Assembly (NCBI RefSeq): GCF_017094485.1
Contig: NZ_CP064786.1
Coordinates: 434,001-498,000 of the forward strand
Source of the DNA: Natranaeroarchaeum sulfidigenes
GTDB lineage: Archaea; Halobacteriota; Halobacteria; Halobacteriales; Natronoarchaeaceae
Direction of reading: 5' to 3'
DNA: 64,000 nt
How positions within the stretch are numbered: position 1 is the stretch's first letter; the number at the start of each line of letters is the position of its first letter. The notes beneath the pieces were generated by a model. That model saw only the letters and a list, made by a program, of their open reading frames with translations, did no database searches and was not told where the DNA came from. Both the position numbers and the translations under genes were made by a program. Shown piece by piece: positions 1 through 64,000 of the stretch.

Positions 1-904
1 ACGGATCCTCCTCCGCGTATCGGTTCTCGATCCGTCGGAAGATCGTAATCGCCTGCCGTTCCCGCTCTTCGGATGGTTCTGCGTTGCCGTATCGTACATC
101 CTCGAACAGACGAGTGAGTTCAGTTACATCGGCACGGCCGAGACCCGTCTCGACGGCAGCATCGGCGAACTCCCCCGGAGTACTTGATTCGGGGGTATCG
201 ACATCGGCCAACTCGGCCATTTCACGCCAGGTTTTGTACACCTCATTATCGACATCCACCTCCGCTTCAAGCCGGTCAGCGGCCCGTCCTGCTGCTCGGC
301 CGATGGCCGCAGCGTTCTCACCGCCCCCAGTGGACTGTTGTGTAGACTCGTCGCTGTCGTCGGTTGGGGTTCTCAACAGCGCAAGGACCCCACCGATGAC
401 GGAGAGTCCCACTATGAGCACTACCAGTAGTGCTGATGGGGATGGTTGCGTTGGATCGACACCGGTCCCATCGCCCCACCCCTCGCCGCTACCGTCACCG
501 ACCGGAGTCTCGTCTCCTGGTTCCAGTTCCGGTACGTCCGGAGGGATAGCTGTCGGGTCCAGAACTGTTGAAAGAAGGTACAAGACCACAAGTGAGGCGA
601 CGATGACGAGGAACATGGCAAAAGCCTGTCGCCGGTAGATAAGCACGTACGCAATGAGCCCTACTAGCAGGGCGACGGCGAGAATCGCGAGTATTTCATC
701 GAGGAAGGGAATCGTGATCGTCTCGCCGGGGGGTGATTCCGATTGCGCGACTGGTACTACCCCGCTGCCACCGTCACCATCCCCAATCGTTCCGTCTCCA
801 CCACCCCCCTCGGGCTGGATCGTCGATTCGAGCGTTGCTGCTGCGTAGGCGACTGCAAAAATGGCCATTCCGGCGATTATCGCCGATCGAGTGGACTCAT
901 TCAT
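1..904 (-). CDS. DUF4129 domain membrane protein (partial, C-terminus beyond window)
   Basis: The minus frame is open from an ATG at 902-904 to the left edge (301 codons, no stop seen). The N-terminus reads MNESTRSAIIAGMAIF, a hydrophobic segment or signal anchor, followed by a Gly/Asp-rich linker. Two more membrane helices follow (around residues 70-110 and 150-170). The C-terminal cytosolic part contains TPGEFADAAVETG, then an L-T-R-L-F-E-D-V-R-Y-G segment, which is the hallmark of the DUF4129 (PF13559) helical domain. Such proteins usually sit next to DUF58 and MoxR ATPase genes in Halobacteria, so the rest of that cluster probably lies to the left. The molecular function of the domain is unknown. 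The family call is strong and the role is not established. Confidence 0.8.
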   Translation of the reverse strand, partial: MNESTRSAIIAGMAIFAVAYAAATLESTIQPEGGGGDGTIGDGDGGSGVVPVAQSESPPGETITIPFLDEILAILAVALLVGLIAYVLIYRRQAFAMFLVIVASLVVLYLLSTVLDPTAIPPDVPELEPGDETPVGDGSGEGWGDGTGVDPTQPSPSALLVVLIVGLSVIGGVLALLRTPTDDSDESTQQSTGGGENAAAIGRAAGRAADRLEAEVDVDNEVYKTWREMAELADVDTPESSTPGEFADAAVETGLGRADVTELTRLFEDVRYGNAEPSEERERQAITIFRRIENRYAEEDP

Positions 905-1163
905 CGAGTTCGAATCGTGCCCTCGGTTTGTGACGATACGATCGTGTTGTATGAATCTATGTGTACTACCAACGCAAGAAGGTAAGGTTTAGAGGGGGGT
1001 GAGCCGGTGCGATTTCGGAATACTGTTGCATTGAACGCAATCGATCCCACACTCTCTGCTTGAGAGCTACGGAACACACCAGTCCACATTCATCTCCCGC
1101 ACGCTATTTGTATCGCCCCCTGGCGGGTACGGGGCGTTCTGAAGAATGTCCTGTGTACTGACT

Positions 1164-1385
1164 ATGTCACTGAGAGATGTCTACGAAACTGGCTTCGACG
1201 AAGACGATGGAAAGACGGTTAACCAAACGACCTGCCCTGAGTGTCCAGGACGACTCGAAACTTGTGGTGGCGAAACGACGTGTGCGGACTGCGGTCAACT
1301 GCCTCACGCTCCGAGAATATACTGTACCAGAACAGCGGAAACGATGGGTGGGTGTCCCATAAAAAGCGCCCACATTAGATCTTGA
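1164..1385 (+). pseudogene. Truncated transcription initiation factor TFB (N-terminal zinc ribbon)
   Basis: The frame from the ATG at 1164 begins MSLRDVYETGFDED and carries a CPEC...CADCG zinc ribbon, as at the N-terminus of haloarchaeal TFB. After the second Cys pair the TFB pattern is lost. The stretch 1330-1365 contains, in another frame, a PEQRKRWVGVP-like piece of the B-finger/linker, so there is probably a frameshift. No cyclin repeats follow, because a PAP2 gene begins at 1492. A full TFB is about 320 residues and this frame has 73. It is most likely a remnant, although a translated zinc-ribbon peptide cannot be excluded. A related scrap is seen at 12.85-12.96 kb. Confidence 0.6.
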
Positions 1386-1491
1386 CCATCAAATATCCAG
1401 ATAGTGGGCGAACATCTCACTCACTCGTCCCATCGCGCTAGTACCGCTGTTGCGAAGGATTTTAGCGGTCGCCATCTGTCGGGATAAACGA

Positions 1492-2238
1492 ATGAGTAGA
1501 GGAGTCGGCGTTACCGAGTTCGTCCGCGAGTTCGTCCCTGATGGATTCAGTTTCGTTGGCCGACTGCTTGCACTACCAGGCGACATCGAGGTCGCCGCAC
1601 TCGTCATTACAGTGATCTTCGCGTTCGGCGTCCGCCAGCAGATCCAAACCGGCGATCGGGAGCGGCTATGTTCCCGGCGAACAATCACGTTGATCGCCGT
1701 CGTATTCGGCGGGCTCTCGCTGGCGATCGTTCTCAAGAGCGCGTTCGGGCTGCCGCGCCCACCCGTCGAGCTGCAGGCAACGCCCCGGTCGGGCGAGGGG
1801 TTCCCGAGCGGGCACACGATGACCGCAACCGTCCTATGGGGCGCACTCGCACTCTGGGGGCGCGTCTGGACGCACAGGGGGCGCTGGGCGGTGGCCGCCG
1901 CGTTGATTAGTCTGGTTGCTTTTTCCCGGCTCGCACTCGGCGTCCATTATCTCGTCGACGTCCTCGCGTCGGTCGCGTTCGGCATGGCGTATCTCTACGC
2001 GATGTGGTCGTTCGTGCGGGCTGATGCGATGCGGGCGTTCACCATCGCGATCGTGCTGTCCGTCCTCGCCGCCGTGGCCAGCGGTGGTTCGACCGATGGA
2101 CTCCTGGCGCTCGTTGGGACAGTCGGCTGTTTCGCTGGGTGGCGTGTCGCCGAACACGAGGTAGTTCGGAAGCGCGTCTTCACCATCGCGTTGAAGCTTG
2201 ACCGTCGACTCTCGGCGTCAGGCAACCCTGAGGAGTAA
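1492..2238 (+). CDS. PAP2-superfamily membrane phosphatase
   Basis: This 248-residue integral membrane protein has the three phosphatase motifs of the PAP2 (lipid phosphatase) superfamily: K82-x6-R89-P90, P-S-G-H at 105-108 and S-R-x5-H-x3-D at 145-156. About six hydrophobic segments are visible. The family removes phosphate from lipid phosphates or polyprenyl pyrophosphates. Because a large glycan locus lies downstream, recycling of the dolichyl carrier is a reasonable but unproven role. The ATG at 1492 was preferred to an upstream in-frame TTG (1450) because the extra 14 residues contain no motif. A short AT-rich segment lies upstream. It appears to be transcribed alone. Confidence 0.85.
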   Translation: MSRGVGVTEFVREFVPDGFSFVGRLLALPGDIEVAALVITVIFAFGVRQQIQTGDRERLCSRRTITLIAVVFGGLSLAIVLKSAFGLPRPPVELQATPRSGEGFPSGHTMTATVLWGALALWGRVWTHRGRWAVAAALISLVAFSRLALGVHYLVDVLASVAFGMAYLYAMWSFVRADAMRAFTIAIVLSVLAAVASGGSTDGLLALVGTVGCFAGWRVAEHEVVRKRVFTIALKLDRRLSASGNPEE

Positions 2239-2489
2239 CTACCGAGTTGTCCGAACTGGTCATATTCTGATTCAGGGTCGCTCCGAGGTTGATGGGGGGT
2301 ATCAAGTACAGAGAGGTAGTCACGAGAAGTTCATAATCGGCCTGTGGAACCGCTAGAACGGCTCTCTGTCGACTATGGATCTGCTCTGGGAACGTCCACC
2401 ATCACCAATCAGTACGAGCACACCATCATTCAAACAGCCACAAGAGTGGCTGTATCTCCCAGATTTGGCAATACTGACGCGAGATCTGG

Positions 2490-2665
2490 TACTGAGCCAC
2501 CCCAATAGCCCGCCCTCCATCGCGGTGGAGACAACGGCCAACGAGGAGTACACAGACCAGAGTACCGCGTCGACCAGGAATATCGCTCTCGAGGAAGCTC
2601 AGGACGACTGAGGCTCCCACGAAAGGAATCCTGCGACTTCAGTCGTGGGTGGATGTCAATGGACG
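2490..2665 (+). mobile_element. Possible right-end remnant of an IS200/IS605 (tnpB-type) element
   Basis: The stretch 2239-2836 has no convincing gene. Near its middle a frame ends at 2611 with a Thr/Ser/Glu-rich tail (VETTANEEYT...) of the kind found at the C-terminus of haloarchaeal TnpB. It is followed at once by an imperfect hairpin (CCCACG...GACTTCAGTCGTGGG, 2616-2650) and a GTGGATGTC-like trailer similar to the IS200/IS605-type end at 6212-6236. No zinc ribbon or RuvC motif remains. This is read as the extreme 3' end of a decayed element and is tentative. Confidence 0.35.
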
Positions 2666-2739
2666 ATCGAGATAACACCCCGACTCTCCACTATTTCACG
2701 AGCTCTTCGCGCGCCTTCGTCTGGTTCTCCCGTCAACAA

Positions 2740-2760
2740 CCCCGACCCTTGAGGTCGGGG
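2740..2760. terminator. Perfect 8-bp stem hairpin downstream of polB
   Basis: CCCCGACC and GGTCGGGG (2740-2747 and 2753-2760) form a perfect stem with a five-base loop. It lies about 80 bp past the 3' end of the minus-strand polymerase gene. It could be a transcript-stabilising end structure or a second IS200/IS605-type subterminal hairpin; the sequence alone does not decide. Confidence 0.45.
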
Positions 2761-2836
2761 TATCCGCCTCGATCGCTGATGAGGCCGTAGAAAATTCAAT
2801 CCATATCTGGCCACCACCAAACAGCGATACCAACGA

Positions 2837-5002
2837 TTAGTTGTCGCCGAATTCAGTGAAGGCAGACAGGTTCATTTCCCGAGTCTCAGCAATGGTACGT
2901 TGAATCTCTGTTCGGTCCCAGCCGAGCGGTGACAAAACGCTTTCAACAGCTCGGACCAGCTGTTTCTCGTAATATGAGGCGTCATAGGTCTCGACATCTT
3001 CATGGACAAGTGAGACGCGGTCCCGGGAGGTCTTCTCGTCGTCAACGACGACATACTCGACATCTTGGCCCGGATGAACAGCGAGACCGTGATCGCGTGC
3101 CCGCTTCAGGGCTGCCACGTTCTGTGTGTTCTGCGTATAGCCTTCGAGTGGCTTTGAGACCCGATTTCGCTCGACGAGCCGTTCCACTGCAACCTCTCCG
3201 TTATGTAGTGCCTCGATTGCTCGTTCGAGACGTCTGAGCACCGCGTCAGGAGATCGTGTGCCAGCAAGCCGGTCGAGGCAGTCTCGCTGGACCTCCTTGA
3301 TGAACGGCGGAGTGGAGCGTTGTCGGGCTTCGAGACCTCTGATCTTGAACTCGTCCTCCCCTGCAACGTTCCCGAAGTACCTGGTCAGTGCGCCAGCATC
3401 GCTCTCGCGCTGGGGGACGAACGCCACCCAGTCATACTGTGCCTCGTGTTCGAGCCGGATCTCGACCGCCTCAGTGATGTTCGCTGCGACGGTTTCGAGG
3501 GCCTCGCGCTCATCGTCGTCGACGTCGGAATCCGGAGTCACCCAGATCGAGTCCACGATGCCGTGGACAACGCGCCAGCCACCGGCTTCGAGCCGCTCTT
3601 TGGCCTCCAGCAGAATCTCGCGAGCGAATGCGTTGATCGCCTCGTGACACTCGATGCGCCCGAACTTCGCGTTGCTGAATCCCTGATAGCCGAAGCACGC
3701 AACGAGGATCCATTTCAGCGCGCCCGACCGTCCTTCGAGTTCCGCCAGCCGATCCTCGTCAGGATCGTCACGGTGGTTTTCACGATCAATAGCTGTCTTG
3801 ATGTCGTCGCGAGCGCCGATAATCGGTTCCAATACGTCGACGAGATAGCCTCGCGTGTCACAGATCGAGTAGCCGAGTTCGGGGACGTCCTCGCGGTCGC
3901 TGTGGCAGTCACACCGAATCACATCCGGGGAGACGTTTCGCGTGCAGATGATATTCGGATACAGACTCGAAAAGTCGAGCTCGTGGACGTTCTCGTGGAG
4001 GCCGACCTCGGGCGCAAAGATGAACCCACCGCGGTCGGCGTCGTGAAGCGTCCCCATCGGCTTGTGAAATTCGTGACGCCAGGAGTTCCACGGGACGAGG
4101 ACGCCCCGGTCGTGAGCCTCGCAGATCTGGATCGCCGTGAGCACGTTCCCAATCGATGCCCAAGCGAGCTCCTGGACCGGCTTCTTCGAGCGTGACACGA
4201 GATCGAGGACGCCGTCGAGGTTGGTCTCCCCGTAGAAGAACGTGTTCGACTCGTCGATGATTGCCCGACCGGGCACGTTGTACCGCGCCGGCGAATGTCC
4301 CACCTGACCGTAGCTCGAGTACGTCGACTGGCTCGCGAGTTGCTGGTAGTCCACGCCGGGCCACCGACTCAGCGTGAACTCGTCAATGCTCGCCACCGTC
4401 GCCATCTCGTACAGCGTCGGGATGATTTCGCTCGTCGAGCAGACCAGGACATCGGGATCACGTGTCTCGATGTTCGCCCGGACGCCAGTCAGGATATCCT
4501 CCACGGATCCAGTGATGGTTTCGCCAGCGACGGTCAACTCCCCGTAGAGATCGTTGCTCGTTTCGGCCACCGGGACGCTGAGTCGGAGGGTCGACAGCTC
4601 GTTCGCTGGCGTCGGATCGACGCCGTTCTCCAGACAGTACCGGAACTCCCGTGAGAGGTCCACATTGAAGCAGGCAAGATCACCAACCGGGTAGTCGGAC
4701 AATTGCCGTGTTTGCCGGGCGAGCCCAGTGACGCAGTTGACGTGCTCGACGTCGACAGCGAGGACAGACTCCTCATCTCGTCGAAAGCCGGGACGCCGAG
4801 ACACCATCTCGGTCGCGTCGACGTCCGGATGCTGGTCGTACATCGATTGGAGTGCCGTGAGATCGAGATCGGCGTCGGGATCGCGAGGAGCGACGTAGAA
4901 CCGTGGCGTGTACTCGTCAGTCTCGGTGACGACTGCGCCAGCAGCGGTTGCCTCCCACTCCAGAACGCGCCCATCGTCCAGAAAGTCGATCGTGAACGGC
5001 AT
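2837..5002 (-). CDS. polB2: Family B DNA polymerase, divergent (haloarchaeal PolB2-like)
   Basis: This 721-residue family B DNA polymerase is shorter than a replicative PolB1. Motif A is intact (D343-F-S-S-L-Y-P-N-I-I). Motif B is altered: K430-W-I-L-V-A-C-F-G-Y has Val where the usual Asn stands. Motif C reads H-G-I-V-D484-S, so the first Asp of DTD is Ile while the second, metal-binding Asp is kept. In the N-terminal half no D-x-E (ExoI) or N-x3-F-D (ExoII) is seen; the expected ExoII strand reads PDVLVCSTSEIIPTLY. Polymerase activity is possible, but intrinsic proofreading is unlikely. It sits near orc genes and a stand-alone exonuclease, as expected for an accessory-replicon polymerase. 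The ATG at 5002 has an AT-rich TATA-like sequence about 30 bp upstream. Confidence 0.85.
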   Translation of the reverse strand: MPFTIDFLDDGRVLEWEATAAGAVVTETDEYTPRFYVAPRDPDADLDLTALQSMYDQHPDVDATEMVSRRPGFRRDEESVLAVDVEHVNCVTGLARQTRQLSDYPVGDLACFNVDLSREFRYCLENGVDPTPANELSTLRLSVPVAETSNDLYGELTVAGETITGSVEDILTGVRANIETRDPDVLVCSTSEIIPTLYEMATVASIDEFTLSRWPGVDYQQLASQSTYSSYGQVGHSPARYNVPGRAIIDESNTFFYGETNLDGVLDLVSRSKKPVQELAWASIGNVLTAIQICEAHDRGVLVPWNSWRHEFHKPMGTLHDADRGGFIFAPEVGLHENVHELDFSSLYPNIICTRNVSPDVIRCDCHSDREDVPELGYSICDTRGYLVDVLEPIIGARDDIKTAIDRENHRDDPDEDRLAELEGRSGALKWILVACFGYQGFSNAKFGRIECHEAINAFAREILLEAKERLEAGGWRVVHGIVDSIWVTPDSDVDDDEREALETVAANITEAVEIRLEHEAQYDWVAFVPQRESDAGALTRYFGNVAGEDEFKIRGLEARQRSTPPFIKEVQRDCLDRLAGTRSPDAVLRRLERAIEALHNGEVAVERLVERNRVSKPLEGYTQNTQNVAALKRARDHGLAVHPGQDVEYVVVDDEKTSRDRVSLVHEDVETYDASYYEKQLVRAVESVLSPLGWDRTEIQRTIAETREMNLSAFTEFGDN

Positions 5003-5240
5003 CTGGTGACTATGAGATCCGACTCGTGCATAATTCGTGGCGTGTCCCTTCCGGAGTCAATATACAGGACTTTAGAACGCTGATTGTGGTCGATTTGGGC
5101 CTTCACGTCCGTGATGTTTCACTTCCGAGGTGGTTTCCGGAATATCGGCATCTCACCGGCGGGACTCGGTGACAGTCCCACCACTTCTCGACGAGGCTGA
5201 CCAAAGACCGAAGTAGCGTCAACACGATTGTCAACGTGAG

Positions 5241-5489
5241 ATGGGAACGGCCGATGAGCAGATTCGAGTGAGCAACACGGTGAAGCGAGAATTGGAAAAG
5301 CACAAGCGCGAAGGCGAAAGTTACAACGACGTCCTTGAGCGTGTCCTCGGCGAGACGGCCGTCGGAGACTTCTACGATGGGTTCGGTCGCTGGTCTGATG
5401 AAGAAGCCCAGGAGATCCGTGAGGCCCGCCAGAACGCAAAGGAAAAACGCAAGGAGCGAATGCGCCGCCGGTCCGAAAACAGCGCATGA
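5241..5489 (+). CDS. vapB: VapB-type antitoxin
   Basis: This small basic/acidic protein of 82 residues has an N-terminal segment (DEQIRVSNTVKRELEKHK) typical of ribbon-helix-helix-like haloarchaeal VapB antitoxins (the DUF7557-like group), then an E-S-Y-N-D-V-L-E-R-V-L helix and a charged C-terminal tail that would wrap the toxin. The stop codon overlaps the start of the PIN toxin (ATGA at 5486-5489), so the pair is translationally coupled. It probably binds its own promoter together with the toxin. The ATG at 5241 is preceded by a GTG-AG stretch without a clear Shine-Dalgarno. Confidence 0.8.
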   Translation: MGTADEQIRVSNTVKRELEKHKREGESYNDVLERVLGETAVGDFYDGFGRWSDEEAQEIREARQNAKEKRKERMRRRSENSA

Positions 5490-5887
5490 AGGTACTCGAT
5501 GCGTCATTTCTGATCGACTATCTGGATGGCGTCGACGCAACTCGCGAGTTCTATGAATCCGCAGGCGGTGACGACATCCGCTGGGTAATGCCTGTCCCGG
5601 CCTACACAGAGGTCCTTGTTGGTGCAGGGAATCTCCCGGACGGCGACGTCGACGGAGTTCGTGCCGACCTTTCCTGGGCCGATGTCTACGCTGTCGATGA
5701 ACGAACGGCGACGATAGCTGGCGAGATCGCAGACGAGATCGCGCCCGGTGGCCCCTATCTCGATGGGCCGGACGCGCTGATCGCAGCCGTCGGGCGCGAG
5801 CTGGATGCGCCTGTAGTCTCCAGCGATGGTGATCTCACTCATTCGGCGACGAAAGCGGTCGTCGAGGTCGAAGAATACACAGACTGA
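5486..5887 (+). CDS. vapC: VapC-type PIN-domain ribonuclease toxin
   Basis: This 133-residue PIN domain has the expected acidic residues: D5 in MKVLDASFLID, E42 in AYTEVLVG, D93/D96 in YLDGPDALIAAVG and D114/D116 in SSDGDLTH. Members of the family are Mg-dependent RNases that cleave tRNA or rRNA and are held inactive by VapB. The gene overlaps vapB by four bases. Its stop is followed within two bases by a truncated tnpB, so the end of the toxin gene lies exactly at a transposon-remnant boundary. All catalytic residues are present, so the toxin looks functional. Confidence 0.87.
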   Translation: MKVLDASFLIDYLDGVDATREFYESAGGDDIRWVMPVPAYTEVLVGAGNLPDGDVDGVRADLSWADVYAVDERTATIAGEIADEIAPGGPYLDGPDALIAAVGRELDAPVVSSDGDLTHSATKAVVEVEEYTD

Positions 5888-5888
5888 C

Positions 5889-6188
5889 TTACTTCAATGC
5901 CACTCGTGTGGCTGTGAGGGTCATTCGGATGTTGCAGGATCAGCGAATTTCCTGCGGAAACACGCTAGTGAGAGCATAGAGATTCAAACAAGTGGGTCGA
6001 TGGCTCGGCCCGTGGCCGCCCGAGAGAACACGACGGCGGATGGACACCACAGTCAGGTACCATGCCTTGAGTGGGACGACTCTGAGTGGACGGTGAAACA
6101 CTCTGGTCTTTCGACCAAAGAGGCACCCGCGAACCAGAGTACCAGTAGCGAGACTGGGAACGTTGCCCCCGGTAGTTCAGACGACTGA
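5889..6188 (+). pseudogene. tnpB: 3' fragment of an IS200/IS605-family tnpB
   Basis: The frame running to 6188 starts with C-H-S-C-G...G-H-S-D-V-A-G-S-A-N, half of the TnpB zinc ribbon and its final D-x-x-A/N motif. It continues with MARPVA and a Trp-containing, Ser/Thr-rich tail typical of haloarchaeal IS1341-type TnpB. The RuvC-like part with the first two catalytic acids is missing, since similarity begins just after the vapC stop. A right-end hairpin follows at 6212-6231. In complete elements this 3' region also encodes the guide (omega) RNA, so a vestige of that RNA gene may remain here, but it cannot be functional with this nuclease fragment. Confidence 0.75.
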
Positions 6189-6211
6189 ATCACGCGTCAG
6201 CGGGGGGGAAG

Positions 6212-6231
6212 CCCACGAGTTTACTCGTGGG
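6212..6231 (+). repeat. IS200/IS605-type right-end hairpin
   Basis: CCCACGAG and CTCGTGGG form a perfect 8-bp stem with a TTTA loop, 23 bp after the tnpB fragment stop, followed by GAGGAAGTC. Hairpins at this place are the ends recognised by the TnpA transposase in this family. Similar hairpins lie at 2616-2650, 12803-12822 and 44047-44062. Confidence 0.6.
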
Positions 6232-6371
6232 AGGAAGTCACGGTGAGATGGACGTTGACTTCCGAGTTGGGGCAGGAGAGCCAGAACCCACGACTGTTGC
6301 TGTACCGGCTGGCGAATCGGTAACAGAGCAATTCACTTACACGCGCGATCCCGGCTTCTCCTCCTGTTCCG

Positions 6372-7031
6372 TCAGTGTCGGTCGCTGACAACTGGATCGA
6401 GCGACTTCATAGAAAAATCAGATTTCGAGCAATAGCGCTCTGCCAGATCCATCAGTGCACGTGTCCGACGAATGTCGGCAACGTTGTGCAGCACAACGTC
6501 CTCAAATTCACCGCGCTCCCATGCATCTACGGCAGACGCGCTATCAACGAACGGATCGACGTCTCCGACGTCCCCGCCGATCAGTTCCTCGTAGACTGCA
6601 ACAAGCGAGTTCTCGGTGGTGTTGAAGCGAGACTGGAACACGTCCATTGCCTCAATATACGGGATATCCTCGAACGGCCACCCGAGGTCGTGGTGGTTGA
6701 GCCGTGTACGGAGAAACGGCAGGTCGAACCCGCCGTTCCACGTCTCGCCGTTGTACGCGACGAGCTTGATATCCTGGTCAGAGAGCGTCGACTCAACGAA
6801 CTCAGTGACGGCGTATAGGAGAGCGTCCTCGCTATTGTGTATTGAGAGCGCCACGGGCGTCGTCACCGCATCGTTAATTCTCTCTTCCAGCCCTTCGGTG
6901 GGTGCTTTCCCGTCAGTGTTGAGGAACACGTGCGAGCCGATCTCAGCATCGAATCCCACGACTGTCAGCCGGTCACCGACCGTGAAGCCGGTCGTCTCGA
7001 TATCAAATGCGACGGTCGAGAGGGAACTCAT
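6372..7031 (-). CDS. Stand-alone 3'-5' exonuclease (DEDD family, RNase H-like fold)
   Basis: This 219-residue protein has the motifs of PolB/DnaQ-type proofreading exonucleases: D10-I-E12-T-T-G (ExoI), Y-N94...G-F-D103-L-P-F-L (ExoII), a D in EAMD130VFQ, and H182-N-V-A-D186 (ExoIII). Its closest style is the YprB/predicted PolB-exonuclease group. It is the third gene of a coupled operon: its ATG overlaps the stop of the preceding gene (ATGA at 7028-7031). The nearby polymerase (2837-5002) has lost these same residues, so supply of exonuclease in trans is an attractive inference. The stop overlaps nothing, and 6189-6371 is an IS remnant end plus spacer. Confidence 0.8.
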   Translation of the reverse strand: MSSLSTVAFDIETTGFTVGDRLTVVGFDAEIGSHVFLNTDGKAPTEGLEERINDAVTTPVALSIHNSEDALLYAVTEFVESTLSDQDIKLVAYNGETWNGGFDLPFLRTRLNHHDLGWPFEDIPYIEAMDVFQSRFNTTENSLVAVYEELIGGDVGDVDPFVDSASAVDAWERGEFEDVVLHNVADIRRTRALMDLAERYCSKSDFSMKSLDPVVSDRH

Positions 7032-7348
7032 CGCTGATCGGACTCCATGCGGTCAGTATCGATCAACTCCCGCTGATCGCCCGCTGTTTCGAGCGCGGCT
7101 TCCAGTTCGTCGAGGCGCGCTTCGTGGTCGTCGAGGCGTTCTTCCTGTTCGAGATCAATGCTGAAGAGCGCGGGCAGGAGTGGATTCTGATGGTTTAACA
7201 GGCCGCTCGCATCCGCATGCTCGCGCGCGTACTCGAACAGCTGGTCAAAGCGGGGTTGGTCACGACGCCGGAGTGCTCGTCGAAAGTCCGCCCACCGTTC
7301 CTCGATCGCTCGCAACGCATCCCGATAGGTTGGATTCGTCCGGCCCAT
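7028..7348 (-). CDS. Small helical protein of unknown function (middle gene of replication-linked operon)
   Basis: This 106-residue protein starts MGRTNPTYRDALR and is almost entirely helical by composition, with charged heptad-like stretches (RAIEERWADFRRALR; EERLDDHEARLDELEAAL) that suggest a short coiled coil. It lies one base after the stop of the upstream RecA-like gene and overlaps the exonuclease start by four bases, so all three are probably made together. No catalytic motif is visible. Families like this (DUF8156-like) occur beside PolB2/RadA-like genes in haloarchaeal plasmids, as far as can be recalled. A structural adaptor between the two neighbours is possible but is only an inference. 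Confidence 0.7.
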   Translation of the reverse strand: MGRTNPTYRDALRAIEERWADFRRALRRRDQPRFDQLFEYAREHADASGLLNHQNPLLPALFSIDLEQEERLDDHEARLDELEAALETAGDQRELIDTDRMESDQR

Positions 7349-7349
7349 C

Positions 7350-8300
7350 TTATCGCCCTCCAGTGTCAGTTGCCGTCCACGCATCGAGCAGTGGGTCAGT
7401 AGTGGTCGACGCCCTCTCCCCAGCAGCTGTGATGCCCGTCCCGACGCCATCCCGGGTTGCAGTCGAGGACGACGGCGTTGTCGGTTCCATACCGACCCGG
7501 GTAGCGCGAGCCGCGAGCAGCTCTCGCCAGTACGCGAACGTTGTCTGGTAGTACGCGCCGTCGTCAACGGGATAGACGAGCGTCTCGAACTCCTCGCCGA
7601 GGAGCCGTGGACCCATTCGTGTCTGTTCACACTCTATGTGATGGTCTGCAGCCGTTGCGACTGCGGTGGTGAACTCATCACGCCTGCTCCGGGTGACGAG
7701 TACTGGAACGTCGTACCCATCGGCGTAGGTCGATAACTTCGCGAGCGCCCGGGCCTGCAGGGTTTCGGCATGTGTCTCACAGAGCGTATCGTCGGCACGG
7801 TACTGCGCGTCGATGGCTGGGGCGACGATGAGAGCAGGGGTATGGGGAGACGTGTTCTCGTCGCAAATTGGTGCCCCTCGACCGACCGCCCCGATATCGG
7901 CCGTGGATGTCTTGATTGACTGGTTCACCGCTGTCGTGAGATCACAGACCGCTCCGTAGTGCTGGTAGGCGGTGAAGCCACGTGCCACCTGAATTCGGTT
8001 GAGCAACCGTTGGCTGGGCGCGATCCGGGCGAGCGTCGTGGTCGTCGCGTGTCCGTTTGCATCGACCCAGAAGGCAAGGCCATCGTGTATGAGGAGATGG
8101 TCGAGCACGAGCGACTGGAGGATCGGGACGCCCCGACTTCCCTCGACGTCCAGTAGTGTGATCCCGTCATCGAGTGACGGGAGTAGCTGATTCTCGGTCG
8201 CTGGATCGGCGAGATCGACGAAATCGCGATTCTCGTCTGCACTTCTGGTTGGTCGGTTGGCCCGCAACGACTCCGCTGCTGGTCGTGCGTCTTCAAGCAT
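7350..8300 (-). CDS. RecA/RadA-like protein with degraded P-loop
   Basis: This 316-residue protein has the layout of a RecA/RadA/KaiC core. A strand and loop (ITLLDVEGSRGVPILQSLVLDHLL) stand where Walker A belongs, but no GxxxxGK[ST] is present. FWVDANGHATT and RVARGFTAYQHY resemble the RadA segment after the P-loop, and a hydrophobic strand ending in PAID (ALIVAPAID) stands where Walker B is expected. A later VLVTRSRRDEF segment resembles the RadA arginine region. ATP hydrolysis is therefore doubtful. It is the first gene of the operon with the helical protein and the exonuclease, and lies 250 bp from an orc gene. It may be a non-catalytic recombinase paralogue. The fold assignment is by eye and moderate. 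Confidence 0.6.
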   Translation of the reverse strand: MLEDARPAAESLRANRPTRSADENRDFVDLADPATENQLLPSLDDGITLLDVEGSRGVPILQSLVLDHLLIHDGLAFWVDANGHATTTTLARIAPSQRLLNRIQVARGFTAYQHYGAVCDLTTAVNQSIKTSTADIGAVGRGAPICDENTSPHTPALIVAPAIDAQYRADDTLCETHAETLQARALAKLSTYADGYDVPVLVTRSRRDEFTTAVATAADHHIECEQTRMGPRLLGEEFETLVYPVDDGAYYQTTFAYWRELLAARATRVGMEPTTPSSSTATRDGVGTGITAAGERASTTTDPLLDAWTATDTGGR

Positions 8301-8549
8301 ATGTTACTAGATGCCGACAGGGTGGATAAGCCGCGGCGTGGCACTTCCACGTTTCAGGGAACGGTTGCCCTCCGGGAGGGACTGCTGGCCCTCCGTTGAT
8401 TTCCACCGATCGGGGCGACTTCTGGGAACGGTTCCGGAAGCGTCACGGTTCGATCAACAATCGAGCAAGGTCAACCGAGTTCTGGTCATGACTATTGCTA
8501 CTGATGGCTCCAGAATTGTTTGAACCGGTTCCGTTCCACAGCCCCCCGA

Positions 8550-9572
8550 CTACTGCGATGCCGTCGGCGACTCGACGAGCGAGTACTCTCGGTCCCGACT
8601 CGTCCCTTCAGCTTCGAGAAGGTTGTACTGGGCCATCTTCGAGAGGTACGTACGGACAGTCCGTTTCGTTCGCGCGTCTTCGACTTCCGCAGTATAGCGC
8701 TCGTGGATCTCACTCGGTCCGACCGGGCCGTACTTGTTGACGATCTCGTAGACGACTTGCTGGTGTGGGGTCAACGAGTCGAGGCTCTTCTGTCTGATCT
8801 GTGCGCGGGCATCACCGGCGGCGTCCTGCAGTAAGTCGTTGGTGATCCGGTCGTGATTTTCGCGAGCAGCCGTGCTGGCTGCGGTCCGAAGCATGCCGAT
8901 CGCCAGCCGGGCGTCGCCAGCGGCCGCATCCGCGATGTGATAGAGCTGGTCGTCGGTGATGATATCGGGTTCGAGACCCCATTTCGCACGGGCGGTCAGG
9001 ATGTCGAAGAGCTGGTCGTTATGGTACTTGTCCATACGGACGTGCTCGCTGGATCGCAGGCGACTCACGAGCCGGTCGTCGACACGGCTGTACAACTGTT
9101 CTTCCTCGTTAGCAATACAGATGACCGCGAACTGCGGGAGGCTGTGTAGATCGTAGAGTACTCCCGGATCTTCGAGCTGGTCGACCTCGTCGAGGATGAT
9201 GACAGCCCGCGGTCCGTCGTACTGTTGGAGACGTTCGATCAATTCGTCGTGTGGCGTCGACTGGCGATGGATGTCAATCGTCTTGCCGAGATCATCGAGA
9301 ATCTGGTACAGCGCCCGAAATCGGGTGTAGTTGCGCCAGCAGTTGACGTAGGTGCCTTCGACGTCAAGGACTTCCTCGCGGAGCCGTTCGGTGACGAACT
9401 TTGAGAGACAGGTCTTTCCGGTTCCACTGGGTCCGGTGACGATGGCAGTGTCCGCGGGCTCACCATTCGTGATTGGTTCGAGAACACTGGAGAGATGATT
9501 GACCTCGGCATCGCGATGCTCGACTTCTCGCGGGACAAAACCAGCACGGAGGACGCGAGCATCACGGATCAT
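8550..9572 (-). CDS. orc: Orc1/Cdc6 replication initiator (340 aa)
   Basis: This AAA+ initiator has Walker A G-P-S-G-T-G-K-T at residues 47-54 and Walker B V-I-I-L-D-E-V-D at 124-131, then a lid domain (DAAAGDARLAIGMLR, the sensor-2 region) and a C-terminal winged helix (HERYTAEVEDARTKRTVRTYLSKM). The length suits the shorter haloarchaeal Cdc6 group. The family binds origin repeats and loads MCM. It is transcribed away from the 374-bp intergenic region that also feeds a second orc gene, a typical arrangement for a haloarchaeal origin. The ATG at 9572 starts MIRDARVLR, just ahead of a P-R-E-V-E-H-R-D-A-E box usual in this family. The 8301-8549 spacer holds nothing recognisable. Confidence 0.92.
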   Translation of the reverse strand: MIRDARVLRAGFVPREVEHRDAEVNHLSSVLEPITNGEPADTAIVTGPSGTGKTCLSKFVTERLREEVLDVEGTYVNCWRNYTRFRALYQILDDLGKTIDIHRQSTPHDELIERLQQYDGPRAVIILDEVDQLEDPGVLYDLHSLPQFAVICIANEEEQLYSRVDDRLVSRLRSSEHVRMDKYHNDQLFDILTARAKWGLEPDIITDDQLYHIADAAAGDARLAIGMLRTAASTAARENHDRITNDLLQDAAGDARAQIRQKSLDSLTPHQQVVYEIVNKYGPVGPSEIHERYTAEVEDARTKRTVRTYLSKMAQYNLLEAEGTSRDREYSLVESPTASQ

Positions 9573-9743
9573 CTTTGTTCGATACCCTGGTTTTTTGTCT
9601 GGTCACAAAAGTGTGTCTGGGAGGTTTCCGGAATTGACCACACGTGAGTGCTTTCAGTGGGTAGAGTGTCTCCCTCGTACATTTTGTTTGTGGAACCGGC
9701 TAGTTTCCGGAAACGTCCGACGTTCGGCAATGGGATCTACGAA

Positions 9744-9771
9744 AGTGAGAGAGTACGTTTCGTGTGCTTTT
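9744..9771 (+). repeat. Origin-box-like repeat, copy 1
   Basis: A 28-bp box beginning AGTGAGAGAGTAC and ending TTTCGTGTGCTTTT. It is matched at 27 of 28 positions by the inverted copy at 11161-11188, so the two lie as inverted repeats on either side of the orc gene 9947-11143. Confidence 0.75.
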
Positions 9772-9804
9772 CTTCGGATAATGGACCTACTTTGAGGGGC
9801 CAAA

Positions 9805-9825
9805 GAGTACGTTTCGTGTGCTTTC
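9805..9825 (+). repeat. Origin-box-like repeat, copy 2
   Basis: A direct repeat of the last 21 bases of copy 1 with a single difference in the final base. It is spaced 54 bp from copy 1, close to five helical turns, so the same face of DNA would be presented to bound Orc proteins. Confidence 0.75.
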
Positions 9826-9914
9826 AGTAATCTTGTCGGACAAACCATCGCCGTGCAGCGGGATACGAAGAGCCAGGAGAGCAACGAATAGCAAACGAAA
9901 CTAACAACATCGGA

Positions 9915-9923
9915 TTTTAAATA
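9915..9923 (+). promoter_or_regulatory. TATA-like box of the 398-aa orc gene
   Basis: TTTTAAATA is centred about 27 bp before the ATG at 9947, which suggests a leaderless or nearly leaderless transcript. It lies just downstream of the origin boxes, so Orc binding could affect its own expression. Confidence 0.55.
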
Positions 9924-9946
9924 GTCTGACAAACACCTTCTAGTAA

Positions 9947-11143
9947 ATGGGCAATCCATTCGGCGGGATGATGGACACGATCTTTGCGGACAAGGAGGTG
10001 CTGACAGAGAGCTACCAACCGGAGACTATCCTAGAACGAGAGGCTGAGATCGAGGAATATCGCTACGCGTTACAGGACGTTCTGTTTGGAAGAGAGCCCG
10101 AAAACGTAATGCTGTACGGGAAAGCCGGCCTCGGAAAGACGGCGGTAACGACCTACATTCTGGAGGCACTGCAAACGGAGGTCGAAACCCGGGACGAAGC
10201 TGACGAACTGTACACCCATGAGATCAACTGCAACGGCAAGACCGTCTTCATGGTCGTTAGACAGCTTGTGAACACACTACTCCCTGCCAATGCTAGCGAA
10301 TTTCCAAAGCGAGGGCTCGGAACTGGCGATGCCTTCACCGAGCTCTACGAGCAACTCGATCGACTCGGGGGGACACACTTGATGGTCTTCGACGAGATTG
10401 ACCACCTCGACGACGCCGACACGTTGCTCTACGAACTCCCACGAGCACGCGCCAACGGCCACATTACCAATGCACAGGTGGGTATCATCGGGATCAGCAA
10501 CAACTACACGTTCCGGACGTCGCTCTCGCCGAAAGTGAAGGACACGCTGATGGAGACTGAAATCTCCTTTAGCCCGTACAACGCGAACGAACTGGGTACC
10601 ATCCTGCAGGATCGAGCAGAACAAGCGTTCGCCGAAGACGCCTGTGATCAGTCCGCAATACGTCGAGCCGCGGCGCTTGCCGCACAGGATATGGGGAACG
10701 CTCGGCAGGCGATCGATTTGCTTCGGGTCGGTGGGGAGGTTGCACTACGTGAGGAAGCCGATTGCGTCACGGACGACCACATCGGAGCGGCACGAGAACG
10801 AGTGCAGCGCGGTCGGCTACAAAACCGAATCCGTGAGCAGACCATCCACGACCAGTACATTCTGGAGACGATCGCCTATCTCGAAGAGGGCGACGAGACA
10901 CCCGTGCGCTCGAAAGAAATTTATGATCTCTATCAAGACGTCGCCGCCGAATGCGGAGACGATCCACTGACGACGCTGAAAAGTATTCAGGATCACCTCT
11001 CGGATCTTCACATGCTCGGGTTCCTTCAGCGGTTCGAGCGCAACGAGGGACTGAGCGGCGGGCAGTATTACGAGTACGAACTTGATCTCAACGCCGATAT
11101 CGTCATCGAGACGCGCAAAACGATCGAGGAGACCAGGCTGTAG
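9947..11143 (+). CDS. orc: Orc1/Cdc6 replication initiator (398 aa)
   Basis: This AAA+ initiator has Walker A G-K-A-G-L-G-K-T at 58-65 and Walker B L-M-V-F-D-E-I-D at 145-152, a sensor region (GISNNYTFRTSLSPKVKDTL), a lid helix with MGNARQAIDLLR, and a C-terminal winged helix (RSKEIYDLYQDVAAECGDDP...LSDLHMLGFLQRFERNEG). It belongs to the longer Orc1 type common on haloarchaeal plasmids and secondary origins, and would bind the flanking boxes and load MCM. Boxes in inverted orientation lie on both sides (9744-9771 and 11161-11188), so gene plus boxes form a 1.45-kb unit. Two decayed relatives of this unit occur at 12.6 and 19.7 kb. After the gene, 11189-11390 shows nothing recognisable. Confidence 0.93.
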   Translation: MGNPFGGMMDTIFADKEVLTESYQPETILEREAEIEEYRYALQDVLFGREPENVMLYGKAGLGKTAVTTYILEALQTEVETRDEADELYTHEINCNGKTVFMVVRQLVNTLLPANASEFPKRGLGTGDAFTELYEQLDRLGGTHLMVFDEIDHLDDADTLLYELPRARANGHITNAQVGIIGISNNYTFRTSLSPKVKDTLMETEISFSPYNANELGTILQDRAEQAFAEDACDQSAIRRAAALAAQDMGNARQAIDLLRVGGEVALREEADCVTDDHIGAARERVQRGRLQNRIREQTIHDQYILETIAYLEEGDETPVRSKEIYDLYQDVAAECGDDPLTTLKSIQDHLSDLHMLGFLQRFERNEGLSGGQYYEYELDLNADIVIETRKTIEETRL

Positions 11144-11160
11144 GATGGGCCCTCGCCGTC

Positions 11161-11188
11161 AAAAGCACACGAAATGTACTCTCTCACT
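11161..11188 (-). repeat. Origin-box-like repeat, inverted copy downstream of orc
   Basis: The reverse complement of 9744-9771 with one difference (GTACATTTC instead of GTACGTTTC). It starts 17 bp after the orc stop codon. A perfect 21-bp duplicate of its core lies at 12742-12762. Confidence 0.75.
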
Positions 11189-11390
11189 ACAGTGGAATGG
11201 AGTATAAACAGAAATACGATAGGAGTGTTGAAGCCTGATCGACAGTGCGAGCCGGAGATACCGGTGCCAGATGAGTTATGTGGTATTCTTTGTCAGGTCA
11301 GAGACACTCCAAAGTCGACAGTGGATTTCGAGTATGGATAGAGAGTATCAGTGACTGGGGTTCGATAGCATCCGGGGAAACGATAGCCAG

Positions 11391-11894
11391 TCACTCGCCA
11401 TCGCAACTACACCGCGAATGAGCGTCTGCGAACTCCACGACATACGCGTGTACTTCCTCAGCCAAATCATGCATGCCGTATGCCAAATCTCGCCCCGGGC
11501 GATCGATATCATAATATATTCTGGCACGGTGTTCCGACCGGAATGAATCAATCCGTCCGGGCACACCAGTATCAGAAAACACTCCGCGTCCGTCAATGTC
11601 TTCGAACACCTGCTCGTGCGCCCGGAAATCCGATGACTCAGCCGCAGTCTGGTCCACCAAATAAAATTGGAATGATCGCTCGATCGCGTTGAACGACAGT
11701 TCGGTCAAACTCACATAATTATTCGTGCCGCGCCGCAATTCTCGGCACGTCCCCAGCATTGCACACGCTTTCCCCAGTTGCACGTCACCGTCTGTTTGCT
11801 GCCACGACAACGAATGCTGCACCGGGCCGGTCTCACCGTCAGCCAATAACGACTCAACGCAAGCAACGGCATCCACAACATCCTCAAGTCCCAT
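11391..11894 (-). CDS. HEPN-domain protein (toxin-like partner of MNT)
   Basis: This 167-residue helical protein has the general layout of minimal HEPN domains: helices with a LTELSFNAIERSFQFYLVD segment and a final YGMHDLAEEVHAYVVEFAD helix. A putative active region is F-R-S-E-H-R-A-R-I-Y-Y-D; an exact R-x4-6-H spacing is not evident. HEPN proteins are often RNases neutralised by MNT nucleotidyltransferases that add AMP or nucleotides to them. It overlaps its upstream partner by 11 bases (11884-11894), so the two are coupled. The downstream side is an ordinary spacer with no clear terminator. Confidence 0.7.
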   Translation of the reverse strand: MGLEDVVDAVACVESLLADGETGPVQHSLSWQQTDGDVQLGKACAMLGTCRELRRGTNNYVSLTELSFNAIERSFQFYLVDQTAAESSDFRAHEQVFEDIDGRGVFSDTGVPGRIDSFRSEHRARIYYDIDRPGRDLAYGMHDLAEEVHAYVVEFADAHSRCSCDGE

Positions 11895-12573
11895 TTTCGA
11901 ACACCTCGCGTTTCACCGCCTGCAACGCAGCACTGTCGTGAATCGTAATTCCTTGCGTGAGCACATCACGGATACGGTCGTGGCTGGGCGCAGAATCTCG
12001 TGTCTCCACCACGATATGCGGTTCGTATCGGTCTCCATCGAATCGTTCCGATGTGATTTCGTCCTCGATCGTGTGCGCATGACGCTGGGCTGCCATTCGA
12101 TCACCCGGAACGACAACGAATATATCGATATCGCTGGCACGGTCTGCATCGCCGCGCGCGATGCTTCCGAACACCACTATCCCTGCGTCGTCATCGATTC
12201 GTTCCAGAATCCGCTCACGAACTGCTCGCACCGGTGCGTGGTACTCGGATTGAGGGAGTGACGTAACTCGATCCTCGCTACGAACAAGTTTCGACGCGTT
12301 AATTTGCACGGCATTCGCCCGGCCGTCGCGGTCGACAGTTACCGCACCGAGCTGTTCAAGCGAGACCACAGCTGCGTTCACGTTTCCCATACCTTTCCCG
12401 GTGAGGCGGTGGAGCTCCCGGTTCGTGAACGTTTCACCCGGATTATCCGTGAGCAACTGCAGGATTTCCGGGACTGCGTTGTGGGCGAACGCATCACGAT
12501 CACCAACCGGGACCGGGATGCAGATGTGCGTCCCGTCACACGTACTGCTTGATTGAACTGACCTATTGTTCAT
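11884..12573 (-). CDS. wHTH-fused MNT nucleotidyltransferase (antitoxin-like)
   Basis: This 229-residue protein has an N-terminal winged helix (PEILQLLTDNP...FTNRELHRLTGKGMGNVNAAVVSLEQLGAV, residues about 35-85) and a minimal nucleotidyltransferase domain with G-S-I-A-R-G-D-A-D-R-A-S-D-I-D-I-F-V (about 134-151), matching the GSxxRG...SDIDL catalytic pattern. MNT proteins of this type modify or bind HEPN toxins. The extra DNA-binding domain suggests that the antitoxin also represses its own operon. The following HEPN gene overlaps by 11 bases. Directly upstream (12574-12770) lie an orc remnant and an origin-like box. Confidence 0.82.
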   Translation of the reverse strand: MNNRSVQSSSTCDGTHICIPVPVGDRDAFAHNAVPEILQLLTDNPGETFTNRELHRLTGKGMGNVNAAVVSLEQLGAVTVDRDGRANAVQINASKLVRSEDRVTSLPQSEYHAPVRAVRERILERIDDDAGIVVFGSIARGDADRASDIDIFVVVPGDRMAAQRHAHTIEDEITSERFDGDRYEPHIVVETRDSAPSHDRIRDVLTQGITIHDSAALQAVKREVFENGT

Positions 12574-12595
12574 GAACAGCCAGACGGTTCAATAC

Positions 12596-12741
12596 AACTT
12601 AAAACCAGAGGGTGTGACGGTTCCTCCAGCGGTTCGAATGAAACGAAGGATTGAGCGGCAGGCAGTACTACGAATACGAACTGGATCTCAACGCCGAGAT
12701 CGTCATCCAGATTGGAAAGCGATCGAGGAGACCATGCTGTG
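12596..12741 (+). pseudogene. Decayed 3' end of an orc1/cdc6 gene
   Basis: The DNA closely copies the last ~45 codons of the 9947-11143 gene. The frames give L-Q-R-F-E-(stop), then LSGRQYYEYELDLNAEIVIQ and K-R-S-R-R-P; the intact gene has LSGGQYYEYELDLNADIVIE. Internal stops and frame changes show it is not functional. The copied region runs on into the box at 12742-12762, so gene end and box were copied together. The rest of 12574-12988 holds that box, a hairpin at 12803 and a TFB-like scrap. Confidence 0.8.
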
Positions 12742-12762
12742 AAAAGCACACGAAATGTACTC
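12742..12762 (-). repeat. Origin-box-like repeat beside the orc remnant
   Basis: Identical over 21 bases to the downstream box of the intact orc unit (11161-11181). It is followed by a diverged AGTGAG/CAGTGG flank. It stands in the same place relative to the orc 3' end as in the intact unit. Confidence 0.75.
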
Positions 12763-12802
12763 ACTTTCTGTCAGTGGGAGACTGGTTGCAGTGTGTCAGT
12801 TC

Positions 12803-12822
12803 CCCACGACTGAAGTCGTGGG
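12803..12822. repeat. IS200/IS605-type hairpin
   Basis: CCCACGACTGAAGTCGTGGG is a perfect 8-bp stem with a TGAA loop, followed by CTTGTCAGTGG. The form is the same as haloarchaeal IS200/IS605 subterminal hairpins. No transposase lies next to it. Confidence 0.5.
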
Positions 12823-12849
12823 CTTGTCAGTGGACTCTCGTTCTACCGA

Positions 12850-12960
12850 CACCGGAATAATTCGATGGCAGAGGCACGTCACTTTTGAACAAAGAACAGC
12901 GGAAATGACGGGTGGGGGTGTGCATCGATCGTCGCCTTTCGTTCCGTGGGGGACTCGAAT
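12850..12960 (+). pseudogene. Possible TFB-like scrap
   Basis: The 12888-12920 stretch (AGAACAGCGGAAAT...GGGTGGG) closely resembles 1334-1365 in the TFB remnant. Mixed frames give W-R-H-F, K-E-Q-R-K and R-V-G-V, which fit the TFB linker around the B-finger. Stops and frameshifts are frequent. The call rests on a short match and is tentative. Confidence 0.3.
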
Positions 12961-12988
12961 TGACTGACAGCACTCGACGTGATGGCCG

Positions 12989-13714
12989 TCACTTCCTATC
13001 TGTCTGCCCTTCCTCTTCTGTTGTTTCCCCCCGCTCAGGGGGCTCCGGCGGTTCGAACGCAGCGATGAGAACCTGCATGACTCTTGTTTCTCGAAGCTCC
13101 GCCCAGCTCATCCGTGATCGAATTCCTAGTCCAGCGACTGCCAGCAGGGCGAGGTGGACAAGCACTCCAGTCATCGAGGAGGATCCGAACACAAGCGTGT
13201 ACAGGCCGCTTGCAAGCACGGCGAGTGCGAGCCCCATACCGCCCACCCGGAGTGGCGTTGCGAGCGACTGCGCAAGGAGTCGCTCACCCAGTGACTTCAC
13301 CCGGGATTGCTCCCAGATCGGTACGAGACGCTCGATCGTCGCATCGAGTAGCCGGATGAACGGACCGATCGTCCGCGTCTCGCGCAGATCGATGACGATC
13401 ACGTCCGGCTCGGGCTCGGCCGTGAACCAGCGATAGAGGTAGGACGCCTCGATCCATCTCCGTAGCGTGGTCCCAGCGCTCACGATACGGGAGTTTGCGA
13501 CGACACGCTTGATCGGCCGTGTGATGCGTTCAAGTGGGCCGGTGATCGTTTGTTTGCCCGCCGCGAGCATCGAGCCGATCCGGTCGGGTACGGTCTGGGT
13601 CTCTGAGCCGTCCGAATCCTGCGTCTTGGATGGCTCGGTCGCTTCCCTGTCGTCGGTCTCTTCGCTGTCGTCGGTCGGTTCCGTCTCAGTCGATGGCTCG
13701 GGCTGGTCGGTCAT
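12989..13714 (-). CDS. Haloarchaeal membrane protein, partner of DUF4330 gene
   Basis: This 241-residue protein has a very acidic, Thr/Ser-rich N-terminus (residues 1-45), a central cytosolic segment (YLYRWFTAEPEPDVIVIDLRETRTIGPFIRLLD) and two membrane helices near the end (about 158-175 and 182-198), then an acidic tail. No enzymatic motif is seen. It lies six bases after the DUF4330 gene, so the two form an operon. This pair sits about 2.3 kb before the AglB-like gene, and a link with glycan transfer or envelope assembly is possible but inferred from position only. Confidence 0.75.
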   Translation of the reverse strand: MTDQPEPSTETEPTDDSEETDDREATEPSKTQDSDGSETQTVPDRIGSMLAAGKQTITGPLERITRPIKRVVANSRIVSAGTTLRRWIEASYLYRWFTAEPEPDVIVIDLRETRTIGPFIRLLDATIERLVPIWEQSRVKSLGERLLAQSLATPLRVGGMGLALAVLASGLYTLVFGSSSMTGVLVHLALLAVAGLGIRSRMSWAELRETRVMQVLIAAFEPPEPPERGETTEEEGQTDRK

Positions 13715-13720
13715 GAATGG

Positions 13721-14857
13721 TTACTGGTCGAGTGCTTTGAGTTCACCGTCGATCGTCAGATCCTCGAAGGCGAGTGTGATAGTGTCGCCCTGCTCGATCG
13801 ACGTGCCGTGGAACCGGAGCGTGGAGTCGGTCTGGCGCGTTTCCAGCTCAACCGTGAGCCGCACGTCTTTCTCGGTGGGGTGATCACGCAGGTGGATGTC
13901 ACCGTCGTCGCTTTCGAGGACCACCTGTGCGGGCTGGACGTCCACGTCGGTGATCGTCGCGAGCGTCTCACCGCGCTCGGTCTCGGTCATCCCGGCCTCG
14001 AAGGTCTCGGCGAACTCCTCGTCGACACCCGTAAGCTCAACCTCCGCGGTGGTCGTGGTCGGCTCGCCGAACTCCGTTGTGCTATCACTGCGGATCACCG
14101 GCCCGGTGACGTCGTAGGCGGCCGTGCTGAACGCGATCTGTGTGTCGGTGGTGACCTCGTCGCCGCCGTAGGTGGGCTGGTCGACGCCCTCAAGGGCGGT
14201 GAGTTCGACGCCGAGCAGTACGAGGCGCTCGTCGCTTGCCGTGGGATAGGAGTAGACTTCGGCCACGGTGGCGACCGTCGAGCCCGCGAGTTCGTGTTCG
14301 TCGCCCGGCTGGATCTCCTCGGCCGTCGTAGCGCCCATCGACGTCTCGATCAGCACGGGTTTCGTCGTCCGTGCCAGCGCGTCGGATTCGTCGTCGACCG
14401 CGGTGACCTCGCCGTTTGCGGTGTACTCCTCGGTGTCGAGCTCGAACTCCTGGCCGAGCTGGAGTCCCTCGTCGCCGATCCGGAAGCTATCGTCCTCCAT
14501 GACACCCTCGACCTCGGCCCTGATCGCGAGGTGGATGTCGGTATCGTCGTCGGGGTTCGCGACCGGCGTCGCGTGCATGTCCGTGATCGTGAGACTACTC
14601 TGGCCACCCAGATCGACGCTATCGCCCTCCTCGATTTGCTCGACGACGTGATCGGGCTGGTTGCCCAGATCGATCGTCGCGTACTTCGTCGCTGTGTCCG
14701 GTTCTGGTTCCTCTGTCGGTTCGTCTCCCGCGGCGAGCACGAGTGCGCCACCCGCTGCGGCGACTGCGAGAACCATGAGCACGACGAGGACGTCGACGAT
14801 GTTGACGACCCCGAAGAGGTTCCCGTTCTCGTCGAGGAGCTGCCTGCCATCGGTCAT
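13721..14857 (-). CDS. DUF4330-domain membrane-anchored protein
   Basis: This protein of 378 residues begins with L-D-E-N-G-N-L-F-G-V-V-N-I-V-D, the N-terminal signature of DUF4330 (PF14221), directly followed by one membrane helix (about 25-45). A large, acidic, beta-rich extracellular part follows. The outside part seems to hold repeated modules (each with an opening such as Y-A-T-I-D-L or KPVLIETS and a T-I-T-D/V-A-T-V core). The function of DUF4330 is unknown. The ATG at 14857 is chosen over a TTG six bases earlier. It is the first gene of a two-gene operon with the membrane gene 12989-13714. Confidence 0.8.
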   Translation of the reverse strand: MTDGRQLLDENGNLFGVVNIVDVLVVLMVLAVAAAGGALVLAAGDEPTEEPEPDTATKYATIDLGNQPDHVVEQIEEGDSVDLGGQSSLTITDMHATPVANPDDDTDIHLAIRAEVEGVMEDDSFRIGDEGLQLGQEFELDTEEYTANGEVTAVDDESDALARTTKPVLIETSMGATTAEEIQPGDEHELAGSTVATVAEVYSYPTASDERLVLLGVELTALEGVDQPTYGGDEVTTDTQIAFSTAAYDVTGPVIRSDSTTEFGEPTTTTAEVELTGVDEEFAETFEAGMTETERGETLATITDVDVQPAQVVLESDDGDIHLRDHPTEKDVRLTVELETRQTDSTLRFHGTSIEQGDTITLAFEDLTIDGELKALDQ

Positions 14858-15052
14858 TGGCAATAGGACTTGCTGGCGTCGACAAAAGGGCTTGGGTGTT
14901 GGCCCGACCTAGCAGCTGCTCGGTCCCCATGTTCGAGACTGGGGTTCAGCAGATTTTGACAGTTACGCCATCGAACTCATTGTGAGTGACTAGTGTTGCG
15001 CCCGTCTCCCGTGGGACGACTGCGATCAGTACATCAAAAGAGGTCCCCGAAT

Positions 15053-15103
15053 GTTTGTTGGGTCCATGCCCAACACACTTATGCTGTTAAGCGACCAACA
15101 AAC
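15053..15103. promoter_or_regulatory. Inverted repeat (candidate operator) before the TumE/HVO_A0114 pair
   Basis: GTTTGTTGG (15053-15061) and CCAACAAAC (15095-15103) are perfect 9-bp inverted halves that frame a TATA-like stretch (CTTATGCTGTTAAG) 10-35 bp before the toxin start. The placement fits autoregulation by the wHTH antitoxin. There is nothing else of note between 14858 and 15052. Confidence 0.5.
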
Positions 15104-15112
15104 GGACGGAGG

Positions 15113-15427
15113 ATGGGCCATGAACTCACGCACCGGTACACCCACGTCGAAACTGGACTTGTCGAGAACGTCGTCATCCGGCGTACAACCGATACAGAGA
15201 CCTACCCGTCCGGTTGGAAGTACACACTGCATCTGGGAACGCTGCAGGATCTGACGCTCGTTCGCTACGACAACGCCCACGAGGACACCAAAGGCCACGA
15301 ACTACACACTGCTGCCGGTGACGCAGATGTCGAATTCCCCGGTATGGAAGAACTCATCGTCGAGTTCTGGGCCAGTGCCGATGAGTACTGGGACACCGTC
15401 GGTGGCAACCCCCCACGTCCCTATTGA
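15113..15427 (+). CDS. TumE (DUF6516) family toxin
   Basis: This 104-residue protein has the family core: Y-P-S-G-W-K-Y-T-L-H-L-G, L-V-R-Y-D-N-A-H-E-D-T-K-G-H-E-L-H and V-E-F-P-G-M-E-E-L. In Halobacteria this family is paired with an HVO_A0114-like wHTH protein and annotated as a type II toxin-antitoxin pair. The conserved His and Asp residues may be catalytic, but the activity is not fixed by sequence. The ATG at 15113 follows a GGAGG that is unusually close, so a leaderless start from the TATA-like sequence at about 15080 is likelier. The partner gene starts 37 bp downstream. Confidence 0.82.
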   Translation: MGHELTHRYTHVETGLVENVVIRRTTDTETYPSGWKYTLHLGTLQDLTLVRYDNAHEDTKGHELHTAAGDADVEFPGMEELIVEFWASADEYWDTVGGNPPRPY

Positions 15428-15464
15428 CCACACCAGAGACAATCCACATCCCACAGACCCACCC

Positions 15465-15884
15465 ATGACCACGCTTTATATCACAGTCGGCGACCGATCA
15501 CAGCTCCGAGAGGACACACTCCAGTTCATCCAGCGTGCCGAGGCTGATGAACTGGATGAACACGATGAGCGTGCAGTACTTCAATTTGGGACCTATGACG
15601 ATCTTGTCGACAGCCTCACCCCGCTGCGCCTTGAGCTCATCCAGGCAATCGCTCAGGAGCGCCCTACAAGTATGCGTGAGGCTGCACGACTCGTTGACCG
15701 CGACGTCTCGGATGTCCATGCAGATCTGAAACACCTCGAAGTGCTGGGCATCCTCGAACTCAAGGAAGGAGGGCCCAGTGGAGCGATCCAGCCCGTTGTC
15801 CCATTCGACAGAATCGAGATGCAGATCGACTATCCCCTTCTTGAGGACGTCGATGCAGACAGCACTCCTGCCAGCGCAGACTAG
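15465..15884 (+). CDS. HVO_A0114-like winged-helix DNA-binding protein (antitoxin)
   Basis: This 139-residue protein starts TTLYITVGDRSQLREDTLQ, has an acidic middle and a winged helix (LTPLRLELIQAIAQERPTSMREAARLVDRDVSDVHADLKHLEVLGILEL), and ends with a short beta tail ending in an acidic run. This is the standard form of HVO_A0114-like proteins, the partners of TumE toxins. It probably represses the operon by binding the inverted repeat at 15053-15103. The ATG at 15465 gives the family-typical N-terminus. Confidence 0.87.
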   Translation: MTTLYITVGDRSQLREDTLQFIQRAEADELDEHDERAVLQFGTYDDLVDSLTPLRLELIQAIAQERPTSMREAARLVDRDVSDVHADLKHLEVLGILELKEGGPSGAIQPVVPFDRIEMQIDYPLLEDVDADSTPASAD

Positions 15885-15929
15885 TTCCCTGTTTTTATTG
15901 TGCAAGCCCAGACACAGGTTCTTCTTGAT

Positions 15930-16403
15930 TTATGGCAAGCCGTTCTGCGCGTTGACCAGATTCTCATCACCGTTCTCGACCGCTGTCCACCACGTCTTCA
16001 GTACCGCAATCGTGACAAGTTCAGGTGGTTGTTCAACCCCGATACAGGATTGCCTATGTGCGTCGAGATCGCCCGGCGGATGAAAATGCTGCACCGGCTT
16101 ACTGGTGGGTTCATTCGCCGCCTCCCGCCCGAACCTGAACTCCAGTGCGTCCTCCCGATAGTGGTATTTGTAGTCCCCATTCTTCCACCACTGAATATCG
16201 AAATATCCCCCTCGCTCTTGGATTCCGGGGGTGACAGTGACCCGTGCCGTTCTGATATCTTCTCCTTTCCGCTGTGTGAACGGGCGACCTTTCTGATACC
16301 GGAATCGGACGTTGACAACTCCTCTGTCGAGTTGTCGACGCATCTGCTCTACGCTCTCATCAATCGCTTCCGAATCGATTGGAGAGCCGTTCCCCATCCC
16401 CAT
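15930..16403 (-). CDS. Putative toxin-like partner of a DUF7342-type wHTH protein
   Basis: This 157-residue basic protein has a beta-rich core (ARVTVTPGIQ...GYFDIQWWKNGDYKYHYRED) and a His-rich motif Q-H-F-H-P-P-G-D-L-D-A-H, followed by Cys and a helical end (PELVTIAVLKTWWTAVEN). The start is fused to the end of the upstream wHTH gene (TAATG at 16403), a sign of translational coupling. A second module at 43.0-44.0 kb has a comparable partner with H-E-P-G-H-L-E-A-E. The general form recalls small toxins such as TumE, but the biochemical role is unknown. Gene order (regulator then partner) and size are those of a toxin-antitoxin pair. Confidence 0.6.
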   Translation of the reverse strand: MGMGNGSPIDSEAIDESVEQMRRQLDRGVVNVRFRYQKGRPFTQRKGEDIRTARVTVTPGIQERGGYFDIQWWKNGDYKYHYREDALEFRFGREAANEPTSKPVQHFHPPGDLDAHRQSCIGVEQPPELVTIAVLKTWWTAVENGDENLVNAQNGLP

Positions 16404-17083
16404 TACTGGAGTAGATGCTGATTGCCAGCGCGGGTCGGTGTCTGCGTCCCCGTCTGTCGATCTCCTGGTTCAGTTACGGTAGCTGCCTGTTCTTTCGCCT
16501 CCTTGAGACGGTATGCCGCTCTGAGGTGGCTGAGCTCTCGCTTTGCAGTCCGCCAGTGAGAGACATCGTCGAGTTCATCCTGGGTGAGTTCCCTGTCTGA
16601 AATCAGGAGTTCCTCTGGATCGGGTGCATCATATGTATCTCTGTACTCTGCGAGTTCCTGTTTCACCCGCTGGATTTGATCGACAAGCGTCTCGCTACCG
16701 GCGAGTTGCCTGATCTGTTTGAGAAGATGCCACTCTGGGTCTCGACCGTACAGCTTTCCAGAGTCCGTCTGATAACTTCTAACGAGACCGTCTTCAGCAA
16801 GCTTGTTGAGCGTGGTTCTGGCTTTTGTTTCTGAGACCAGCGCTGTATTTGCGATGTCGCCCGCCGATTTCGGAATCGTCGTTCTGTTGATCACCGTGCG
16901 AATTCGCTCGTCCGCAGTGGTCTCGTTTTTCCACTCCGCGCCTGCGAAGTCATCGATGTCCTCGAAGTCACCGTCATCAACAGTGAACGGGTCAATATCA
17001 TCCACGGTTACCGGGTCGTCCGGTAGTTCCTCTTCGGTGGGGAACTCGTCAGGCCCGTCAGGAGATGGTGGCTCGTCGGTCAT
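16403..17083 (-). CDS. DUF7342-type winged-helix protein
   Basis: This 226-residue protein has a disordered acidic N-terminus (residues 1-50), a winged helix (RIRTVINRTTIPKSAGDIANTALVSETKARTTLNKLAEDGLVR) and a long helical C-terminus (LVDQIQRVKQELAEYRDTY...DVSHWRTAKRELSHLRAAYRLKEAKEQ). It matches in arrangement the protein at 43024-43578. It is probably a transcriptional repressor and antitoxin for the coupled downstream gene. An AT-rich promoter region (17100-17150, with CATATATAT and ATATATGA) lies upstream. The family number is from memory; the wHTH itself is clear. Confidence 0.75.
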   Translation of the reverse strand: MTDEPPSPDGPDEFPTEEELPDDPVTVDDIDPFTVDDGDFEDIDDFAGAEWKNETTADERIRTVINRTTIPKSAGDIANTALVSETKARTTLNKLAEDGLVRSYQTDSGKLYGRDPEWHLLKQIRQLAGSETLVDQIQRVKQELAEYRDTYDAPDPEELLISDRELTQDELDDVSHWRTAKRELSHLRAAYRLKEAKEQAATVTEPGDRQTGTQTPTRAGNQHLLQ

Positions 17084-17223
17084 ACACTACGCTATGTCCC
17101 AGACACATATATATTTTGTTGGCCCGGATATATGATCGCGGGTTTTGATACCGATGGTCATGAGAATGACACGTCTGTGAGAGAGCGAAAACCACATAGT
17201 AGGCAAGCAGTATGCATGTAGCA

Positions 17224-19644
17224 ATGACGACTGACGCCGACGGCGATCCGAAGGCCGTGTGGGACACCACCCGGTCGTTTCTCGACGACCGGTCGGACGC
17301 CGAGTCGGCACTCGAAGGCCTGCTGGAGACTGACGCGGCCCACGACACCTGGACCTTCGACGATCTGGAGCTGGATTCGGGGACCTTCGGCGAGCTCGTC
17401 TCGCAGGGGATCGTCGAGAAGGTAGACGGCGAGTACCGCGTCGCCGATCGGGAGGCCATCGAGGCGGCGCTTGCGGGGGAATCCATCGAGGTCGACGACG
17501 AAGGGAAGACTGGGCTGTTCTCGGAGCTCGATCTTTCACTTGACGTCGACCCGCGCGCCATGGCCGGGCTGGCTGGCGCGCTCGTCTTTCTGTTCGTGAT
17601 GCGCATCACGCAGTATCGGTCGGTATTTCGCGGGGACGACGTGGTGTCGCCGGGGAACGACCCGTATATGTATAGATATTGGATGAACGAACTGCTAGCG
17701 GTCTCGTCGGATCCGACGAACCTCGAAGTGATTGCGAACATGCCCAGTAGAGCTGGGGGCACGCGCCCTTTGAGCCATGCGTTCAACTGGTGGTTCGCCG
17801 CCATCCTCGGCGGAGACCAGTGGGCGGTGGACATGGTCGCCGCCTGGTTGCCAGTGGTTGCGACGCTCGCGCTCGGCGTCGTGGTCTATAAACTGGCTGT
17901 TGTGGTGACCAGAGATGTCCGAGTCGGGATCGCCTCGGTTGTGTTGCTTGCGGTGGCTCCCGTCCACGCGGTGTACACGGGCGTGGGCTTCATAGAACAC
18001 CGACTGCACCAATACCTCTGGCTGGGCGTGACGCTATTGACGCTGGCGTGGCTGGCGATGGACATCCAGACACGAGCCGAAGGAGGAGACCAGCGGAGTG
18101 CAGTCCTCGGGCATCTTCGCTCGCCGATGACGTGGCTCGTTGCTGGAGTACTTGGACTCTCGCTTGGTATCTCCGCGCATCTGTGGGGTGGATCAGCGCT
18201 CATGTTCATCCCGCTCGCAGCCTATATCGGACTTCGGGCCGTCGTCGACGCCCGGGAGGGGATATCGCCCACGCTTGCGAACCTGCCAGTGTTAGTCGGG
18301 GTCGCCGTTGGTGCCGCGATATCCGTCTGGCTGCACACGAACTGGGAGTGGCACGCGGGCTTCGTGGCCTATACGCCCGTGCTGGTGTTTGCTGGCGCGC
18401 TAGCGGTGCTCGCACTGGGTGAGGTCTGGCGACGGTGGCAGCTCCACCCGGTCGGACTGGTAGCCACCGAGGGGGCGCTCGCTGGAATCGGACTATATCT
18501 GTTTCGGCGAATTCGTCCCGAAGACTGGATCGAATTGCGGGGCCGGATGGACGACCTCTTTCTCAGAGAAAGGTACACAGAGTCGGTCTCGCTGTTCACA
18601 TTCGATTACGGCGTGATCTTCGGCCCGCTGATCCAGCTCGGAGTCGGTTTCTACCTCGGGATGGCTGTGTTCGCGTGGGTTGCACTGCTTGCGTATCGCC
18701 ACTACGAGCCCGGGTGGCTACTGTTGGTCGTCTATACTGGATTCTGGCTCGTCATTGCGACGATACAGGTGCGATTTGCTGCACAGTTGATCGTGCCGCT
18801 GTCGGTGCTCGGCGGCATCGGATTCGTGTATCTGCTCTCGGCGGTGGATATCGCTCGGGATCCAACCGTGTTTCGGGACGAGGATCCGACCGGGGCTGTG
18901 GCAGACGGTGGGCGCAGATCGTCGATCTCTGTTCCGGGTGGCACGAAGGTGAGCTACCTACTCGTGATCGGCGTCCTCGTGTGTGGGTTCGGCCTGATCT
19001 ATGTGCCCTCGCTCACGAGTCAGATCACCTACACGGATGCCGAGTACGAGGCGAACCAGGCGATCCAAGAGTTCGAACAGGACGTCGATCGGGAGTACCC
19101 GGAAAACTTCGTGCTGAACGAGTGGCCGCGGAACCGGATGCAGAACTATCACGTTAACGGCGAGTCGGACTTCTATTCCTTTGCGGACGACAATTACAAC
19201 GATTTTGTCAGTGGGACCAGTCCCGATGAGTCATATACCGACTTCGGCGATCGTGTTGGCTATGTCGTGGTTTCGGAGCGGGGCGAGTCGGTACCGTCGG
19301 GTACTACTCAGGAGCAGTTGCTGAATGTGCTCGGTGCTGGTGAACAGGGACTCGCACATTACAAGTTACTCACCGTCGATGATGATCACACTATTGCGGC
19401 GTTCGCGATGGTTCCCGGGGCGACAATCGAAGGGGAGACTGGCGCGAACGAGAGCGTCACCGTTTCGACTGAGGTGACGGTTGATGAGAGGACGCTTGAG
19501 TACGAACGAACGGTCGAGAGTGATGAAGATGGGAACTTTGCTGTGACGGTTCCATATTCCGGAGAGTATACGACTGGGGACGAGACGGTTACCGTGACTG
19601 AAACTGATGTCGTCGACGGAGAGACGGTTTCGCTGGGTGATTGA
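17224..19644 (+). CDS. AglB-like (STT3/OST family) membrane protein, atypical
   Basis: This 806-residue protein has an N-terminal cytosolic part of about 110 residues, then about 12 membrane helices and a small extracellular C-terminal domain. The first acidic loop motif is present as G-N-D146-P-Y-M-Y-R, the second loop as G-F-I-E-H-R, and an EL5-type stretch as T-E-S-V-S-L-F. Together these mark the STT3/AglB oligosaccharyltransferase fold, which moves lipid-linked glycans onto Asn. The WWDxG motif expected after the membrane part is absent: the equivalent place reads N-E-W-P-R-N-R-M-Q-N-Y-H. It is also shorter than typical AglB (often 900-1050). It may be a paralogue with another acceptor. 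The ATG at 17224 was taken; an in-frame ATG lies at 17212. Confidence 0.78.
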   Translation: MTTDADGDPKAVWDTTRSFLDDRSDAESALEGLLETDAAHDTWTFDDLELDSGTFGELVSQGIVEKVDGEYRVADREAIEAALAGESIEVDDEGKTGLFSELDLSLDVDPRAMAGLAGALVFLFVMRITQYRSVFRGDDVVSPGNDPYMYRYWMNELLAVSSDPTNLEVIANMPSRAGGTRPLSHAFNWWFAAILGGDQWAVDMVAAWLPVVATLALGVVVYKLAVVVTRDVRVGIASVVLLAVAPVHAVYTGVGFIEHRLHQYLWLGVTLLTLAWLAMDIQTRAEGGDQRSAVLGHLRSPMTWLVAGVLGLSLGISAHLWGGSALMFIPLAAYIGLRAVVDAREGISPTLANLPVLVGVAVGAAISVWLHTNWEWHAGFVAYTPVLVFAGALAVLALGEVWRRWQLHPVGLVATEGALAGIGLYLFRRIRPEDWIELRGRMDDLFLRERYTESVSLFTFDYGVIFGPLIQLGVGFYLGMAVFAWVALLAYRHYEPGWLLLVVYTGFWLVIATIQVRFAAQLIVPLSVLGGIGFVYLLSAVDIARDPTVFRDEDPTGAVADGGRRSSISVPGGTKVSYLLVIGVLVCGFGLIYVPSLTSQITYTDAEYEANQAIQEFEQDVDREYPENFVLNEWPRNRMQNYHVNGESDFYSFADDNYNDFVSGTSPDESYTDFGDRVGYVVVSERGESVPSGTTQEQLLNVLGAGEQGLAHYKLLTVDDDHTIAAFAMVPGATIEGETGANESVTVSTEVTVDERTLEYERTVESDEDGNFAVTVPYSGEYTTGDETVTVTETDVVDGETVSLGD

Positions 19645-19686
19645 TTTACGTTTGAGTAGTCAGACATTTTCGCTGCGAAAGGTAGA

Positions 19687-19707
19687 GAGTACAATTCACG
19701 CGCTTTT
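19687..19707 (+). repeat. Origin-box-like repeat, diverged
   Basis: GAGTACAATTCACGCGCTTT matches the 9751-9771 box at 16 of 21 positions and lies just before an orc fragment. With the box at 20127 it forms an inverted pair 440 bp apart. Confidence 0.55.
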
Positions 19708-19744
19708 ATATGGGGCGCTCGTTTGACCGTCGACCTGCTTCAGG

Positions 19745-20126
19745 TCTGTGGGAAGCAACGCGTGGAAGAGTGACACGCGCCGACTGAAAAACCGAATCCA
19801 CAATCAGAAGCTCTGGGTCCGGTACATTTTGAGGACGATTTCTTATCTCGAAGAGCGCGGCGAGACACCGGTCTACTCGAAAGAGATTTACGATCTGCAC
19901 CAGAATGCCGACGCCGAATGCGAGGACGATCGGTTGACGACGTTGAAAAGCATTTAGGATCATTTCTGAGATCTCCAAATGCTCGGGTTCCTCTAGTGGT
20001 TTGAGTAAAACGAAGAGGGAGAGGGGCGGGCACTACCACGAGTACAAACTGGATTTCAAGGCGGAGATCGTTATCGAGACACGCATATCGATCGAAGAGA
20101 CGACATCGAGAGGAGAACTCTTTGTT
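19745..20126 (+). pseudogene. Decayed, internally deleted orc1/cdc6 unit
   Basis: The region copies the last ~120 codons of the 9947-11143 gene, in mixed frames: RLKNRIHNQKLWVRYILRTISYLEERGETPVYSKEIYDLH and, after a stop at 19956, fragments of the LGFL...YELDFKAEIVIETR end. Stops and frameshifts show it is dead. The AAA+ part is missing. Because both boxes are kept (19687-19707, 20127-20147), the arrangement is box, gene 3' third, inverted box: an internally deleted version of the intact unit. The remainder of 19645-20380 holds a hairpin at 20251 and no gene. Confidence 0.8.
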
Positions 20127-20147
20127 GGAAAGCACAAGAAACGTACT
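20127..20147 (-). repeat. Origin-box-like repeat, inverted
   Basis: The reverse complement matches the 9805-9825 box at 20 of 21 positions (core GTACGTTTCTTGTGCTTTC). It closes the decayed unit on its right side. Confidence 0.7.
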
Positions 20148-20250
20148 CCCGCACAATAGTAGTAGTGGAGACTAGTTGGATCCTACACAGGAAGCGGGAA
20201 TCAATACTGCGGGTGTGAAACTGTACATATATTGGGGTAAAACAGGTTTT

Positions 20251-20267
20251 CCGTATTCATAATACGG
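20251..20267. terminator. Hairpin in the spacer before the flippase 3' end
   Basis: CCGTATT, loop CAT, AATACGG: a perfect 7-bp stem flanked by TTTT on the left. It lies 114 bp beyond the stop of the minus-strand flippase gene, with the T-run on the downstream side for that strand (as A-run in minus reading), so a terminator role is only possible. Confidence 0.35.
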
Positions 20268-20380
20268 GGGAAGAGTCCCAAAGTAGAGAAAGTACTCGAT
20301 TCCAGAGAGTAAGTCATCGAGTGTTCATATTCTGTCTGTGAGATCTATGAGTATATCACAATCTTGACCTAAGAGGAAAC

Positions 20381-21886
20381 TCATGTAATCCATTGTAGTA
20401 CGGGCTCAATGTGCTTCTCTAATGTCTCAGGCAGTCGGTTCGTAACCGGCTCCAGCTCCTCTATACTAATGACTTCGAATCGGAACGTCAAGACCGAATA
20501 TACGATGAAACCCAGTGGGGGAACAACGATAAGCGATATTATTGAGGACTCAATTAGGGTGGCAGCTCCGAAAATAAATATAGCGGCGATCACGGCGACT
20601 ATTCCAATCCGGACTAGTCGCAGGTTCTGGACCGGATTGAACCCGTTACGTCGTGCAGCGAGTGTGTGTAACACAGCCATGAGACCGTATCCAATACTGG
20701 TTGCTACAGCGGCACCGATCATCCCATACATTGGAATAAGCAGCACGTTCAATAACAGGTTGACAAGCGCAGCGGTACCGGTCGCCCCAATTAAAATACT
20801 CAGGTCTCCCTTTCCTTGTCCGATAGCAAACATTGGACGGGCGAGAGCGAACCCTATCACCCCTGGAAGCAATACGAGAAGTGGGAGTACGGAGGCTTCA
20901 AACTCGGGGCCGAAGTACAACGGGAGGAAGTCGCTTGCGAGAGCTGTGAGTCCAATGGCCAGTAGGAGTATAAACGAGAGATTATATCGGGTCGCCCGTG
21001 ATGACAATTCTGTGATACGAGTATTTTCACCTTTGGACCAGAGCTCTGATGAAGAGTGTAATAGAACCATCTGTAACGCTGTTGGAACAAACCAGAGGAA
21101 TTCTGCGATTACAAGGGCTGCTCGGTAGTATCCAGTTGCTTGATCGCCCGCTATCAGCCGTAAAAAGAGGATGTCGACATGATAAAGTGAAGCAGTCAGC
21201 AGGATTAACACGATACTGAGGCCATTAAACGACAGCAACTCTCTTTTTGGAAAACCATCGGTGACGGGGATAAATACAGATTTGACATCGACTCGTTTGA
21301 AAAAGAAGACGTAAGCAACCGCCGCTGTGACACTTGTTGCTAGGAAATGCCCGACGAGTACACCGCCCACATTATAGCCCAAATAGAGTAGCGACACCGC
21401 TGAGACTCCAAATAGAAGCTTTCGAATCACAAGTAGCGGTTCACTCCGATCTTCCAATCCAAGTCCCATTAGCCCGCCGCGAGCAACGGAGTTCGCCTGT
21501 CGGGCAACGATTAGAAGACCGAGAAGATAGAAGTAGACCTCGAACCCATCTCCAAGGAACCGCTCGGCGAGTCCGATCCATGAAAACACGGCAAACGCTA
21601 CGGCAACAATGAGTGCAAGGATGATGGCGACGCGTAAATAAAACCCAAATACTTGCTCAACCCAATTAGAGTTCTTCATGTCTTCAGCGATGAACTTCCG
21701 GGTGCCATCGAATATCCCCGCATTTACGATGATCATCGTAATTGCGAGTAGAGACATAAGGAACGCGTAGTCGCCATAAAGTTCGCTTCCAAGGAACCGA
21801 ACAATAAGTGGAGTAATTACCACTCCAAGTATGAGTTTTCCTATCTTCGATCCAAGAATTGAGACAAAACCTCGAATAATATTCAT
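20381..21886 (-). CDS. Wzx-type polysaccharide flippase
   Basis: This 501-residue protein has about 14 membrane helices and an N-terminus (RGFVSILGSKIGKLILGVVITPLIVRFLGSELYGDYAFL) typical of the MVF/polysaccharide transporter superfamily (Wzx, AglR-like). It would flip lipid-linked glycan units to the outer face. The late segment (LLLNVLLIPMYGMIGAAVATSIGYGLMAVLH) is the family's conserved end. It is the last gene of the 29.3-20.4 kb minus-strand block and so shares its direction with the epimerase, polymerase and glycosyltransferases. The low GC content starts here. Confidence 0.88.
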   Translation of the reverse strand: MNIIRGFVSILGSKIGKLILGVVITPLIVRFLGSELYGDYAFLMSLLAITMIIVNAGIFDGTRKFIAEDMKNSNWVEQVFGFYLRVAIILALIVAVAFAVFSWIGLAERFLGDGFEVYFYLLGLLIVARQANSVARGGLMGLGLEDRSEPLLVIRKLLFGVSAVSLLYLGYNVGGVLVGHFLATSVTAAVAYVFFFKRVDVKSVFIPVTDGFPKRELLSFNGLSIVLILLTASLYHVDILFLRLIAGDQATGYYRAALVIAEFLWFVPTALQMVLLHSSSELWSKGENTRITELSSRATRYNLSFILLLAIGLTALASDFLPLYFGPEFEASVLPLLVLLPGVIGFALARPMFAIGQGKGDLSILIGATGTAALVNLLLNVLLIPMYGMIGAAVATSIGYGLMAVLHTLAARRNGFNPVQNLRLVRIGIVAVIAAIFIFGAATLIESSIISLIVVPPLGFIVYSVLTFRFEVISIEELEPVTNRLPETLEKHIEPVLQWIT

Positions 21887-22085
21887 TTATTTATCTTAGA
21901 TAGGCTTTGATTGGCCGTATTTGACGGCAATGGGTCCATGTGTCTCTTGGTCACTATACACTCTTGACAATAACATTAAATCCCTTCCGTATCTGTCGAT
22001 CGGTTTCGGTTCTAATTGTTCCATCCAGACCTGCTCCAATAATCGACTATCAAAGATACATGTGTTTTAATATATGTCTCCCACC

Positions 22086-23048
22086 TCATTTCTCAACTTT
22101 CGCTGCGTCAAAATCGGCACCTTCCAATTCTTCGGCTGCCTTTCGAACAGCAGTTGAGCTCGTATGGTTCGGTTCCCAACCCAACTCAGTTAGCTTTTGA
22201 ACTGAAAGACGCATCTTTGGAACATCGCCAGTCCATCCCCGGTCACCGCCTGTGTATTCGAAGGACGGTTCCATATCTAATACGTCAGAAACGATCTCTG
22301 CAATCTCGTCTACTGAAGTAGTGGTTTTTGTTCCGAGATTGAACGTATGTACTGGCTCCGTCCGTTCAGTCGCGTTCTCAACGATATAGCACATCGCATT
22401 GACGCAGTCAGTAACATGCATGTATGACTTCTCTTGACGGCCATTACCTAGAATCGTTAACGAGTCTGGGTCTGCACGTAACTTCTCAATAAAGTCTGGT
22501 ATAACAGCTCCCCGAAGCCGCGGGCCGACGATATTTGCAAACCGAAAAATGAACGTAGTCATTTTGTGGGAATGAGCATACGTCGATACCAGTCCTTCTT
22601 CACCGAGTTTGCTGGCACCATACACGCTGATTGGTTCTAAGGGTGCGTAGTCTTCAGGTGTCGGTCGTGGCGCTTCCCCATAGACGGTTGATGATGACGC
22701 GAATGCAAACTGGTCTACACCAACTGTCCGACACTGTTCTAACAACAAGTGCGTCATTGTAGTATTTTCTGAGAACTGTCCCTGTGGATCATCGTCATTA
22801 GGGTCTTTTCGAGCAGCTAAATGAAATACAATATCCAAGTCGTCGGTGACTACTTTTTCCACAGTATCTTGTTTCGTCAGATCGGCTTCAATGACGTCCG
22901 CATCTTTTGGGACCCACTTTTTGGTGCTGTTCGAGAAATCGTCCGCAATGAAAACATCATTATGCCGATGAAGAAGCAGTTCTGCAACGTGGGAACCTAT
23001 AAATCCTGCGCCACCAGTTATGAGCACCCTCTGGCCGTCAAGTTCCAT
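22086..23048 (-). CDS. NAD-dependent nucleotide-sugar epimerase/dehydratase (SDR)
   Basis: An extended SDR of 320 residues with T-G-G-A-G-F-I-G-S at 11-19, the S-S-S-T-V-Y-G and Y-G-A-S-K catalytic pieces, and N-I-V-G-P-R-L-R-G. It probably interconverts UDP- or dTDP-sugars (4-epimerase or similar) for the surface glycan; the exact substrate cannot be told. The ATG at 23048 gives MELDGQRVLITGG. Spacers of about 200 and 127 bp separate it from its neighbours, so it may have its own promoter. Codon and base use are intermediate between the AT-rich block and the genome. Confidence 0.85.
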   Translation of the reverse strand: MELDGQRVLITGGAGFIGSHVAELLLHRHNDVFIADDFSNSTKKWVPKDADVIEADLTKQDTVEKVVTDDLDIVFHLAARKDPNDDDPQGQFSENTTMTHLLLEQCRTVGVDQFAFASSSTVYGEAPRPTPEDYAPLEPISVYGASKLGEEGLVSTYAHSHKMTTFIFRFANIVGPRLRGAVIPDFIEKLRADPDSLTILGNGRQEKSYMHVTDCVNAMCYIVENATERTEPVHTFNLGTKTTTSVDEIAEIVSDVLDMEPSFEYTGGDRGWTGDVPKMRLSVQKLTELGWEPNHTSSTAVRKAAEELEGADFDAAKVEK

Positions 23049-23175
23049 ATCACTCCATTTATTTCTGTAAAGAAGTATTCTCCGACTGCGGTCCTAAGTA
23101 AAGCAAGACAATCAAATTAGATGGCTCAATAGCTACGTCAGCTTATCTCGACTGGATCCAATAAGAAGCAAAGAG

Positions 23176-24192
23176 TTAATCAAAATTAATTTCGTGGAGT
23201 ATTACTTGCCCGTCGCGTGACCCAGAAAGGACCCACCCATCTTCAACGTGTACCGACCGAACAGCGTCCGTGTGCTTGGTGTGGGTATCAATGATTTCCC
23301 CTGTATCTGCTTCTGCTACCACTACCTTGTGATCGTCTCCTGCACTGGCTACTATTCCATTATTTGAATGAATCTCTTGAACACCCTTGCTATCCGGGTC
23401 ATGCGCTTTGTGGGACCAAACCTTTTCCTGTGTCTCCCATGATATGGCCTCGACCTTTTCGTCAGATGAAGTTGACCAAATACCAATATGAACTAGCTCT
23501 CCAGCCATGTCAACAGATTTTATCCTTCTGGAACGGTCGAATTCCCAAACCTGGCTGCCATCATCTGCGTCAGCAGCTATCACGTGACGGTCGTAACCAG
23601 CGCTTAAGACAACATTCTTGTTTTCAGAATAGTGCACCGTCCGGATCATTTCATCTTGCGGTGTGGCTTCTTCGTCTGAATGGTAGCTGTGTGACCAGTA
23701 TCTGTCGCCATCGGCCAGATTGGCAGCTATCACGAAACCACCACGATCACCAGAATATGCCCGGTCGGGTCCTGCTGATACCTCATATACTGGATGGTCA
23801 TGGTGTGTATGCAACCACTTTTTTGAACCTTGTTTGGTGTCAGCAGCAACTACTGCGTTCCCGAGCCCACAATTGAGCACAGTATCGTCAATCGAGAACA
23901 CATCTCTTGTTAGTCCTTCTGGAAGATATGTATGCTGCCAAAGCTCATTTCCGTTGTGACTATTCGATGAAATTACTTCCCCTTCACGACCTCCACTAAA
24001 AACACGCCCATCGTTGAACGTTACCGCTTCCACCTCGTCATTATGATGAGTATGCGTCCAGTCCGGATCTGGGACCAAATCATTCTCATCATTTTCCCCC
24101 CAATTGGGATTCAGGCATCCTGAGAGTAGAGCAGGAAAGATTAGTCCTACACCGTGAAGAATTGAACGTCTGTTGGCAGGCTGTGACGTCAT
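23176..24192 (-). CDS. Lipoprotein with PQQ/WD-like beta-propeller
   Basis: This 338-residue protein has an N-terminal signal with L-L-S-G-C lipobox (Cys about 26), preceded by N-R-R-S, a Tat-like twin Arg. Seven or so beta-propeller repeats follow, each with a G-x-x-x-x-A-x-x-A-D-x-G-x-x-x-W pattern (for example VVAADTKQGSKKWLHTH and VIAADADDGSQVWEF). Many His and Asp residues occur between the blades. It would be exported and anchored to the outer face of the membrane. Its start overlaps the stop of the Wzy-like polymerase by four bases (24189-24192), which ties it to the glycan machinery. The family role there is unknown. Confidence 0.78.
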   Translation of the reverse strand: MTSQPANRRSILHGVGLIFPALLSGCLNPNWGENDENDLVPDPDWTHTHHNDEVEAVTFNDGRVFSGGREGEVISSNSHNGNELWQHTYLPEGLTRDVFSIDDTVLNCGLGNAVVAADTKQGSKKWLHTHHDHPVYEVSAGPDRAYSGDRGGFVIAANLADGDRYWSHSYHSDEEATPQDEMIRTVHYSENKNVVLSAGYDRHVIAADADDGSQVWEFDRSRRIKSVDMAGELVHIGIWSTSSDEKVEAISWETQEKVWSHKAHDPDSKGVQEIHSNNGIVASAGDDHKVVVAEADTGEIIDTHTKHTDAVRSVHVEDGWVLSGSRDGQVILHEINFD

Positions 24193-25502
24193 TGATTAGA
24201 CCCCGGATCTCGATAGACGATTGATATCAGGCCAGCCATTATGAGCCAGATGCCAAAATTTGTGGTGGAAGACATTACTGAACCACCAAATATACTTGTC
24301 ATCGTCATTGAACACAATATTCCAAATGTTGCAAAGACTATAAACACCTGACGTGAGTTTAGATAGTCCAGCTTGGTGAGCTTCGTGACTGTCAGATATA
24401 ATGGATACCACAAAAACAACAAAAAGAGGAGTAATCCAACAATGTTTCCCCATGCAAGATAGGTGAGGTATGCACTATCAGATCCCATCCCGAGGACGTT
24501 TGGAGGATATAACCCATATCCAAGGGGATATTCCAAAAAGAGTGTTAAAAATGCGTCCCAAGTACCGTCTACACGTCCCTCTAAACCAGTAGATCCACTG
24601 TCAGTTCCAGTAATAAGATCCATCATCGACTCAAGACGGTGACCCAGCTCTTGGTTAATTTCCCGCACTTCGTCAATAAACACGAAAGGGGCTAATACGC
24701 CTGTTATGCTTGTTCCTCCTATAATAGCTTTTTTTCGGATATCTATCGGTGTTATGGCCACATATAAGATCATCAATACAACTAGGGTTCCAATCTGAGC
24801 TCGTCGGTAGCTAATAAAAATCATCAGCATACCCATTAAAACGCTAAGAACTCCAACCAGTCGATGGTAAAAATTTGAGACGAGGATGGAGGTGCCGATA
24901 ACGAAGAGTAATAACCCGTAGTTTGCCAGAACAAAAGCGTGGGTTCCAAACCCAGTTGGTGCATGATCAACTATATATTCCGTCCCATCCGTACGCTCGT
25001 ACGTAGCAATATACGGTAAATTATCAATAGCAAAGAGTGATGTACTGATTGCGAGAAACTGGATAGCCGCGTAGATCCCGAATATAAATAGCGACCCAGC
25101 TATTATAATAAAAGAAATATCAAATAAACAGTCTCTTTTAATAAATAAGTGGACGCCCAAAAAGAAAATGGTAGAATATATTAATGTTCTTACTGCAGGT
25201 ATATACCCATGTGCAAAACTCCAAAAATCAAGCTGTAACCATAGCTGGGCTATGAGTCCTATAATCATAAAATACGATACAAACCCTACAATAATTAAAC
25301 TCAATCTCGACTTTGAGATGTAGACTTGACGATGGCGTATTATAACCCACAATGCTATTCCGATCAGTAAGAATTCAACAGGACGAATGTACATGAAACG
25401 AGGAAGTGGTTCGGTAAAAAGGGCCAATGGGAAGACAGCTAGAAACGCAATTTCTACAGGTCTCAAATTAATGTTCTGTATCTGATTGAGATTACGTTTC
25501 AT
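24189..25502 (-). CDS. O-antigen polymerase/ligase-like (Wzy/WaaL) membrane protein
   Basis: A protein of 437 residues with about 10-12 membrane helices and a long loop between residues 160 and 190 (TYERTDGTEYIVDHAPTGFG) plus a second loop (RLESMMDLITGTDSGSTGLEGRVDGTWDAF) with R-x-x-x-W, as in O-antigen polymerase/ligase families. It probably joins repeat units or transfers finished glycan outside the membrane. An in-frame GTG at 25511 is an alternative start: a TATA-like run (25537-25545) centred 30 bp ahead of that GTG favours a very short leader. Base composition is AT-rich. The lipoprotein gene is coupled downstream. Confidence 0.8.
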   Translation of the reverse strand: MKRNLNQIQNINLRPVEIAFLAVFPLALFTEPLPRFMYIRPVEFLLIGIALWVIIRHRQVYISKSRLSLIIVGFVSYFMIIGLIAQLWLQLDFWSFAHGYIPAVRTLIYSTIFFLGVHLFIKRDCLFDISFIIIAGSLFIFGIYAAIQFLAISTSLFAIDNLPYIATYERTDGTEYIVDHAPTGFGTHAFVLANYGLLLFVIGTSILVSNFYHRLVGVLSVLMGMLMIFISYRRAQIGTLVVLMILYVAITPIDIRKKAIIGGTSITGVLAPFVFIDEVREINQELGHRLESMMDLITGTDSGSTGLEGRVDGTWDAFLTLFLEYPLGYGLYPPNVLGMGSDSAYLTYLAWGNIVGLLLFLLFLWYPLYLTVTKLTKLDYLNSRQVFIVFATFGILCSMTMTSIFGGSVMSSTTNFGIWLIMAGLISIVYRDPGSNQ

Positions 25503-25536
25503 GCTTAACACGTTATCAATGGAATATCAATCACAC

Positions 25537-25545
25537 ATATATATA
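25537..25545 (-). promoter_or_regulatory. TATA box for the Wzy-like gene
   Basis: ATATATATA on the minus strand, centred about 39 bp from the ATG at 25502 and 30 bp from the GTG at 25511. Confidence 0.45.
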
Positions 25546-25729
25546 CTCATTGCTTTTCGTAGTCATTATGATTATTTGAGCTGATTCTATAAACCTGATA
25601 AGGTTCTCCGTGTTTAATTAAGCGAATTCCGCCAGACCGAGAAAACTTGTAGCCAGGTTTCTACATTCGTCGGTGCATGTGGCTAAAATATCATTGAATA
25701 TATTGTTTATTTCTCGAGAGACACGTTCG

Positions 25730-25945
25730 ACTTTGTCAAGGGAGTTCTGCTCTGCTTAACGAATAACGCTGAAGTCACTGCTGAGGACATCTATGAGTGC
25801 CTCGTTGGCGACCGTTCCGACGGGACCTCTGTCTCTACGCTCTGTGCTTCGAGCCAGAACACACCTACGGGAACACGATACCCTGCCATCTCCGGACGAA
25901 ATTCGAACCGGAACGGCTACTGAGGGAGTACTCAACTAAACCGTG
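25730..25945 (+). pseudogene. Fragment of an insertion-sequence transposase (ISH3-like)
   Basis: The stretch between 25512 and 25957 holds no intact gene. Its right half reads V-L-L-C-L-T-N-N-A-E-V-T-A-E-D-I-Y-E and, after a frame change near 25855, G-N-T-I-P-C-H-L-R-T-K-F-E-P-E-R-L-L. The last piece recalls the xxNTxxYHLRxKFD segment near the N-terminus of ISH3-type haloarchaeal transposases. No catalytic domain remains. Family assignment is by eye. Confidence 0.4.
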
Positions 25946-25957
25946 TTAATGAAATAC

Positions 25958-26836
25958 TCACTTCAATATAAAAGATTGCCTAAACCTGCTCTTGCCAAGA
26001 AGTTTCGAACAGACACCATATGGTAAAAAAGCAATCCATAATATCTCAAACGGAAACTTCTCAAACATTGAATTATCTAGGTGGTTTAACAACCATCTAG
26101 CAGGAAGTCTAGGACTTCCATCAAATGAAATTTTTTTCTGGCTGAATCCAATGGACTCAGTTAACTCTCTCAGTGAACGTGGTGTATAATGATAAATATG
26201 TCTGGGTACATCCAGATCACCCCACGACTGGTTAAACAGCCTCCGACCCCAACCACCAAAATTTGGAACCTCAATAATCAACCTCCCGTCTTTCTTGAGA
26301 AGCGATTTAGATATCCTAAGTACCTCTTTTGGATTTGGTATATGTTCAAAGACATGGTCGAATAGTATAGCATCAAAAGGCTCAAACTCCACCTCGGAAT
26401 TGACTTGTTCAAGTGTGCCATTATATATCGTCAAGTCAAACATCTCAAGTCCCGCTTCAACAGCTGACTGATTGGGTTCAATTCCAATACAATCCCATCC
26501 TTCTTTTTTATATTTATTTAATTTAGTTCCCGGACCGCAACCAATTACTAACAATCTACCGGGGTTTGGTAATAGTGGATCGGGTGCAAGTGAACGTTCA
26601 ATAATATCATATACTTTTTTTGCAGAGGATTTATTCCCATTTAAAAAATTTAATCTACTATCGTAATATTCTTTGGGATAGTAATTATCTAAGTTCTCGG
26701 GAAATGGGGTAGTAATACCCAGACCGCAATCAATACATTCCAATATTTTAAATTCCTCATTTGGGGTGTCGGTGTAACGTATGTCTGTCGTTTCATAAAT
26801 TAGCTTCATATCGCTCCCGCAAGCTTTACAGTTCAT
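25958..26836 (-). CDS. Class I SAM-dependent methyltransferase with N-terminal zinc motif
   Basis: This 292-residue protein starts with C-K-A-C-G and a second C-I-D-C pair (residues 3-6 and 34-37), a small zinc knuckle common in sugar methyltransferases of this type. The methyltransferase core follows: L-L-V-I-G-C-G-P-G-T at about 94-103, D-C-I-G-I-E-P, and F-D-A-I-L-F-D-H-V-F-E-H-I-P. It probably methylates a glycan or nucleotide sugar. It is in line with the GT4 gene upstream (12 bp spacing). AT-rich, Lys/Asn-rich protein unlike the rest of the window, a sign of transfer. Confidence 0.85.
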   Translation of the reverse strand: MNCKACGSDMKLIYETTDIRYTDTPNEEFKILECIDCGLGITTPFPENLDNYYPKEYYDSRLNFLNGNKSSAKKVYDIIERSLAPDPLLPNPGRLLVIGCGPGTKLNKYKKEGWDCIGIEPNQSAVEAGLEMFDLTIYNGTLEQVNSEVEFEPFDAILFDHVFEHIPNPKEVLRISKSLLKKDGRLIIEVPNFGGWGRRLFNQSWGDLDVPRHIYHYTPRSLRELTESIGFSQKKISFDGSPRLPARWLLNHLDNSMFEKFPFEILWIAFLPYGVCSKLLGKSRFRQSFILK

Positions 26837-26848
26837 ATCATTATGTGG

Positions 26849-28018
26849 CTAGACACACCGGTTATAATTTTCTATTACTTGTGGTAGAATGTTGTCTTTC
26901 GAAAAGAAGTCTACTCTGGCCTCAGTATTAGACTCTAATTGATTCAATCTATAATCATTTTTGCTCAAAGCTGTTATAGTCTCTGCTAGATCGACTGGAT
27001 CCCCAGGTCGATATGTCGTTCCAGCGTCACCAGCCATCCATGGGGGAGCTCCTACGTTCGAAACAAGACATGGTGTTTGACACTGAAGCGACTCCAATAT
27101 CGTCCTTGGACATGGGTCCGGCCATTCGCCTGGGTGGACAAAAACATCTGACTGGTTATAATATGAAAAGAGATCTGCGTGGTCAATCCAGCCATGATAA
27201 CTTACATTCGAACGAGAATCTGCATAACTTTTCACTTTAGCTTTCATTCTACCATCACCAACTATGGTTAATTTACTCTTGGTACCGGCCTGTTCAAATG
27301 CAGATAAGAGAGTGTCAATCCCTTTTTGTTTTTCTAGTCTCCCTACATATAAGAATTTAGTAGGTTGATTATTGGTATTCCTAACATCGCTGGATTTTCT
27401 ATTCGGTGGAAAATTTGGATCACAAAAGTTTGGAATAGTTATAATATTACTATAACCGTTTGCTTTGTATATTTTCTTTACAGAGGGACTTTGCGCAAAT
27501 AATAAGTCAACATTATTAACAATATGTGGTATAATATGGGTTCTCGAGAGATATTCTGGGAACTTCACAAATTTTTTAATATCTTTCACATCATCATGTG
27601 AAATCTTGTCAATAGTTTTGCAGTCACGGTGACAACTATCGTCCATCTTTGAAATATTTGTGCAAAACAAGTTATACGTATTTAGCCTTCCAACTACCGG
27701 ATTATCTCCAATACTTTTGTAGAGCCCAGCTCCAACTAAGAGGCCTGGGTTAAATATATGATATAGATCGTATGATTCATGTTTTTGAAGAATATTTTTT
27801 GTTCTCTTTATCTCCTTTATCCGATTGCGGGGGACTTGATACTCAATAGGTTCTACTGAATCACAATTATTCTTATCAGAATTAACGGTTATGATATCTA
27901 CATTGTGTCCTTTTTTAGATAACGTGTTATAGAGCAATTTTAAACTCTGATCAGATCCTCCACCCGTCATATCTAATTTCCTTGCTACTAGAGCAATATT
28001 TAGCTTGTTATTAGTCAT
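26849..28018 (-). CDS. GT4-family glycosyltransferase
   Basis: A 389-residue GT-B glycosyltransferase. The N-terminal acceptor domain starts with ALVARKLDMTGGGSDQSLK (Gly-rich loop). The C-terminal donor domain has F-L-Y-V-G-R-L-E-K-Q-K-G-I-D, G-D-G-R-M-K and the E-x7-E-like pattern P-C-P-R-T-I-L-E-S-L. It would add a sugar to the lipid-linked glycan in the cytoplasm. Codon use is the most AT-rich in the window (Lys, Asn, Ile high), typical of recently acquired glycan genes. It forms an operon with the methyltransferase 13 bp downstream. Confidence 0.88.
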   Translation of the reverse strand: MTNNKLNIALVARKLDMTGGGSDQSLKLLYNTLSKKGHNVDIITVNSDKNNCDSVEPIEYQVPRNRIKEIKRTKNILQKHESYDLYHIFNPGLLVGAGLYKSIGDNPVVGRLNTYNLFCTNISKMDDSCHRDCKTIDKISHDDVKDIKKFVKFPEYLSRTHIIPHIVNNVDLLFAQSPSVKKIYKANGYSNIITIPNFCDPNFPPNRKSSDVRNTNNQPTKFLYVGRLEKQKGIDTLLSAFEQAGTKSKLTIVGDGRMKAKVKSYADSRSNVSYHGWIDHADLFSYYNQSDVFVHPGEWPDPCPRTILESLQCQTPCLVSNVGAPPWMAGDAGTTYRPGDPVDLAETITALSKNDYRLNQLESNTEARVDFFSKDNILPQVIENYNRCV

Positions 28019-28162
28019 TATTGTGCTGTAAAGTTTTTCATTTGCCCAATTATATTCGTATAGTGTGCAAGCATCAGCTTAATCAAATATACCGGTAGAC
28101 ACGGTTGTCGTTGTGGGGGGTAATATAGATATAATCTCCCGATTAATAGTTTCTTTCTGATC

Positions 28163-29257
28163 TCAGTCATTATCTATGTGACAATATTCTTTTAAATATG
28201 ACTTTGCAGTAGATTCCAGACTGTATTTATTTTTCACCAATTTTTTTGCCTCATCTGACAAACTCATCCGTTTGCTTTCATTCTCGGCTAATCCGCAGAT
28301 TTTTTCTGCCAACATTTTTGATGATCCTCGGTCATGTATTGAGGCCACATCAGAGAATGGAGTAAAAGCCTCTATATTTGAAAAAACACACCCGGTTTTC
28401 GCGGCCATCGCTTCAAGAGCTGCGACACAAAATCCTTCCCAACGAGATGGCATGGCGTATATGTCCGATTCGTGCATCATTTTGTACACTTGTTCACGTC
28501 TGGGCAGGAACCCAAGAAGGTGCATTCGGTCGCTGAAATCTGAGTCGTCGATCTGAGCTTGAAGTTCTTCTTTTCTTGGCCCTGATCCCGAGATGACGAG
28601 TTCTATCGGTGTCTCGGCTGTTTTGTTTGCTTCATCGACTGCGTCAATGAGAATGTGCTGTGCTTTCTGTTCAATCAGCATCCCCGCAGAAGAAACAATA
28701 ACCGCTTCGGGATCAATCTCAACTTGATTGTGAATGCTCCAATCGATGTTCTTAGCCCGCTCTACCCGGTCAATCTCTACGCCATTGTATATCGTTTGTA
28801 ACTTATTTTTGCCGATGAGTTTCTGCTCCCACGGTGCAAACGAATCTTTCACTGAATCCGAAACACAGACAACACGGTCTGCAAACCGTCCCGTGGCGTT
28901 GTTAACTATCAATCGAGTTGTCTTATACCCACGATGACTATTGTGTTCGGTTACTACTACTGGTGTTCTGTGTAGATTGGACAGAAGCGTTGCAACGGCA
29001 CCCGAAATCGTATGATGAACGTGAACTACGTCTGATTCGGCGACAAGTCGTTTTAGAGTCCTGATTTTTTCAAGACGCGTAGTGTTACCGTGGGTCAGGT
29101 CGTGAACATGGACATCATCATGGGTTAGTGACGTATCACAACCTCTCCAGCACCCGAAGTCGATCCGATCTACGTCACCCATTTCAGCTTGCTTCACTGC
29201 CAGATCTCCTGCCATTGTAGTATCCGATAGAACGTTGACGACGTGACAGACGCGCAT
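28163..29257 (-). CDS. GT4-family glycosyltransferase
   Basis: A 364-residue GT-B enzyme. N-terminus MRVCHVVNVLSDTTMAGDLAV; donor domain with S-S-A-G-M-L-I-E-Q-K-A-Q, L-V-I-S-G-S-G-P-R-K-E-E-L and M-P-S-R-W-E-G-F-C-V-A-A-L-E-A-M-A, the E-x7-E signature of GT4. It extends the glycan; the sugar is unknown. It is the first gene of the minus-strand block, with a TATA box at 29288. The 144-bp spacer to the next gene (28019-28162) has nothing to report. Confidence 0.88.
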   Translation of the reverse strand: MRVCHVVNVLSDTTMAGDLAVKQAEMGDVDRIDFGCWRGCDTSLTHDDVHVHDLTHGNTTRLEKIRTLKRLVAESDVVHVHHTISGAVATLLSNLHRTPVVVTEHNSHRGYKTTRLIVNNATGRFADRVVCVSDSVKDSFAPWEQKLIGKNKLQTIYNGVEIDRVERAKNIDWSIHNQVEIDPEAVIVSSAGMLIEQKAQHILIDAVDEANKTAETPIELVISGSGPRKEELQAQIDDSDFSDRMHLLGFLPRREQVYKMMHESDIYAMPSRWEGFCVAALEAMAAKTGCVFSNIEAFTPFSDVASIHDRGSSKMLAEKICGLAENESKRMSLSDEAKKLVKNKYSLESTAKSYLKEYCHIDND

Positions 29258-29287
29258 TTTGATACTCCATACGAGTCGCTGGGATGG

Positions 29288-29294
29288 TATATAT
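29288..29294 (-). promoter_or_regulatory. TATA box of the 28163-29257 glycosyltransferase
   Basis: ATATATA on the minus strand, centred 34 bp before the ATG, giving a leader of only a few bases. Confidence 0.5.
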
Positions 29295-29466
29295 GTAGTG
29301 TTTCCTATACCATGCTCCTCTCATGAGAGCTCTGGACCTTTGATACATGTACAGTCTACGCCGAGTTAGCAGTTTTTAAGATAGTCTGGGAGGATTTCGT
29401 CTATATGGAATATCATTTACTGCCGTCTAATCTCATCAACCAAAACCGTAATCGTCAGTTGTGATT

Positions 29467-30987
29467 ATGATTCCAGCCGTCAATGCTCTTAAATCATCGT
29501 TGAACTCGTGTGGAGTTCGCTACTGCCACTGGAAAAGCAATGAGAATTTACCTGCAGCACTGAACGCGAATACAGATCTTGATATCCTCTGTCATCGTGA
29601 AGACCGCCAGACCTTTAGACAAATTCTCGGCGAACACGGATACATTGAGCTGGAAGACGTTGCGTTCACTGGGCACCCTGGAATAGAGAACTACGTCGGC
29701 CATGACCCTGAAACCGGTCGCTCTATTCACGTCCACCTTCACTTCGAACTCACCTTCGGCACCCCGTTTCTGAAAGAATACGTTACCCCATGGGGCCCAT
29801 ATGTATTGGAAAGGCGGATCATCGATCCGGACTCCGGAGTTCCGATTACCGATCCGACGATGGAACTGTTTTTACTTATGGTCCGATATTGCCTGAAAAT
29901 CCATCGCTACAATCCGATCGCACGCCGGTCATACTTCGAGGGGTTTCTTGAAGAATACGATTGGCTATCTGAACGTGCCGATGAATCCGAGTTAGAAACC
30001 ATTGCTCATGATTTACTGAATCCGAATGCGGCTGCACGAATCGGGGAAGTCCTGGAAGGAGATCCGACCATCCGTGATCTTATCCGGTTGGGGAATCCTG
30101 TCCGATCCGAACTTGATGCATACAACACGTACCCATCGTGGTCAACGATGCCAATGGCACTGGCACGAAAAGCATTTCGTGGGTTCGGAAAGCTCAATCG
30201 CGAGTTCTTGAACCGTCCGTATCCCTCGAGGCGAAAGCTTCCGAGCCGTGGAGTCGAGGTCGCAATCATCGGGATCGATGGATCTGGGAAATCGACGCAT
30301 CTCTCTTCGCTTCACGAATGGCTGTCATGGAAGATGGATGTCAACACAGTATACTTCGGCAGCGGTGATGGTCCGTCTTCACTTCTTCGATATCCCTTAA
30401 AGAAGCTCAACGAGTTGCGATCCTCTTCCACCAACGGTGATTCAACAGGGTACGAAAACCGGTCTGCGGACAAACTCGTAGCTTCAGAAAAGACCAACGG
30501 CGGTGATAGAGAAAATAAAGCCATAGATACTGACGAAAGTGTTGGTGTTCCCAAAGCTGTTTGGTCCATATTGCTCGCCCGTGAAAAGCGAAAAAAGCGT
30601 CGAAGAGCGACTCGAGCTCGAAACCGTGGGATGATTGTGTTGATGGATCGATATCCCCAAAATCAGTTTGATGACATCAACGACGGTCCCCTTCTGCAGG
30701 CCTGGGCCGACAGCAGATATAGACTCCTGAAAAGAATTGCGGCCTGGGAGCGAGATATTTATGCTGACTTGGAAGACAACTCGCCCGATCTCGTCATTAA
30801 ACTACACACAGATCCAGATGTCGCAAAGGATCGGAAGCCCGAAACACCAATGACAAACTTACAGCGAAAGTCAGAGGTTATTGAGTCCCTTGCATACGAG
30901 AACAGTTGTGTGGTTACCGTTGATACTCACCGAGACATCGAAGATGTTTTGAAAGAGATTAAAAAGACAGTGTGGGACGTGATATGA
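29467..30987 (+). CDS. Nucleotidyltransferase-like domain fused to a thymidylate-kinase-like P-loop domain
   Basis: This 506-residue two-domain protein has an N-terminal half with Y-C-H-W-K-S-N-E-N-L and N-T-D-L-D-I-L-C-H, as in nucleotidyltransferase-fold proteins with a D-x-D. A C-terminal half begins with I-I-G-I-D-G-S-G-K-S-T (Walker A near residue 275), followed by M-I-V-L-M-D-R-Y-P (the DR-Y/H motif of thymidylate kinases). A charged insert of about 60 residues separates P-loop and DRYP. Proteins of this form occur in envelope glycan clusters of Archaea and Bacteria, possibly phosphorylating a sugar or lipid. The ATG at 29467 is used; a GTG lies two codons upstream. It precedes another P-loop kinase by 18 bp. 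Confidence 0.75.
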   Translation: MIPAVNALKSSLNSCGVRYCHWKSNENLPAALNANTDLDILCHREDRQTFRQILGEHGYIELEDVAFTGHPGIENYVGHDPETGRSIHVHLHFELTFGTPFLKEYVTPWGPYVLERRIIDPDSGVPITDPTMELFLLMVRYCLKIHRYNPIARRSYFEGFLEEYDWLSERADESELETIAHDLLNPNAAARIGEVLEGDPTIRDLIRLGNPVRSELDAYNTYPSWSTMPMALARKAFRGFGKLNREFLNRPYPSRRKLPSRGVEVAIIGIDGSGKSTHLSSLHEWLSWKMDVNTVYFGSGDGPSSLLRYPLKKLNELRSSSTNGDSTGYENRSADKLVASEKTNGGDRENKAIDTDESVGVPKAVWSILLAREKRKKRRRATRARNRGMIVLMDRYPQNQFDDINDGPLLQAWADSRYRLLKRIAAWERDIYADLEDNSPDLVIKLHTDPDVAKDRKPETPMTNLQRKSEVIESLAYENSCVVTVDTHRDIEDVLKEIKKTVWDVI

Positions 30988-31005
30988 ACAAATCGTCAAA
31001 ACTCA

Positions 31006-31704
31006 ATGACATCTGACCCTATCATTGTCGAGTTCGTCGGACTTCCGGGTGTCGGTAAGTCAACCCTCTCACGCCGAGTTGCCGGAGAACTCTCGGGCTC
31101 CCAATCAAGAGTCACAGAGCCAACCTGGCACATTGACAACCGTTCTGGTCCATACAGGATTCTATCGAAGAGTCGCTTTGTCACCGAACACACTTTCCTA
31201 CGACCGCGAATAGCTCTTCCGCTGGTGCCGATACTGTCCTCGACCAACCAAGCTACACTCAGTGATCTTGTCCGGGTGGGATTCAATCTACAGTATGTCG
31301 CTGGAGTCATGGCTCGCACCCGTAGGAATCCGGGGGTGACCATTTTGGACCAGGGTCCGTATCAGGGAGTCTGGTCGGTCGGCTTCCGCTCGTCGGCCGA
31401 CTGGAATTCCCTCTTCGATCGCTTCGACGGGTTCCTATCGAGGACTGCCCCCGACCTCGTAGTTCTCGTGGAGGCGGACACGGAGACTATCGAGGAACGA
31501 CTCCACTCGCGAGAGGATGGTGACACCAGATTTTCCCCCGACACTCCGGAGTTTGATCGTGGTGTCGACGGCTACGACTCGCTCAAACGCCTGATCCACT
31601 CCATAGACTCCCATGAGTCGATAGTCGTTGAAAACGAAACATACGCTGATCTCGATAGGGGTGTAGATAGGGTTGTGGCTGCAGTCGAATCACTCCATGA
31701 TTAA
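31006..31704 (+). CDS. P-loop kinase-like protein (AAA/TMK-like)
   Basis: This 232-residue protein has Walker A G-L-P-G-V-G-K-S-T at residues 12-20, a central strand T-I-L-D-Q-G-P-Y-Q-G (the D-x-G/DR region), and a C-terminal L-V-V-L-V-E-A-D followed by a basic/acidic lid (ERLHSREDGDTRF). It looks like a nucleoside-monophosphate-kinase-type enzyme. It follows the fused kinase gene with an 18-bp gap, so they form an operon. Substrate unknown; a role with the glycan genes follows from context only. Confidence 0.75.
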   Translation: MTSDPIIVEFVGLPGVGKSTLSRRVAGELSGSQSRVTEPTWHIDNRSGPYRILSKSRFVTEHTFLRPRIALPLVPILSSTNQATLSDLVRVGFNLQYVAGVMARTRRNPGVTILDQGPYQGVWSVGFRSSADWNSLFDRFDGFLSRTAPDLVVLVEADTETIEERLHSREDGDTRFSPDTPEFDRGVDGYDSLKRLIHSIDSHESIVVENETYADLDRGVDRVVAAVESLHD

Positions 31705-31814
31705 GTTCAGCAGTCTGTCGAGAACCCTTACGAGACGCTCAAACGCCTCCGCCTCAGTGGTACTTGTCTGCAGATGATCAGACTATCAAAAATCCAGCAC
31801 TGTCGCCAGACGTC

Positions 31815-32945
31815 TCACGTACCTTCTGATTCAGTATGAAGCTGGTACAGCGACTCTGTGGTGGCCCGTACCGTCTCCGACCACGAGTACTCGTTCACGA
31901 TAGTTTCTCGACCATTCGTTCCATATGCATCCTGCGTCTGAGGATCCGAGAGTATTCGTCCAAGGGCTGATCCCATACTCACGACGTCTCCCCACTCGAC
32001 TGTCTCTCCTGCCCCAGAAACGAAGTCAACAATCTGATCGAGGTCGGTACATACCACCGGCGTCCCGGACGCCATGGCTTCCATGACGACGCGTGGGAAC
32101 CCCTCTGCCCGACTGGGGAGCAACAGTACGTTTGCCGTCCGAAATACTTTCGGCATATTGTCGTACTCAACCAATCCCAGGAACTCAACAGCTGACTCCA
32201 ACCCCCGCTCCTCAACGTCGGCTTCGAGTTCCTCGTGAAGCGGCCCGTCACCGACCAGGTACAACCTTGCGTCTGGATGGTCTGCCCGGACGCGTTCGAT
32301 CGCGTCGATCGCGTATTGCGGTCCCTTCCCCTCAACTAGCCGTCCAACGAACAGCACGTTTGGTACATCCGAAGCGATCAGCTCAGAGATGGCACCATCG
32401 GGATGAAACTTTTCCGCATCGATTCCGTTCTTTATTACTTTAATATCAGTTGTAACGCCGATCTCTCTGGTCGCTTGGCGCTCCTCTTCAGTGTAACAAA
32501 ATACGACATCCGCACTGTTGAACGTCCATTTTCCGATCGTTTTCAGATAGTAGTAGAACAGCCGTTCCGGAGCTGACTGTGTGTAGAGCGAGTGGTTCGT
32601 TATCGCGAGTGGGATGTCTCCCAGCCGTCGCTTTAATGCTGCAATGTTCGTGCTGAAATAGAAGTGAGAGTGCGCGTGGATCACGTCGAACTCCCTCGCT
32701 CCGAGGATACGCCGGACCGCTGGGATGGATATCTCGTTCTTGAGGAGGTTTACAGTCGCGGGACAGTACACAACTTCGTATCCATTTCGCTCCTCTCTGC
32801 GGACCGAATCGACATCGTTAGAGACTTTCAGGACCGTCACTTCGTGTCCCATCGAGGCCTGATCGCGGCTCAGCGCGTGAACATGATAATTACCGCCACC
32901 AACTTCATCTGGGTACAGCCAGTGGCTCACACGAAGAATGCGCAT
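31815..32945 (-). CDS. GT4-family glycosyltransferase
   Basis: A 376-residue GT-B enzyme: N-terminus RVSHWLYPDEVGGGNYHVHAL with the G-G-G loop; donor domain with L-F-V-G-R-L-V-E-G-K-G-P, L-Y-L-V-G-D-G-P-L-H-E-E-L and L-P-S-R-A-E-G-F-P-R-V-V-M-E-A-M-A, the complete GT4 signature. It would extend the lipid-linked glycan. GC content is that of the host again. It ends toward the convergent kinase gene (110 bp apart, nothing recognisable between). Confidence 0.9.
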   Translation of the reverse strand: MRILRVSHWLYPDEVGGGNYHVHALSRDQASMGHEVTVLKVSNDVDSVRREERNGYEVVYCPATVNLLKNEISIPAVRRILGAREFDVIHAHSHFYFSTNIAALKRRLGDIPLAITNHSLYTQSAPERLFYYYLKTIGKWTFNSADVVFCYTEEERQATREIGVTTDIKVIKNGIDAEKFHPDGAISELIASDVPNVLFVGRLVEGKGPQYAIDAIERVRADHPDARLYLVGDGPLHEELEADVEERGLESAVEFLGLVEYDNMPKVFRTANVLLLPSRAEGFPRVVMEAMASGTPVVCTDLDQIVDFVSGAGETVEWGDVVSMGSALGRILSDPQTQDAYGTNGRETIVNEYSWSETVRATTESLYQLHTESEGT

Positions 32946-33001
32946 CTATCCAATCACTCCCGTTGAGGCTGTCCAATAATCGTCGATCTGCCCGTGGGGC
33001 A

Positions 33002-33811
33002 TCATACGCTTTCACCGATCGGCTTCCAATCGAAATCTGAGAGAAGGCATTCCAGCTTGCGCTCTGTTCGACCGATATTCATGTAGTGTCGTGTGCGATA
33101 CTGCCACTTTACGTCGTTGACACGTGGCTGATCCGGGTCAAGCTCCCACGGATGAAGATAGAACACGCAATCGCGTCGCTTTGCGATCCGTTTCAAACCA
33201 CGTTCGTATATCGGGTATGGGATGGCCCTGAAATACCCGCCTCCTGCCCACGGGATCCGAGTGATCTTGGCGTCGATAAGCGGTAGTTGAACCTCGGTAA
33301 ATCCGTCTCGAATCTCGGCAAAGGTCTCCGTCGAATCAAAACTCAGTCCACCATATCGGTCGTGAATCGGAGCGGCAAAAAGACTCGAATCGTACTCAAA
33401 GCCTAAATCGTCAAGAATCTCGATTGCCCAGTCCGTGATAGAGAAGCTCGGTGCTCGATAGCCGCGAACCCGATTTTCGGTGATTGATTCGAGCAAATCT
33501 ACTGATCTGGCAATGTCCGCACGAACTTCTTCGGGCTCCTGTTCGTAAAGAAGCCGGTGGTTGTATCCGTGACTGGCAATCTCATGACCTCGGTCGTCAA
33601 TCTCAGCGACAACATCTGGAGCCCGATCGGCAATATAGCCCAACACAAAAAACGTCCCTTTCGCATCATGTTTGTCAAGTAAATCAAGGATCCGATTCAT
33701 ACCGTGCTGTACGCGAAGTTCGTATTCGTCCCAACGACTTTGATCAAGACTATTGAGGTTATGAGAGTGGAACCAATCCTCAACATCGAATGAAAGGTAC
33801 ATCTCGTTCAT
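33002..33811 (-). CDS. NodB-type polysaccharide deacetylase
   Basis: A 269-residue protein with the NodB motifs: S-F-D-V-E-D-W-F-H near the N-terminus (acidic metal/catalytic residues), S-H-G-Y-N-H (HxxxH metal ligands), Y-R-A-P-S-F-S (the R-x-P region), and Y-L-H-P-W-E late. It resembles the DUF3473-containing, XrtA-type deacetylases of exopolysaccharide loci. It removes N-acetyl groups from an amino sugar. The start ATGA overlaps the stop of the formyltransferase (33808-33811), so the two modify the sugar together, presumably deacetylation and formylation of the same amino group. Confidence 0.88.
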   Translation of the reverse strand: MNEMYLSFDVEDWFHSHNLNSLDQSRWDEYELRVQHGMNRILDLLDKHDAKGTFFVLGYIADRAPDVVAEIDDRGHEIASHGYNHRLLYEQEPEEVRADIARSVDLLESITENRVRGYRAPSFSITDWAIEILDDLGFEYDSSLFAAPIHDRYGGLSFDSTETFAEIRDGFTEVQLPLIDAKITRIPWAGGGYFRAIPYPIYERGLKRIAKRRDCVFYLHPWELDPDQPRVNDVKWQYRTRHYMNIGRTERKLECLLSDFDWKPIGESV

Positions 33812-34575
33812 ATAAGTTGATTTCCTCGCTTCTGGAACTCCTTTCTATCGCTCTTCGTTGGAAACGAAAAGTACGAACCCTCGCCAGTCATCTCTCTCGT
33901 CGATTCCGTTCCGTCCGCGATCTCGTTGATGGCTTCGGCGGCTAGCTGACCGCCTTCCCGTTTTCCCCTCAATATCGCATCATCAAGGGTCATGTCCGCA
34001 CTTACAGGGAAGGTTTGCTGTTTCACAATTTGGCCCTTGTCTATCTCCGGCACCATCGTGTGTACTGTGGTTCCGATCTCATTCTCACCGTGGTACAATG
34101 CCCAGAACGTCGGGAGCATTCCGCGATACTTCGGCAACTCTGCTGTGTGGACGTTCAAACAATATCGGCTTGGTGCATTGAGCAGTCGTTCCTCAAAGAT
34201 CTGTGGTGCCGAGACAGATAATAAAATATCAATATCGGCGTCTTCGACCCATTGGATGTACGACTCTGCATTGATGTCATGTCGTTCTTCAATAGAGATT
34301 CCGTAGTTTCGAGCCACTGACGCCACGGAATATGATTGAGTACTAAGCGCATCAGACGCCTTTCGATATACATACGAAAGCGACCGATGAGTAAAATTCA
34401 CCGGTCCATAGAAATTAAACATACGCATGGCAAACTCAGGCAAGGCTTCGTCGAGAAGATTAAGAATCGTCATACGTTCGATAGCGGCTTCATCCAATTT
34501 GGGGATAAATTCCTGAAAGAACGCCGGCATATAAAACGGATCATCCTGCGTCACGATGGCAATCTGAAGAGTCAT
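33808..34575 (-). CDS. Formyltransferase-family protein
   Basis: This 255-residue protein contains the formyltransferase core: N-V-H-T-A-E-L-P-K-Y-R-G followed by G-T-T-V-H-T-M-V-P-E-I-D-K-G-Q-I-V. The His in NVH and the Asp in EIDKG match two of the three catalytic residues; the usual Asn is less clear (LLSVSAPQIF). It is probably a 10-formyl-THF-dependent sugar N-formyltransferase. An in-frame extension to 34716 exists, but the ATG at 34575 gives the natural start MTLQIAIVTQDDPFY. The deacetylase gene is coupled downstream. Confidence 0.82.
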   Translation of the reverse strand: MTLQIAIVTQDDPFYMPAFFQEFIPKLDEAAIERMTILNLLDEALPEFAMRMFNFYGPVNFTHRSLSYVYRKASDALSTQSYSVASVARNYGISIEERHDINAESYIQWVEDADIDILLSVSAPQIFEERLLNAPSRYCLNVHTAELPKYRGMLPTFWALYHGENEIGTTVHTMVPEIDKGQIVKQQTFPVSADMTLDDAILRGKREGGQLAAEAINEIADGTESTREMTGEGSYFSFPTKSDRKEFQKRGNQLI

Positions 34576-35003
34576 TGATGACCTCCGGAGATTTGACAGT
34601 GTGAATATTTTGCGTGGTTCCGTTCCTTTCGGAAGATTCGCATTCGCCCCGCATTTTTTTGCGGCGCGGTTAAATAGCGTTCGGAAGTCAGATCTGCCTA
34701 CTATCCATCGATGCAAGTGCCTCCTACAGTCTGGTAACGAATAGTATCACGAAATGTGGGCTAAGCAATGGTTAAAATTTCTCAAATTCCAAAGGTGCGG
34801 TTTTGTATAATAGTTCTCTCTCCCTTTCTTACTGGATGTCGTTTATTTAACTGACTCGCGGGATAAGCAATTTATAGACCATAGAGCGTAAACGTGTGAG
34901 AGGGTAGTAACACTTCATAAGAGGACCTTGGGAGGAATGTGGTAGTCCAACTTCTAAAATAGCCAATCATTAGTACTAGGAGTTGTTGAATACTGAGTAA
35001 GTT
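34576..35003. other. Divergent intergenic region
   Basis: 428 bp between the minus-strand formyltransferase and the plus-strand epimerase. It is AT-rich in the right half. It holds a small stem with a T-run (CCGC...GCGG, around 34650-34665) and a TATA-like GTTAAATAG (34669-34677) that could serve the minus gene with a long leader. No ORF, RNA or repeat is recognised. Confidence 0.5.
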
Positions 35004-35975
35004 ATGACTACTCTGCTTACCGGTGGTGCGGGCTTCATTGGCTCCCACCTTATTGAGCACATCTTAGAGCACTCCGAGGAGCAGGTACTCGTTCTCGACG
35101 ACTGTTCGACCGGACGAACCCAGAACCTTCCAGAATCAAAGAGAGTAGAACTTGTGAACGGCGACGTCAGAGATCAATCACTGGTAACGGAGCACGTCCA
35201 GCGATCTAACTATGTCTACCACCTCGCCGCCGCGGTCGGCGTCGAGAAGATCGTTGATCACCCACTTGACTCGCTCAAGACGAACCTCACTGGAACAGAA
35301 AACGTCCTCGAAGCTGCAGCTGAACAGAATGTCCCGACGTTCATCGCGTCATCCTCGGAGGTCTACGGTAAATCCACAGCAGTGCCCTTCTCCGAATCCG
35401 ACAACCGAGTCCTCGGCCCGACAACCAGCCCGCGCTGGAGCTACGCCTCAGCGAAAGCCGTCGACGAGGCGTATGGACTGGCCTACCACGAGGAGCACAA
35501 CTTCCCGGTCGTCGTCGGCCGCTATTTCAACATCGTCGGCCCACGCCAGTCCGGCCAGTACGGCATGGTGATCCCGACGTTCGTCGAGCAGGCACTCACC
35601 AACGAACCCCTGACGGTCTACGGCGACGGCACCCAGACCCGGAGTTTCACCCACGTCGAAGAGGCCGTCCGAGCCACGTACGAACTCCTCCGCACGCCAA
35701 CAGCCCAGGGAGACGTGTACAACATCGGCGCTCCACAGCCGACCAGTATCAATGACCTCGCCGAGCGGGTCGTCGAGCTCACCGATTCGGACTCGGAAAT
35801 CGAACACATTCCCTACGAGGTGGCCTACGACGAGGACTTCGAGGAGCCCCAGCAGCGCGAGCCTGACGTGACCCTGCTCGAAGAGACGATCGGCTGGAAG
35901 CCAGAAACCGAACTCGACCGGATACTGAAGGACGTGATCGCGGAACGCAAACCCAAACTCACCGAGGTGGCCTGA
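35004..35975 (+). CDS. NAD-dependent nucleotide-sugar epimerase/decarboxylase (SDR)
   Basis: An extended SDR of 323 residues: L-L-T-G-G-A-G-F-I-G-S-H at the N-terminus, S-S-S-E-V-Y-G and W-S-Y-A-S-A-K as the Ser/Tyr/Lys catalytic set, and R-Y-F-N-I-V-G-P-R. The R-W-S-Y variant is common in UDP-glucuronate decarboxylases, so conversion of UDP-GlcA to UDP-Xyl is one possibility; 4-epimerase is another. Its stop is directly followed by the dehydrogenase ATG at 35976 (zero spacing), so the two are co-translated and likely act one after the other. Confidence 0.87.
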   Translation: MTTLLTGGAGFIGSHLIEHILEHSEEQVLVLDDCSTGRTQNLPESKRVELVNGDVRDQSLVTEHVQRSNYVYHLAAAVGVEKIVDHPLDSLKTNLTGTENVLEAAAEQNVPTFIASSSEVYGKSTAVPFSESDNRVLGPTTSPRWSYASAKAVDEAYGLAYHEEHNFPVVVGRYFNIVGPRQSGQYGMVIPTFVEQALTNEPLTVYGDGTQTRSFTHVEEAVRATYELLRTPTAQGDVYNIGAPQPTSINDLAERVVELTDSDSEIEHIPYEVAYDEDFEEPQQREPDVTLLEETIGWKPETELDRILKDVIAERKPKLTEVA

Positions 35976-37337
35976 ATGAGTCAGGTCCGTGATCGGATTA
36001 TCAGTGGGGATGCCACGATCGCAGTGATCGGACTGGGCTACGTTGGCCTCCCGCTGGCCTGTCACTTCTCCGAGGCAGGCTTTCGGGTAATCGGCTTCGA
36101 TATCGACCTCGATCGCGTCCAGCAGCTCCGAGAAGGATCTTCGTACATCGAGGACGTCTCGGACGATGCGCTTGAAGCAGCCCTCGATCACGGGTTCGAG
36201 CCCACGACATATCCCAATGGGCTGGAAGAAGCCGACGCGTTCGTGATGGCCGTTCCGACCGGCGTCGAAGGTGGCGAGCCGGACATGTCCGCGGTACAAA
36301 AAGCCACGAAGAGCGTCGCCACGCACGCACCCAACAGACAGACCCTGGTCGTCTGCTGTAGCACGGTGTACCCCGGGGCGACCGACGAAGTCGTGCGCGA
36401 AACGCTTCGCGAAGGCGACCGGACACCCGGCGACGACACGCTCGTTGCCTTCGCCCCGGAGCGGATCAACCCCGGCGGAGCCTACGACTTCCACGAGATC
36501 CCGCTTGTCGTGGGGGCAGACTCCGACACTGAACGCGCAGCAGCAGTCACGCTATTCGAGTCGGTTGTCGACGAGACGGTCCCTGTACAGTCGACGATTT
36601 CCGCCGAACTGACGAAGGTCCTCGAAAACACCTACCGGATGGTGAACATCGCGATGGTCAACGAACTGGCCAGACATGCCGAAGAAACCGAGATCGACGT
36701 CTGGGAGGCGATCGAGGCTGCCGGAACGAAGCCCTTTGGCTTCCAGGCGTTTACCCCTGGTCCGGGCGTGGGCGGGCACTGTATCCCAGTGGACCCGCAG
36801 TTCCTCACCTGGAAAGGCCGGGAGTCCGGTGTCCCGCTCGAACTCGTCGAGCAAGCCCACTCGATCAACGAGTCGATGCCGTCCCACGTCGTCGACACAG
36901 TAGACACCGCGTTTGCAGCCCGCGATACACCGCTTGAAGACTCCTCGCTGGCAGTACTCGGTGTCTCCTACAAACCGAACATCGGCGACCTGCGAAACTC
37001 GCCTGCGCTGGCGATCTGTGAACAGCTCCACGAGCGTGGCGTCGATCTCACAGTAGTCGATCCCCTTGTCGACGAAATCGATCTGGCTGGCCAGTCGGTA
37101 GTACCAGAGGACGAAGTCAGCGCAGGCGAGATCGCTTCCGCCAATGGCGTCCTGCTGCTGGTCGACCATGACGCGTTTACATACGACGATATCGAGCAGG
37201 CCTCGATCGTGTTCGATACGCAGGATGCGCTTCCGGACGATGTTTCGACAACCGTACTGACACTTGGCGAGGGCAAAGGCCGACCGGAGCGAGTACAAAA
37301 ACCTCCACTCACGTCCGAACTTCCGCGACAGGACTGA
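35976..37337 (+). CDS. UDP-N-acetyl-sugar 6-dehydrogenase (WecC/WbpA-like)
   Basis: A 453-residue nucleotide-sugar dehydrogenase. The NAD domain starts with I-A-V-I-G-L-G-Y-V-G-L-P-L-A. Catalytic residues are seen in K-V-L-E-N-T-Y-R (Lys/Asn) and G-P-G-V-G-G-H-C-I-P-V-D-P (the nucleophilic Cys). The C-terminal UDP domain has L-G-V-S-Y-K-P-N-I-G-D-L-R-N-S-P. This form is that of UDP-GlcNAc/ManNAc dehydrogenases and not of short Ugd/AglM enzymes. It would make a uronic acid nucleotide sugar. It is immediately downstream of, and in line with, an epimerase. Confidence 0.9.
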   Translation: MSQVRDRIISGDATIAVIGLGYVGLPLACHFSEAGFRVIGFDIDLDRVQQLREGSSYIEDVSDDALEAALDHGFEPTTYPNGLEEADAFVMAVPTGVEGGEPDMSAVQKATKSVATHAPNRQTLVVCCSTVYPGATDEVVRETLREGDRTPGDDTLVAFAPERINPGGAYDFHEIPLVVGADSDTERAAAVTLFESVVDETVPVQSTISAELTKVLENTYRMVNIAMVNELARHAEETEIDVWEAIEAAGTKPFGFQAFTPGPGVGGHCIPVDPQFLTWKGRESGVPLELVEQAHSINESMPSHVVDTVDTAFAARDTPLEDSSLAVLGVSYKPNIGDLRNSPALAICEQLHERGVDLTVVDPLVDEIDLAGQSVVPEDEVSAGEIASANGVLLLVDHDAFTYDDIEQASIVFDTQDALPDDVSTTVLTLGEGKGRPERVQKPPLTSELPRQD

Positions 37338-37363
37338 TCGGCGCGCCGTCTCCGACTAGAAAC

Positions 37364-37370
37364 TCTTATT
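37364..37370 (+). promoter_or_regulatory. TATA-like box before the 37395 epimerase
   Basis: CTTATTC with a GAAAC-like BRE ahead, centred about 28 bp before the ATG, a leaderless-type promoter inside the 57-bp gap. Confidence 0.5.
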
Positions 37371-37394
37371 CTCGCCCTCGAATCTGTATGTAAT

Positions 37395-38321
37395 ATGAAC
37401 AATATCGGACCGACCGACCAGAACATTCTGATTACCGGTGGTGCGGGATTCATCGGCAGTCACCTCGCCGATGCGCTCGTTCCGGACAACGATGTGACGA
37501 TACTGGATAACCTATCGACTGGCTCGCGGGAGAACGTGCCCTCCAAAGCTGAACTACTCGAAGGAGACATCACCGACTCGGAGACACTCGCAACGAGCAT
37601 GTCCGGTATGGACATCATCTACCATCAGGCGGCGCAAGTGAGCGTCCAGAAGTCAGTCAAAGAGCCAGTCGAGAGCTTCGGGACTAACATCGCCCCGACC
37701 GTACAGATTCTGGACCACGCCCGCAACCACGATTGTCGCGTGGTTCTGGCATCCAGTTGTGCGATCTACGGTGATCCCGAGTACATACCGATCGACGAAG
37801 CCCATCCCACTACGCCGAGTTCGCCGTACGGACTCGAAAAGATCACCAAGGATCGCTATGCACGACTGTATCACGAGCTCTACGGTGTCGACACCGTCGC
37901 GCTCCGATATTTCAACGTCTACGGCCCTCGACAGACTGCTGGCGATTACAGTGGCGTCATCAGTATCTTCAACGAACAGGCCCAGGACAATCGCGATATC
38001 ACCGTCGAAGGAGACGGCCAGCAGACCCGTGACTTCGTCCACGTCCACGATATCGTGCAGGCCAACCTCCGCGCTGGCGAAACGGATGCCGTCGGTGAGG
38101 CGTTCAATATCGGGACTGGCTCCAGTGTCACGATCAAGAACCTTGCCGAGACGATCAGAGATGTGGCCGACTCGTCATCAGATGTCGTTCACGTCGACCC
38201 ACGAGAAGGTGATATCTCGCACAGCGAAGCCGATATCGAGAAGGCCCGTACCCTCCTCGGGTACGAACCCACGATAGAACTCGACGAGGGACTGCAGTCG
38301 CTGATTTCGCCGACTGCCTGA
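37395..38321 (+). CDS. NAD-dependent UDP-sugar 4-epimerase-like protein (GalE/WbpP type)
   Basis: An extended SDR of 308 residues: I-T-G-G-A-G-F-I-G-S-H, S-S-C-A-I-Y-G, S-P-Y-G-L-E-K (Tyr/Lys) and R-Y-F-N-V-Y-G-P-R-Q. It probably interconverts UDP-Glc/Gal or the N-acetyl forms. A TATA box in the short upstream gap gives it its own promoter. It is convergent with the sugar transferase gene, leaving only two bases between the stops. Confidence 0.88.
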   Translation: MNNIGPTDQNILITGGAGFIGSHLADALVPDNDVTILDNLSTGSRENVPSKAELLEGDITDSETLATSMSGMDIIYHQAAQVSVQKSVKEPVESFGTNIAPTVQILDHARNHDCRVVLASSCAIYGDPEYIPIDEAHPTTPSSPYGLEKITKDRYARLYHELYGVDTVALRYFNVYGPRQTAGDYSGVISIFNEQAQDNRDITVEGDGQQTRDFVHVHDIVQANLRAGETDAVGEAFNIGTGSSVTIKNLAETIRDVADSSSDVVHVDPREGDISHSEADIEKARTLLGYEPTIELDEGLQSLISPTA

Positions 38322-38323
38322 GC

Positions 38324-39745
38324 CTACTTCGACTCTTTGGTTCCGACCAGTCCGATCACGTCTTCGACAACTTTCCAGAGCTGTCGGAGCACGATCTTGA
38401 CGTCGAACCAGAACGACTGCTTTCTGATGTACTGCACGTCGTACCGGAGCTTCTTTTCCGGTTCGTGACCGGTCGCATCGTTAATCTGTGCGAGACCGGT
38501 CAGTCCCGGCTTCACGAACCAGCGCTGTTGCCATTCATCGACCTCATCCCGATACCCCGGCTCCAGTTCGGTGATTGCCGGTCGGGGACCAACCACGCTC
38601 ATCTGTCCCGCCAGAATCGGCCAGAGCTGTGGAATCTCGTCGAGATGGGTCGTCCGCAGGAAGTTGCCAAGCGGGGTTTCTCTGTCCTCTTCGATATCGA
38701 GATCGACATCCGAGTCAGTCGGGATGAGCGTCCGGAACTTGCGCACGATGAACGTGTCGCCGTCGAGGCAGGTCCGCTCCTGCTCGTAAAAGATCGGCCC
38801 ATGTCCCTCGATCTTGATCGCCAGCGCGATCAGGCCGATAACGGGCGCGAGTACGAGCAACGCACTCCCGGCGAACGCAATGTCGAACAGGCGCTTGAAC
38901 ACGAGATCCTGTGCGTCCCAGGGTTTCAGGTCGACGTCGACGAGCGTCCCGACACTGCCCTCGCTGACCAGCACGCTATCGGCGTAGTCCCGATGGACTT
39001 TCGCGTTGACGCCGTGGTCGTGACAGGCGTGGAGCGCGCCGAAGAACTCCTGGCGATCCGGCTGGTGGAACGCGAGGACGACCGTGTCGATATCGTGTTC
39101 GACGAGGATGTCTTCGAGCCGAGAGAGCCCGCCGAGGCGCTTCAGCCCTACATCACCGCCGTCGGCCACGACCGTTTCTGGCTCCCTGTGACTGGAGCCG
39201 GGGACGGGGATTTGCTTGACAGCGTGGGTCGGACAGAGATAGCCGAGGAGTGGTGAGTCCACGTCTGGCTGCAGGCGCTCGATCTGTGCGGGATCGTCGC
39301 CGACGATGATCGTCCGACTACCGTCCGTATCCGGCCGGTGGCGAATCCAGACGAACCAGACCGGAAGCGCCAGCCCGAGTAGTCCCATCGTCATCACGAG
39401 CGTCGCGCGTGGAACCCGATACGAGAAATTGAAGAAGCCGATCGCGGCGAGCGCGAGCCCGCTCGCAACGAGGCGTTTCTCGGTCAGGGCGACCGTATCG
39501 AGGACGCGACGTGGGCGTGGCTTGTACAGCGGAACAAGTGCCAGTGTCACGGCACCGACTGTCAGTCCGACGACCAGCACGAGCGAACTACCCCAGAGCA
39601 CCGTCGGCTCCAGTCGATTGAACAGCGGCACGTACTCGGTGAACACCCGCTGTGGTACCGGATGGTTCGCCACAAGGACAGCAGTCAGTGCCAGCACCAC
39701 GGTTCCGATAGCACTCGCGATCCGATACGGCCACCCGGTAAGCAT
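38324..39745 (-). CDS. Polyprenyl-phosphate sugar-1-phosphate transferase (WbaP/EpsE type)
   Basis: This 473-residue initiating transferase has four to five N-terminal membrane helices (about 10-130), a central nucleotide-binding-like domain (residues 140-260, IIVGDDPAQIERL) and a C-terminal PF02397 domain: K-R-L-F-D-I, K-F-R-T-L, T-H-L-D-E-I-P-Q-L-W, V-G-P-R-P and K-P-G-L-T-G-L-A-Q-I-N. It transfers a sugar-1-phosphate from UDP-sugar to the lipid phosphate carrier, the first step of glycan assembly. GC-rich like the host. The start MLTGWPYRI at 39745 fits the first helix. Confidence 0.92.
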   Translation of the reverse strand: MLTGWPYRIASAIGTVVLALTAVLVANHPVPQRVFTEYVPLFNRLEPTVLWGSSLVLVVGLTVGAVTLALVPLYKPRPRRVLDTVALTEKRLVASGLALAAIGFFNFSYRVPRATLVMTMGLLGLALPVWFVWIRHRPDTDGSRTIIVGDDPAQIERLQPDVDSPLLGYLCPTHAVKQIPVPGSSHREPETVVADGGDVGLKRLGGLSRLEDILVEHDIDTVVLAFHQPDRQEFFGALHACHDHGVNAKVHRDYADSVLVSEGSVGTLVDVDLKPWDAQDLVFKRLFDIAFAGSALLVLAPVIGLIALAIKIEGHGPIFYEQERTCLDGDTFIVRKFRTLIPTDSDVDLDIEEDRETPLGNFLRTTHLDEIPQLWPILAGQMSVVGPRPAITELEPGYRDEVDEWQQRWFVKPGLTGLAQINDATGHEPEKKLRYDVQYIRKQSFWFDVKIVLRQLWKVVEDVIGLVGTKESK

Positions 39746-39883
39746 TATTTACTTACAGACACCGCAGTTCTCATAAATGCTTTGACAATACTATCACCGG
39801 AGTGTCGCGGTGAAAAATACTGCAACATGATTCTACATACAACCTGACGATTGAGGATTCTCCCGGGCCGCAGTGCCCTCAAA

Positions 39884-40870
39884 TTATGAATTCCGAACCA
39901 AGGGGTCGTACCACTCCTCGTTCGCCCGGTACCACTCGATGAACTGCTCAGCCCCCTCGCGAATGTCGACGGTCGGCTCGTAGCCAAGCAACTCGTTGGC
40001 CTTCGAGATATCCGCATGCGTGTGCTCGGCGTCGCCCTTCCGCGCATCCGTAAACTCAATCTCCAGACTGGGATCGATCTCGTCGCGCACGACCTCCGCC
40101 AAGGTCAGAATATCGATGTTGTCGGTCGAGCCGATGTTCATTATCTCGCCGTCCGCGCTGTCGTCGGTCAGCAGCTGCTCGTTGACGCGCTTGATATCGT
40201 CGACGTAGGTGAAATCCCGCGTCTGCTCGCCGTCGCCGTAGATTTCAGGCGACTCGCCGTGGAGACACCGCGAGACGAAGTTTGTGAAGGCCATGTTGGG
40301 ACGCATTCGCGGGCCGTACACGGTGAAGTACCGCAGGGCAACCGTGGGCAACCCATAGATCTCGTTGTACACGCGGGTGTACTGCTCGGTCGCGAGCTTC
40401 GAGACACCGTAGGGCGAGACGGGCGTGGTCCGATGATCCCCGTCGTACGGCAGGTACTCGGGTTTCCCGTACACGGATGACGAGGACGCCACAACCACTC
40501 GCTCAACGTCATGCTTTCGCGCGGCTTCGAGCACGTTGATCGTGCCGGTGACGTTGAACTCGTTGACCTTCTTCGGTTCGTCAACGCTTGCGCGCACGCC
40601 AGCCTGTGCGGCCTGGTGGTAGACGACATCGATATCCTCGATGGCATCCTCGACGAGCTCCGCATCGGTAAGACACCCCTCGATGAGTTCGTAGGAGCCG
40701 CCGTTTTCCTCGGCCGCCTCACGACAGACATCGACGGTGTGGTCTTTGATCCCCAGATCGTAGTACGGGACGAACTTGTCGAACACCGTGACGTCGTGGC
40801 CCTCGTTCGCCAGTCGCTCGGCGATGTGACCACCGATGAATCCCGCGCCGCCTGTGACGAGTACCTGCAT
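39884..40870 (-). CDS. NAD-dependent nucleotide-sugar epimerase (UDP-GlcA/Glc 4-epimerase type)
   Basis: An extended SDR of 328 residues: V-T-G-G-A-G-F-I-G-G-H, H-Q-A-A-Q-A-G-V-R-A-S, S-S-S-S-V-Y-G, S-P-Y-G-V-S-K, and R-Y-F-T-V-Y-G-P-R-M-R-P-N-M-A. The AGVRxS and RPxMA pieces are those of UDP-glucuronate/UDP-GlcNAc 4-epimerases. It is the fourth SDR of the locus. Its 3' side is a 138-bp spacer before the sugar transferase gene, with no clear terminator. Confidence 0.89.
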   Translation of the reverse strand: MQVLVTGGAGFIGGHIAERLANEGHDVTVFDKFVPYYDLGIKDHTVDVCREAAEENGGSYELIEGCLTDAELVEDAIEDIDVVYHQAAQAGVRASVDEPKKVNEFNVTGTINVLEAARKHDVERVVVASSSSVYGKPEYLPYDGDHRTTPVSPYGVSKLATEQYTRVYNEIYGLPTVALRYFTVYGPRMRPNMAFTNFVSRCLHGESPEIYGDGEQTRDFTYVDDIKRVNEQLLTDDSADGEIMNIGSTDNIDILTLAEVVRDEIDPSLEIEFTDARKGDAEHTHADISKANELLGYEPTVDIREGAEQFIEWYRANEEWYDPLVRNS

Positions 40871-40930
40871 TACACGAGGAGTCGGTCAGCAGTCCAAAAA
40901 CTGTTGTTCTTTTGGTCTGTTCCCCACCAC

Positions 40931-41311
40931 TCACAGCTCTTTTTCGAGTTCGCTCATGTCTCGACTCTCTCGTTCCTGTTGATCGTCAAGCAATTGATCG
41001 AGTTCTTCCTCCAGTTCGGCTTCTGACATCGAGCCTTCAGTGTACTCGGTCTTGACATCACTCACGGGATCTGCAGTCTCCGACCGAGACGTCTCGACAC
41101 TCCGCTGGGACTCCGCGCCTGCCGACCAGCCCGTGTACACCTCATACACCACATACATTGCCAGGGCGGCGAGCAACACGAACAATCCCCAGGAGACCAT
41201 CCGGCTCATAAACCGAAGCACCTGTCCGGCGAAAATGAACAGCAAGAGCCCGCCCCCAACGAGGAGCGCGAGCTTGAGCCCGGTCGGATCGACCGATAGT
41301 CGGTCGCTCAT
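40931..41311 (-). CDS. Small two-helix membrane protein with acidic coiled tail
   Basis: A 126-residue protein: MSDRLSVDPTGLKL, two membrane helices (about 14-28 and 34-53), then a charged C-terminus with SEAELEEELDQLLDDQQ, probably a short coiled coil in the cytoplasm. The frame continues open upstream to 41605, but the ATG at 41311 gives a sensible start. Such proteins are common in Halobacteria and uncharacterised. It may be carried along beside the glycan genes without a direct role. Confidence 0.7.
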   Translation of the reverse strand: MSDRLSVDPTGLKLALLVGGGLLLFIFAGQVLRFMSRMVSWGLFVLLAALAMYVVYEVYTGWSAGAESQRSVETSRSETADPVSDVKTEYTEGSMSEAELEEELDQLLDDQQERESRDMSELEKEL

Positions 41312-41409
41312 ACGCGCACATGGTACCTGAGTGATAAAAAGCTTCGTCAAAACGCCCGAAACACCCATGAGCACGTACCAGCCCACACCAACCACGGGGT
41401 GGGAATAAA

Positions 41410-41515
41410 AGGGGCTGGCGGGCTCGCCGAACCCCGGCGAAACAAGCACTGCAGGCCGGAGGCCGAAGCGCGCAGCGAGCCGCGGGAGTCGAGCACGCCA
41501 GGGGCTTTTGAGGTA
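41410..41515. repeat. GC-rich palindromic intergenic element
   Basis: A run of overlapping short palindromes (GGCTGGCG...CGCCAGGGGC; GCAGGCCGGAGGCC; GCGCGCAGCGAGCCGCGGG) ending in GGGGCTTTTG. The pattern (…GAAGCGCGCAGCGAG…) is one often seen between genes in Halobacteria and can fold into stable RNA. It does not fit a tRNA cloverleaf. Confidence 0.4.
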
Positions 41516-41577
41516 CAAGTCACTCCAATCACCACGAATCCGACAGCTATTTTCCAGTACTCCCGGACCACCTGTAC

Positions 41578-41988
41578 ATGCGCCTTCCGCTGCCGGTCTT
41601 CCCACGTTCGCTGCGATACCTTGCCGTCGCGATCGTCTGTGGGATCATCTTTTACTTCTCGGTACTCGCAATCCCCCCGGACACCCCCGCGCCGGACAGC
41701 ATCGCACTCCCAACCTGGCGACATTTCCTCGCGTACTTCGTGCTCGGCCTGTCGATCGCGTACGCCCTCACGGACCGCCCGATTTCACGAAAACGCAAGG
41801 CACTGCTCGTCCTCGCCCTCGCCACGGGATATGGCGCGGTCATTGAACTCGCCCAGGGATTCGTCCCGGAGCGACACATGGCACTCACGGACGTCTTCAT
41901 CAATGCGGCGTCGGTCTCGGTGAGCCTGTGCTGGTACCTCGTCGAGCCCTATGTGGACCACGTCGACATCAGGTCCCTCCTCGAATAG
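41578..41988 (+). CDS. VanZ-family membrane protein
   Basis: A 136-residue protein with four membrane helices, W-R-H-F-L-A-Y-F-V-L-G-L (the H-F-x-x-Y-x-x-L-G motif) and a V-I-E-L-A-Q-G-F-V-P-E-R-H-M-A-L-T-D-V-F-I-N piece, both conserved in VanZ-like proteins. The family's function outside glycopeptide resistance is unknown; it is often near surface-polymer genes. The start ATG at 41578 matches the first helix. The protein is complete. Confidence 0.87.
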   Translation: MRLPLPVFPRSLRYLAVAIVCGIIFYFSVLAIPPDTPAPDSIALPTWRHFLAYFVLGLSIAYALTDRPISRKRKALLVLALATGYGAVIELAQGFVPERHMALTDVFINAASVSVSLCWYLVEPYVDHVDIRSLLE

Positions 41989-42099
41989 TGCCAGTCGAAA
42001 GTCACGAGAACCTCAGCCGGATCCTCGCGGGCGATCGACACCAAAGGTACGATCCGTTCACCCGATACGCCTGAGTGGCCACAAGTCATTACACCAGCC

Positions 42100-42843
42100 A
42101 TGAACGTGACTGTCCTCGGCACCGGAGCTGCCCACTCCACCGGCGACCGATATCAGACCGGTATCCTCCTCGAATCGACCGATCGGACACTGCTCGTCGA
42201 CGCGGGCAACGGCGTCTTCCAGCGACTGGCCCAGATAGCACATCCCGCAGAGACGATCGATACAGTACTCCTCACCCATCTCCATCTCGATCACGTCGCC
42301 GACATCTCCTCGATCGTCAAGGCACGCGTCCTCTCGGAGAACCCAGAGCTCACGGTGATCGGCCCACCCGGAACACGGGCCACGATCACCCAGCTCCTGG
42401 CAGTCGACGACCTCCGAGAGCGAGCCGACCTGAATATCACGGAGATTGAGCCCGGAACCCACACCATTGCAGGATTCGACGTACGAGCTGTCAAAGCGGA
42501 CCACTCCGCGTACTGTCTGGCCTATCGTTTCGGCGATCAGTTCACGTTCAGCGGTGATACGGAAGCCAGCCCGGACGTTGCCCGGCTCGCCGATGGCTGC
42601 GAGGTACTGCTCCACGACTGTGCGTATCGTGACTCCCACCCGAGTCCCTCGAACCACCCAACCCCCACGTCGCTGGGACGAACGCTCCGGAAGGAGGACG
42701 TCGAGATCGAGACGGTATACCTCACGCACCTGTACCCGGACGCTGCCGACGCGACCGAGGAACTCCGCTCGACCGTGGCCTCGTACGTCGACGCCTCGGT
42801 TCAGGTTCCGTCTGACACTGACGTGCTGGTGTCCTCTCACTGA
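42100..42843 (+). CDS. MBL-fold metallohydrolase (RNase Z/PhnP-like)
   Basis: A 247-residue metallo-beta-lactamase-fold protein starting VTVLGTGAAHSTGDRYQTG, with T-H-L-H-L-D-H (residues about 60-66), a D-H-S and F-S-G-D-T-E, and H-D-C-A-Y, then T-H-L-Y-P-D at the end. These are the two-metal ligands of the RNase Z-like branch. It hydrolyses a phosphodiester or cyclic nucleotide-like bond; substrate unknown. It follows the VanZ gene in line by 111 bp. The start MNVTVLGTG fits the family. Confidence 0.85.
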   Translation: MNVTVLGTGAAHSTGDRYQTGILLESTDRTLLVDAGNGVFQRLAQIAHPAETIDTVLLTHLHLDHVADISSIVKARVLSENPELTVIGPPGTRATITQLLAVDDLRERADLNITEIEPGTHTIAGFDVRAVKADHSAYCLAYRFGDQFTFSGDTEASPDVARLADGCEVLLHDCAYRDSHPSPSNHPTPTSLGRTLRKEDVEIETVYLTHLYPDAADATEELRSTVASYVDASVQVPSDTDVLVSSH

Positions 42844-42851
42844 GTCTGCTG

Positions 42852-42892
42852 CACGGTTGATATCCTCCGGCGTGTTCACAGACAGCACAGTG
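42852..42892 (-). pseudogene. C-terminal scrap of a sugar nucleotidyltransferase
   Basis: The minus strand reads S-V-N-T-P-E-D-I-N-R-A-A-D, matching N-V-N-T-P-E-D-I-E-R-A-E-A at the end of the intact gene 44054-44779 (also minus). At the DNA level 20 of 22 bases match around GATATCCTCCGG. It is very short, so it could be a coincidence of a common motif, but a leftover of a second copy is more likely. Confidence 0.4.
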
Positions 42893-42965
42893 ACCGTGCA
42901 TTGTGTGCATGCACAGCTGGCCGACGCCGTCTGGACCTCGCCAGTCAACCGTTCCGACAGGGACA

Positions 42966-42997
42966 TACCAAATTATTCCGTCCTATGCCAAACTATT
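42966..42997. promoter_or_regulatory. Direct repeats before the wHTH gene (candidate operator)
   Basis: TACCAAATTATT (42966-42977) and TGCCAAACTATT (42986-42997) match at 10 of 12 positions and lie 20 bp apart, on one face of DNA, 26-58 bp before the start of the wHTH gene. This spacing suits autoregulation. Confidence 0.45.
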
Positions 42998-43023
42998 AGT
43001 CAACAGCGACTCTAGAGAAACCC

Positions 43024-43578
43024 ATGACCGATCAATCACATGTGTGGCCAGCAGAAATGGATGCCGCTGACCGGGTCAGGCATGTTGCGCTGACTCGAAC
43101 GACGCCACGAAACGCTGGCTGGATCGCTGAAGAAGCGGACGTGTCACGGGATACAGCCGTCAAATACCTCGATCGGATGGCCGATCAGGGGGACCTTTCG
43201 GTCGTCGAAACAGCTGACGGCACGTGTTACAGGCCGGACGATGTCACACAATTCCTTCGTGAGGTTCGCACCCTCGCTGAAGAGCAGTCTGTCGATGAAC
43301 TCACCGGGGAGTTGCGTGCAATCGGTGACGAAATCGACTCGTGGAAATCGGCGTACGGAGTCGAGTCACTTGAGGAACTTCGCCAGAGCCTTGGACGTGA
43401 GGAGCTGTCACCCAGCGATCGACGGGATCGCCTCGAAACCATCGAGGAATGGGAATACAACATTCAGGTGCGGGAAGCAATTCAGCTTGCTATCAGCCTG
43501 CAAAGTTCACTGACGAAGCTCGACGTGGATCCACATACCGGGGAGAGTGGTCTGGGAACACTTCCACAGGAAGGCTAG
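43024..43578 (+). CDS. DUF7342-type winged-helix protein, second module
   Basis: A 184-residue protein with an N-terminal winged helix (ADRVRHVALTRTTPRNAGWIAEEADVSRDTAVKYLDRMADQGDL) and a long helical part (VDELTGELRAIGDEIDSWKSAYGVESLEELRQ...ETIEEWEYNIQVREAIQLA). The arrangement is that of the protein at 16403-17083. It probably represses its own operon through the repeats at 42966-42997 and restrains the following gene product. The partner starts 7 bp after its stop. Confidence 0.75.
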   Translation: MTDQSHVWPAEMDAADRVRHVALTRTTPRNAGWIAEEADVSRDTAVKYLDRMADQGDLSVVETADGTCYRPDDVTQFLREVRTLAEEQSVDELTGELRAIGDEIDSWKSAYGVESLEELRQSLGREELSPSDRRDRLETIEEWEYNIQVREAIQLAISLQSSLTKLDVDPHTGESGLGTLPQEG

Positions 43579-43585
43579 CGACAGA

Positions 43586-44032
43586 ATGGTTCTGTTTCTT
43601 GCTGGTGGCCGAGGATTTACTCGCCGTGAAGGACTCCGACGGATCAAGGAACGGCTCGACAAAGAACCGGGGTTTTCCGATGTCCAGTATCAACCCTCCC
43701 GACTCCGTCCACGGTCTGTTGTTGCTACTGTTGATATCGAGATGTTCGTAGGGGAAACATTTCCCCGAGATTGGGCCACGGTTGAGGTCACCTGGCGTCC
43801 CCGTGCTGGCACGGATGTCCAGCGTGTGCAGTGGGTCGACGATGCGGTCAGTCTTGGATGGCACAAAGACGACGACCACGAAGCGCTCGGCACTACTCAC
43901 TTTCAGATCGAAACTGCTGAAGAAATAGTCCACGAGCCTGGCCATCTTGAGGCAGAAGCTCCCCTGAGCTTTTTGGAGAGCTGCCTGCAACGACTCCCTG
44001 CAAAGCTCGAGGAAACGATCGCCGACCAATGA
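43586..44032 (+). CDS. Putative toxin-like partner of the DUF7342-type protein, second module
   Basis: A 148-residue protein starting MVLFLAGGRGFTRREGLRRIKERLDKEPGF, then beta strands (VVATVDIEMFVG; TVEVTWRPRAG; VQRVQWVDDAVSLGWHKDDDHE) and a H-E-P-G-H-L-E-A-E motif with a helical end. The His motif resembles H-P-P-G-D-L-D-A in the partner at 15930-16403. Function unknown; toxin-like by gene order, size and pairing. The ATG at 43586 was chosen; an upstream in-frame start at 43547 overlaps the wHTH gene. A hairpin follows at 44047. Confidence 0.6.
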   Translation: MVLFLAGGRGFTRREGLRRIKERLDKEPGFSDVQYQPSRLRPRSVVATVDIEMFVGETFPRDWATVEVTWRPRAGTDVQRVQWVDDAVSLGWHKDDDHEALGTTHFQIETAEEIVHEPGHLEAEAPLSFLESCLQRLPAKLEETIADQ

Positions 44033-44046
44033 AAGGTGGCGGTATC

Positions 44047-44062
44047 CACGACTTCAGTCGTG
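44047..44062. repeat. IS200/IS605-like hairpin at a gene boundary
   Basis: CACGACTTCAGTCGTG is a perfect 6-bp stem with a TTCA loop and the same sequence as the centre of the hairpin at 12803-12822. It includes the last codons and stop of the nucleotidyltransferase 44054-44779 (…YFHD, stop). Confidence 0.45.
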
Positions 44063-44779
44063 AAAATACTCTCCATCAGACAGCTTCGCTTCCGCACGCT
44101 CGATATCCTCCGGTGTGTTCACGTTCACTCGCCATCCCTCCAGTTCCACAGGGGTGAACTCGTAGCCAGCCCGGCAGAGGACGCCGACCGCGTCGCTCAA
44201 CTGGTACTCGCCCTCCGCGCCCGGTCGAAGCAGGTCACACGCCCGAAAAATCGCCTCGGGAAGCATATAACAGCCAGCGTTCGCGAGCTGCGACGGCGGC
44301 GTCTCGGCTTTTTCCATGAGATCTACAACCTGCCCATCAGCCAGCTCGACGACGCCTGTCTGGCGGGCTACCTCCGGGCTCACGGACTCGACATACACCG
44401 CGCCGTCCACGTCCGTCTCCCGATACGCATCGAGCAGCGCCCGGGGCGGCGTCCCAAAGACGTTGTCACCGTTGACGACGACGAACGGCCCGGACACATG
44501 TGTGCGTGCCTGGAGTACTGCGTGGCCTAGCCCCAGACGTTCGGCTTGCCGGACGTACGTGAGCCCGACTCCGTCAAAGGCACCACCGTAGTGGTCGACG
44601 ATCTGTTGGCCCTCGTAGCCGACGATCACGACGATCTCTTCGATGTCCATCTCCACGAGCTGCTCGAAACAGCGCGTGAGGATCGGCGTCCCTCCCACGT
44701 CGACGAGTCCTTTGGGCGTGTCACTCGTCAGTGGGCGCAACCGAGTCCCCGTCCCTGCAGCCGGAACGACAGCCTGCAT
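44054..44779 (-). CDS. Sugar-1-phosphate nucleotidyltransferase
   Basis: A 241-residue NTP-transferase: V-V-P-A-A-G-T-G-T-R-L-R-P-L-T (nucleotide loop), P-K-G-L-V-D-V-G-G-T-P, V-V-N-G-D-N-V-F (metal-binding Asp), N-A-G-C-Y-M-L and N-V-N-T-P-E-D-I-E-R-A at the end. It makes a UDP- or dTDP-sugar from sugar-1-phosphate. It is related to the divergent aglF gene (44911) but not a close duplicate. The last residues coincide with an IS-type hairpin, so the natural C-terminus may have been replaced by a few codons. Confidence 0.9.
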   Translation of the reverse strand: MQAVVPAAGTGTRLRPLTSDTPKGLVDVGGTPILTRCFEQLVEMDIEEIVVIVGYEGQQIVDHYGGAFDGVGLTYVRQAERLGLGHAVLQARTHVSGPFVVVNGDNVFGTPPRALLDAYRETDVDGAVYVESVSPEVARQTGVVELADGQVVDLMEKAETPPSQLANAGCYMLPEAIFRACDLLRPGAEGEYQLSDAVGVLCRAGYEFTPVELEGWRVNVNTPEDIERAEAKLSDGEYFHD

Positions 44780-44910
44780 TGTACCACTGTTCGATGGTGG
44801 AGATACACAAACCTTCGGTCACGGTAGCGCAACCGGCCCTCACAACGAATCTATCACTGATTCATGACAGAGTAATAAAGTATTTACCGGAGCAACCAAT
44901 GCCTGTGAGT

Positions 44911-45654
44911 ATGAAAGCAGTCGTACTCGCGGCCGGAAAGGGCACGCGCCTCCGCCCGCTCACCGACGACAAGCCGAAAGGGTTGGTCGAGGTAAACGGC
45001 CGGCCGATCGTCACTCACTGTTTCGAGCGACTGGCCGAACTCGGTGCCGAGGAGTTCGTCGTCGTCGTGGGCTATCGCAAGGAAGACATCATCGAGCACT
45101 ACGGCGACGAGTGGGACGGCATTCCAATCACCTACACCCACCAGCGCGAGCAGAAGGGCCTCGCCCACGCGTTGCTCACCGCCGAGGAGCATATCGACGA
45201 CGACTTCATGCTGATTCTGGGCGACAACATCTTCGAGGCGAATCTCGACGACGTCGTCCACCGACAGAAAGAATCCCGCGCGGATGCGGCCTTCCTCGTC
45301 GAAGAGGTTCCCCACGAGGAGGCCTCCCGGTACGGCGTCTGTGATACCAACAACTACGGCGAGATCACTGATGTCGTCGAGAAGCCCGACGACCCGCCGA
45401 GCAATCTGGTGATGACCGGATTTTACACGTTCTCCCCAGCGATCTTCCACGCCTGCAAGCTCGTCCAGCCCTCGAATCGCGGCGAGTACGAGATCAGCGA
45501 GGCGATTGACCTGCTGATCCAGTCCGGCCGGACGATCGACGCGATCGGCCTCGACGGCTGGCGGATCGATGTGGGCTACCCCGAAGACCGCGACGAAGCA
45601 GAACGCCGGCTTCAGGAGAAAGAAGAGAAAGCCGCCACTGCAGAAGCCGAGTAG
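44911..45654 (+). CDS. aglF: AglF-type glucose-1-phosphate uridylyltransferase
   Basis: A 247-residue nucleotidyltransferase very like Haloferax AglF as remembered: M-K-A-V-V-L-A-A-G-K-G-T-R-L-R-P-L-T, H-Q-R-E-Q-K-G-L-A-H-A-L-L, L-G-D-N-I-F, V-M-T-G-F-Y-T-F, Q-P-S-N-R-G-E-Y-E-I-S-E-A-I-D-L-L and I-D-V-G-Y-P-E-D-R-D-E-A. AglF makes UDP-glucose for S-layer N-glycosylation. A TATA-like TAATAAAG (44873-44880) stands about 34 bp before this ATG; an in-frame ATG at 44899 is an alternative. It is divergent from the other nucleotidyltransferase. Confidence 0.9.
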   Translation: MKAVVLAAGKGTRLRPLTDDKPKGLVEVNGRPIVTHCFERLAELGAEEFVVVVGYRKEDIIEHYGDEWDGIPITYTHQREQKGLAHALLTAEEHIDDDFMLILGDNIFEANLDDVVHRQKESRADAAFLVEEVPHEEASRYGVCDTNNYGEITDVVEKPDDPPSNLVMTGFYTFSPAIFHACKLVQPSNRGEYEISEAIDLLIQSGRTIDAIGLDGWRIDVGYPEDRDEAERRLQEKEEKAATAEAE

Positions 45655-45756
45655 CGGGTAGAAGACGGATTTTGGCCATTGCGAATCTGATCGTTCGCCG
45701 TCTACTCACCCAGTAACCGATCCCCACCGAGAGGCGGTTGCTTCTCTGTCTCTGAC

Positions 45757-47361
45757 TCAATCGTCGTCCGCATTTCTGCGCCCGTCAATACTGTCTCGTT
45801 CACGAAGCTCCGTCGCTCGCTCGGTGGGATCACCGTACCCCCCTCCACCGGGTGTGTTGATCGTGACCGTCGATCCGGCGTCGACGTCGACGGTGGTTTT
45901 CGCGGGGATCGGGTCGCCGTCGATCAGGTTCTCGCCGGTGGCACCCGGTTCGCCGCCGTCGAGTCCTTGCGGAGCGAGTCGTCGCCGCTCGGTCAGTACT
46001 GAAACCGTGGCTTCTTCCTCCAGCCGGAGCGAGCGAGTGAGTCCCATCCCGCCCCGGTACTGGCCATCGCCGCCGCTCCTGTTGCGAAGCGCGTATTCGA
46101 GCACCTGGAACGGATACTCGTTCTCCAGCGCCTCGATCGGCGTGTTCAGCGTGTTCGTCATGCCGACCTGCACGCCGTCCATCCCGTCCCGGTCCGGTCG
46201 TGCACCGAAGCCGCCCCCGATCGTCTCGTAGTACGTGAAGCCGTCGGTGTCCCGCGTCCCGATGATCAGGTTGTTCATCGTCCCCTGTCCCTGTGCGGGA
46301 ACCCGGTCGGGGGCTGCCTCGGCGAACGCCGAGAGAACGACATCGGTGACTCGCTGGCTGGTCTCGACGTTCCCGCCGACGACCGCCGCGGGCGGGCGCG
46401 GGTTCAGGATCGATCCCGCCGGGACGCGTACCTCGATGGGCTCGTAACAGCCCGCGTTGGGCGGGATATCCGGGTCAGTCACCGCGCGGAGTACGAAGTA
46501 GACTGCGCTCTGTGCGACCGCAAGCGGCGCGTTCATGTTCCCCGGCATCTGGTCGGCGCTCCCTGCGAAATCCACCCTCACTGACGCGCCGTCGATGGTG
46601 ACGGTCGCGACGATCGGGATCTCCTCGTCGACGACACCGTCACCTTCGAGGACGTCCTCGGCGACGTACTCACCGTCCGGAATCGCCTCGATTTTGGCCT
46701 CGATCCGCTTGCGCGAGTACTCGATCACCTCGTCGAAGCCGGTCTCGACCGTCTCCCTGCCGTGCTCGTCGACGAGTTCACGCAGGCGCAAGTCGGCACG
46801 ATCGTTCGCGGCGAGCTGGGCGCGCAGATCCGCCCGGCGCTGTTCGGGGTTCCGGACGTTGGCGAGGATCAGCGAGAGCAGCTCCTCCCGAAGCTCGCCC
46901 TCACGGACGAGGCAGGTTGGGGGAAGCCGTACTCCCTCCTGGTACACTTCCATCGCACCGGCGGGCATGCTCCCCGGAGACATCCCGCCGACATCGCCGT
47001 GGTGGGCGCGCGTGACCCCGTATCCCACGATCTCGCCGTCGAGGTGGAGTGGCGAGACGATCGTGATGTCGGGCAGATGCGTCCCGCCGGTGAACGGATC
47101 GTTCAGCACGTAGGCCTCTCCCGGCTCTGGGTCGCGCTCACGGACGGCCGAGACCGCCTCGGGCATCGCACCCAGGTGGACCGGAATGTGTTCGGCCTGC
47201 GCGACCATCCGGCCGTGGGCGTCGAACAGCGCGGTCGAACAGTCCTGTCGCTCCTTGATGTTTGGCGAGTACGCACTCTGAATCAGCACCTCGCCCATCT
47301 CCTCGGCGATCCCGACCAGCTGATTCCGCAGCACTTCCAGCGTTACCGCATCGAGGCTCAT
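45757..47361 (-). CDS. hyuB: Hydantoinase/oxoprolinase subunit B
   Basis: A 534-residue HyuB-family protein (PF02538): L-E-V-L-R-N-Q-L-V-G-I-A-E-E-M-G, Q-D-C-S-T-A-L-F-D, N-D-P-F-T-G-G-T-H-L-P-D, R-A-H-H-G-D-V-G-G and G-N-V-E-T-S-Q-R. It pairs with HyuA in ATP-dependent opening of hydantoins, 5-oxoproline or similar cyclic amides. The start overlaps the stop of hyuA by four bases (47358-47361), so the subunits are made together. Length is the family norm. Substrate not deducible. Confidence 0.93.
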   Translation of the reverse strand: MSLDAVTLEVLRNQLVGIAEEMGEVLIQSAYSPNIKERQDCSTALFDAHGRMVAQAEHIPVHLGAMPEAVSAVRERDPEPGEAYVLNDPFTGGTHLPDITIVSPLHLDGEIVGYGVTRAHHGDVGGMSPGSMPAGAMEVYQEGVRLPPTCLVREGELREELLSLILANVRNPEQRRADLRAQLAANDRADLRLRELVDEHGRETVETGFDEVIEYSRKRIEAKIEAIPDGEYVAEDVLEGDGVVDEEIPIVATVTIDGASVRVDFAGSADQMPGNMNAPLAVAQSAVYFVLRAVTDPDIPPNAGCYEPIEVRVPAGSILNPRPPAAVVGGNVETSQRVTDVVLSAFAEAAPDRVPAQGQGTMNNLIIGTRDTDGFTYYETIGGGFGARPDRDGMDGVQVGMTNTLNTPIEALENEYPFQVLEYALRNRSGGDGQYRGGMGLTRSLRLEEEATVSVLTERRRLAPQGLDGGEPGATGENLIDGDPIPAKTTVDVDAGSTVTINTPGGGGYGDPTERATELRERDSIDGRRNADDD

Positions 47362-49433
47362 CGTCGATCACCGCGCGTGCAGACGACAGCACCGTCCCCT
47401 CGAACGGTCCCCGTCCAGGTTGGTGGTATCACCGTCGTGCTCTCCTCGCCTTCGAGAATCGCCGGCCCGTCGATCGTCGTTCCCGGTTCGAGTTCGGTTC
47501 GACCGGATACGGTTGCCCTCTGCTCCTCGCCATCGAAGACGACCGACCGCGTGGTCGGCTGGTCCTTCGATTCCGCCGACTCTGTGGTATGGGGGCGGTA
47601 CTGGGTCCGCGGCGGCTCGTTCTCAACGGTTCCGGTCACCCGCAGTGTGACGAGCTCGACGGGGTCGTCCATCGCGTAGCCGTACGCCTGCCTGTGGGCC
47701 GCTGTAAACCGCTCGCGGACGGTCGCCGGATCGAATCGCTCGTCGACGTCGACGTCGACGTCCAGCTCGAAGCTCTGGCCGCGGTAGCGTAGCGCCGCCG
47801 TTCGCTCGATCACGGGTGCTTCCTCGGCGGTGACGTTCGACTCGACCTCGTCGATCAGCTCCTCGTAGATTCCCACAATCGTCTCCGGATCCGCCTCCGC
47901 GAGTTCGACCCGTCGGGTCCGCACCGCGTCGTATTTCTCGTCGGCTGCCAGCAGCCCGTAGGCCGAGAGCACCCCGCCAGCCAGCGGGAACACCACGCGA
48001 TCGATATCGAGTTGCTCGGCGAGGGCGGCCGCGTGCATCGGTCCGGCCCCCCCGAACGCGACGAGGGCGAACGTGCGCGGATCGTGGCCACGCTCGATCG
48101 TCACCGAGCGGATCGCCCGGGTCATCGTCGCGTTCGCAACCCTGTAGACCCCCTCGGCTGCCTCGACCGCCGAGGAAAGACCTGCTTCTTCGGCCAGATC
48201 GGCGAGCGCCTCGCGGGCGGCCGCCTCGTCCATCGCGACTTCGCCGCCGAACTCCGTGCCAGCGCCGATGTAGCCAAGCACGACGTTCGCATCGGTGACG
48301 GTCGGCCGATCGCCGCCGTTGCCATAACAGACCGGGCCGGGGTCCGCGCCGGCGGATTCGGGCCCGACACGGAGCGCACCCCCCTCGTCAACCCAGGCGA
48401 TGCTCCCCCCGCCGGAGCCGACCGTCTCGATGTCGACCATCGGGGTGCCGATCGGCTGCCCGGCAACCGTCACGTCGGTCGTCCGCGCGATGTCGCGCTC
48501 TCTGACGACGCCTACATCACTGGAGGTGCCGCCCATGTCGAACGTGACGATCCCCTCGACGCCCGTTGTGTCGAGTACGCCGTCTGCGCTTGCACTCGCG
48601 CCGACCACGCCCGCAGCGGGACCGGAAAGCACCGTCGTAACGGCGCGCTCCCTGATGTGATCCGGGTCGGCGATCCCGCCGTTGGACTGCATCACCTGTG
48701 GTTCCGGAAGGCCGATCTCCGTGGCCCCCGCGACCAGCTCGCCGAGATACGAGTCGATCGCCGGGCGCAGGTAGGCATCGACCACGGTCGTCGATGTCCG
48801 CTCGTACTCACGAAACGTCGGCAGGACCTCACTGGAGGCCGACACCGGCACGTCAAGCCGCTCCCGGAGCGTCGCTGCGACCTCAGCTTCGTTGGCAGGG
48901 TGACGGTACGCGTGAAGAAACGAGACGGCGACGCTGTCGACGTCCGACAGCGTCTCGACGAGTTCGTCGAGCGCGTCGAGATCGACCGGCGTATCGACAC
49001 CGTCAACAGTCGAGCGTTCGTCGAGCTCAAATCGACGGTGCCGGGGCACCAGCGGCGGCGTTTTCTCCGCCGAGAGATCGTACAGATGGGGGCGCGTCTG
49101 CCTGCCGATTTCGAGCACGTCGCGAAAGCCCGCCGTCGTCACGAGCGCGGTCTCGGCACCATCGCGTTCCAGCAGTGCGTTAACCGAAACTGTCGTCGCG
49201 TGGACGAACGATTCGATCTCGTCTGGCGCGATCCCTGCCCGATTGCAGGCTTTTCTGATCCCGGACAGCACCCCCTCGTGCTGGGGTTCGGTCGAGGAGA
49301 CCTTCGCCGTGACCAGACTGTCCGCTGTGACCAGCACGACGTCAGTGAACGTCCCTCCGACGTCGACACCGACCCGTTTCCCTGCGTGCGTAGCATCCTC
49401 GTCGCGGCCGTCGTCTGTCCCGTTTGCCGTCAC
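47358..49433 (-). CDS. hyuA: Hydantoinase/oxoprolinase subunit A
   Basis: A protein of about 691 residues, HyuA family: R-V-G-V-D-V-G-G-T-F-T-D-V-V (phosphate-binding loop), V-H-A-T-T-V-S-V-N-A-L-L-E-R, F-D-M-G-G-T-S-S-D-V and F-G-G-A-G-P-M-H-A-A-A-L-A. It supplies the ATPase part of the enzyme formed with HyuB. The start is uncertain: GTG codons at 49484, 49442 and 49433 are in frame; the last is used here because the preceding residues (EQPFCDSRCESEQ) are not family-like. Confidence 0.9.
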   Translation of the reverse strand: MTANGTDDGRDEDATHAGKRVGVDVGGTFTDVVLVTADSLVTAKVSSTEPQHEGVLSGIRKACNRAGIAPDEIESFVHATTVSVNALLERDGAETALVTTAGFRDVLEIGRQTRPHLYDLSAEKTPPLVPRHRRFELDERSTVDGVDTPVDLDALDELVETLSDVDSVAVSFLHAYRHPANEAEVAATLRERLDVPVSASSEVLPTFREYERTSTTVVDAYLRPAIDSYLGELVAGATEIGLPEPQVMQSNGGIADPDHIRERAVTTVLSGPAAGVVGASASADGVLDTTGVEGIVTFDMGGTSSDVGVVRERDIARTTDVTVAGQPIGTPMVDIETVGSGGGSIAWVDEGGALRVGPESAGADPGPVCYGNGGDRPTVTDANVVLGYIGAGTEFGGEVAMDEAAAREALADLAEEAGLSSAVEAAEGVYRVANATMTRAIRSVTIERGHDPRTFALVAFGGAGPMHAAALAEQLDIDRVVFPLAGGVLSAYGLLAADEKYDAVRTRRVELAEADPETIVGIYEELIDEVESNVTAEEAPVIERTAALRYRGQSFELDVDVDVDERFDPATVRERFTAAHRQAYGYAMDDPVELVTLRVTGTVENEPPRTQYRPHTTESAESKDQPTTRSVVFDGEEQRATVSGRTELEPGTTIDGPAILEGEESTTVIPPTWTGTVRGDGAVVCTRGDRR

Positions 49434-49629
49434 TCTATTCACTTGCTCTGACTCGCAACGAGAGTCACAAAAAGGTTGTTCCACACACGTCTCAGTCGAT
49501 GTCAGCCAGCAGCTGTTCGCAGGCCAAGCGTATCTTGTGGATGTCTTCTCGACTACCGTCTACAGAGTTCCTCCTGCAGCGGTACCCGTGAATCGAGGAG
49601 ATGGGGAACGACTCAGAGGTAGGTGGGTC

Positions 49630-50409
49630 TCAGGGCAATCGCTCCTCGTCGATATCCAGCGCAGCTGCGACTGTCGCACGGAGGTCTGCCTCCGAAGCAG
49701 CCTCGGCCTCGTCAACTACCTCCCTCAGCATCGCTTCGAGTGTCTCGATACGATCCTCGATCCCGTCGAGATCGAGCACCCGGTCGGCGATCGTCAGATA
49801 GGTCTGTTCGTCGTACTCGACACGGTCCTCGTCAGTGAGCTCGATCTCAGATGAGTCCTCGTTCGAAATCGGCAGCCCGATGACCGAAATCGGGTCCGCG
49901 ATAGTGAACGACTCACCAGCGACAGCTTGCGGGAGCAGCACCTGTGAACCACTGCATTCACCGCCGCCAGGGGCCTTGAACGTGTAACACAAGCTATCTT
50001 CGAGGACGAGTTCACGCTCGGCAGCAGCGATGCCGAGCACGAGACAGTTCTCCAGGCGGACGGTCGTACCGACGACGTTTCCACGAATCACACAGTTCTG
50101 GAGGCGGATCGTCGTCCCGCTGACACTGCTATGCGTATAGGCATCGATTCCAGTAATCCGGCCATCTGCTCCAACGTCACCATACACTTCACACTCGTCG
50201 AGTTCGACGCCCGTCCTTCCCATCACTGAGGCTTCGACGCGTGCGCCGGATTCAATGGCCACGTCGTTCCCGTAGATTCCGTCGGTCACCACGGCATCTG
50301 GACCGACCGTCACGTCACGCCCGATTTCGGATTGGACGGTCGGGATGATCTGGCCCTCGTAGACCTCGCTCTCGTCGACGATCGCCCGGGTATCCGAGAG
50401 GTCAGCCAT
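49630..50409 (-). CDS. Left-handed beta-helix protein with coiled C-terminus (three-gene module)
   Basis: A 259-residue protein whose first 150 residues hold repeated short strands of the hexapeptide type (VTVGPDAVVTDGIYGNDVAIESGARVEASVMGRTGVELDECEVYGDVGADG), as in left-handed beta-helices or bactofilin-like polymers. A Cys-containing loop (PGGGECSGSQVLLPQAV) follows, then a helical C-terminus (DRVLDLDGIEDRIETLEAMLREVVDEAEAASEADL). It is the third gene of an operon and overlaps the preceding stop by one base at 50409. The frame continues open for 45 codons after its TGA, to 49492. A scaffold or polymer role is inferred from fold only. Confidence 0.65.
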   Translation of the reverse strand: MADLSDTRAIVDESEVYEGQIIPTVQSEIGRDVTVGPDAVVTDGIYGNDVAIESGARVEASVMGRTGVELDECEVYGDVGADGRITGIDAYTHSSVSGTTIRLQNCVIRGNVVGTTVRLENCLVLGIAAAERELVLEDSLCYTFKAPGGGECSGSQVLLPQAVAGESFTIADPISVIGLPISNEDSSEIELTDEDRVEYDEQTYLTIADRVLDLDGIEDRIETLEAMLREVVDEAEAASEADLRATVAAALDIDEERLP

Positions 50410-51341
50410 TACTCTTCCACCTCGATTCGGACTCCATCTTCGATCACGCCATCGAACGCATCGCTGTACGAGACAAGCCCACCGAGACGCTCCTCTCCAT
50501 GCTGGTCGATCACGTCCACGAGATCGTCCTTCCGAACGTCCAGTCGTGCGGTGTCATCCGGGGGTCGACCAGTAACTGCGTACATCGGATCGTCGAACTG
50601 GTCAAGTTGATCGATCGATGCGGAGAGCCACTCTCCATCGTCGTGTTGGATCTGTGACGGTCCGACGACGAAGGTTTTGCTCTCTGCTCCCCGTTCGACG
50701 GTGATCTCCCAGCACGGCACCTGAATTGGTGTCGGCTCATCGATCGTGAGTGCCGTGTCGGCCCGGTGGTGATCGATATCGTCGAGCAAGCGCTCACGTC
50801 GGTCGATGAACCCATCGATCGAGTCGTATGCCCGATCGATTGCTTGCCGGAGCGATCCCTCGCGTGAGGACTGGACCGTGTTGTTGTGTTCACGGAACTC
50901 GGCCCACGTGCTCGTGACGTGTTCGACAAACGGCGTTTCGACGGATTCCTCGAACTCGTTTTCGTCGATCTCGAAGATGTGTGAGCCGACATCGCGGACT
51001 CGTTTTTCGGCCTTGCGATCCAGCTCCTCTTGTTTTTCCTGGTATCGCTCGCCGATCCGATCGAGGGTCGACTCCAGTTCCTCGCGTTCCTCCTCGATCG
51101 TTTTTTCTTCGGCCGCGATCTGCGGTTCGAGGCTATGGACTTCCGACATCTCGTCGATAAGCTTCACTTCGGCCTGTGCCTGTGTGTTGTCGTTGATCGC
51201 ATCGACGATCGTCTCGACACCCTCTGTGATCGCCGTTCGGATCTTCTGTACCTCTCCGATCAGGTTCTGTATCTCGGTTCTGACGTTGCCGATACGCTCG
51301 CTGATGTTCGACAGGAGTGGGTGGAGATCTTGACTCGACAT
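50409..51341 (-). CDS. Coiled-coil protein of unknown function (three-gene module)
   Basis: A 310-residue protein with a helical N-terminus (LLSNISERIGNVRTEIQNLIGEVQKIRTAITEG) and a coiled coil (EEKTIEEEREELESTLDRIGERYQEKQEELDRKAEKRV). The C-terminal half is an alpha/beta part with WEITVERGAESKTFVVGPS and a VRKDDLVDVIDQHGEE segment. No known catalytic motif and no membrane helix. It lies one base after the zinc-ribbon membrane gene and is joined to the beta-helix gene, so the three products probably form one complex. Confidence 0.65.
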   Translation of the reverse strand: MSSQDLHPLLSNISERIGNVRTEIQNLIGEVQKIRTAITEGVETIVDAINDNTQAQAEVKLIDEMSEVHSLEPQIAAEEKTIEEEREELESTLDRIGERYQEKQEELDRKAEKRVRDVGSHIFEIDENEFEESVETPFVEHVTSTWAEFREHNNTVQSSREGSLRQAIDRAYDSIDGFIDRRERLLDDIDHHRADTALTIDEPTPIQVPCWEITVERGAESKTFVVGPSQIQHDDGEWLSASIDQLDQFDDPMYAVTGRPPDDTARLDVRKDDLVDVIDQHGEERLGGLVSYSDAFDGVIEDGVRIEVEE

Positions 51342-51342
51342 G

Positions 51343-53088
51343 TTAGTTCTGTTTTGCTCGGCTCATTCCGGTTGCTCGTTTCGCCATCATGTGCCCCTTG
51401 TTGATCGCGGGGATCGGATTGACGCTCCCCCTGACGTCCATGATGTGTTGTTTCTTGTCTATGTCCTCCATGGATTCGAGCAACTGCTTTTGATGCTTGC
51501 TGGCCTGTAAGTTCCTGACAGATGCTTCGGCACCGACACGGTTTGCCTTCGCGCTCTCGTAGGCGAACTCGGCGGCCGCCTCGTTGGCTTCGAGGTTCTG
51601 CTGGGCGACATCGATGAGTTGTTCCTGTGCCGCCATCTTCTCTCTGTGGCGACGTTCCTGTTCGGCCCGAAGCATCTGTGCGTTGGCCTGTGCTTGCTGT
51701 TCGGCCTGTTCGAGCCGCTCCTGTTCGACGTTTCGTGTTTCCTCGATAAGCTCGCTCGTGCGTCGGTCGATTTCCTCGGCCTTTTGATTGACTTCAGTCC
51801 GGAACTTGTTCTTGCGCTGTTCGGCAAGCCCCCGATATTTCACCATCAGATCACCGATCTCGTCGATTTTTCCTTTGCCGGCACGTGCACGAGTCTGCAG
51901 GTCCCGGAGCTTTGCGCGCCGGTCCTTGATCCGACCGCTAGCCGTTCGGATCTCTTCGCGGCGTTGCTCGTATTCACGCTCTCCGAGCTCGGTCTTTTGA
52001 TCCTCGATGGACTCGTAGATTCGGCGGCGCTCGTCGTCTTTCTCGATCCAGAGCTGGTCCCACACGTCCTCGATCACTTCGTCTTTCATCCGATGTTTCG
52101 GGATGATGACGCCCTCGGTGAACGTGTTCGTACACGTCGGGCAGTGCCACTCCGCACCGTCGGAGAGTGTGCCCTCAAGCTGTGATTCGACCTCGTCGAT
52201 CTGGCAGACTGGACAGTAGAACTTGTACGTCGTCGTCGCGAGAAGATCTCCCGCGGTCTCGATATGGTCGTTCAGTGTATCGATCGCGTCCGATTGCGTC
52301 TCGACGACGTGTGTGACCGTCTCGTCTGCACTCTCTTTGAGTTCACGCAGTTGCTCCCCTGGGTCGGTCTCGAAGGCGAGCTGTTCTAAGTCCTCGATCG
52401 TGTCGACGATCTCTGCAGCCTCGTCGAGCTCGTACTCGGGGTCGAGATCGACGCCACCATCACTCATCGCGGGCTCGATCCGTTCTAGTCCCTCGACAAG
52501 TGGATTGTCGCCTTCGATAACCGGCGCGGAAAGCGTCAGTTCCTCCGTGTTTGCGAGTTCGTTGTGTACGTTCCCGAGATGACGGACGATATCCTCTTCG
52601 ACGTTGTCCTCGGGATCGATAACGGTCGGGAATCGGTCGATCTTCGTGAGCTCGTTGTGGGCCTGGGCCAGCGCGTCCGGATCATCCAGCCGTTCGAGAT
52701 TGAACTCCGTGTGAGATGCTGTATCGGTCGCATCAAACAGCAGCGTCCCTTCGCCCCGTGGAAATGCATATCCTGTCCAGTATCGTTTCCGTGCGCCGGT
52801 CACACGGATCTCCGGGCGCTCGTCTCTGGCCCGTTTGAGATCTACCAGGCCCTTTCCACCGATCGCTGCACCGACCATTGCGACCCAGACGCCGCCGATG
52901 ACGACGTATGCGAAAATGATCGTCAGAGCGCCCGCAGCGATGAGTTTTAGTCCATCCCGATAGGTGCTATGTTGCTCTTCTGCGAATTCGCGGATGTATT
53001 CCCCGATCACTTCGTCGATCGATAACGCGAGCGATGTCGCGTCGTCGACCGTACGATCCCCGGAGAGTGTCGTGCTTGACAATCTCAT
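51343..53088 (-). CDS. Membrane protein with zinc ribbon and long coiled coil (three-gene module)
   Basis: A 581-residue protein. Residues about 45-80 form one or two membrane helices (LKLIAAGALTIIFAYVV...). A folded part follows (TGARKRYWTGYAFPRGEG), then a zinc ribbon with Y-C-P-V-C (about 298) and H-C-P-T-C (about 323), and a long charged coiled coil (about 345-520, many E/R/Q/A). The short end MMAKRATGMSRAKQN is basic. A TATA-like CATTTATTAAG (53111-53124, minus) centred 30 bp before the ATG starts the operon. No known family was recognised. It likely anchors a cytosolic scaffold to the membrane. Confidence 0.65.
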   Translation of the reverse strand: MRLSSTTLSGDRTVDDATSLALSIDEVIGEYIREFAEEQHSTYRDGLKLIAAGALTIIFAYVVIGGVWVAMVGAAIGGKGLVDLKRARDERPEIRVTGARKRYWTGYAFPRGEGTLLFDATDTASHTEFNLERLDDPDALAQAHNELTKIDRFPTVIDPEDNVEEDIVRHLGNVHNELANTEELTLSAPVIEGDNPLVEGLERIEPAMSDGGVDLDPEYELDEAAEIVDTIEDLEQLAFETDPGEQLRELKESADETVTHVVETQSDAIDTLNDHIETAGDLLATTTYKFYCPVCQIDEVESQLEGTLSDGAEWHCPTCTNTFTEGVIIPKHRMKDEVIEDVWDQLWIEKDDERRRIYESIEDQKTELGEREYEQRREEIRTASGRIKDRRAKLRDLQTRARAGKGKIDEIGDLMVKYRGLAEQRKNKFRTEVNQKAEEIDRRTSELIEETRNVEQERLEQAEQQAQANAQMLRAEQERRHREKMAAQEQLIDVAQQNLEANEAAAEFAYESAKANRVGAEASVRNLQASKHQKQLLESMEDIDKKQHIMDVRGSVNPIPAINKGHMMAKRATGMSRAKQN

Positions 53089-53396
53089 ACGACATGTTTG
53101 GATCTTATTGTTACTTAATAAATGTATTGAAAGGGGTAGGTATAGAGGATGCCGACTTGCTTTGTTGACTGGTGACCAGCATTACGTCCCATTACAGTCT
53201 GAGGAAAGCCGGAGATACATCATGCGTACTCCGTAATGCCTCGCCTCATCACTACAGAACCCTTCTGAGCGGGGAGTACCACCGACTGCCGATGGGAGGG
53301 GGCGGAAACCTAAGAATCCACCACTGTTGGTTCACGCCATTGCTCTCAAGATCTTTCGTAGTTCATTACAGCTCATTTTTTCACTGCCGATACAAT

Positions 53397-53436
53397 AACA
53401 ACGGTTGTTGTACAAATACATCATAGTATTTATTAT
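53397..53436 (+). promoter_or_regulatory. Promoter region with palindrome before the GH13 gene
   Basis: AACAAC-G-GTTGTT (53397-53409) is a perfect 6-bp inverted repeat, followed by a TATA-like TTTATTAT (53429-53436). A 12-bp direct repeat TAGTTCATTACA occurs at 53359-53370 and 53441-53452, on either side. These may be regulator sites for carbohydrate control. The rest of 53089-53478 shows nothing. Confidence 0.4.
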
Positions 53437-53478
53437 GTATTAGTTCATTACATTTCGCCGGACTTGGTATTCACAACC

Positions 53479-53574
53479 ATGATAGAAAGCTACAGTGCCA
53501 TTGACTGGCTGCCTGTTCAGCCAGACGAGTATCTCAACGACATCACGACCGGGCTGGGGGTTTCCCATGACTAA
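53479..53574 (+). CDS. 31-codon upstream ORF overlapping the GH13 start
   Basis: An ATG at 53479 opens a 31-residue frame (MIESYSAIDWLPVQPDEYL...) that stops at 53572-53574, inside the first codons of the GH13 gene, whose ATG is at 53567. The leader peptide is acidic like real halophile proteins. Such overlap can couple or restrain translation of the main gene. Whether it is translated is unknown. Confidence 0.35.
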   Translation: MIESYSAIDWLPVQPDEYLNDITTGLGVSHD

Positions 53575-56500
53575 AGACTCGGACTTCCACGAGATTAGTC
53601 GACGTTCCCTGCTCGGCGGTGTCGCAGGGGCGGGAATGCTCTCTGCGATGGGTGCGCCCACCTTCGCGGAAGAAGAATTTACCACAACCGACGCGGAAGC
53701 ATTGCTTCCGGAGGGATTCGACCCACAAACACCAGTCGAGTCACACCATCCCGGCGAACCCCGGTTCGTCGCAGTCGGTGAAACGCTGTTTAACCCGATC
53801 TGGGCGGTTGGCTTCAACGCTGAGGGGACACCAGATTTCGAAGAGCCCGACGGCAGTGTTCTCTTCGACAAGGGACGAGACCACCTCGGTCCGCGTCTTC
53901 CAGAGCTCGGCGAGAACTTCGATGGATACGCTCCGGATGACTTCGAATGGTCGCTTGTCGATGCACCAGAAGACAGTGATGGCCAGAGTGAAGTTCTCTC
54001 GTTTGCCACCCCGTCGAGTGACGTCCCCCGGTACGACGCCGGACAGGACAATGTCGTCGAATTCGAGGCGGATGCCGAAGGCTGGTACACGCTGGAACTA
54101 GACGGGCCGGATGGAACCCACGAACTGACGATCTATGCCTTCCCGGAAACTGACGGGGCGGCAGTCTATCCGAGTACGCCCGATACTGATAACGGTGCCC
54201 CACGGATCGACCTTGACGCCGAGTACGACGAAGAAGCGGGGACCTTCACGGTCCACTCGAACGCCGACCCCGCACCACAGGTCGACTCTGACGAAGACGA
54301 CCTCTGGGCAGTGTTCGTTGCCGACGACCGTGATGGGCTCTCGAACGACGATATCGATGTCAGTGAGGATGGACTGACAGCGACGGTCGACACGGAGGAC
54401 TTCGACGGATCAGCACGCGTTCACGCAGCGGCGTTCGACGACGCAGAAGGGAAAAAGAGCGCCGCCGACGTGATCGAACTCCACGACGACGGCTCGATCG
54501 AGCTTCCGAGTCGGCCACCCGAATGGCTCAAAGACAGCGTTATGTACCAGATCTTCCCGCGCTCGTGGGGCGGCGAGCGCGAGGAGACGACGCTCGAAAC
54601 GCTGATCGACGGGACGCTCCGAGACGGAAGCGAGGATGCTCGGGGTATCGACTATCTCGACGAACTCGGCGTGGACGTCCTCTGGATTACACCGGTCGTC
54701 CCGGCGACAAGTGTCGAACGGCAGTTCGCCTATCTCGATGGGTTCGATCTCGAGGACGGAATGGGAATCGATCCCGATGAACAGCATCTCTCGGGTGGCG
54801 GCCCACACGGGTACGACACGACCGATTACACTGGTATCTCGCAAGACCTATCGCCCGAATGGGAGCGTGAGCACGCCCTGGAACTGTACGAGGAGTTCAT
54901 CGAGGAATGTCACGAGCACGATATCAAGGTCCTCTTCGATATCGTCATTAACCATGCCGGCCGGACGCATCCACAGTTCCAGGAAACAATCGCCGAAACC
55001 GAAGAGGCGGACCCCTGGCCAGTCGTCAGTGAGTGGGATGAAGAGAGCCCGTACTTCGACTGGTGGGACCGTGCTGATGTCGAACTCGTCGACGAGGACG
55101 GCAACCTCCTCGAAGACGAGCCTCGTGTCACCGGCTTTGCGGACCTGCAGGTGATGCCGAATCTCAACTTCGATAACGTCGCACTTCGGGAGTACATGCT
55201 CGCAGTCGCTGACTTCTGGTCCCGAGAAGTCGGCGTCGACGGCTTCCGTGCGGACATCGCCTACGGCGTCCCCCACGACGTCTGGAAGGAAATCCGTGAA
55301 ATCGTCCGAGCCAACGACAGCGAGTTCCTGATGTTCGACGAGTCGATCCCGCGGGTTGCCGCGCTCTCCGAGAACATGTTCTCGCTGCACCACGACACGG
55401 CTGGCTTCCTGACGACAACTCATGGTGTTATCGCGGACGACGCTCACGGCGGCTCCCTGTTCGGCGACATAGAGCAGCGGACGGAGGACGCGATTCCCGA
55501 CCACTCACTGTTCGTCAACACGCTCGAAAACCATGACGAACTCCGCGCACTCAATCAGGCCGCCGTCGATCTCGATGATCCGAACCACGATGAGATCGAC
55601 GACGAAACGTGGGAGTTCTTCGCCCAGCGAATGCGACTGTGCTGGGCCGCCGCGATCACGATGCCCGGCGTCCCGAAACTGTACTATGGACAGGAGCGCC
55701 AGATTAGCCGCTTCGGAGAAGGCAGACACCTTGGCGACGAGGACGATCGCGGCTTCGAGGACGACGGCGAGATGATCAACGTCGACGCCGACGTCCGACC
55801 CGGCGGTCGACAGCGGGCGTTCATGAACTGGGACGAGTATCCCGAAGACCACCTCGAGTTCTACAAGGACCTCATCGACTTCTATCACGAGCACGAGGTC
55901 CTCCATACCGATGCCAGTTTCGAGCCAATCTTCTTCGACGTCGAGGACGAAGAAGACGCGGAACTCCTCCTGTTCGGTCGAGATGGCTCCGATCTCGACA
56001 TCGACGGTCCCGAGCGGGTCTCGGTCGTGATCAACTTCAACGAAGAGCCAGAAACCGTCGAGCTTTCGGAGGAAACGGACACATTTGACCACTTCCACGA
56101 GGAAGACGTCGCTGCCGACCACAACGACGAGGACGACTCGGTGACGATCGTCGAAGTCGACGATCTCGTCGTGCTCGAAACCGAGGACTTCGGTGAAGAG
56201 TTCGACGTGCTGGCATCGTGGGACGTTCCCGAAGGGACGGACGATGGTCCCGGTTGGTACGAATACCCGACGGACGAGGCGTTCAACGAGGGTGCATTCG
56301 ATCTTACGCACTTCGAAGTTCGTGAGAGCGAGGAGAGTGTGCAGTTTGCGTTCGAGATTGCGGACCTGGAAAGTCCGTTCGACGACGAGAATGGTTTCTC
56401 ACTTCAGTTCCCACATATTTTCGTCCGCGATGAATCCCACGACGCGGACGGTGTCGACTTCGATCCCTTCGGCGATGCGTTCTTCACTTCGTTCGAGGAT

Positions 56501-57769
56501 GAATACAACCTCTGGATCGAAGCGGACGGGTTCACTGACCCAAGAGTCTTCACCACCGAACAGATCGATGAGGAGGATCCAGATCCTGTTGCAACCGGGA
56601 CTGCAGAGACCGACGGTAACGAGATCCAGGTTACGATTCCGAAGGATTCATTCGAGAGCGACCTGACAGATCTCCAACTCGCACCGCTACTTCTGGGCGA
56701 AGATGGTGGTGGGTTCCGTGCGGTGACCGAAGACGGCGGTGATTTCCAATTCGAGGACACGCGCTTCGATGACGATGAGTGGGAGGACCCGGACAACCCG
56801 TTCACCCGTCATTACATCATCGATGCGGTGACGCCGAACGACATCGACAACAGCGAGGCACTCGAATACGACACCGAAAACGAGGCCGTAATTCCCCTTC
56901 TCGACATGGTGGAGGGCATCCGCAACCGAGTCTATCCCGGTGAACTCGTCCGCGAATACGACGGCGGCGACGGAACCGGCTTCGGTCCCGGAAACTACAT
57001 CTATCCGAGTGAGTTCGAGATTCCGGACGGCTCCATAGACATCGACCGCGTGGCCGTCTACGAAGATCAGTACGACGAACGCGCAGCAGTCGCCTTCGAG
57101 ATGGACCCGGACGGACTCGAGAACCAGTTCGACCTGCCTCGCGGCTTCTCACATCCGGTCCCGCAGGTCTACATCCGGAATCCTGACAGTGAAGCTCCGG
57201 GAACCGACGACGCCCGCGAGGGGGTCCAGGCGACTCTGGAAGCCGAGTACCAGTATATGTTGGCCGCAGATGGCGAGGACATCACCGAGTTCGAGGACGC
57301 CGAGGGAGACAGTATCGGCGACCTGGATATCGAACTCGTTCAGATGGACGATGCAATCGTCCTTCAGTTCTCGACTGAGGCACTCGAGGCACCGCTGGTG
57401 GATCATGAACTCGCGTTCGCGGTGTCCGCTCACGACGGCTTCGGCCCCGGTGGCTTGCGCGACGTAGTAACAGAGGACTCCCAACAGGAGTGGAACTTTG
57501 CGGGCGCCGACACTGACAACGCTCCACGAGTGCTCGATATCGTCACCCCGCCAACCGTCTCACAGGAGGACGCTCTCTCTGCTACCGAGGAGGACCGTGC
57601 GACAATCCCGTACGCAGTGGAGACGAAAGACCTCGACGACTACACTGAAGACGGCGACGTATCGACAGAGAGCCTCCAGGACGCCGAATCCGACTGGGAG
57701 GATGGAAAGACAGACACCGACACGCTCCGCGATGCTGCGGACAACTGGCGTCGTGGAGACTCCGAATAA
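53567..57769 (+). CDS. Tat-exported GH13 alpha-amylase/glucodextranase-like enzyme
   Basis: A 1400-residue secreted enzyme. The start at 53567 gives a Tat signal (S-R12-R13-S-L-L-G-G-V-A). The GH13 barrel has its four regions: F-D-I-V-I-N-H (about 454), G-F-R-A-D (nucleophile Asp, about 559), M-F-D-E-S (acid Glu, about 590) and L-E-N-H-D-E (about 655). Two C-terminal domains (about 883-1068 and 1113-1318; G-W-Y-E-Y-P and G-N-Y-I-Y-P openings, F-x-V strands) resemble the glucodextranase C-terminal module (PF09985). The end (D-W-E-D-G-K-T-D-T-D-T-L) is like a repeat found at the end of other haloarchaeal exoenzymes. It digests alpha-glucans outside the cell. Confidence 0.88.
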   Translation: MTKDSDFHEISRRSLLGGVAGAGMLSAMGAPTFAEEEFTTTDAEALLPEGFDPQTPVESHHPGEPRFVAVGETLFNPIWAVGFNAEGTPDFEEPDGSVLFDKGRDHLGPRLPELGENFDGYAPDDFEWSLVDAPEDSDGQSEVLSFATPSSDVPRYDAGQDNVVEFEADAEGWYTLELDGPDGTHELTIYAFPETDGAAVYPSTPDTDNGAPRIDLDAEYDEEAGTFTVHSNADPAPQVDSDEDDLWAVFVADDRDGLSNDDIDVSEDGLTATVDTEDFDGSARVHAAAFDDAEGKKSAADVIELHDDGSIELPSRPPEWLKDSVMYQIFPRSWGGEREETTLETLIDGTLRDGSEDARGIDYLDELGVDVLWITPVVPATSVERQFAYLDGFDLEDGMGIDPDEQHLSGGGPHGYDTTDYTGISQDLSPEWEREHALELYEEFIEECHEHDIKVLFDIVINHAGRTHPQFQETIAETEEADPWPVVSEWDEESPYFDWWDRADVELVDEDGNLLEDEPRVTGFADLQVMPNLNFDNVALREYMLAVADFWSREVGVDGFRADIAYGVPHDVWKEIREIVRANDSEFLMFDESIPRVAALSENMFSLHHDTAGFLTTTHGVIADDAHGGSLFGDIEQRTEDAIPDHSLFVNTLENHDELRALNQAAVDLDDPNHDEIDDETWEFFAQRMRLCWAAAITMPGVPKLYYGQERQISRFGEGRHLGDEDDRGFEDDGEMINVDADVRPGGRQRAFMNWDEYPEDHLEFYKDLIDFYHEHEVLHTDASFEPIFFDVEDEEDAELLLFGRDGSDLDIDGPERVSVVINFNEEPETVELSEETDTFDHFHEEDVAADHNDEDDSVTIVEVDDLVVLETEDFGEEFDVLASWDVPEGTDDGPGWYEYPTDEAFNEGAFDLTHFEVRESEESVQFAFEIADLESPFDDENGFSLQFPHIFVRDESHDADGVDFDPFGDAFFTSFEDEYNLWIEADGFTDPRVFTTEQIDEEDPDPVATGTAETDGNEIQVTIPKDSFESDLTDLQLAPLLLGEDGGGFRAVTEDGGDFQFEDTRFDDDEWEDPDNPFTRHYIIDAVTPNDIDNSEALEYDTENEAVIPLLDMVEGIRNRVYPGELVREYDGGDGTGFGPGNYIYPSEFEIPDGSIDIDRVAVYEDQYDERAAVAFEMDPDGLENQFDLPRGFSHPVPQVYIRNPDSEAPGTDDAREGVQATLEAEYQYMLAADGEDITEFEDAEGDSIGDLDIELVQMDDAIVLQFSTEALEAPLVDHELAFAVSAHDGFGPGGLRDVVTEDSQQEWNFAGADTDNAPRVLDIVTPPTVSQEDALSATEEDRATIPYAVETKDLDDYTEDGDVSTESLQDAESDWEDGKTDTDTLRDAADNWRRGDSE

Positions 57770-57793
57770 CGGTACAGCTTGGTGACACACGAT

Positions 57794-59215
57794 ATGAAAT
57801 TCACTCAAACGAAGTCACGGGCTGTCACGGTCGCTGCGGTGCTGCTCGTCTCGGTCGTCGCAGCCAGTGTTGCGTTCAGCGGTGTCGGCCTCGCATCAGT
57901 CGACACGGCTGACCGAACGGTCGGCGAGACGGTAGTTGAGCCCGGGGACAGTGTTGCTGTCTCCGTTGAGCTCACCGTCACGGACGGCGGTGATCGGTTG
58001 ACCATCCAGGACGACTTCACACACGCCGGTGCTGCGGAAGCTGGTGATCTGCAACACAACGGCGAGTCTATCGATCCCGTGATCTTTGCTGTCGATGATC
58101 GCGGGCTCACGGTTGCAGCAGAAGAGTCCTTTGAAGACGGTGATACGGTCACTGTCGAGTACACGGTGACCGTTGCAGACGCGGTCGACAGTGACGAGAC
58201 AGTGTCGTTCGATGGCACGGCCGGGATCGACGAGCAGGAAGACGTGGATATCGGTGGCGACTCGTCCGTTGAGATCGCGGAGAATCCGATAGCGTCGGCG
58301 GATCGGTCACTGGATCCGACTACCGTTGACGCGGGTGAAACCGCTACTGTTGACCTGGCGCTGGAACTCGACGATGATGCTGACCGGATTACCGTCTTCG
58401 AGGACTACGAGCGGGTTTCGGACGCAACCGTACAGTCGGTGACACACGACGGCGAATCGGTTGATCCGGTGATCGATGCGATCGACGACGAAAGCCTCAC
58501 TATCGGGCTCGAAGAGCCATTCGAAGACGGTGATACCGTTGAGATTTCCTACTCAGTGAGCGTCCCAGAAGACGCAGCGGACGACACTGAGTATGCATTC
58601 ACCGGTGTGGCGACGGCTGACAATCAGCCGGACGTCCAGATCATTGGTGACGACAGTCTGACCGTCGACGTTGACGACTCGGACGACACGTCGCCAGCCC
58701 CGTCACCGCCTCCAACCCCATCGCCTGACCCTGCGGCGTTCGATATCTCGACAGTCGAGGCGAACTCCTCGATCAGCGTTGACGAGACGCTAACGGTCAC
58801 AGCGACAGTCGAGAATACCGGCGACGAGGATGACGAACAGGATGTCTCGCTACTTCTCGACGGCGACGTTGTCGACAGCGATACGACGGCTCTCGATGGT
58901 GATGAGGCGGCCGATGTGACGCTGTCAACCACCTTCGACGATGCGGGCGAGTACGACATGGTCCTCGAAACGGAAGACGATTCGACGGACCTCTCATTCA
59001 CCGTCACCAAGGCGGACGACGATGACACCGAGGAGGACGACACTGAAGAGGATGAGACCGAAGATGAGGACGCTGATGATACCGAGCAGGACGACGAAAC
59101 CGAAGACGATACTGCCGACGACGAACCTGCTGACGATGACCAGCCAGGATTCGGCGTGCTGGTCACGCTTGTCGGGGTTGTAGCCGTGCTGATAGTGGGT
59201 CATCGCAGGACCTGA
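57794..59215 (+). CDS. PGF-CTERM surface protein with CARDB-type domains
   Basis: A 473-residue protein: signal peptide (residues 1-35, ending VGLASVDTAD), two related beta domains of about 130 residues each (TVVEPGDSVAVSVELTV; TTVDAGETATVDLALEL), a Pro/Ser hinge, a CARDB-like domain (SVDETLTVTATVENTGDEDDEQDVSLLLDGDVVDS), a Thr/Asp/Glu-rich linker, and the P-G-F helix and basic end (QPGFGVLVTLVG...GHRRT). The PGF-CTERM is the signal for archaeosortase A lipid attachment. It begins 24 bp after the GH13 stop, so both are one operon, and it may hold substrate or enzyme at the surface. Confidence 0.87.
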   Translation: MKFTQTKSRAVTVAAVLLVSVVAASVAFSGVGLASVDTADRTVGETVVEPGDSVAVSVELTVTDGGDRLTIQDDFTHAGAAEAGDLQHNGESIDPVIFAVDDRGLTVAAEESFEDGDTVTVEYTVTVADAVDSDETVSFDGTAGIDEQEDVDIGGDSSVEIAENPIASADRSLDPTTVDAGETATVDLALELDDDADRITVFEDYERVSDATVQSVTHDGESVDPVIDAIDDESLTIGLEEPFEDGDTVEISYSVSVPEDAADDTEYAFTGVATADNQPDVQIIGDDSLTVDVDDSDDTSPAPSPPPTPSPDPAAFDISTVEANSSISVDETLTVTATVENTGDEDDEQDVSLLLDGDVVDSDTTALDGDEAADVTLSTTFDDAGEYDMVLETEDDSTDLSFTVTKADDDDTEEDDTEEDETEDEDADDTEQDDETEDDTADDEPADDDQPGFGVLVTLVGVVAVLIVGHRRT

Positions 59216-59356
59216 TCAGCTCACTAGATCCCACAGTAGGACTCCCGTCCTTCGGACTGTTGATGCTGGATCCACGCCAGCAATCATATTCAGACGGTCA
59301 ACAGCCACATTGTTCATAGACCGCAAGTTAAGTTGCTTCCAGTTCTACAGCGGGAT

Positions 59357-59935
59357 ATGTGGCCCTGGGGACATCTCGCGGTTGGGTACCTCCTGTATAC
59401 GCTCTACACGCGCACTCGATACGGACACCGACCACTGGCTGTTGCGACGATATTCCTCGTCGTCGGCACACAGTTTCCCGACCTGATTGACAAGCCGCTG
59501 TCGTGGACGTTTGGGATCCTCCCAACTGGGCGAACTCTCGCCCACTCTTTTCTGTTTGCCGTTCCGGTCAGCCTCGCGGTCTACGAGACCTGTCGGCGTC
59601 ACCACCGGCTCCAAGCGGAGTGGGGCATCGCGTTCGCGATTGGAAACCTCTCGCACGTGATTGTCGACGCCGTACCCGCGTTCCTGTGGGGCGACCCAGC
59701 CGAGGCACGTTTTCTGTTGTGGCCCCTGCTTTCTGTCCCTGGTTACGAGGAGGGGGAGACTCCATCGGTCATCGACGCATTCCTCACGCTGGATCTGTCG
59801 AACTACTTGCTGTTCGAGTTCGGCCTGTTCGGGATCACCATCATTGTCTGGTGGTTTGATGGCCGTCCGGGCCTGTCCTACTCCCGCAGCAAACTCCGGA
59901 GCTTTGTCTCTGGAACGTCCGCAAGCAGCAGCTAG
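59357..59935 (+). CDS. Membrane-bound metal-dependent hydrolase (DUF457/YdjM type)
   Basis: A 192-residue protein with about four membrane helices: W-G-H-L-A-V-G-Y-L-L-Y at the start, T-Q-F-P-D-L-I-D-K-P, R-T-L-A-H-S, N-L-S-H-V-I-V-D-A. These H/D motifs mark the LexA-binding/YdjM-like inner-membrane hydrolases. Reaction unknown. The ATG at 59357 is preferred: a TATA-like AGTTAAGTT stands about 27 bp before it. It overlaps the 3' end of the converging GlmU-like gene by four bases. Confidence 0.85.
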   Translation: MWPWGHLAVGYLLYTLYTRTRYGHRPLAVATIFLVVGTQFPDLIDKPLSWTFGILPTGRTLAHSFLFAVPVSLAVYETCRRHHRLQAEWGIAFAIGNLSHVIVDAVPAFLWGDPAEARFLLWPLLSVPGYEEGETPSVIDAFLTLDLSNYLLFEFGLFGITIIVWWFDGRPGLSYSRSKLRSFVSGTSASSS

Positions 59936-61128
59936 TTCGTCCGATCGTGCAGTACTGACTCTCCGGGCATCGTTGCCGTCTCGACACCCAGCTTTACGCC
60001 AGCGTTCAGGCTCGTGTTGATCCCCGTTTTCGTTCGGTCACCGACGACGACGCCGAGTTTGCGCCGGCCAGTGTCGATCTGTTCGCCTTTCACCAGCATC
60101 CGGACAGCGCTATCGTCGTGGCGGAGGTTCGCAACCTTCGTTCCAGCGCCGAAGTTGACGTCCTGCCCGAGCACCGAGTCGCCAATATACGAGAGATGGC
60201 CCGCTGCGGTGCCAGCCATCAGGACGGAGTTTTTCACCTCGACGGCGTTGCCAACCCGGACGTCCTCGCCGATCACCGTGGAGCCGCGAACGTAGGCGTT
60301 CGGTCCAACATCAGCCCCCGAGCGGATCACTACGGGGCCTTCGACGTATGCACCCGAGCGAATCCGCGCGCCGGATTCGACGACGACCTCGCCCTGCAGG
60401 GTCGCGCCGTCCTCGACGGTCCCGTCAATTCGACCGTCCAGCCCGTCCAGCACAGCCTCGTTGGCATTCAGCAGCTCCCACGGGCGTCCGACATCGAGCC
60501 ACGGACCGTCGTATTCGACGGCCGTGACCGACTGGTCATCGGCCATCAATAACTCGATCGCTTCGGTGATCTCGTACTCCCCACGCGGGCTCTTTTCTGT
60601 CTGATCAATATACTCGAAGATCGACGGCTCGAACGCGTAGATGCCTGTGTTGATTAGATTCGATGGCGGATCGTCCGGCTTCTCGACGAGGCTCGTCACT
60701 TCGCCACCTTCGATCTCGACCACGCCGTAGGAACTCGGATTTGCAACTGGCTGGACGGCGACCGTCGCACCATCGTCCGCGGCAAGCTGTCGGGGCAGTG
60801 TCTCGTTGATGACGACGTCGCCGTTGATCACGAGGAATCGATCACTGACTGCCTCCCGTGCACAGCCGATCGCGTGGGCGGTCCCGAGCGCCTCTTCCTG
60901 TGTGACGTACTCGATCGGGATCCCCGCGTACTCCGCTCCCAGCCGGTCCTTGACCGTCTCACCCATGTAGCCGACGACGACAACGAACCGATCGACGACA
61001 TCCACACACCGAGCCATTGTCTGCTCGATGAGGGTCGATTCGCCCAGTGGCAACAACGGTTTCGGGCACCCACGCGTAAGCGGGCGCATCCGGGTCCCCT
61101 CGCCTGCAGCGATAATGACAGCGTCCAT
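59932..61128 (-). CDS. Bifunctional sugar-1-phosphate nucleotidyltransferase/acetyltransferase (GlmU-like)
   Basis: A 398-residue protein: N-terminal nucleotidyltransferase (I-I-A-A-G-E-G-T-R-M-R-P-L-T; V-I-N-G-D-V-V; N-T-G-I-Y-A-F) and C-terminal left-handed beta-helix (V-I-R-S-G-A-D-V-G-P-N-A-Y-V-R-G-S-T-V-I-G) with a G-V-V-V-G-D-R-T-K-T-G-I-N acetyl-CoA-type end. This is the archaeal GlmU-like form that acetylates GlcN-1-P and forms UDP-GlcNAc, or acts on glucose-1-P. A TATA at 61151 gives a leaderless message. It is divergent from the mutase that supplies its substrate. Confidence 0.9.
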   Translation of the reverse strand: MDAVIIAAGEGTRMRPLTRGCPKPLLPLGESTLIEQTMARCVDVVDRFVVVVGYMGETVKDRLGAEYAGIPIEYVTQEEALGTAHAIGCAREAVSDRFLVINGDVVINETLPRQLAADDGATVAVQPVANPSSYGVVEIEGGEVTSLVEKPDDPPSNLINTGIYAFEPSIFEYIDQTEKSPRGEYEITEAIELLMADDQSVTAVEYDGPWLDVGRPWELLNANEAVLDGLDGRIDGTVEDGATLQGEVVVESGARIRSGAYVEGPVVIRSGADVGPNAYVRGSTVIGEDVRVGNAVEVKNSVLMAGTAAGHLSYIGDSVLGQDVNFGAGTKVANLRHDDSAVRMLVKGEQIDTGRRKLGVVVGDRTKTGINTSLNAGVKLGVETATMPGESVLHDRTN

Positions 61129-61150
61129 ACGCGTTTCAGGTAGGCTGAGT

Positions 61151-61159
61151 CGTATAAAC
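61151..61159 (-). promoter_or_regulatory. TATA box of the GlmU-like gene
   Basis: GTTTATACG on the minus strand, centred about 27 bp before the ATG at 61128, fitting a leaderless transcript. Confidence 0.55.
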
Positions 61160-61257
61160 TCCCGGATCCTGCGTAGTCTTCCATGGCATCATCTGCGTAT
61201 GAGACCTCGGTGGCCGAAAGGCGAACGACTGTTAGGGATCGACACGTCAGATGACAT

Positions 61258-62577
61258 ATGTTCGGCACAAGTGGCGTTCGCGGGGAGTTCGGAACGGACG
61301 TGACGGTCGATCTGGCGGTAGCTATCGGACGCGCACTCGTCGCGGATGGCGCAGAACGGATCGTCGTCGGTCGGGATCCGCGAACGACGGGTCCGCTCCT
61401 CGCCGACGCGCTGTCGGCTGGCGTCCGCGAGTCCGGTGGGAATGTCACTGACTGTGGGATGGTCGCCACCCCAACCCTTGCGCGGGCGGTGGCCTGGCGT
61501 GACGCCGATGCGGGCGTGATGATCACCGCCTCGCATAACCCGCCCACGGATAACGGGATCAAACTCTGGACGCCCTCGGGCATGGCCTTCGACGAGGAAC
61601 GACGGGAGCGTATTGAGGCGCTCGTCGAGGCCGACGGGTACGATCCCGCGGACTGGGATGCCGTAGGGGAAGTGAGCGAGTGGGACGGCGCGACGGTTCG
61701 CCATCACGAAGCCATCGTCGATGCGGTCGCCCCGATCGAGGACCTCTCGGTCGTCGTGGACGTCGGCAACGGTGCAGGCGGCGTCACGGCGGGCGTCCTC
61801 CGCGAGCTAGACTGCTCGGTCGAGACACTCAACGGCGAGCCGGACGGCCACTTCCCCAGTCGGCCGAGCGAACCCACGGAGGCGGCCTGCGAGACGCTGC
61901 AGGCACACGTCGCCGCAACCGACGCCGAGCTGGGGATCGCCCACGATGGCGACGCCGATCGGATGATGGCGGTTGACGAGACCGGCCAGTTCATCGTTGG
62001 TGACGCCCTCCTTGCCCTGTTCGGTCGCCGGGCGGCAGGCGAGGGCGACGTCGTGGCTGCCCCGCTGAACACCAGCCTCGCGGTAGACGACACGCTCGCC
62101 GAGGTCGGTGCGTCGCTCACGCGCACACGCGTAGGTGACGTGTTCGTCGCAGAGCGAGCCCGCGAGGACGACGTGGTGTTCGGCGGGGAGCCAAGCGGTG
62201 CCTGGATCTGGCCCGACGAAACGCTGGCTCCGGATGGTCCGCTCGCCGCAGCGAAGCTCGCCACCCTGGTCGACCGGGAGGGGCCCCTGTCGGCGCTGGT
62301 CGAGGAGCTTCCGAACTACCCGCTTCGCCGGGAGAGCATCGCAGTCGACGCCAAACGCGAGATCATGAAACGGGTCGCCGCGCGTGCACAGGAGGAGTAC
62401 GAGTCCGTCGAAACGCTCGACGGCGTCCGGGTCGAGCGCGAGGATGGCTGGTTTCTCGTGCGCGCCAGTGGGACCCAGCCGCTGGTTCGGGTGACTGCGG
62501 AGGGTCGAACTGAGGCCACGACGACGGAGCTGTACGAGGAAGCGCGAGCGCTGGTCGAGGACGCAATTAAGGAGTAG
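61258..62577 (+). CDS. glmM: Phosphoglucosamine/phosphohexomutase (GlmM-like)
   Basis: A 439-residue alpha-D-phosphohexomutase: F-G-T-S-G-V-R-G at the start, the phosphoserine loop T-A-S-H-N-P (about 90), the metal loop D-G-D-A-D-R (about 230), the sugar loop G-G-E-P-S-G-A and the phosphate loop R-A-S-G-T-Q-P. It isomerises GlcN-6-P/GlcN-1-P or Glc-6-P/Glc-1-P. Paired with the GlmU-like gene upstream it forms the UDP-GlcNAc branch that feeds the glycan locus. Starts MFGTSGVRG at 61258, as usual for the archaeal family. Confidence 0.92.
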   Translation: MFGTSGVRGEFGTDVTVDLAVAIGRALVADGAERIVVGRDPRTTGPLLADALSAGVRESGGNVTDCGMVATPTLARAVAWRDADAGVMITASHNPPTDNGIKLWTPSGMAFDEERRERIEALVEADGYDPADWDAVGEVSEWDGATVRHHEAIVDAVAPIEDLSVVVDVGNGAGGVTAGVLRELDCSVETLNGEPDGHFPSRPSEPTEAACETLQAHVAATDAELGIAHDGDADRMMAVDETGQFIVGDALLALFGRRAAGEGDVVAAPLNTSLAVDDTLAEVGASLTRTRVGDVFVAERAREDDVVFGGEPSGAWIWPDETLAPDGPLAAAKLATLVDREGPLSALVEELPNYPLRRESIAVDAKREIMKRVAARAQEEYESVETLDGVRVEREDGWFLVRASGTQPLVRVTAEGRTEATTTELYEEARALVEDAIKE

Positions 62578-62694
62578 CGACTCCAGGACTCCGGAGCAGA
62601 GGGGAACGGTATCACTTGACTGTGTCGAATATCAACAGCCGAGATGCTGTTTGGAATAGGCTGTGGCCCCCCGGCAACACAGGAAACGCCTATC

Positions 62695-62714
62695 TGTGAG
62701 ACGAGCGTCTCACA
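62695..62714. promoter_or_regulatory. 20-bp palindrome (candidate operator)
   Basis: TGTGAGACG-AG-CGTCTCACA: 9-bp perfect halves with a 2-bp centre, just before a 12-codon frame (ATG 62720 to TAG 62758). The geometry is the same as the palindrome at 63514-63533. It may be the operator of a lost gene. The rest of 62578-62788 shows nothing. Confidence 0.5.
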
Positions 62715-62788
62715 CAATAATGAGTACTGACACTAATGACGCCATGACAGAATCGTAGGGCGGTTTTCGACCGCAACTGATGGCCGAA

Positions 62789-63391
62789 TCACTCAGCGTA
62801 GACACGCAGCGTCAGGTATTCCTCGACCTCAGAGTGGACATCGATGACCCACTCATCCGACATGGATGTGGCCTGTCGGGTCGAGACGCCGGAGAGAATA
62901 GAGAGAAGTGTTTCTGCGACGCTTTCCGGGTCACACTCCTGGAACTCCCCTGTGTTGATTCCGGACTGGATGATTGACACGAGATGTGATCGGAGGATCG
63001 TATCACTGCGTGTGAACAGCTTTCGATACTCCTCGTTGGTAACACCCCGAGCCCGGAGGGCAACGAGTGTCGCCATGAACTGGCGCTCTTCGTCGTCGAG
63101 CTCCGTGGAGAGCATGGACGTAACGAACTCCTCGAGTTGCTCCTGGGGGTTTTCGAGCTCACCACTGGTCTGTTGACTCTCGAAGCCCTCCAGTAGGTAC
63201 TCCAGACAGCTTCGCACGAGGTCGTCTTTTCCCTCGTAATGCCGGTAGATAAGCGACGGGCTCTTCTCGAACTGTTCACCGATCGATTTGATGGTGATAT
63301 CGGCGTAGCCGTCAGTACACAGTGCCCTGTACGTTGCCCCAAGGATCTCCTCTTGTGTCGTCGCCGCGTCCGCAAACGGATCTTCAGCCAT
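62789..63391 (-). CDS. TetR/AcrR-family repressor
   Basis: A 200-residue regulator with the TetR N-terminal HTH: E-I-L-G-A-T-Y-R-A-L-C-T-D-G-Y-A-D-I-T-I-K-S-I-G-E-Q-F-E-K-S-P-S-L-I-Y-R-H-Y, then a helical ligand-binding part. The ATG at 63391 fits the family; the frame is open further up to 63529 but the added residues are not TetR-like. A TATA-like ATATATAAA lies near 63434-63442. It likely represses the divergent exported-protein/transporter operon at 63632 through the palindrome at 63514-63533. Confidence 0.9.
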   Translation of the reverse strand: MAEDPFADAATTQEEILGATYRALCTDGYADITIKSIGEQFEKSPSLIYRHYEGKDDLVRSCLEYLLEGFESQQTSGELENPQEQLEEFVTSMLSTELDDEERQFMATLVALRARGVTNEEYRKLFTRSDTILRSHLVSIIQSGINTGEFQECDPESVAETLLSILSGVSTRQATSMSDEWVIDVHSEVEEYLTLRVYAE

Positions 63392-63513
63392 TGTCACGGT
63401 GGTCCACTCTGGGTCGATGGTGACTCTATCTGGATATATAAACAACCAACATCTGTGGAGGTGTGTCCCACCTGTAGCATACTCCAATTTCGATGTCGAG
63501 CACGATAAACAAA

Positions 63514-63533
63514 GTGATTGAATGTTCAATCAC
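63514..63533. promoter_or_regulatory. TetR-type operator palindrome
   Basis: GTGATTGAA-TG-TTCAATCAC: perfect 9-bp halves with a 2-bp centre, in the divergent space between tetR and the exported protein gene, next to an AT-rich AATTCTTAATAATC promoter-like stretch. This is the usual form and place of a TetR operator. Confidence 0.6.
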
Positions 63534-63631
63534 AATTCTTAATAATCAGGTCCCAAACAAGTGTGCATGAACGACAGCGTGAAGTCGGTCCAAATGGGGC
63601 GTCCTCCCCGACAAGTGAGTAGGTGGTTTCT

Positions 63632-64000
63632 GTGAAAGCGGATCGACGAACTGCTGTTGCGGTCGCGGCGCTGGTTGTCGTTCTGGCCGCTGTTACCATT
63701 GCCGTCCCAGCCGTCCTTGCCCAGCAGTCCGCTCCGGATTCATCGTCCGGCGAGCTGACACGGGGTGAGCCCGACCTCGACGCCTTCCTGCCCGAGCCGG
63801 AGCTCAACGCTGGCACCGAGGAATCGATCGAGATTCAGCTGCAAAACCGGGGCGACCTTGATACTGGCACCCAGAGCGAGCGTGTGACGACCGCCCGTGG
63901 CCTCTCAGTCGAAGTCGTTGATGAGGGGCCGTTTGACGTGAAGTCGGGCCAGTCCTCGCTGGGGTCGTTACCCGAGGGTGAGAGCATCAGCGCAACACAG
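63632..64000 (+). CDS. Exported COG1361-type protein (partial, runs off right edge)
   Basis: The plus frame from a GTG at 63632 is open to the window end (123 codons). It has a signal peptide (MKADRRTAVAVAALVVVLAAVTIAVPAVLAQ) and then an extracellular beta domain (PELNAGTEESIEIQLQNRGDLDTG) of the COG1361/S-layer-domain type. In Halobacteria such genes with a TetR gene usually precede an RND/MMPL-type transporter, which would lie to the right. A 22-codon frame (63567-63635) overlaps the GTG by three bases and may couple translation. The start codon is a GTG. Confidence 0.75.
   Translation, partial: MKADRRTAVAVAALVVVLAAVTIAVPAVLAQQSAPDSSSGELTRGEPDLDAFLPEPELNAGTEESIEIQLQNRGDLDTGTQSERVTTARGLSVEVVDEGPFDVKSGQSSLGSLPEGESISATQ

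Follow-up and report, generated by a model that had tools for sequence, protein, structure and literature searches.

In haloarchaea, pairs of a replicator and its initiator are known to recur in varied genomic contexts (PMC3528665, PMC4010727). The haloarchaeal origins catalogued by Wu et al. (2012) show linkage of an Orc protein to its cognate ORBs, occasional two-sided ORBs, movement between genomes and mosaic neighbourhoods, all of which they share with the locus described here. They differ from it in that only ORBs with a G-string were accepted into the catalogue (PMC3528665), and boxes of the present type would consequently have been passed over. The string of halophile ORBs is normally G-rich, and the G-string is essential to oriC1 of Haloarcula hispanica (PMC3936714).

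The oriC2-cdc6E locus of H. hispanica has ORBs upstream of the Orc/Cdc6 gene and a separate cluster directly downstream, an arrangement that the two-sided boxes of our locus resemble. Genetic evidence shows that the 11 downstream ORBs restrain this origin, and they likely titrate Cdc6E (PMC3936714). In contrast, our locus has one downstream box (one to six in 36 of 37 orthologues), and its boxes have no G-string, unlike the predicted ORBs of H. hispanica (PMC3528665). In the orc7 ARS of Halobacterium NRC-1, an inverted repeat of 33 bp encloses orc7 and an AT-rich region, and all of these parts are required for autonomous replication (PMC1906834). The orc7 ARS differs from our locus in belonging to another Orc clade, in having one 33-bp repeat pair where our locus has an array, and in that the text consulted mentions no relics.

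Here, we analysed a 64,000-nt stretch of Natranaeroarchaeum sulfidigenes (GCF_017094485.1, NZ_CP064786.1, positions 434,001 to 498,000), hereafter called the window. Sequence comparison indicates that an orc1/cdc6 initiator gene in the window is very probably packaged with its own recognition boxes as a replicator-initiator cassette. The structure is real, conserved and of a known archaeal kind, and its box type is unusual.

Results

An Intact orc Gene Enclosed by Inverted Boxes

The orc gene of the window (9947–11143, + strand) is intact and encodes a protein of 398 aa with an AAA+ ATPase domain, a Cdc6 lid and a C-terminal Cdc6_C winged helix (Pfam). The protein scores 406.9 bits against TIGR02928 (cut-off 181.3), and PDB matches to Cdc6 homologues span nearly its full length, the best being 2v1u, annotated as 'Cell division control protein 6 homolog' (E = 1.2e-54). 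Having both the AAA+ and the winged-helix domains, it qualifies as an Orc1/Cdc6 family initiator, and it is the one intact member of this orc family in the N. sulfidigenes genome.

We confirmed the 28-bp inverted repeat that had been noticed at this gene, both in its positions and in its single difference. The arms, at 9744–9771 (+) and 11161–11188 (−), are 28 nt long, complementary at 27 of 28 positions and separated by 1389 nt, in which orc is the sole ORF. The original prediction was thus correct in that the pair encloses a single gene; however, it had missed a further box inside the pair. The left arm is an ORB-like box, U1, with the extended form GAG-N-GAGAGAGTACRTTTCGTGTGCTTT, and it is followed after 54 bp by the missed box, U2 (9804–9824, +), in the same orientation, whereas the right arm is the inward-pointing downstream box D1. 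Because U2 lies within the pair, the layout is one of two boxes upstream and one downstream, and not a single terminal pair. A degenerate reverse box, AGCAAACGAAACTAACAACA on the + strand (9890–9909, −), which had likewise been overlooked, also lies inside the arms, abuts the promoter and makes an inverted pair with U1/U2 upstream of orc. The 20-bp core of the boxes, GAGTACRTTTCGTGTGCTTT, occurs at five sites in the window with up to 3 mismatches, as against none in 100 dinucleotide shuffles. At the same threshold, these five are the only core sites in the 3.04-Mb genome, all inside one 10-kb stretch.

The reverse box is followed by a TATA/BRE-like element, GGATTTTAA (9912–9920, +), which reads GGTTTTAA in most orthologues. 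When the promoters of the orthologues are aligned, both elements prove to be conserved. A reverse box of the AGCANACGAA type directly precedes the GGTTTTAA element in all but a few of them, and 32 of 37 match a simple pattern for this box. As to a possible AT-rich unwinding element between the inverted boxes, the GC content is 39–46% in the 80 bp that precede the start codon, as compared with about 59–60% at 500 bp upstream, but the dip coincides with the promoter.

Conservation of the Boxes among Orthologues

We compared 37 distinct orthologues, drawn from the genome_contigs collection and from the same family and class, which are 66–100% identical and come from many families. The search of related haloarchaeal genomes that had been proposed with the repeat bore out the bracketing of this orc type: boxes flank the gene on both sides and point inward in 36 of the 37 orthologues, with one to eight boxes upstream, one to six downstream and a spacing of mostly about 45–70 bp. 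At the full-length genes, 215 of 219 nearby sites point inward (96 '+' against 3 upstream, 119 '−' against 1 downstream). A relative of the same genus (G006), with an orc 96% identical, has eight boxes upstream and three downstream, and a further genome (G007; orc identity 82%) has one and five, respectively.

The box was found with up to 1 mismatch in 84 of 392 Halobacteria genomes, in contrast to none of the 392 for a reversed-pattern control. It was present in 35 of 48 genomes with an orthologue of at least 66% identity, as compared with 49 of 344 others; about 80 of the 392 sampled genomes hold a match to this Orc family at roughly 55% identity or more. Box divergence was correlated with Orc divergence, with a Mantel r of 0.49 for the whole protein and 0.57 for the winged-helix end (shared ancestry not removed), values that none of 2000 permutations reached. 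Repeated inverted boxes specific to the Orc family therefore adjoin this gene. The co-occurrence, the inward bracketing in 36 of 37 orthologues, the co-divergence with the protein and the ORB layout described below support the reading in which the repeats are origin boxes flanking an initiator gene.

The original prediction had named boxes occurring widely without orc as evidence to the contrary, and this holds in part, as some boxes do lack a detectable orc. Four loci (L199, L213, L215 and L217) have boxes and no detectable orc piece in the flank examined; their boxes form a triplet with a spacing of 102 bp, a pair separated by 56 bp, and inverted pairs separated by 159 bp. These are possibly cassettes stripped of the whole gene.

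Relation of the Boxes to the Archaeal ORB

Read as its reverse complement, AAAGCACACGAAAYGTACTCTCTC, the box resembles an ORB in layout and polarity, with a CAC..GAAAC core followed by a 3' string that points outward, away from the centre. We take CAC..GAAAC in this sequence to be the canonical archaeal ORB core. The outward string is CT-rich here, and the position of the G-string holds TACTCTCTC. The boxes do not carry the halophile G-string by which Wu et al. (2012) define the ORB (PMC3528665), a run of four G or C being present in eight of the 205 examined, and this absence counts against the origin reading. A literature search for the box sequence gave no archaeal paper among the matches listed.

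Two other orc genes of the N. sulfidigenes genome also have boxes of their own on both sides. Those of one (L022) have a G-string, whereas those of the other, at around 614 kb (L008), are of the form TTTCACCGGAAA and have no long G run, which indicates that not every haloarchaeal box has a G-string. Two-sided boxes are thus ordinary architecture in this genome, and it is the box type that differs. Plasmid homologues with 55–62% identity carry related boxes, some with ACCCC at the place of the G-string. In two homologues of 55–56% identity, on Haloferax mediterranei pHME132 (L156) and on a Haladaptatus plasmid (L159), the G-string is replaced by ACCCC or TACCC, which suggests a graded series of box types.

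Genomic Contexts of the Cassette

Across some 30 loci, distant lineages have only orc and the boxes in common, any sharing of neighbours being confined to small groups of loci. No neighbour was conserved across the distant lineages, and a conserved neighbour as a partner of the cassette was therefore rejected. Over evolution, orc and its boxes turn up in many genomic contexts, as is known for haloarchaeal origins. Since this is the known behaviour of replicator-initiator pairs, we did not take it as evidence for transposition. A viral cassette was also rejected, as the viral_contigs collection contained neither a relative of the Orc nor an exact box, and three phage matches to the Orc were only about 25% identical.

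In G006, the cassette lies at the same place as in the window, and the left flank of about 9.8 kb is largely collinear. The collinearity stops at the right box, D1, beyond which G006 resumes with partly rearranged sequence that the window has from 41.7 kb onward, so that G006 lacks a segment of roughly 30 kb or more. This segment (11188–41700 of the window, with its left edge at D1) includes low-GC DNA with a polysaccharide-synthesis gene.

The neighbourhood contains several other genes. A short Orc-like AAA+ gene of 340 aa (8550–9572, −) is divergent from the cassette and conserved in G006; its product falls just under the TIGR02928 cut-off and has no Cdc6_C match, so that it may be a regulator. 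Two overlapping genes (11391–12573, −) lie between the cassette and the first of the relics described below. One encodes a nucleotidyltransferase with weak matches to the MntA antitoxin and Hailong HalB, the other a protein of 167 aa without a family match, and they are possibly a toxin-antitoxin-like or defence pair.

A Halopenitus persicus contig (G066:C22) of 121,574 bp has an exact terminal overlap of 95 bp. It is likely circular, though not proven to be, because the overlap falls at a box repeat. The cassette Orc is the only Orc on this contig detectable by tblastn, as would be expected if the cassette replicates the contig. In the cumulative GC skew, the cassette lies at the maximum and not at the minimum, which gives no support for origin activity there; we gave this result no weight, since skew is a weak guide for a small replicon that has probably undergone rearrangement.

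These contexts bear on whether the boxes might have no role in replication and be operators instead, used by this Orc or another regulator to control its own or neighbouring transcription. The conserved reverse box abutting the TATA element would suit such a function, and some Orc1 paralogues regulate transcription, Orc1-2 being described as a non-initiator regulator in one abstract (PMC9738581). However, 36 of 37 orthologues have boxes past the stop codon, and arrays at that place argue against autoregulation alone. The loci also offer no conserved neighbour to regulate, the Orc is the sole one on a likely circular contig, and the arrangement matches that of tested origins. We therefore consider a purely regulatory role of the boxes unlikely, and prefer the hypothesis that they belong to a replicator.

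Decayed Copies of the Cassette

The window contains two relics of the cassette, both with in-frame stops and both grouping with this genus's own orc. The first (12619–12765, +) retains the last approximately 40 codons of orc, with one stop, and a right box (12742–12765, −). The second (19680–20155, +) consists of a decayed left box (19680–19707; 21 of 28 positions) joined directly to codon ~248, codons ~248–396 with several stops, and a right box (~20129–20148, −). Both lie within the segment absent from G006, and they have about 20 nt in common beyond the right box, indicating that the copies do not end at the boxes. The decayed copies had been put forward in support of copying as a unit. They are real, but they are partial and their outer ends do not coincide. 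These relics fit better with separate cassettes, or with related replicons that integrated by homology and then underwent deletion, than with the copying of a unit bounded by the 28-bp repeats.

The relics bear on the second reading of the original prediction, that of a small mobile element ending in 28-bp terminal inverted repeats, copied whole and leaving decayed copies behind. Such an element would account for an arm pair that encloses only orc, for two relics of the same lineage within 9 kb, one of them box-flanked on both sides, and for the finding that orc and the boxes alone are common to distant lineages. The inverted pair around one gene likewise resembles insertion sequences and other TIR elements. 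Unlike these, the cassette contains no transposase, orc being the only gene inside, and it has neither fixed ends nor a target-site duplication; the duplications that had been suggested as a check were not seen on inspection of the outer borders, at 9743/9744 and 11188/11189. The boxes are internal arrays of variable number, and the relics run about 20 nt past the right box, so that the copies lack shared precise ends, an outcome that had itself been named as adverse to the proposal. Furthermore, the cassette of the relative of the same genus occupies the same place next to a collinear left flank, and genomes hold one to a few family members with no dispersed intact copies. Taken together, these results largely refute the TIR transposon, which we regard as very improbable, and leave the replicator-initiator cassette as our preferred explanation.

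The break at the right box might also suggest that the boxes are recombination or partition sites, such as seams of plasmid integration, to which Orc binding is incidental, given that roughly 30 kb or more with two box-bearing relics follows the point where collinearity with G006 is lost. Repeat arrays anywhere invite recombination, however, and Orc binding better accounts for the constant inward orientation of the boxes and for their co-divergence with Orc. This idea is hardly credible to us as an account of the boxes.

Relics elsewhere similarly keep the 3' end of orc and the downstream boxes and have lost the 5' part, their starts ranging from residue ~77 to 358. We carried out a paired search with the C-terminal and the N-terminal 123 residues in 80 genomes, most of which had been picked for holding the box, a choice that could favour box-adjacent pieces, although upstream and downstream boxes would be expected to be favoured equally. 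At least 14 family-level C-terminal matches had no N-terminal partner, whereas no N-terminal match (E ≤ 1e-30) in the 80 genomes was without a C-terminal partner. The 3'-retaining relics comprise the two of the window and L068, L069, L073, L075, L076, L116, L122, L186, L188, L189, L206, L207, L208 and L214; a further fragment, L193 (residues 216–352), has neither end. The dN/dS values of several relics (0.02–0.16) are like those of full-length controls (0.03–0.24). We do not claim that the relics are expressed as mini-proteins, as recent truncation would yield such values too and L076 has a stop codon directly ahead of its retained codons.

Discussion

We propose a mechanism for the cassette in which Orc would bind the boxes through its winged-helix domain, as comparison among orthologues and the Halobacterium orc7 ARS suggest. 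The upstream forward boxes and the reverse box at the promoter would form an inverted set around the AT-richer stretch, serving as both origin and operator. DNA opening and helicase loading would take place at this stretch, and Orc probably also represses its own promoter at the upstream set. By analogy with the downstream ORBs of H. hispanica oriC2 (oriC2D), the most likely role of the inward downstream box or array is to titrate Orc and so restrain firing; with a single downstream box, as in the window, titration could at most be weak. Some predicted haloarchaeal origins are not active (PMC4595724), and activity of this one is our inference.

The cassette would spread as cargo of plasmids and integrated replicons rather than by transposition, and the two relics of the window, which lie in the adjoining island, may be what is left of additional cassettes of this lineage. 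The bias of the relics towards the 3' end was unexpected, and we regard it as a lead. One speculative explanation is that selection maintains relics in chromosomes that have the winged-helix end and downstream boxes but no longer the ATPase half or, in most cases, the promoter. They would titrate the initiator or cause plasmid incompatibility, and what is left of invading origins would thereby come to defend against replicons with the same Orc. At present this seems rather doubtful to us.

The result removes a candidate mobile element. Because halophile origin catalogues have been filtered on the G-string, they would overlook origins of this Orc family. With two-sided arrays so consistent, one could test in many species whether downstream boxes generally act to restrain firing. 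Should the 3' bias of the relics be confirmed, they would document earlier integration of replicons and perhaps also resistance to such integration.

Follow-up and report, generated by a model that had tools for sequence, protein, structure and literature searches.

A run of three abutting genes in a 64,000-nucleotide stretch of Natranaeroarchaeum sulfidigenes DNA (the window) raises the question of whether their products form a single functional unit and, if so, what that unit does. An earlier note made from the sequence had described three touching genes encoding a membrane-anchored zinc-ribbon coiled coil (A), a soluble coiled-coil protein (B) and a beta-helix protein with a coiled C-terminus (C). 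We found all three open reading frames on the minus strand where that note had placed them (Table 1). The stop codon of A (51345-51343) is separated by 1 nt from the start of B at 51341, and the B stop overlaps the C start in the TAATG at 50409; relatives show equally tight A/B/C spacing, from a 1-base overlap up to a few bases. Because these intergenic gaps are too short for promoters and a TATA-like TTTATTAA lies ~26-33 nt 5' of the A start, the three genes probably share one promoter upstream of A.

Table 1 Features of the A-B-C locus, in window coordinates
Feature	Position	Strand	Length	Basis or remark
Gene A	51343..53088	(-)	581 aa	ORF
Gene B	50409..51341	(-)	310 aa	ORF
Gene C	49630..50409	(-)	259 aa	ORF
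TATA-like TTTATTAA, candidate single promoter, leaderless type	53114..53121	(-)		sequence only
Hydrophobic TM hairpin, A residues ~45-89	52822..52956	(-)		hydropathy
CPxC...CPxC zinc ribbon, A residues 292-319	52132..52215	(-)		alignment
WDQLWIEKDDxRR block then predicted coiled coil, A residues 336-547	51448..52083	(-)		alignment + model
Block with module, multidomain amylase, surface-type protein and nucleotidyltransferase	49479..61206	(.)		missing at syntenic G140 site

The arrangement is not a product of chance, since A, B and C are recognisable in the identical 14 of 292 Halobacteria genomes and follow the order A-B-C every time. Together with the agreement between the distance matrices of the three genes (Mantel r 0.95, 0.90 and 0.85), this rules out unrelated genes lying side by side by accident. 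Independent occurrence of the genes, which the earlier note had set beforehand as refuting, was not seen in the 292 genomes, and the triplet is a real, unnamed module. It is also present in G548, an archaeon from a different class, and, in divergent form with the order conserved, in five Deltaproteobacteria-type genomes, where profile-profile comparison identified homologues of A (E 8.7e-20), B (3.3e-8) and C (8.3e-14), against 0.0015 for a non-homologous coiled coil used as a control.

Within the Halobacteria, the module is carried by ~5% of genomes. Culturable carriers are found in Halorhabdus, Halorubellus, Halorientalis and Halolamina. Module copies from Halorientalis occupy three places in the tree, and this scatter implies that the module moves by lateral transfer, apparently also between families. 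In G140, a genome of the same genus as that of the window, A, B and C are found nowhere; the flanks of the 11.7-kb block that holds the module are 90% and 85% identical to G140, where they lie only ~57 bp apart. The module is a patchy, transferable accessory, which rules it out as a core system for shape or division in the Halobacteria.

Patchiness, transfer between families and a strain-variable site would also suit a defence module, that is, a membrane-bound sensor scaffold that answers virus attack and spreads laterally. In Halolamina pelagica (L061), the module has an integrase-type gene at a distance of ~1 kb, and defence overlaps with membrane and envelope-stress systems. We nevertheless regard this explanation as distinctly improbable: PADLOC matches of A, B and C stay at the level of coiled-coil noise (best LmuB, 1.1e-5), none of the three contains a recognisable toxic effector or nucleic-acid enzyme, and the flanks hold mostly ordinary metabolism genes with few defence matches. 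Scans of the neighbours for defence genes revealed no recurrent defence partner, and searches of viral contigs with the C profile and of plasmids with the B protein returned no relatives. Matches to 'Cas12f' in the neighbour scans proved to be TnpB-type genes.

We next consider the domain make-up of the products. A runs from an N-terminal TM hairpin through a small alpha/beta region and a zinc ribbon to a W-x2-LW-x-EKDD block and a long predicted coiled coil, in agreement with its earlier description as a membrane-anchored zinc-ribbon coiled coil. Hydropathy places the hairpin in 16/16 archaeal sequences and four bacterial ones, and the region appears as two helices in the AlphaFold2 model of A, which is poor and of low confidence (mean pLDDT 57). 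Both the four ribbon cysteines (C292, C295, C316 and C319) and the W-x2-LW-x-EKDD block are invariant in a 12-member archaeal alignment. The bacterial homologues keep the four cysteines, with a long insert separating the two pairs, and their counterpart of the WDQLWIEKDDxRR block reads MPxWNxLWxEKDDFR. A match of the A profile to the circular tendon repeat protein in the PDB was set aside as composition or coil noise, as no single domain passes.

B, a soluble helical or coiled-coil protein, has a helical N-terminal half, a small C-terminal domain and, by hydropathy, no TM segment; the family alignment contains a GSHIFEIDExxFE motif. Weak matches of B to 111-aa proteins in other genomes (25-28% identity over ~100 residues) were discarded as coiled-coil noise. 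Pfam, NCBIfam and PADLOC assign neither A nor B to a named family, and both are new families.

C is confidently modelled as a beta-helix (AlphaFold2 pLDDT 82.6 overall, 93-98 in the core) with a C-terminal helix at residues 214-235. The beta-helix proposed earlier is supported by this model, and C is best described as a divergent bactofilin-like beta-helix. Pfam Bactofilin (PF04519, curated cut-off 27.9 bits) is matched at E <= 0.1 by 13/14 members of the C family; the window's C scores 11.8 bits and its relatives 18-29 bits, one of them over the cut-off (10 scanned in detail). The best PDB profile match of C is a bactofilin, a weak one (E 0.07), and the low-rmsd structural matches of the model are right-handed beta-helices (Z 10-15, rmsd 3-4). 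A Foldseek search with the model gave no significant match, and bactofilins are absent among the top structural matches listed for C, with which a bactofilin identity stays compatible.

These matches, and the right-handed helices among the structural ones, would suit a bactofilin-type cytoskeleton for cell shape or surface structures, in which filaments of C would lie on the membrane with A as anchor and B as linker and would generate local curvature. Haloarchaeal cell shape is indeed affected by halofilins (PMC12186497). Such a role is unlikely, however, for an accessory of so few genomes, and the genome of the window already carries two bactofilin-domain proteins above the cut-off, both kinds of which occur in the congener as well; C adds a third, module-bound kind of haloarchaeal bactofilin-like protein beside these two. 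The conserved neighbours, too, are SPFH, kinase and AAA/ESCRT-like genes rather than shape proteins.

An SPFH protein (Band_7_1 + GYF_2) follows the triplet in 5/5 bacterial loci, and a protein kinase lies nearby in 4/5 bacterial and 4/18 archaeal loci; kinases of this type number 0-3 per haloarchaeal genome. In 11/18 archaeal loci the module adjoins a gene for a protein, here called D, with an amphipathic N-terminus, TM segments and HEAT repeats, and full-length D was found solely beside the module among the 32 genomes searched. Three of the 18 archaeal loci (G268, G068 and G548) adjoin a cluster encoding a Vps4-like AAA ATPase and three further families that these loci share. The ATPase of G268 aligns to CdvC, N-terminus included (E 9.6e-52), and the G268 and G068 clusters encode an SPFH-like zinc-ribbon coiled-coil protein (hhalign 8.8e-6). 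A small charged protein of the cluster, 212-240 aa long and encoded at L140 10085-10723 and L141 8658-9332, has a basic half followed by an acidic half; this ESCRT-III candidate found no sequence match in Pfam, NCBIfam or the PDB.

The contiguity of module and cluster in these three loci, one of them in another archaeal class, raises the possibility that A-B-C is a cargo-selecting or assembly factor specific to archaeal ESCRT systems that serves to form vesicles or sort proteins; copies standing alone would then be relics, or would cooperate with ESCRT genes located far away. The kinases would fit, being typical of main-clade ESCRT loci (PMC10936438). We give this explanation very little credence, as a Vps4-like gene is missing from the examined flanks of most module loci, including 5/5 bacterial ones, where the constant neighbour is SPFH instead. 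Next to the module copy in the window lies neither a kinase gene nor one for D, SPFH or an ESCRT-like protein, and no Vps4-like AAA gene was found in the window or the adjoining stretch (L153); this copy would thus need to function by its three core genes alone or rely on partners encoded elsewhere.

Since the triplet is kept together, usually near machinery that organises or cuts membranes, a membrane-attached scaffold is probable. Of the cytoskeletal or membrane-scaffold role first proposed, perhaps in cell shape, division or envelope stress, the membrane scaffold is best supported, and the neighbours point to membrane remodelling or envelope stress more than to shape or division specifically. 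Judging from gene context, we put the probability that A-B-C is a scaffold anchored in the membrane, linked to kinases and cooperating with membrane remodelling of the SPFH/ESCRT type at about 0.5. In this scaffold, A, B and C would be subunits of a single membrane-bound complex whose genes are inherited and transferred together. The TM hairpin would anchor A in the cytoplasmic membrane, so that the zinc ribbon and the long coiled coil of A face the cytoplasm; B would serve as the soluble coiled-coil partner, and C may stack or polymerise along the complex. In bacteria the scaffold would work beside an SPFH/Band-7 protein; most archaea would pair it with D, the putatively membrane-anchored protein with HEAT repeats, and three with the ESCRT-like cluster and its Vps4-like ATPase, joined in two of them by the SPFH-like protein. 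A Ser/Thr kinase may often regulate the scaffold, which would probably serve to repair membranes locally, to respond to stress or to form vesicles. ESCRT, SPFH and Psp systems are believed to have come together at an early evolutionary stage. If our reading is true, the triplet, found beside SPFH genes in bacteria and Vps4/ESCRT-like genes in archaea, would be a candidate for the common adaptor that couples them at the membrane.

We compared the module with the known systems that it most resembles. C shares the beta-helix core with hydrophobic repeats of bactofilins and halofilins, but differs in its long C-terminal extension and coupled partners, and it is nearer to its bacterial counterpart (E 8.3e-14) than to the bactofilin-type families of its own genome (4.7e-6 and 0.002). 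It also shows weak sequence matches to hexapeptide (left-handed beta-helix) transferases and eIF2B (LbH_EIF2B, E 3.2e-5); no C member scanned in detail reaches the hexapeptide or LbH curated cut-offs, and GlmU-type structures fit poorly (rmsd 10-11 versus 3-4 for right-handed helices). In Bacillus, an SPFH protein and membrane anchors are tied to the envelope-stress protein PspA, and this PspA-YdjGHI system (SPFH protein YdjI) joins an SPFH-domain protein with TM anchors in one operon and acts in membrane stress (PMC8581546), much as proposed for the module; zinc ribbons are described in YdjG and the band-7 protein (PMC11237479). However, none of the three module proteins belongs by sequence match to a Psp or Ydj family, Pfam PspA has no match in them and none was recognised among the listed neighbours, and the SPFH partner, present in all five bacterial loci and as an SPFH-like protein in two archaeal ones, is missing at the window locus. 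Kinases and SPFH proteins are also encoded in archaeal ESCRT loci, of which those of the main clade comprise Vps4, ESCRT-III, arCOG09748, arCOG08177 and STK; the main text of the survey that describes them leaves A, B and C unmentioned (PMC10936438). The three ESCRT-like module loci are similar in their Vps4-like AAA ATPase, long coiled-coil protein, ~180-aa protein with a Cas2-like start, small basic-then-acidic protein and kinase, whereas most module loci lack such neighbours and the ESCRT-III member here is a candidate. We therefore advance only tentatively, at somewhat less than even odds, that A-B-C is a new membrane scaffold of archaea and Deltaproteobacteria, a modular platform for membrane remodelling that docks alternatively with SPFH, HEAT-repeat or ESCRT-type partners under kinase control and is distinct from Psp, flotillin, bactofilin and ESCRT systems.

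The earlier note had delineated three open reading frames, and their coordinates were borne out; they lie on the minus strand in the order A, B, C. A and B are separated by a single base, B and C overlap in TAATG, and a TATA-like TTTATTAA lies ~26-33 nt upstream of the A start. Given this putative promoter and the lack of promoter space between the genes, the window sequence makes a single transcript likely.

Coordinates of the module genes, the block absent from a congener and the ESCRT-like cluster
Feature	Location	Strand	Description
A	window 51343-53088	minus	ORF, 581 aa
B	window 50409-51341	minus	ORF, 310 aa
C	window 49630-50409	minus	ORF, 259 aa
11.7-kb block	window 49479-61206		absent from congener G140
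Compact ESCRT-like cluster	L141 2305-13144; L142 13-11035; L139/L140		conserved between two haloarchaeal genomes and one from another archaeal class

When 292 evenly sampled Halobacteria genomes were surveyed, the three genes were each found in the identical 14, always adjacent, in constant order and orientation and with touching stops and starts. Further matches were either weak coiled-coil matches or C fragments. Pairwise distances of the three proteins were strongly correlated (Mantel r = 0.95, 0.90 and 0.85, each P = 0.0005, 15 loci). The A profile, run against 84,980 genomes, picked up two Deltaproteobacteria MAGs besides eight named haloarchaea; both MAGs have contigs encoding homologues A', B' and C' in the archaeal order (one contig, L079, begins within A'). 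The first MAG's phylum yielded three more loci (4 of 235 sampled genomes, that MAG included), and a complete triplet occurs in G548, an AT-rich genome of another archaeal class (sample of 392 genomes, archaeal phylum). Archaeal and bacterial profiles aligned with E-values of 8.7e-20 (A), 3.3e-8 (B) and 8.3e-14 (C), compared with 0.0015 for A versus B, the coiled-coil control.

The module is both moved and lost. In a tree of the concatenated triplet, Halorientalis and its genus-mates occupy three distinct positions, two with full branch support, a pattern that indicates movement between lineages. In Halolamina pelagica, a phage-integrase family gene ~1 kb upstream (L061 5689-6930) suggests that the module is carried on an integrated element. 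In G140, of the same genus as the window genome, the counterparts of the two flanks (90% and 85% identity) lie ~57 bp apart; the block containing the module is thus missing there, and A, B and C are absent from the rest of that genome too. This block also encodes a 1424-aa multidomain alpha-amylase, of a paralogous family expanded in the window genome (several copies, 44-56% identical). Another genus is also losing the module, since G035 retains only a decayed C remnant without A or B (L053 ~1290-1750) and in its genus-mate G036 A is frame-split.

A has a hydrophobic hairpin in every member (residues ~45-89), a zinc ribbon of four invariant cysteines (C292, C295, C316 and C319), an almost invariant WDQLWIEKDDxRR block and, in a poor, low-confidence model (mean pLDDT 57), a long helical tail that is predicted to form a coiled coil; bacterial A' has the same two cysteine pairs with a long insert between them. 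The soluble, helical B protein contains a conserved segment, GSHIFEIDExxFE, and its C-terminal domain is small. C is modelled with confidence as a beta-helix (core pLDDT 93-98) plus a C-terminal helix. Its low-rmsd (3-4) structural matches are right-handed beta-helices, left-handed GlmU-type folds appearing only at rmsd 10-11, and Foldseek with C gave no significant match. Pfam Bactofilin matches 13 of 14 C family members at E ≤ 0.1, one of them at 29.0 bits, over the 27.9 cut-off, whereas the window C reaches only 11.8. Two other bactofilin-domain proteins of the window genome, both common to its congener, exceed the cut-off; C is much closer to C' (8.3e-14) than to either of their families (4.7e-6 and 0.002) or to a hexapeptide enzyme encoded in the window (0.0025). 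Some C' proteins carry long C-terminal extensions (L079 2007-3647; L089 8832-10235), that of L089 resembling a GYF_2-type domain similar to that of the neighbouring SPFH protein. A 323-bp stretch (window 49581-49903; the last ~94 C codons and 3' flank) is duplicated at 97.8% identity ~150 kb away, adjoining another gene (L069 9094-9416; G000 C1 ~334.1 kb), and is a recent partial copy.

Certain neighbours recur, and the flanks otherwise vary among loci. D, which combines an amphipathic N-terminus with TM segments, a long linker and HEAT repeats, lies beside the module in 11 of 18 archaeal loci, and full-length D was found only adjoining the module (32 genomes searched). An SPFH/Band_7_1 plus GYF_2 protein continues all five bacterial loci. 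Ser/Thr kinases lie beside or near the module at 4/5 bacterial and 4/18 archaeal loci (L058, L059, L068, L139); because haloarchaea encode only 0-3 per genome, chance is an unlikely explanation for the archaeal adjacency. Neither D nor a kinase, SPFH or ESCRT-like gene borders the window module, and a search of its genome found no full-length D or kinases elsewhere; this copy is a divergent, isolated form.

Module and kinase border on a cluster encoding a Vps4/Cdc48-like AAA ATPase in three genomes, G268 (Halorhabdus amylolytica), G068 and G548. The best NCBIfam family is CdvC in G268 (E = 9.6e-52, N-terminus within the alignment) and CDC48 in G548, with CdvC second. The cluster also encodes a long coiled-coil protein, one of ~180 aa whose start is Cas2-like, and a small one with a basic half followed by an acidic half; for the last, sequence searches gave no ESCRT-III confirmation. 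The G268 and G068 clusters hold two further products, a zinc-ribbon protein and a zinc-ribbon coiled-coil protein that aligns with the bacterial SPFH family over the SPFH domain (hhalign 8.8e-6).

The most economical reading of the gene order, co-inheritance, cross-domain homology, domain make-up and neighbours observed here is a membrane-anchored scaffold complex, for which we infer complex formation, topology, polymerisation and function alike. A would be the membrane anchor bearing zinc ribbon and coiled coil, B its coiled-coil partner and C a beta-helix that stacks or polymerises. At loci with a kinase, phosphorylation may regulate the scaffold, which could act in membrane repair, stress or vesiculation together with SPFH, HEAT/membrane or ESCRT-type partners.

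In the main text of the archaeal ESCRT survey of Makarova et al. (PMC10936438), main-clade loci comprise Vps4, ESCRT-III, arCOG09748, arCOG08177 and a kinase, a gene set that the cluster beside the module resembles; we found no mention of the A-B-C triplet in that main text. In the Bacillus PspA-YdjGHI system, membrane recruitment of a PspA/ESCRT-III-family protein depends on an SPFH protein together with TM anchors (PMC8581546). Although A, B and C are by sequence not members of this system, it is the nearest working analogue of the proposed scaffold.
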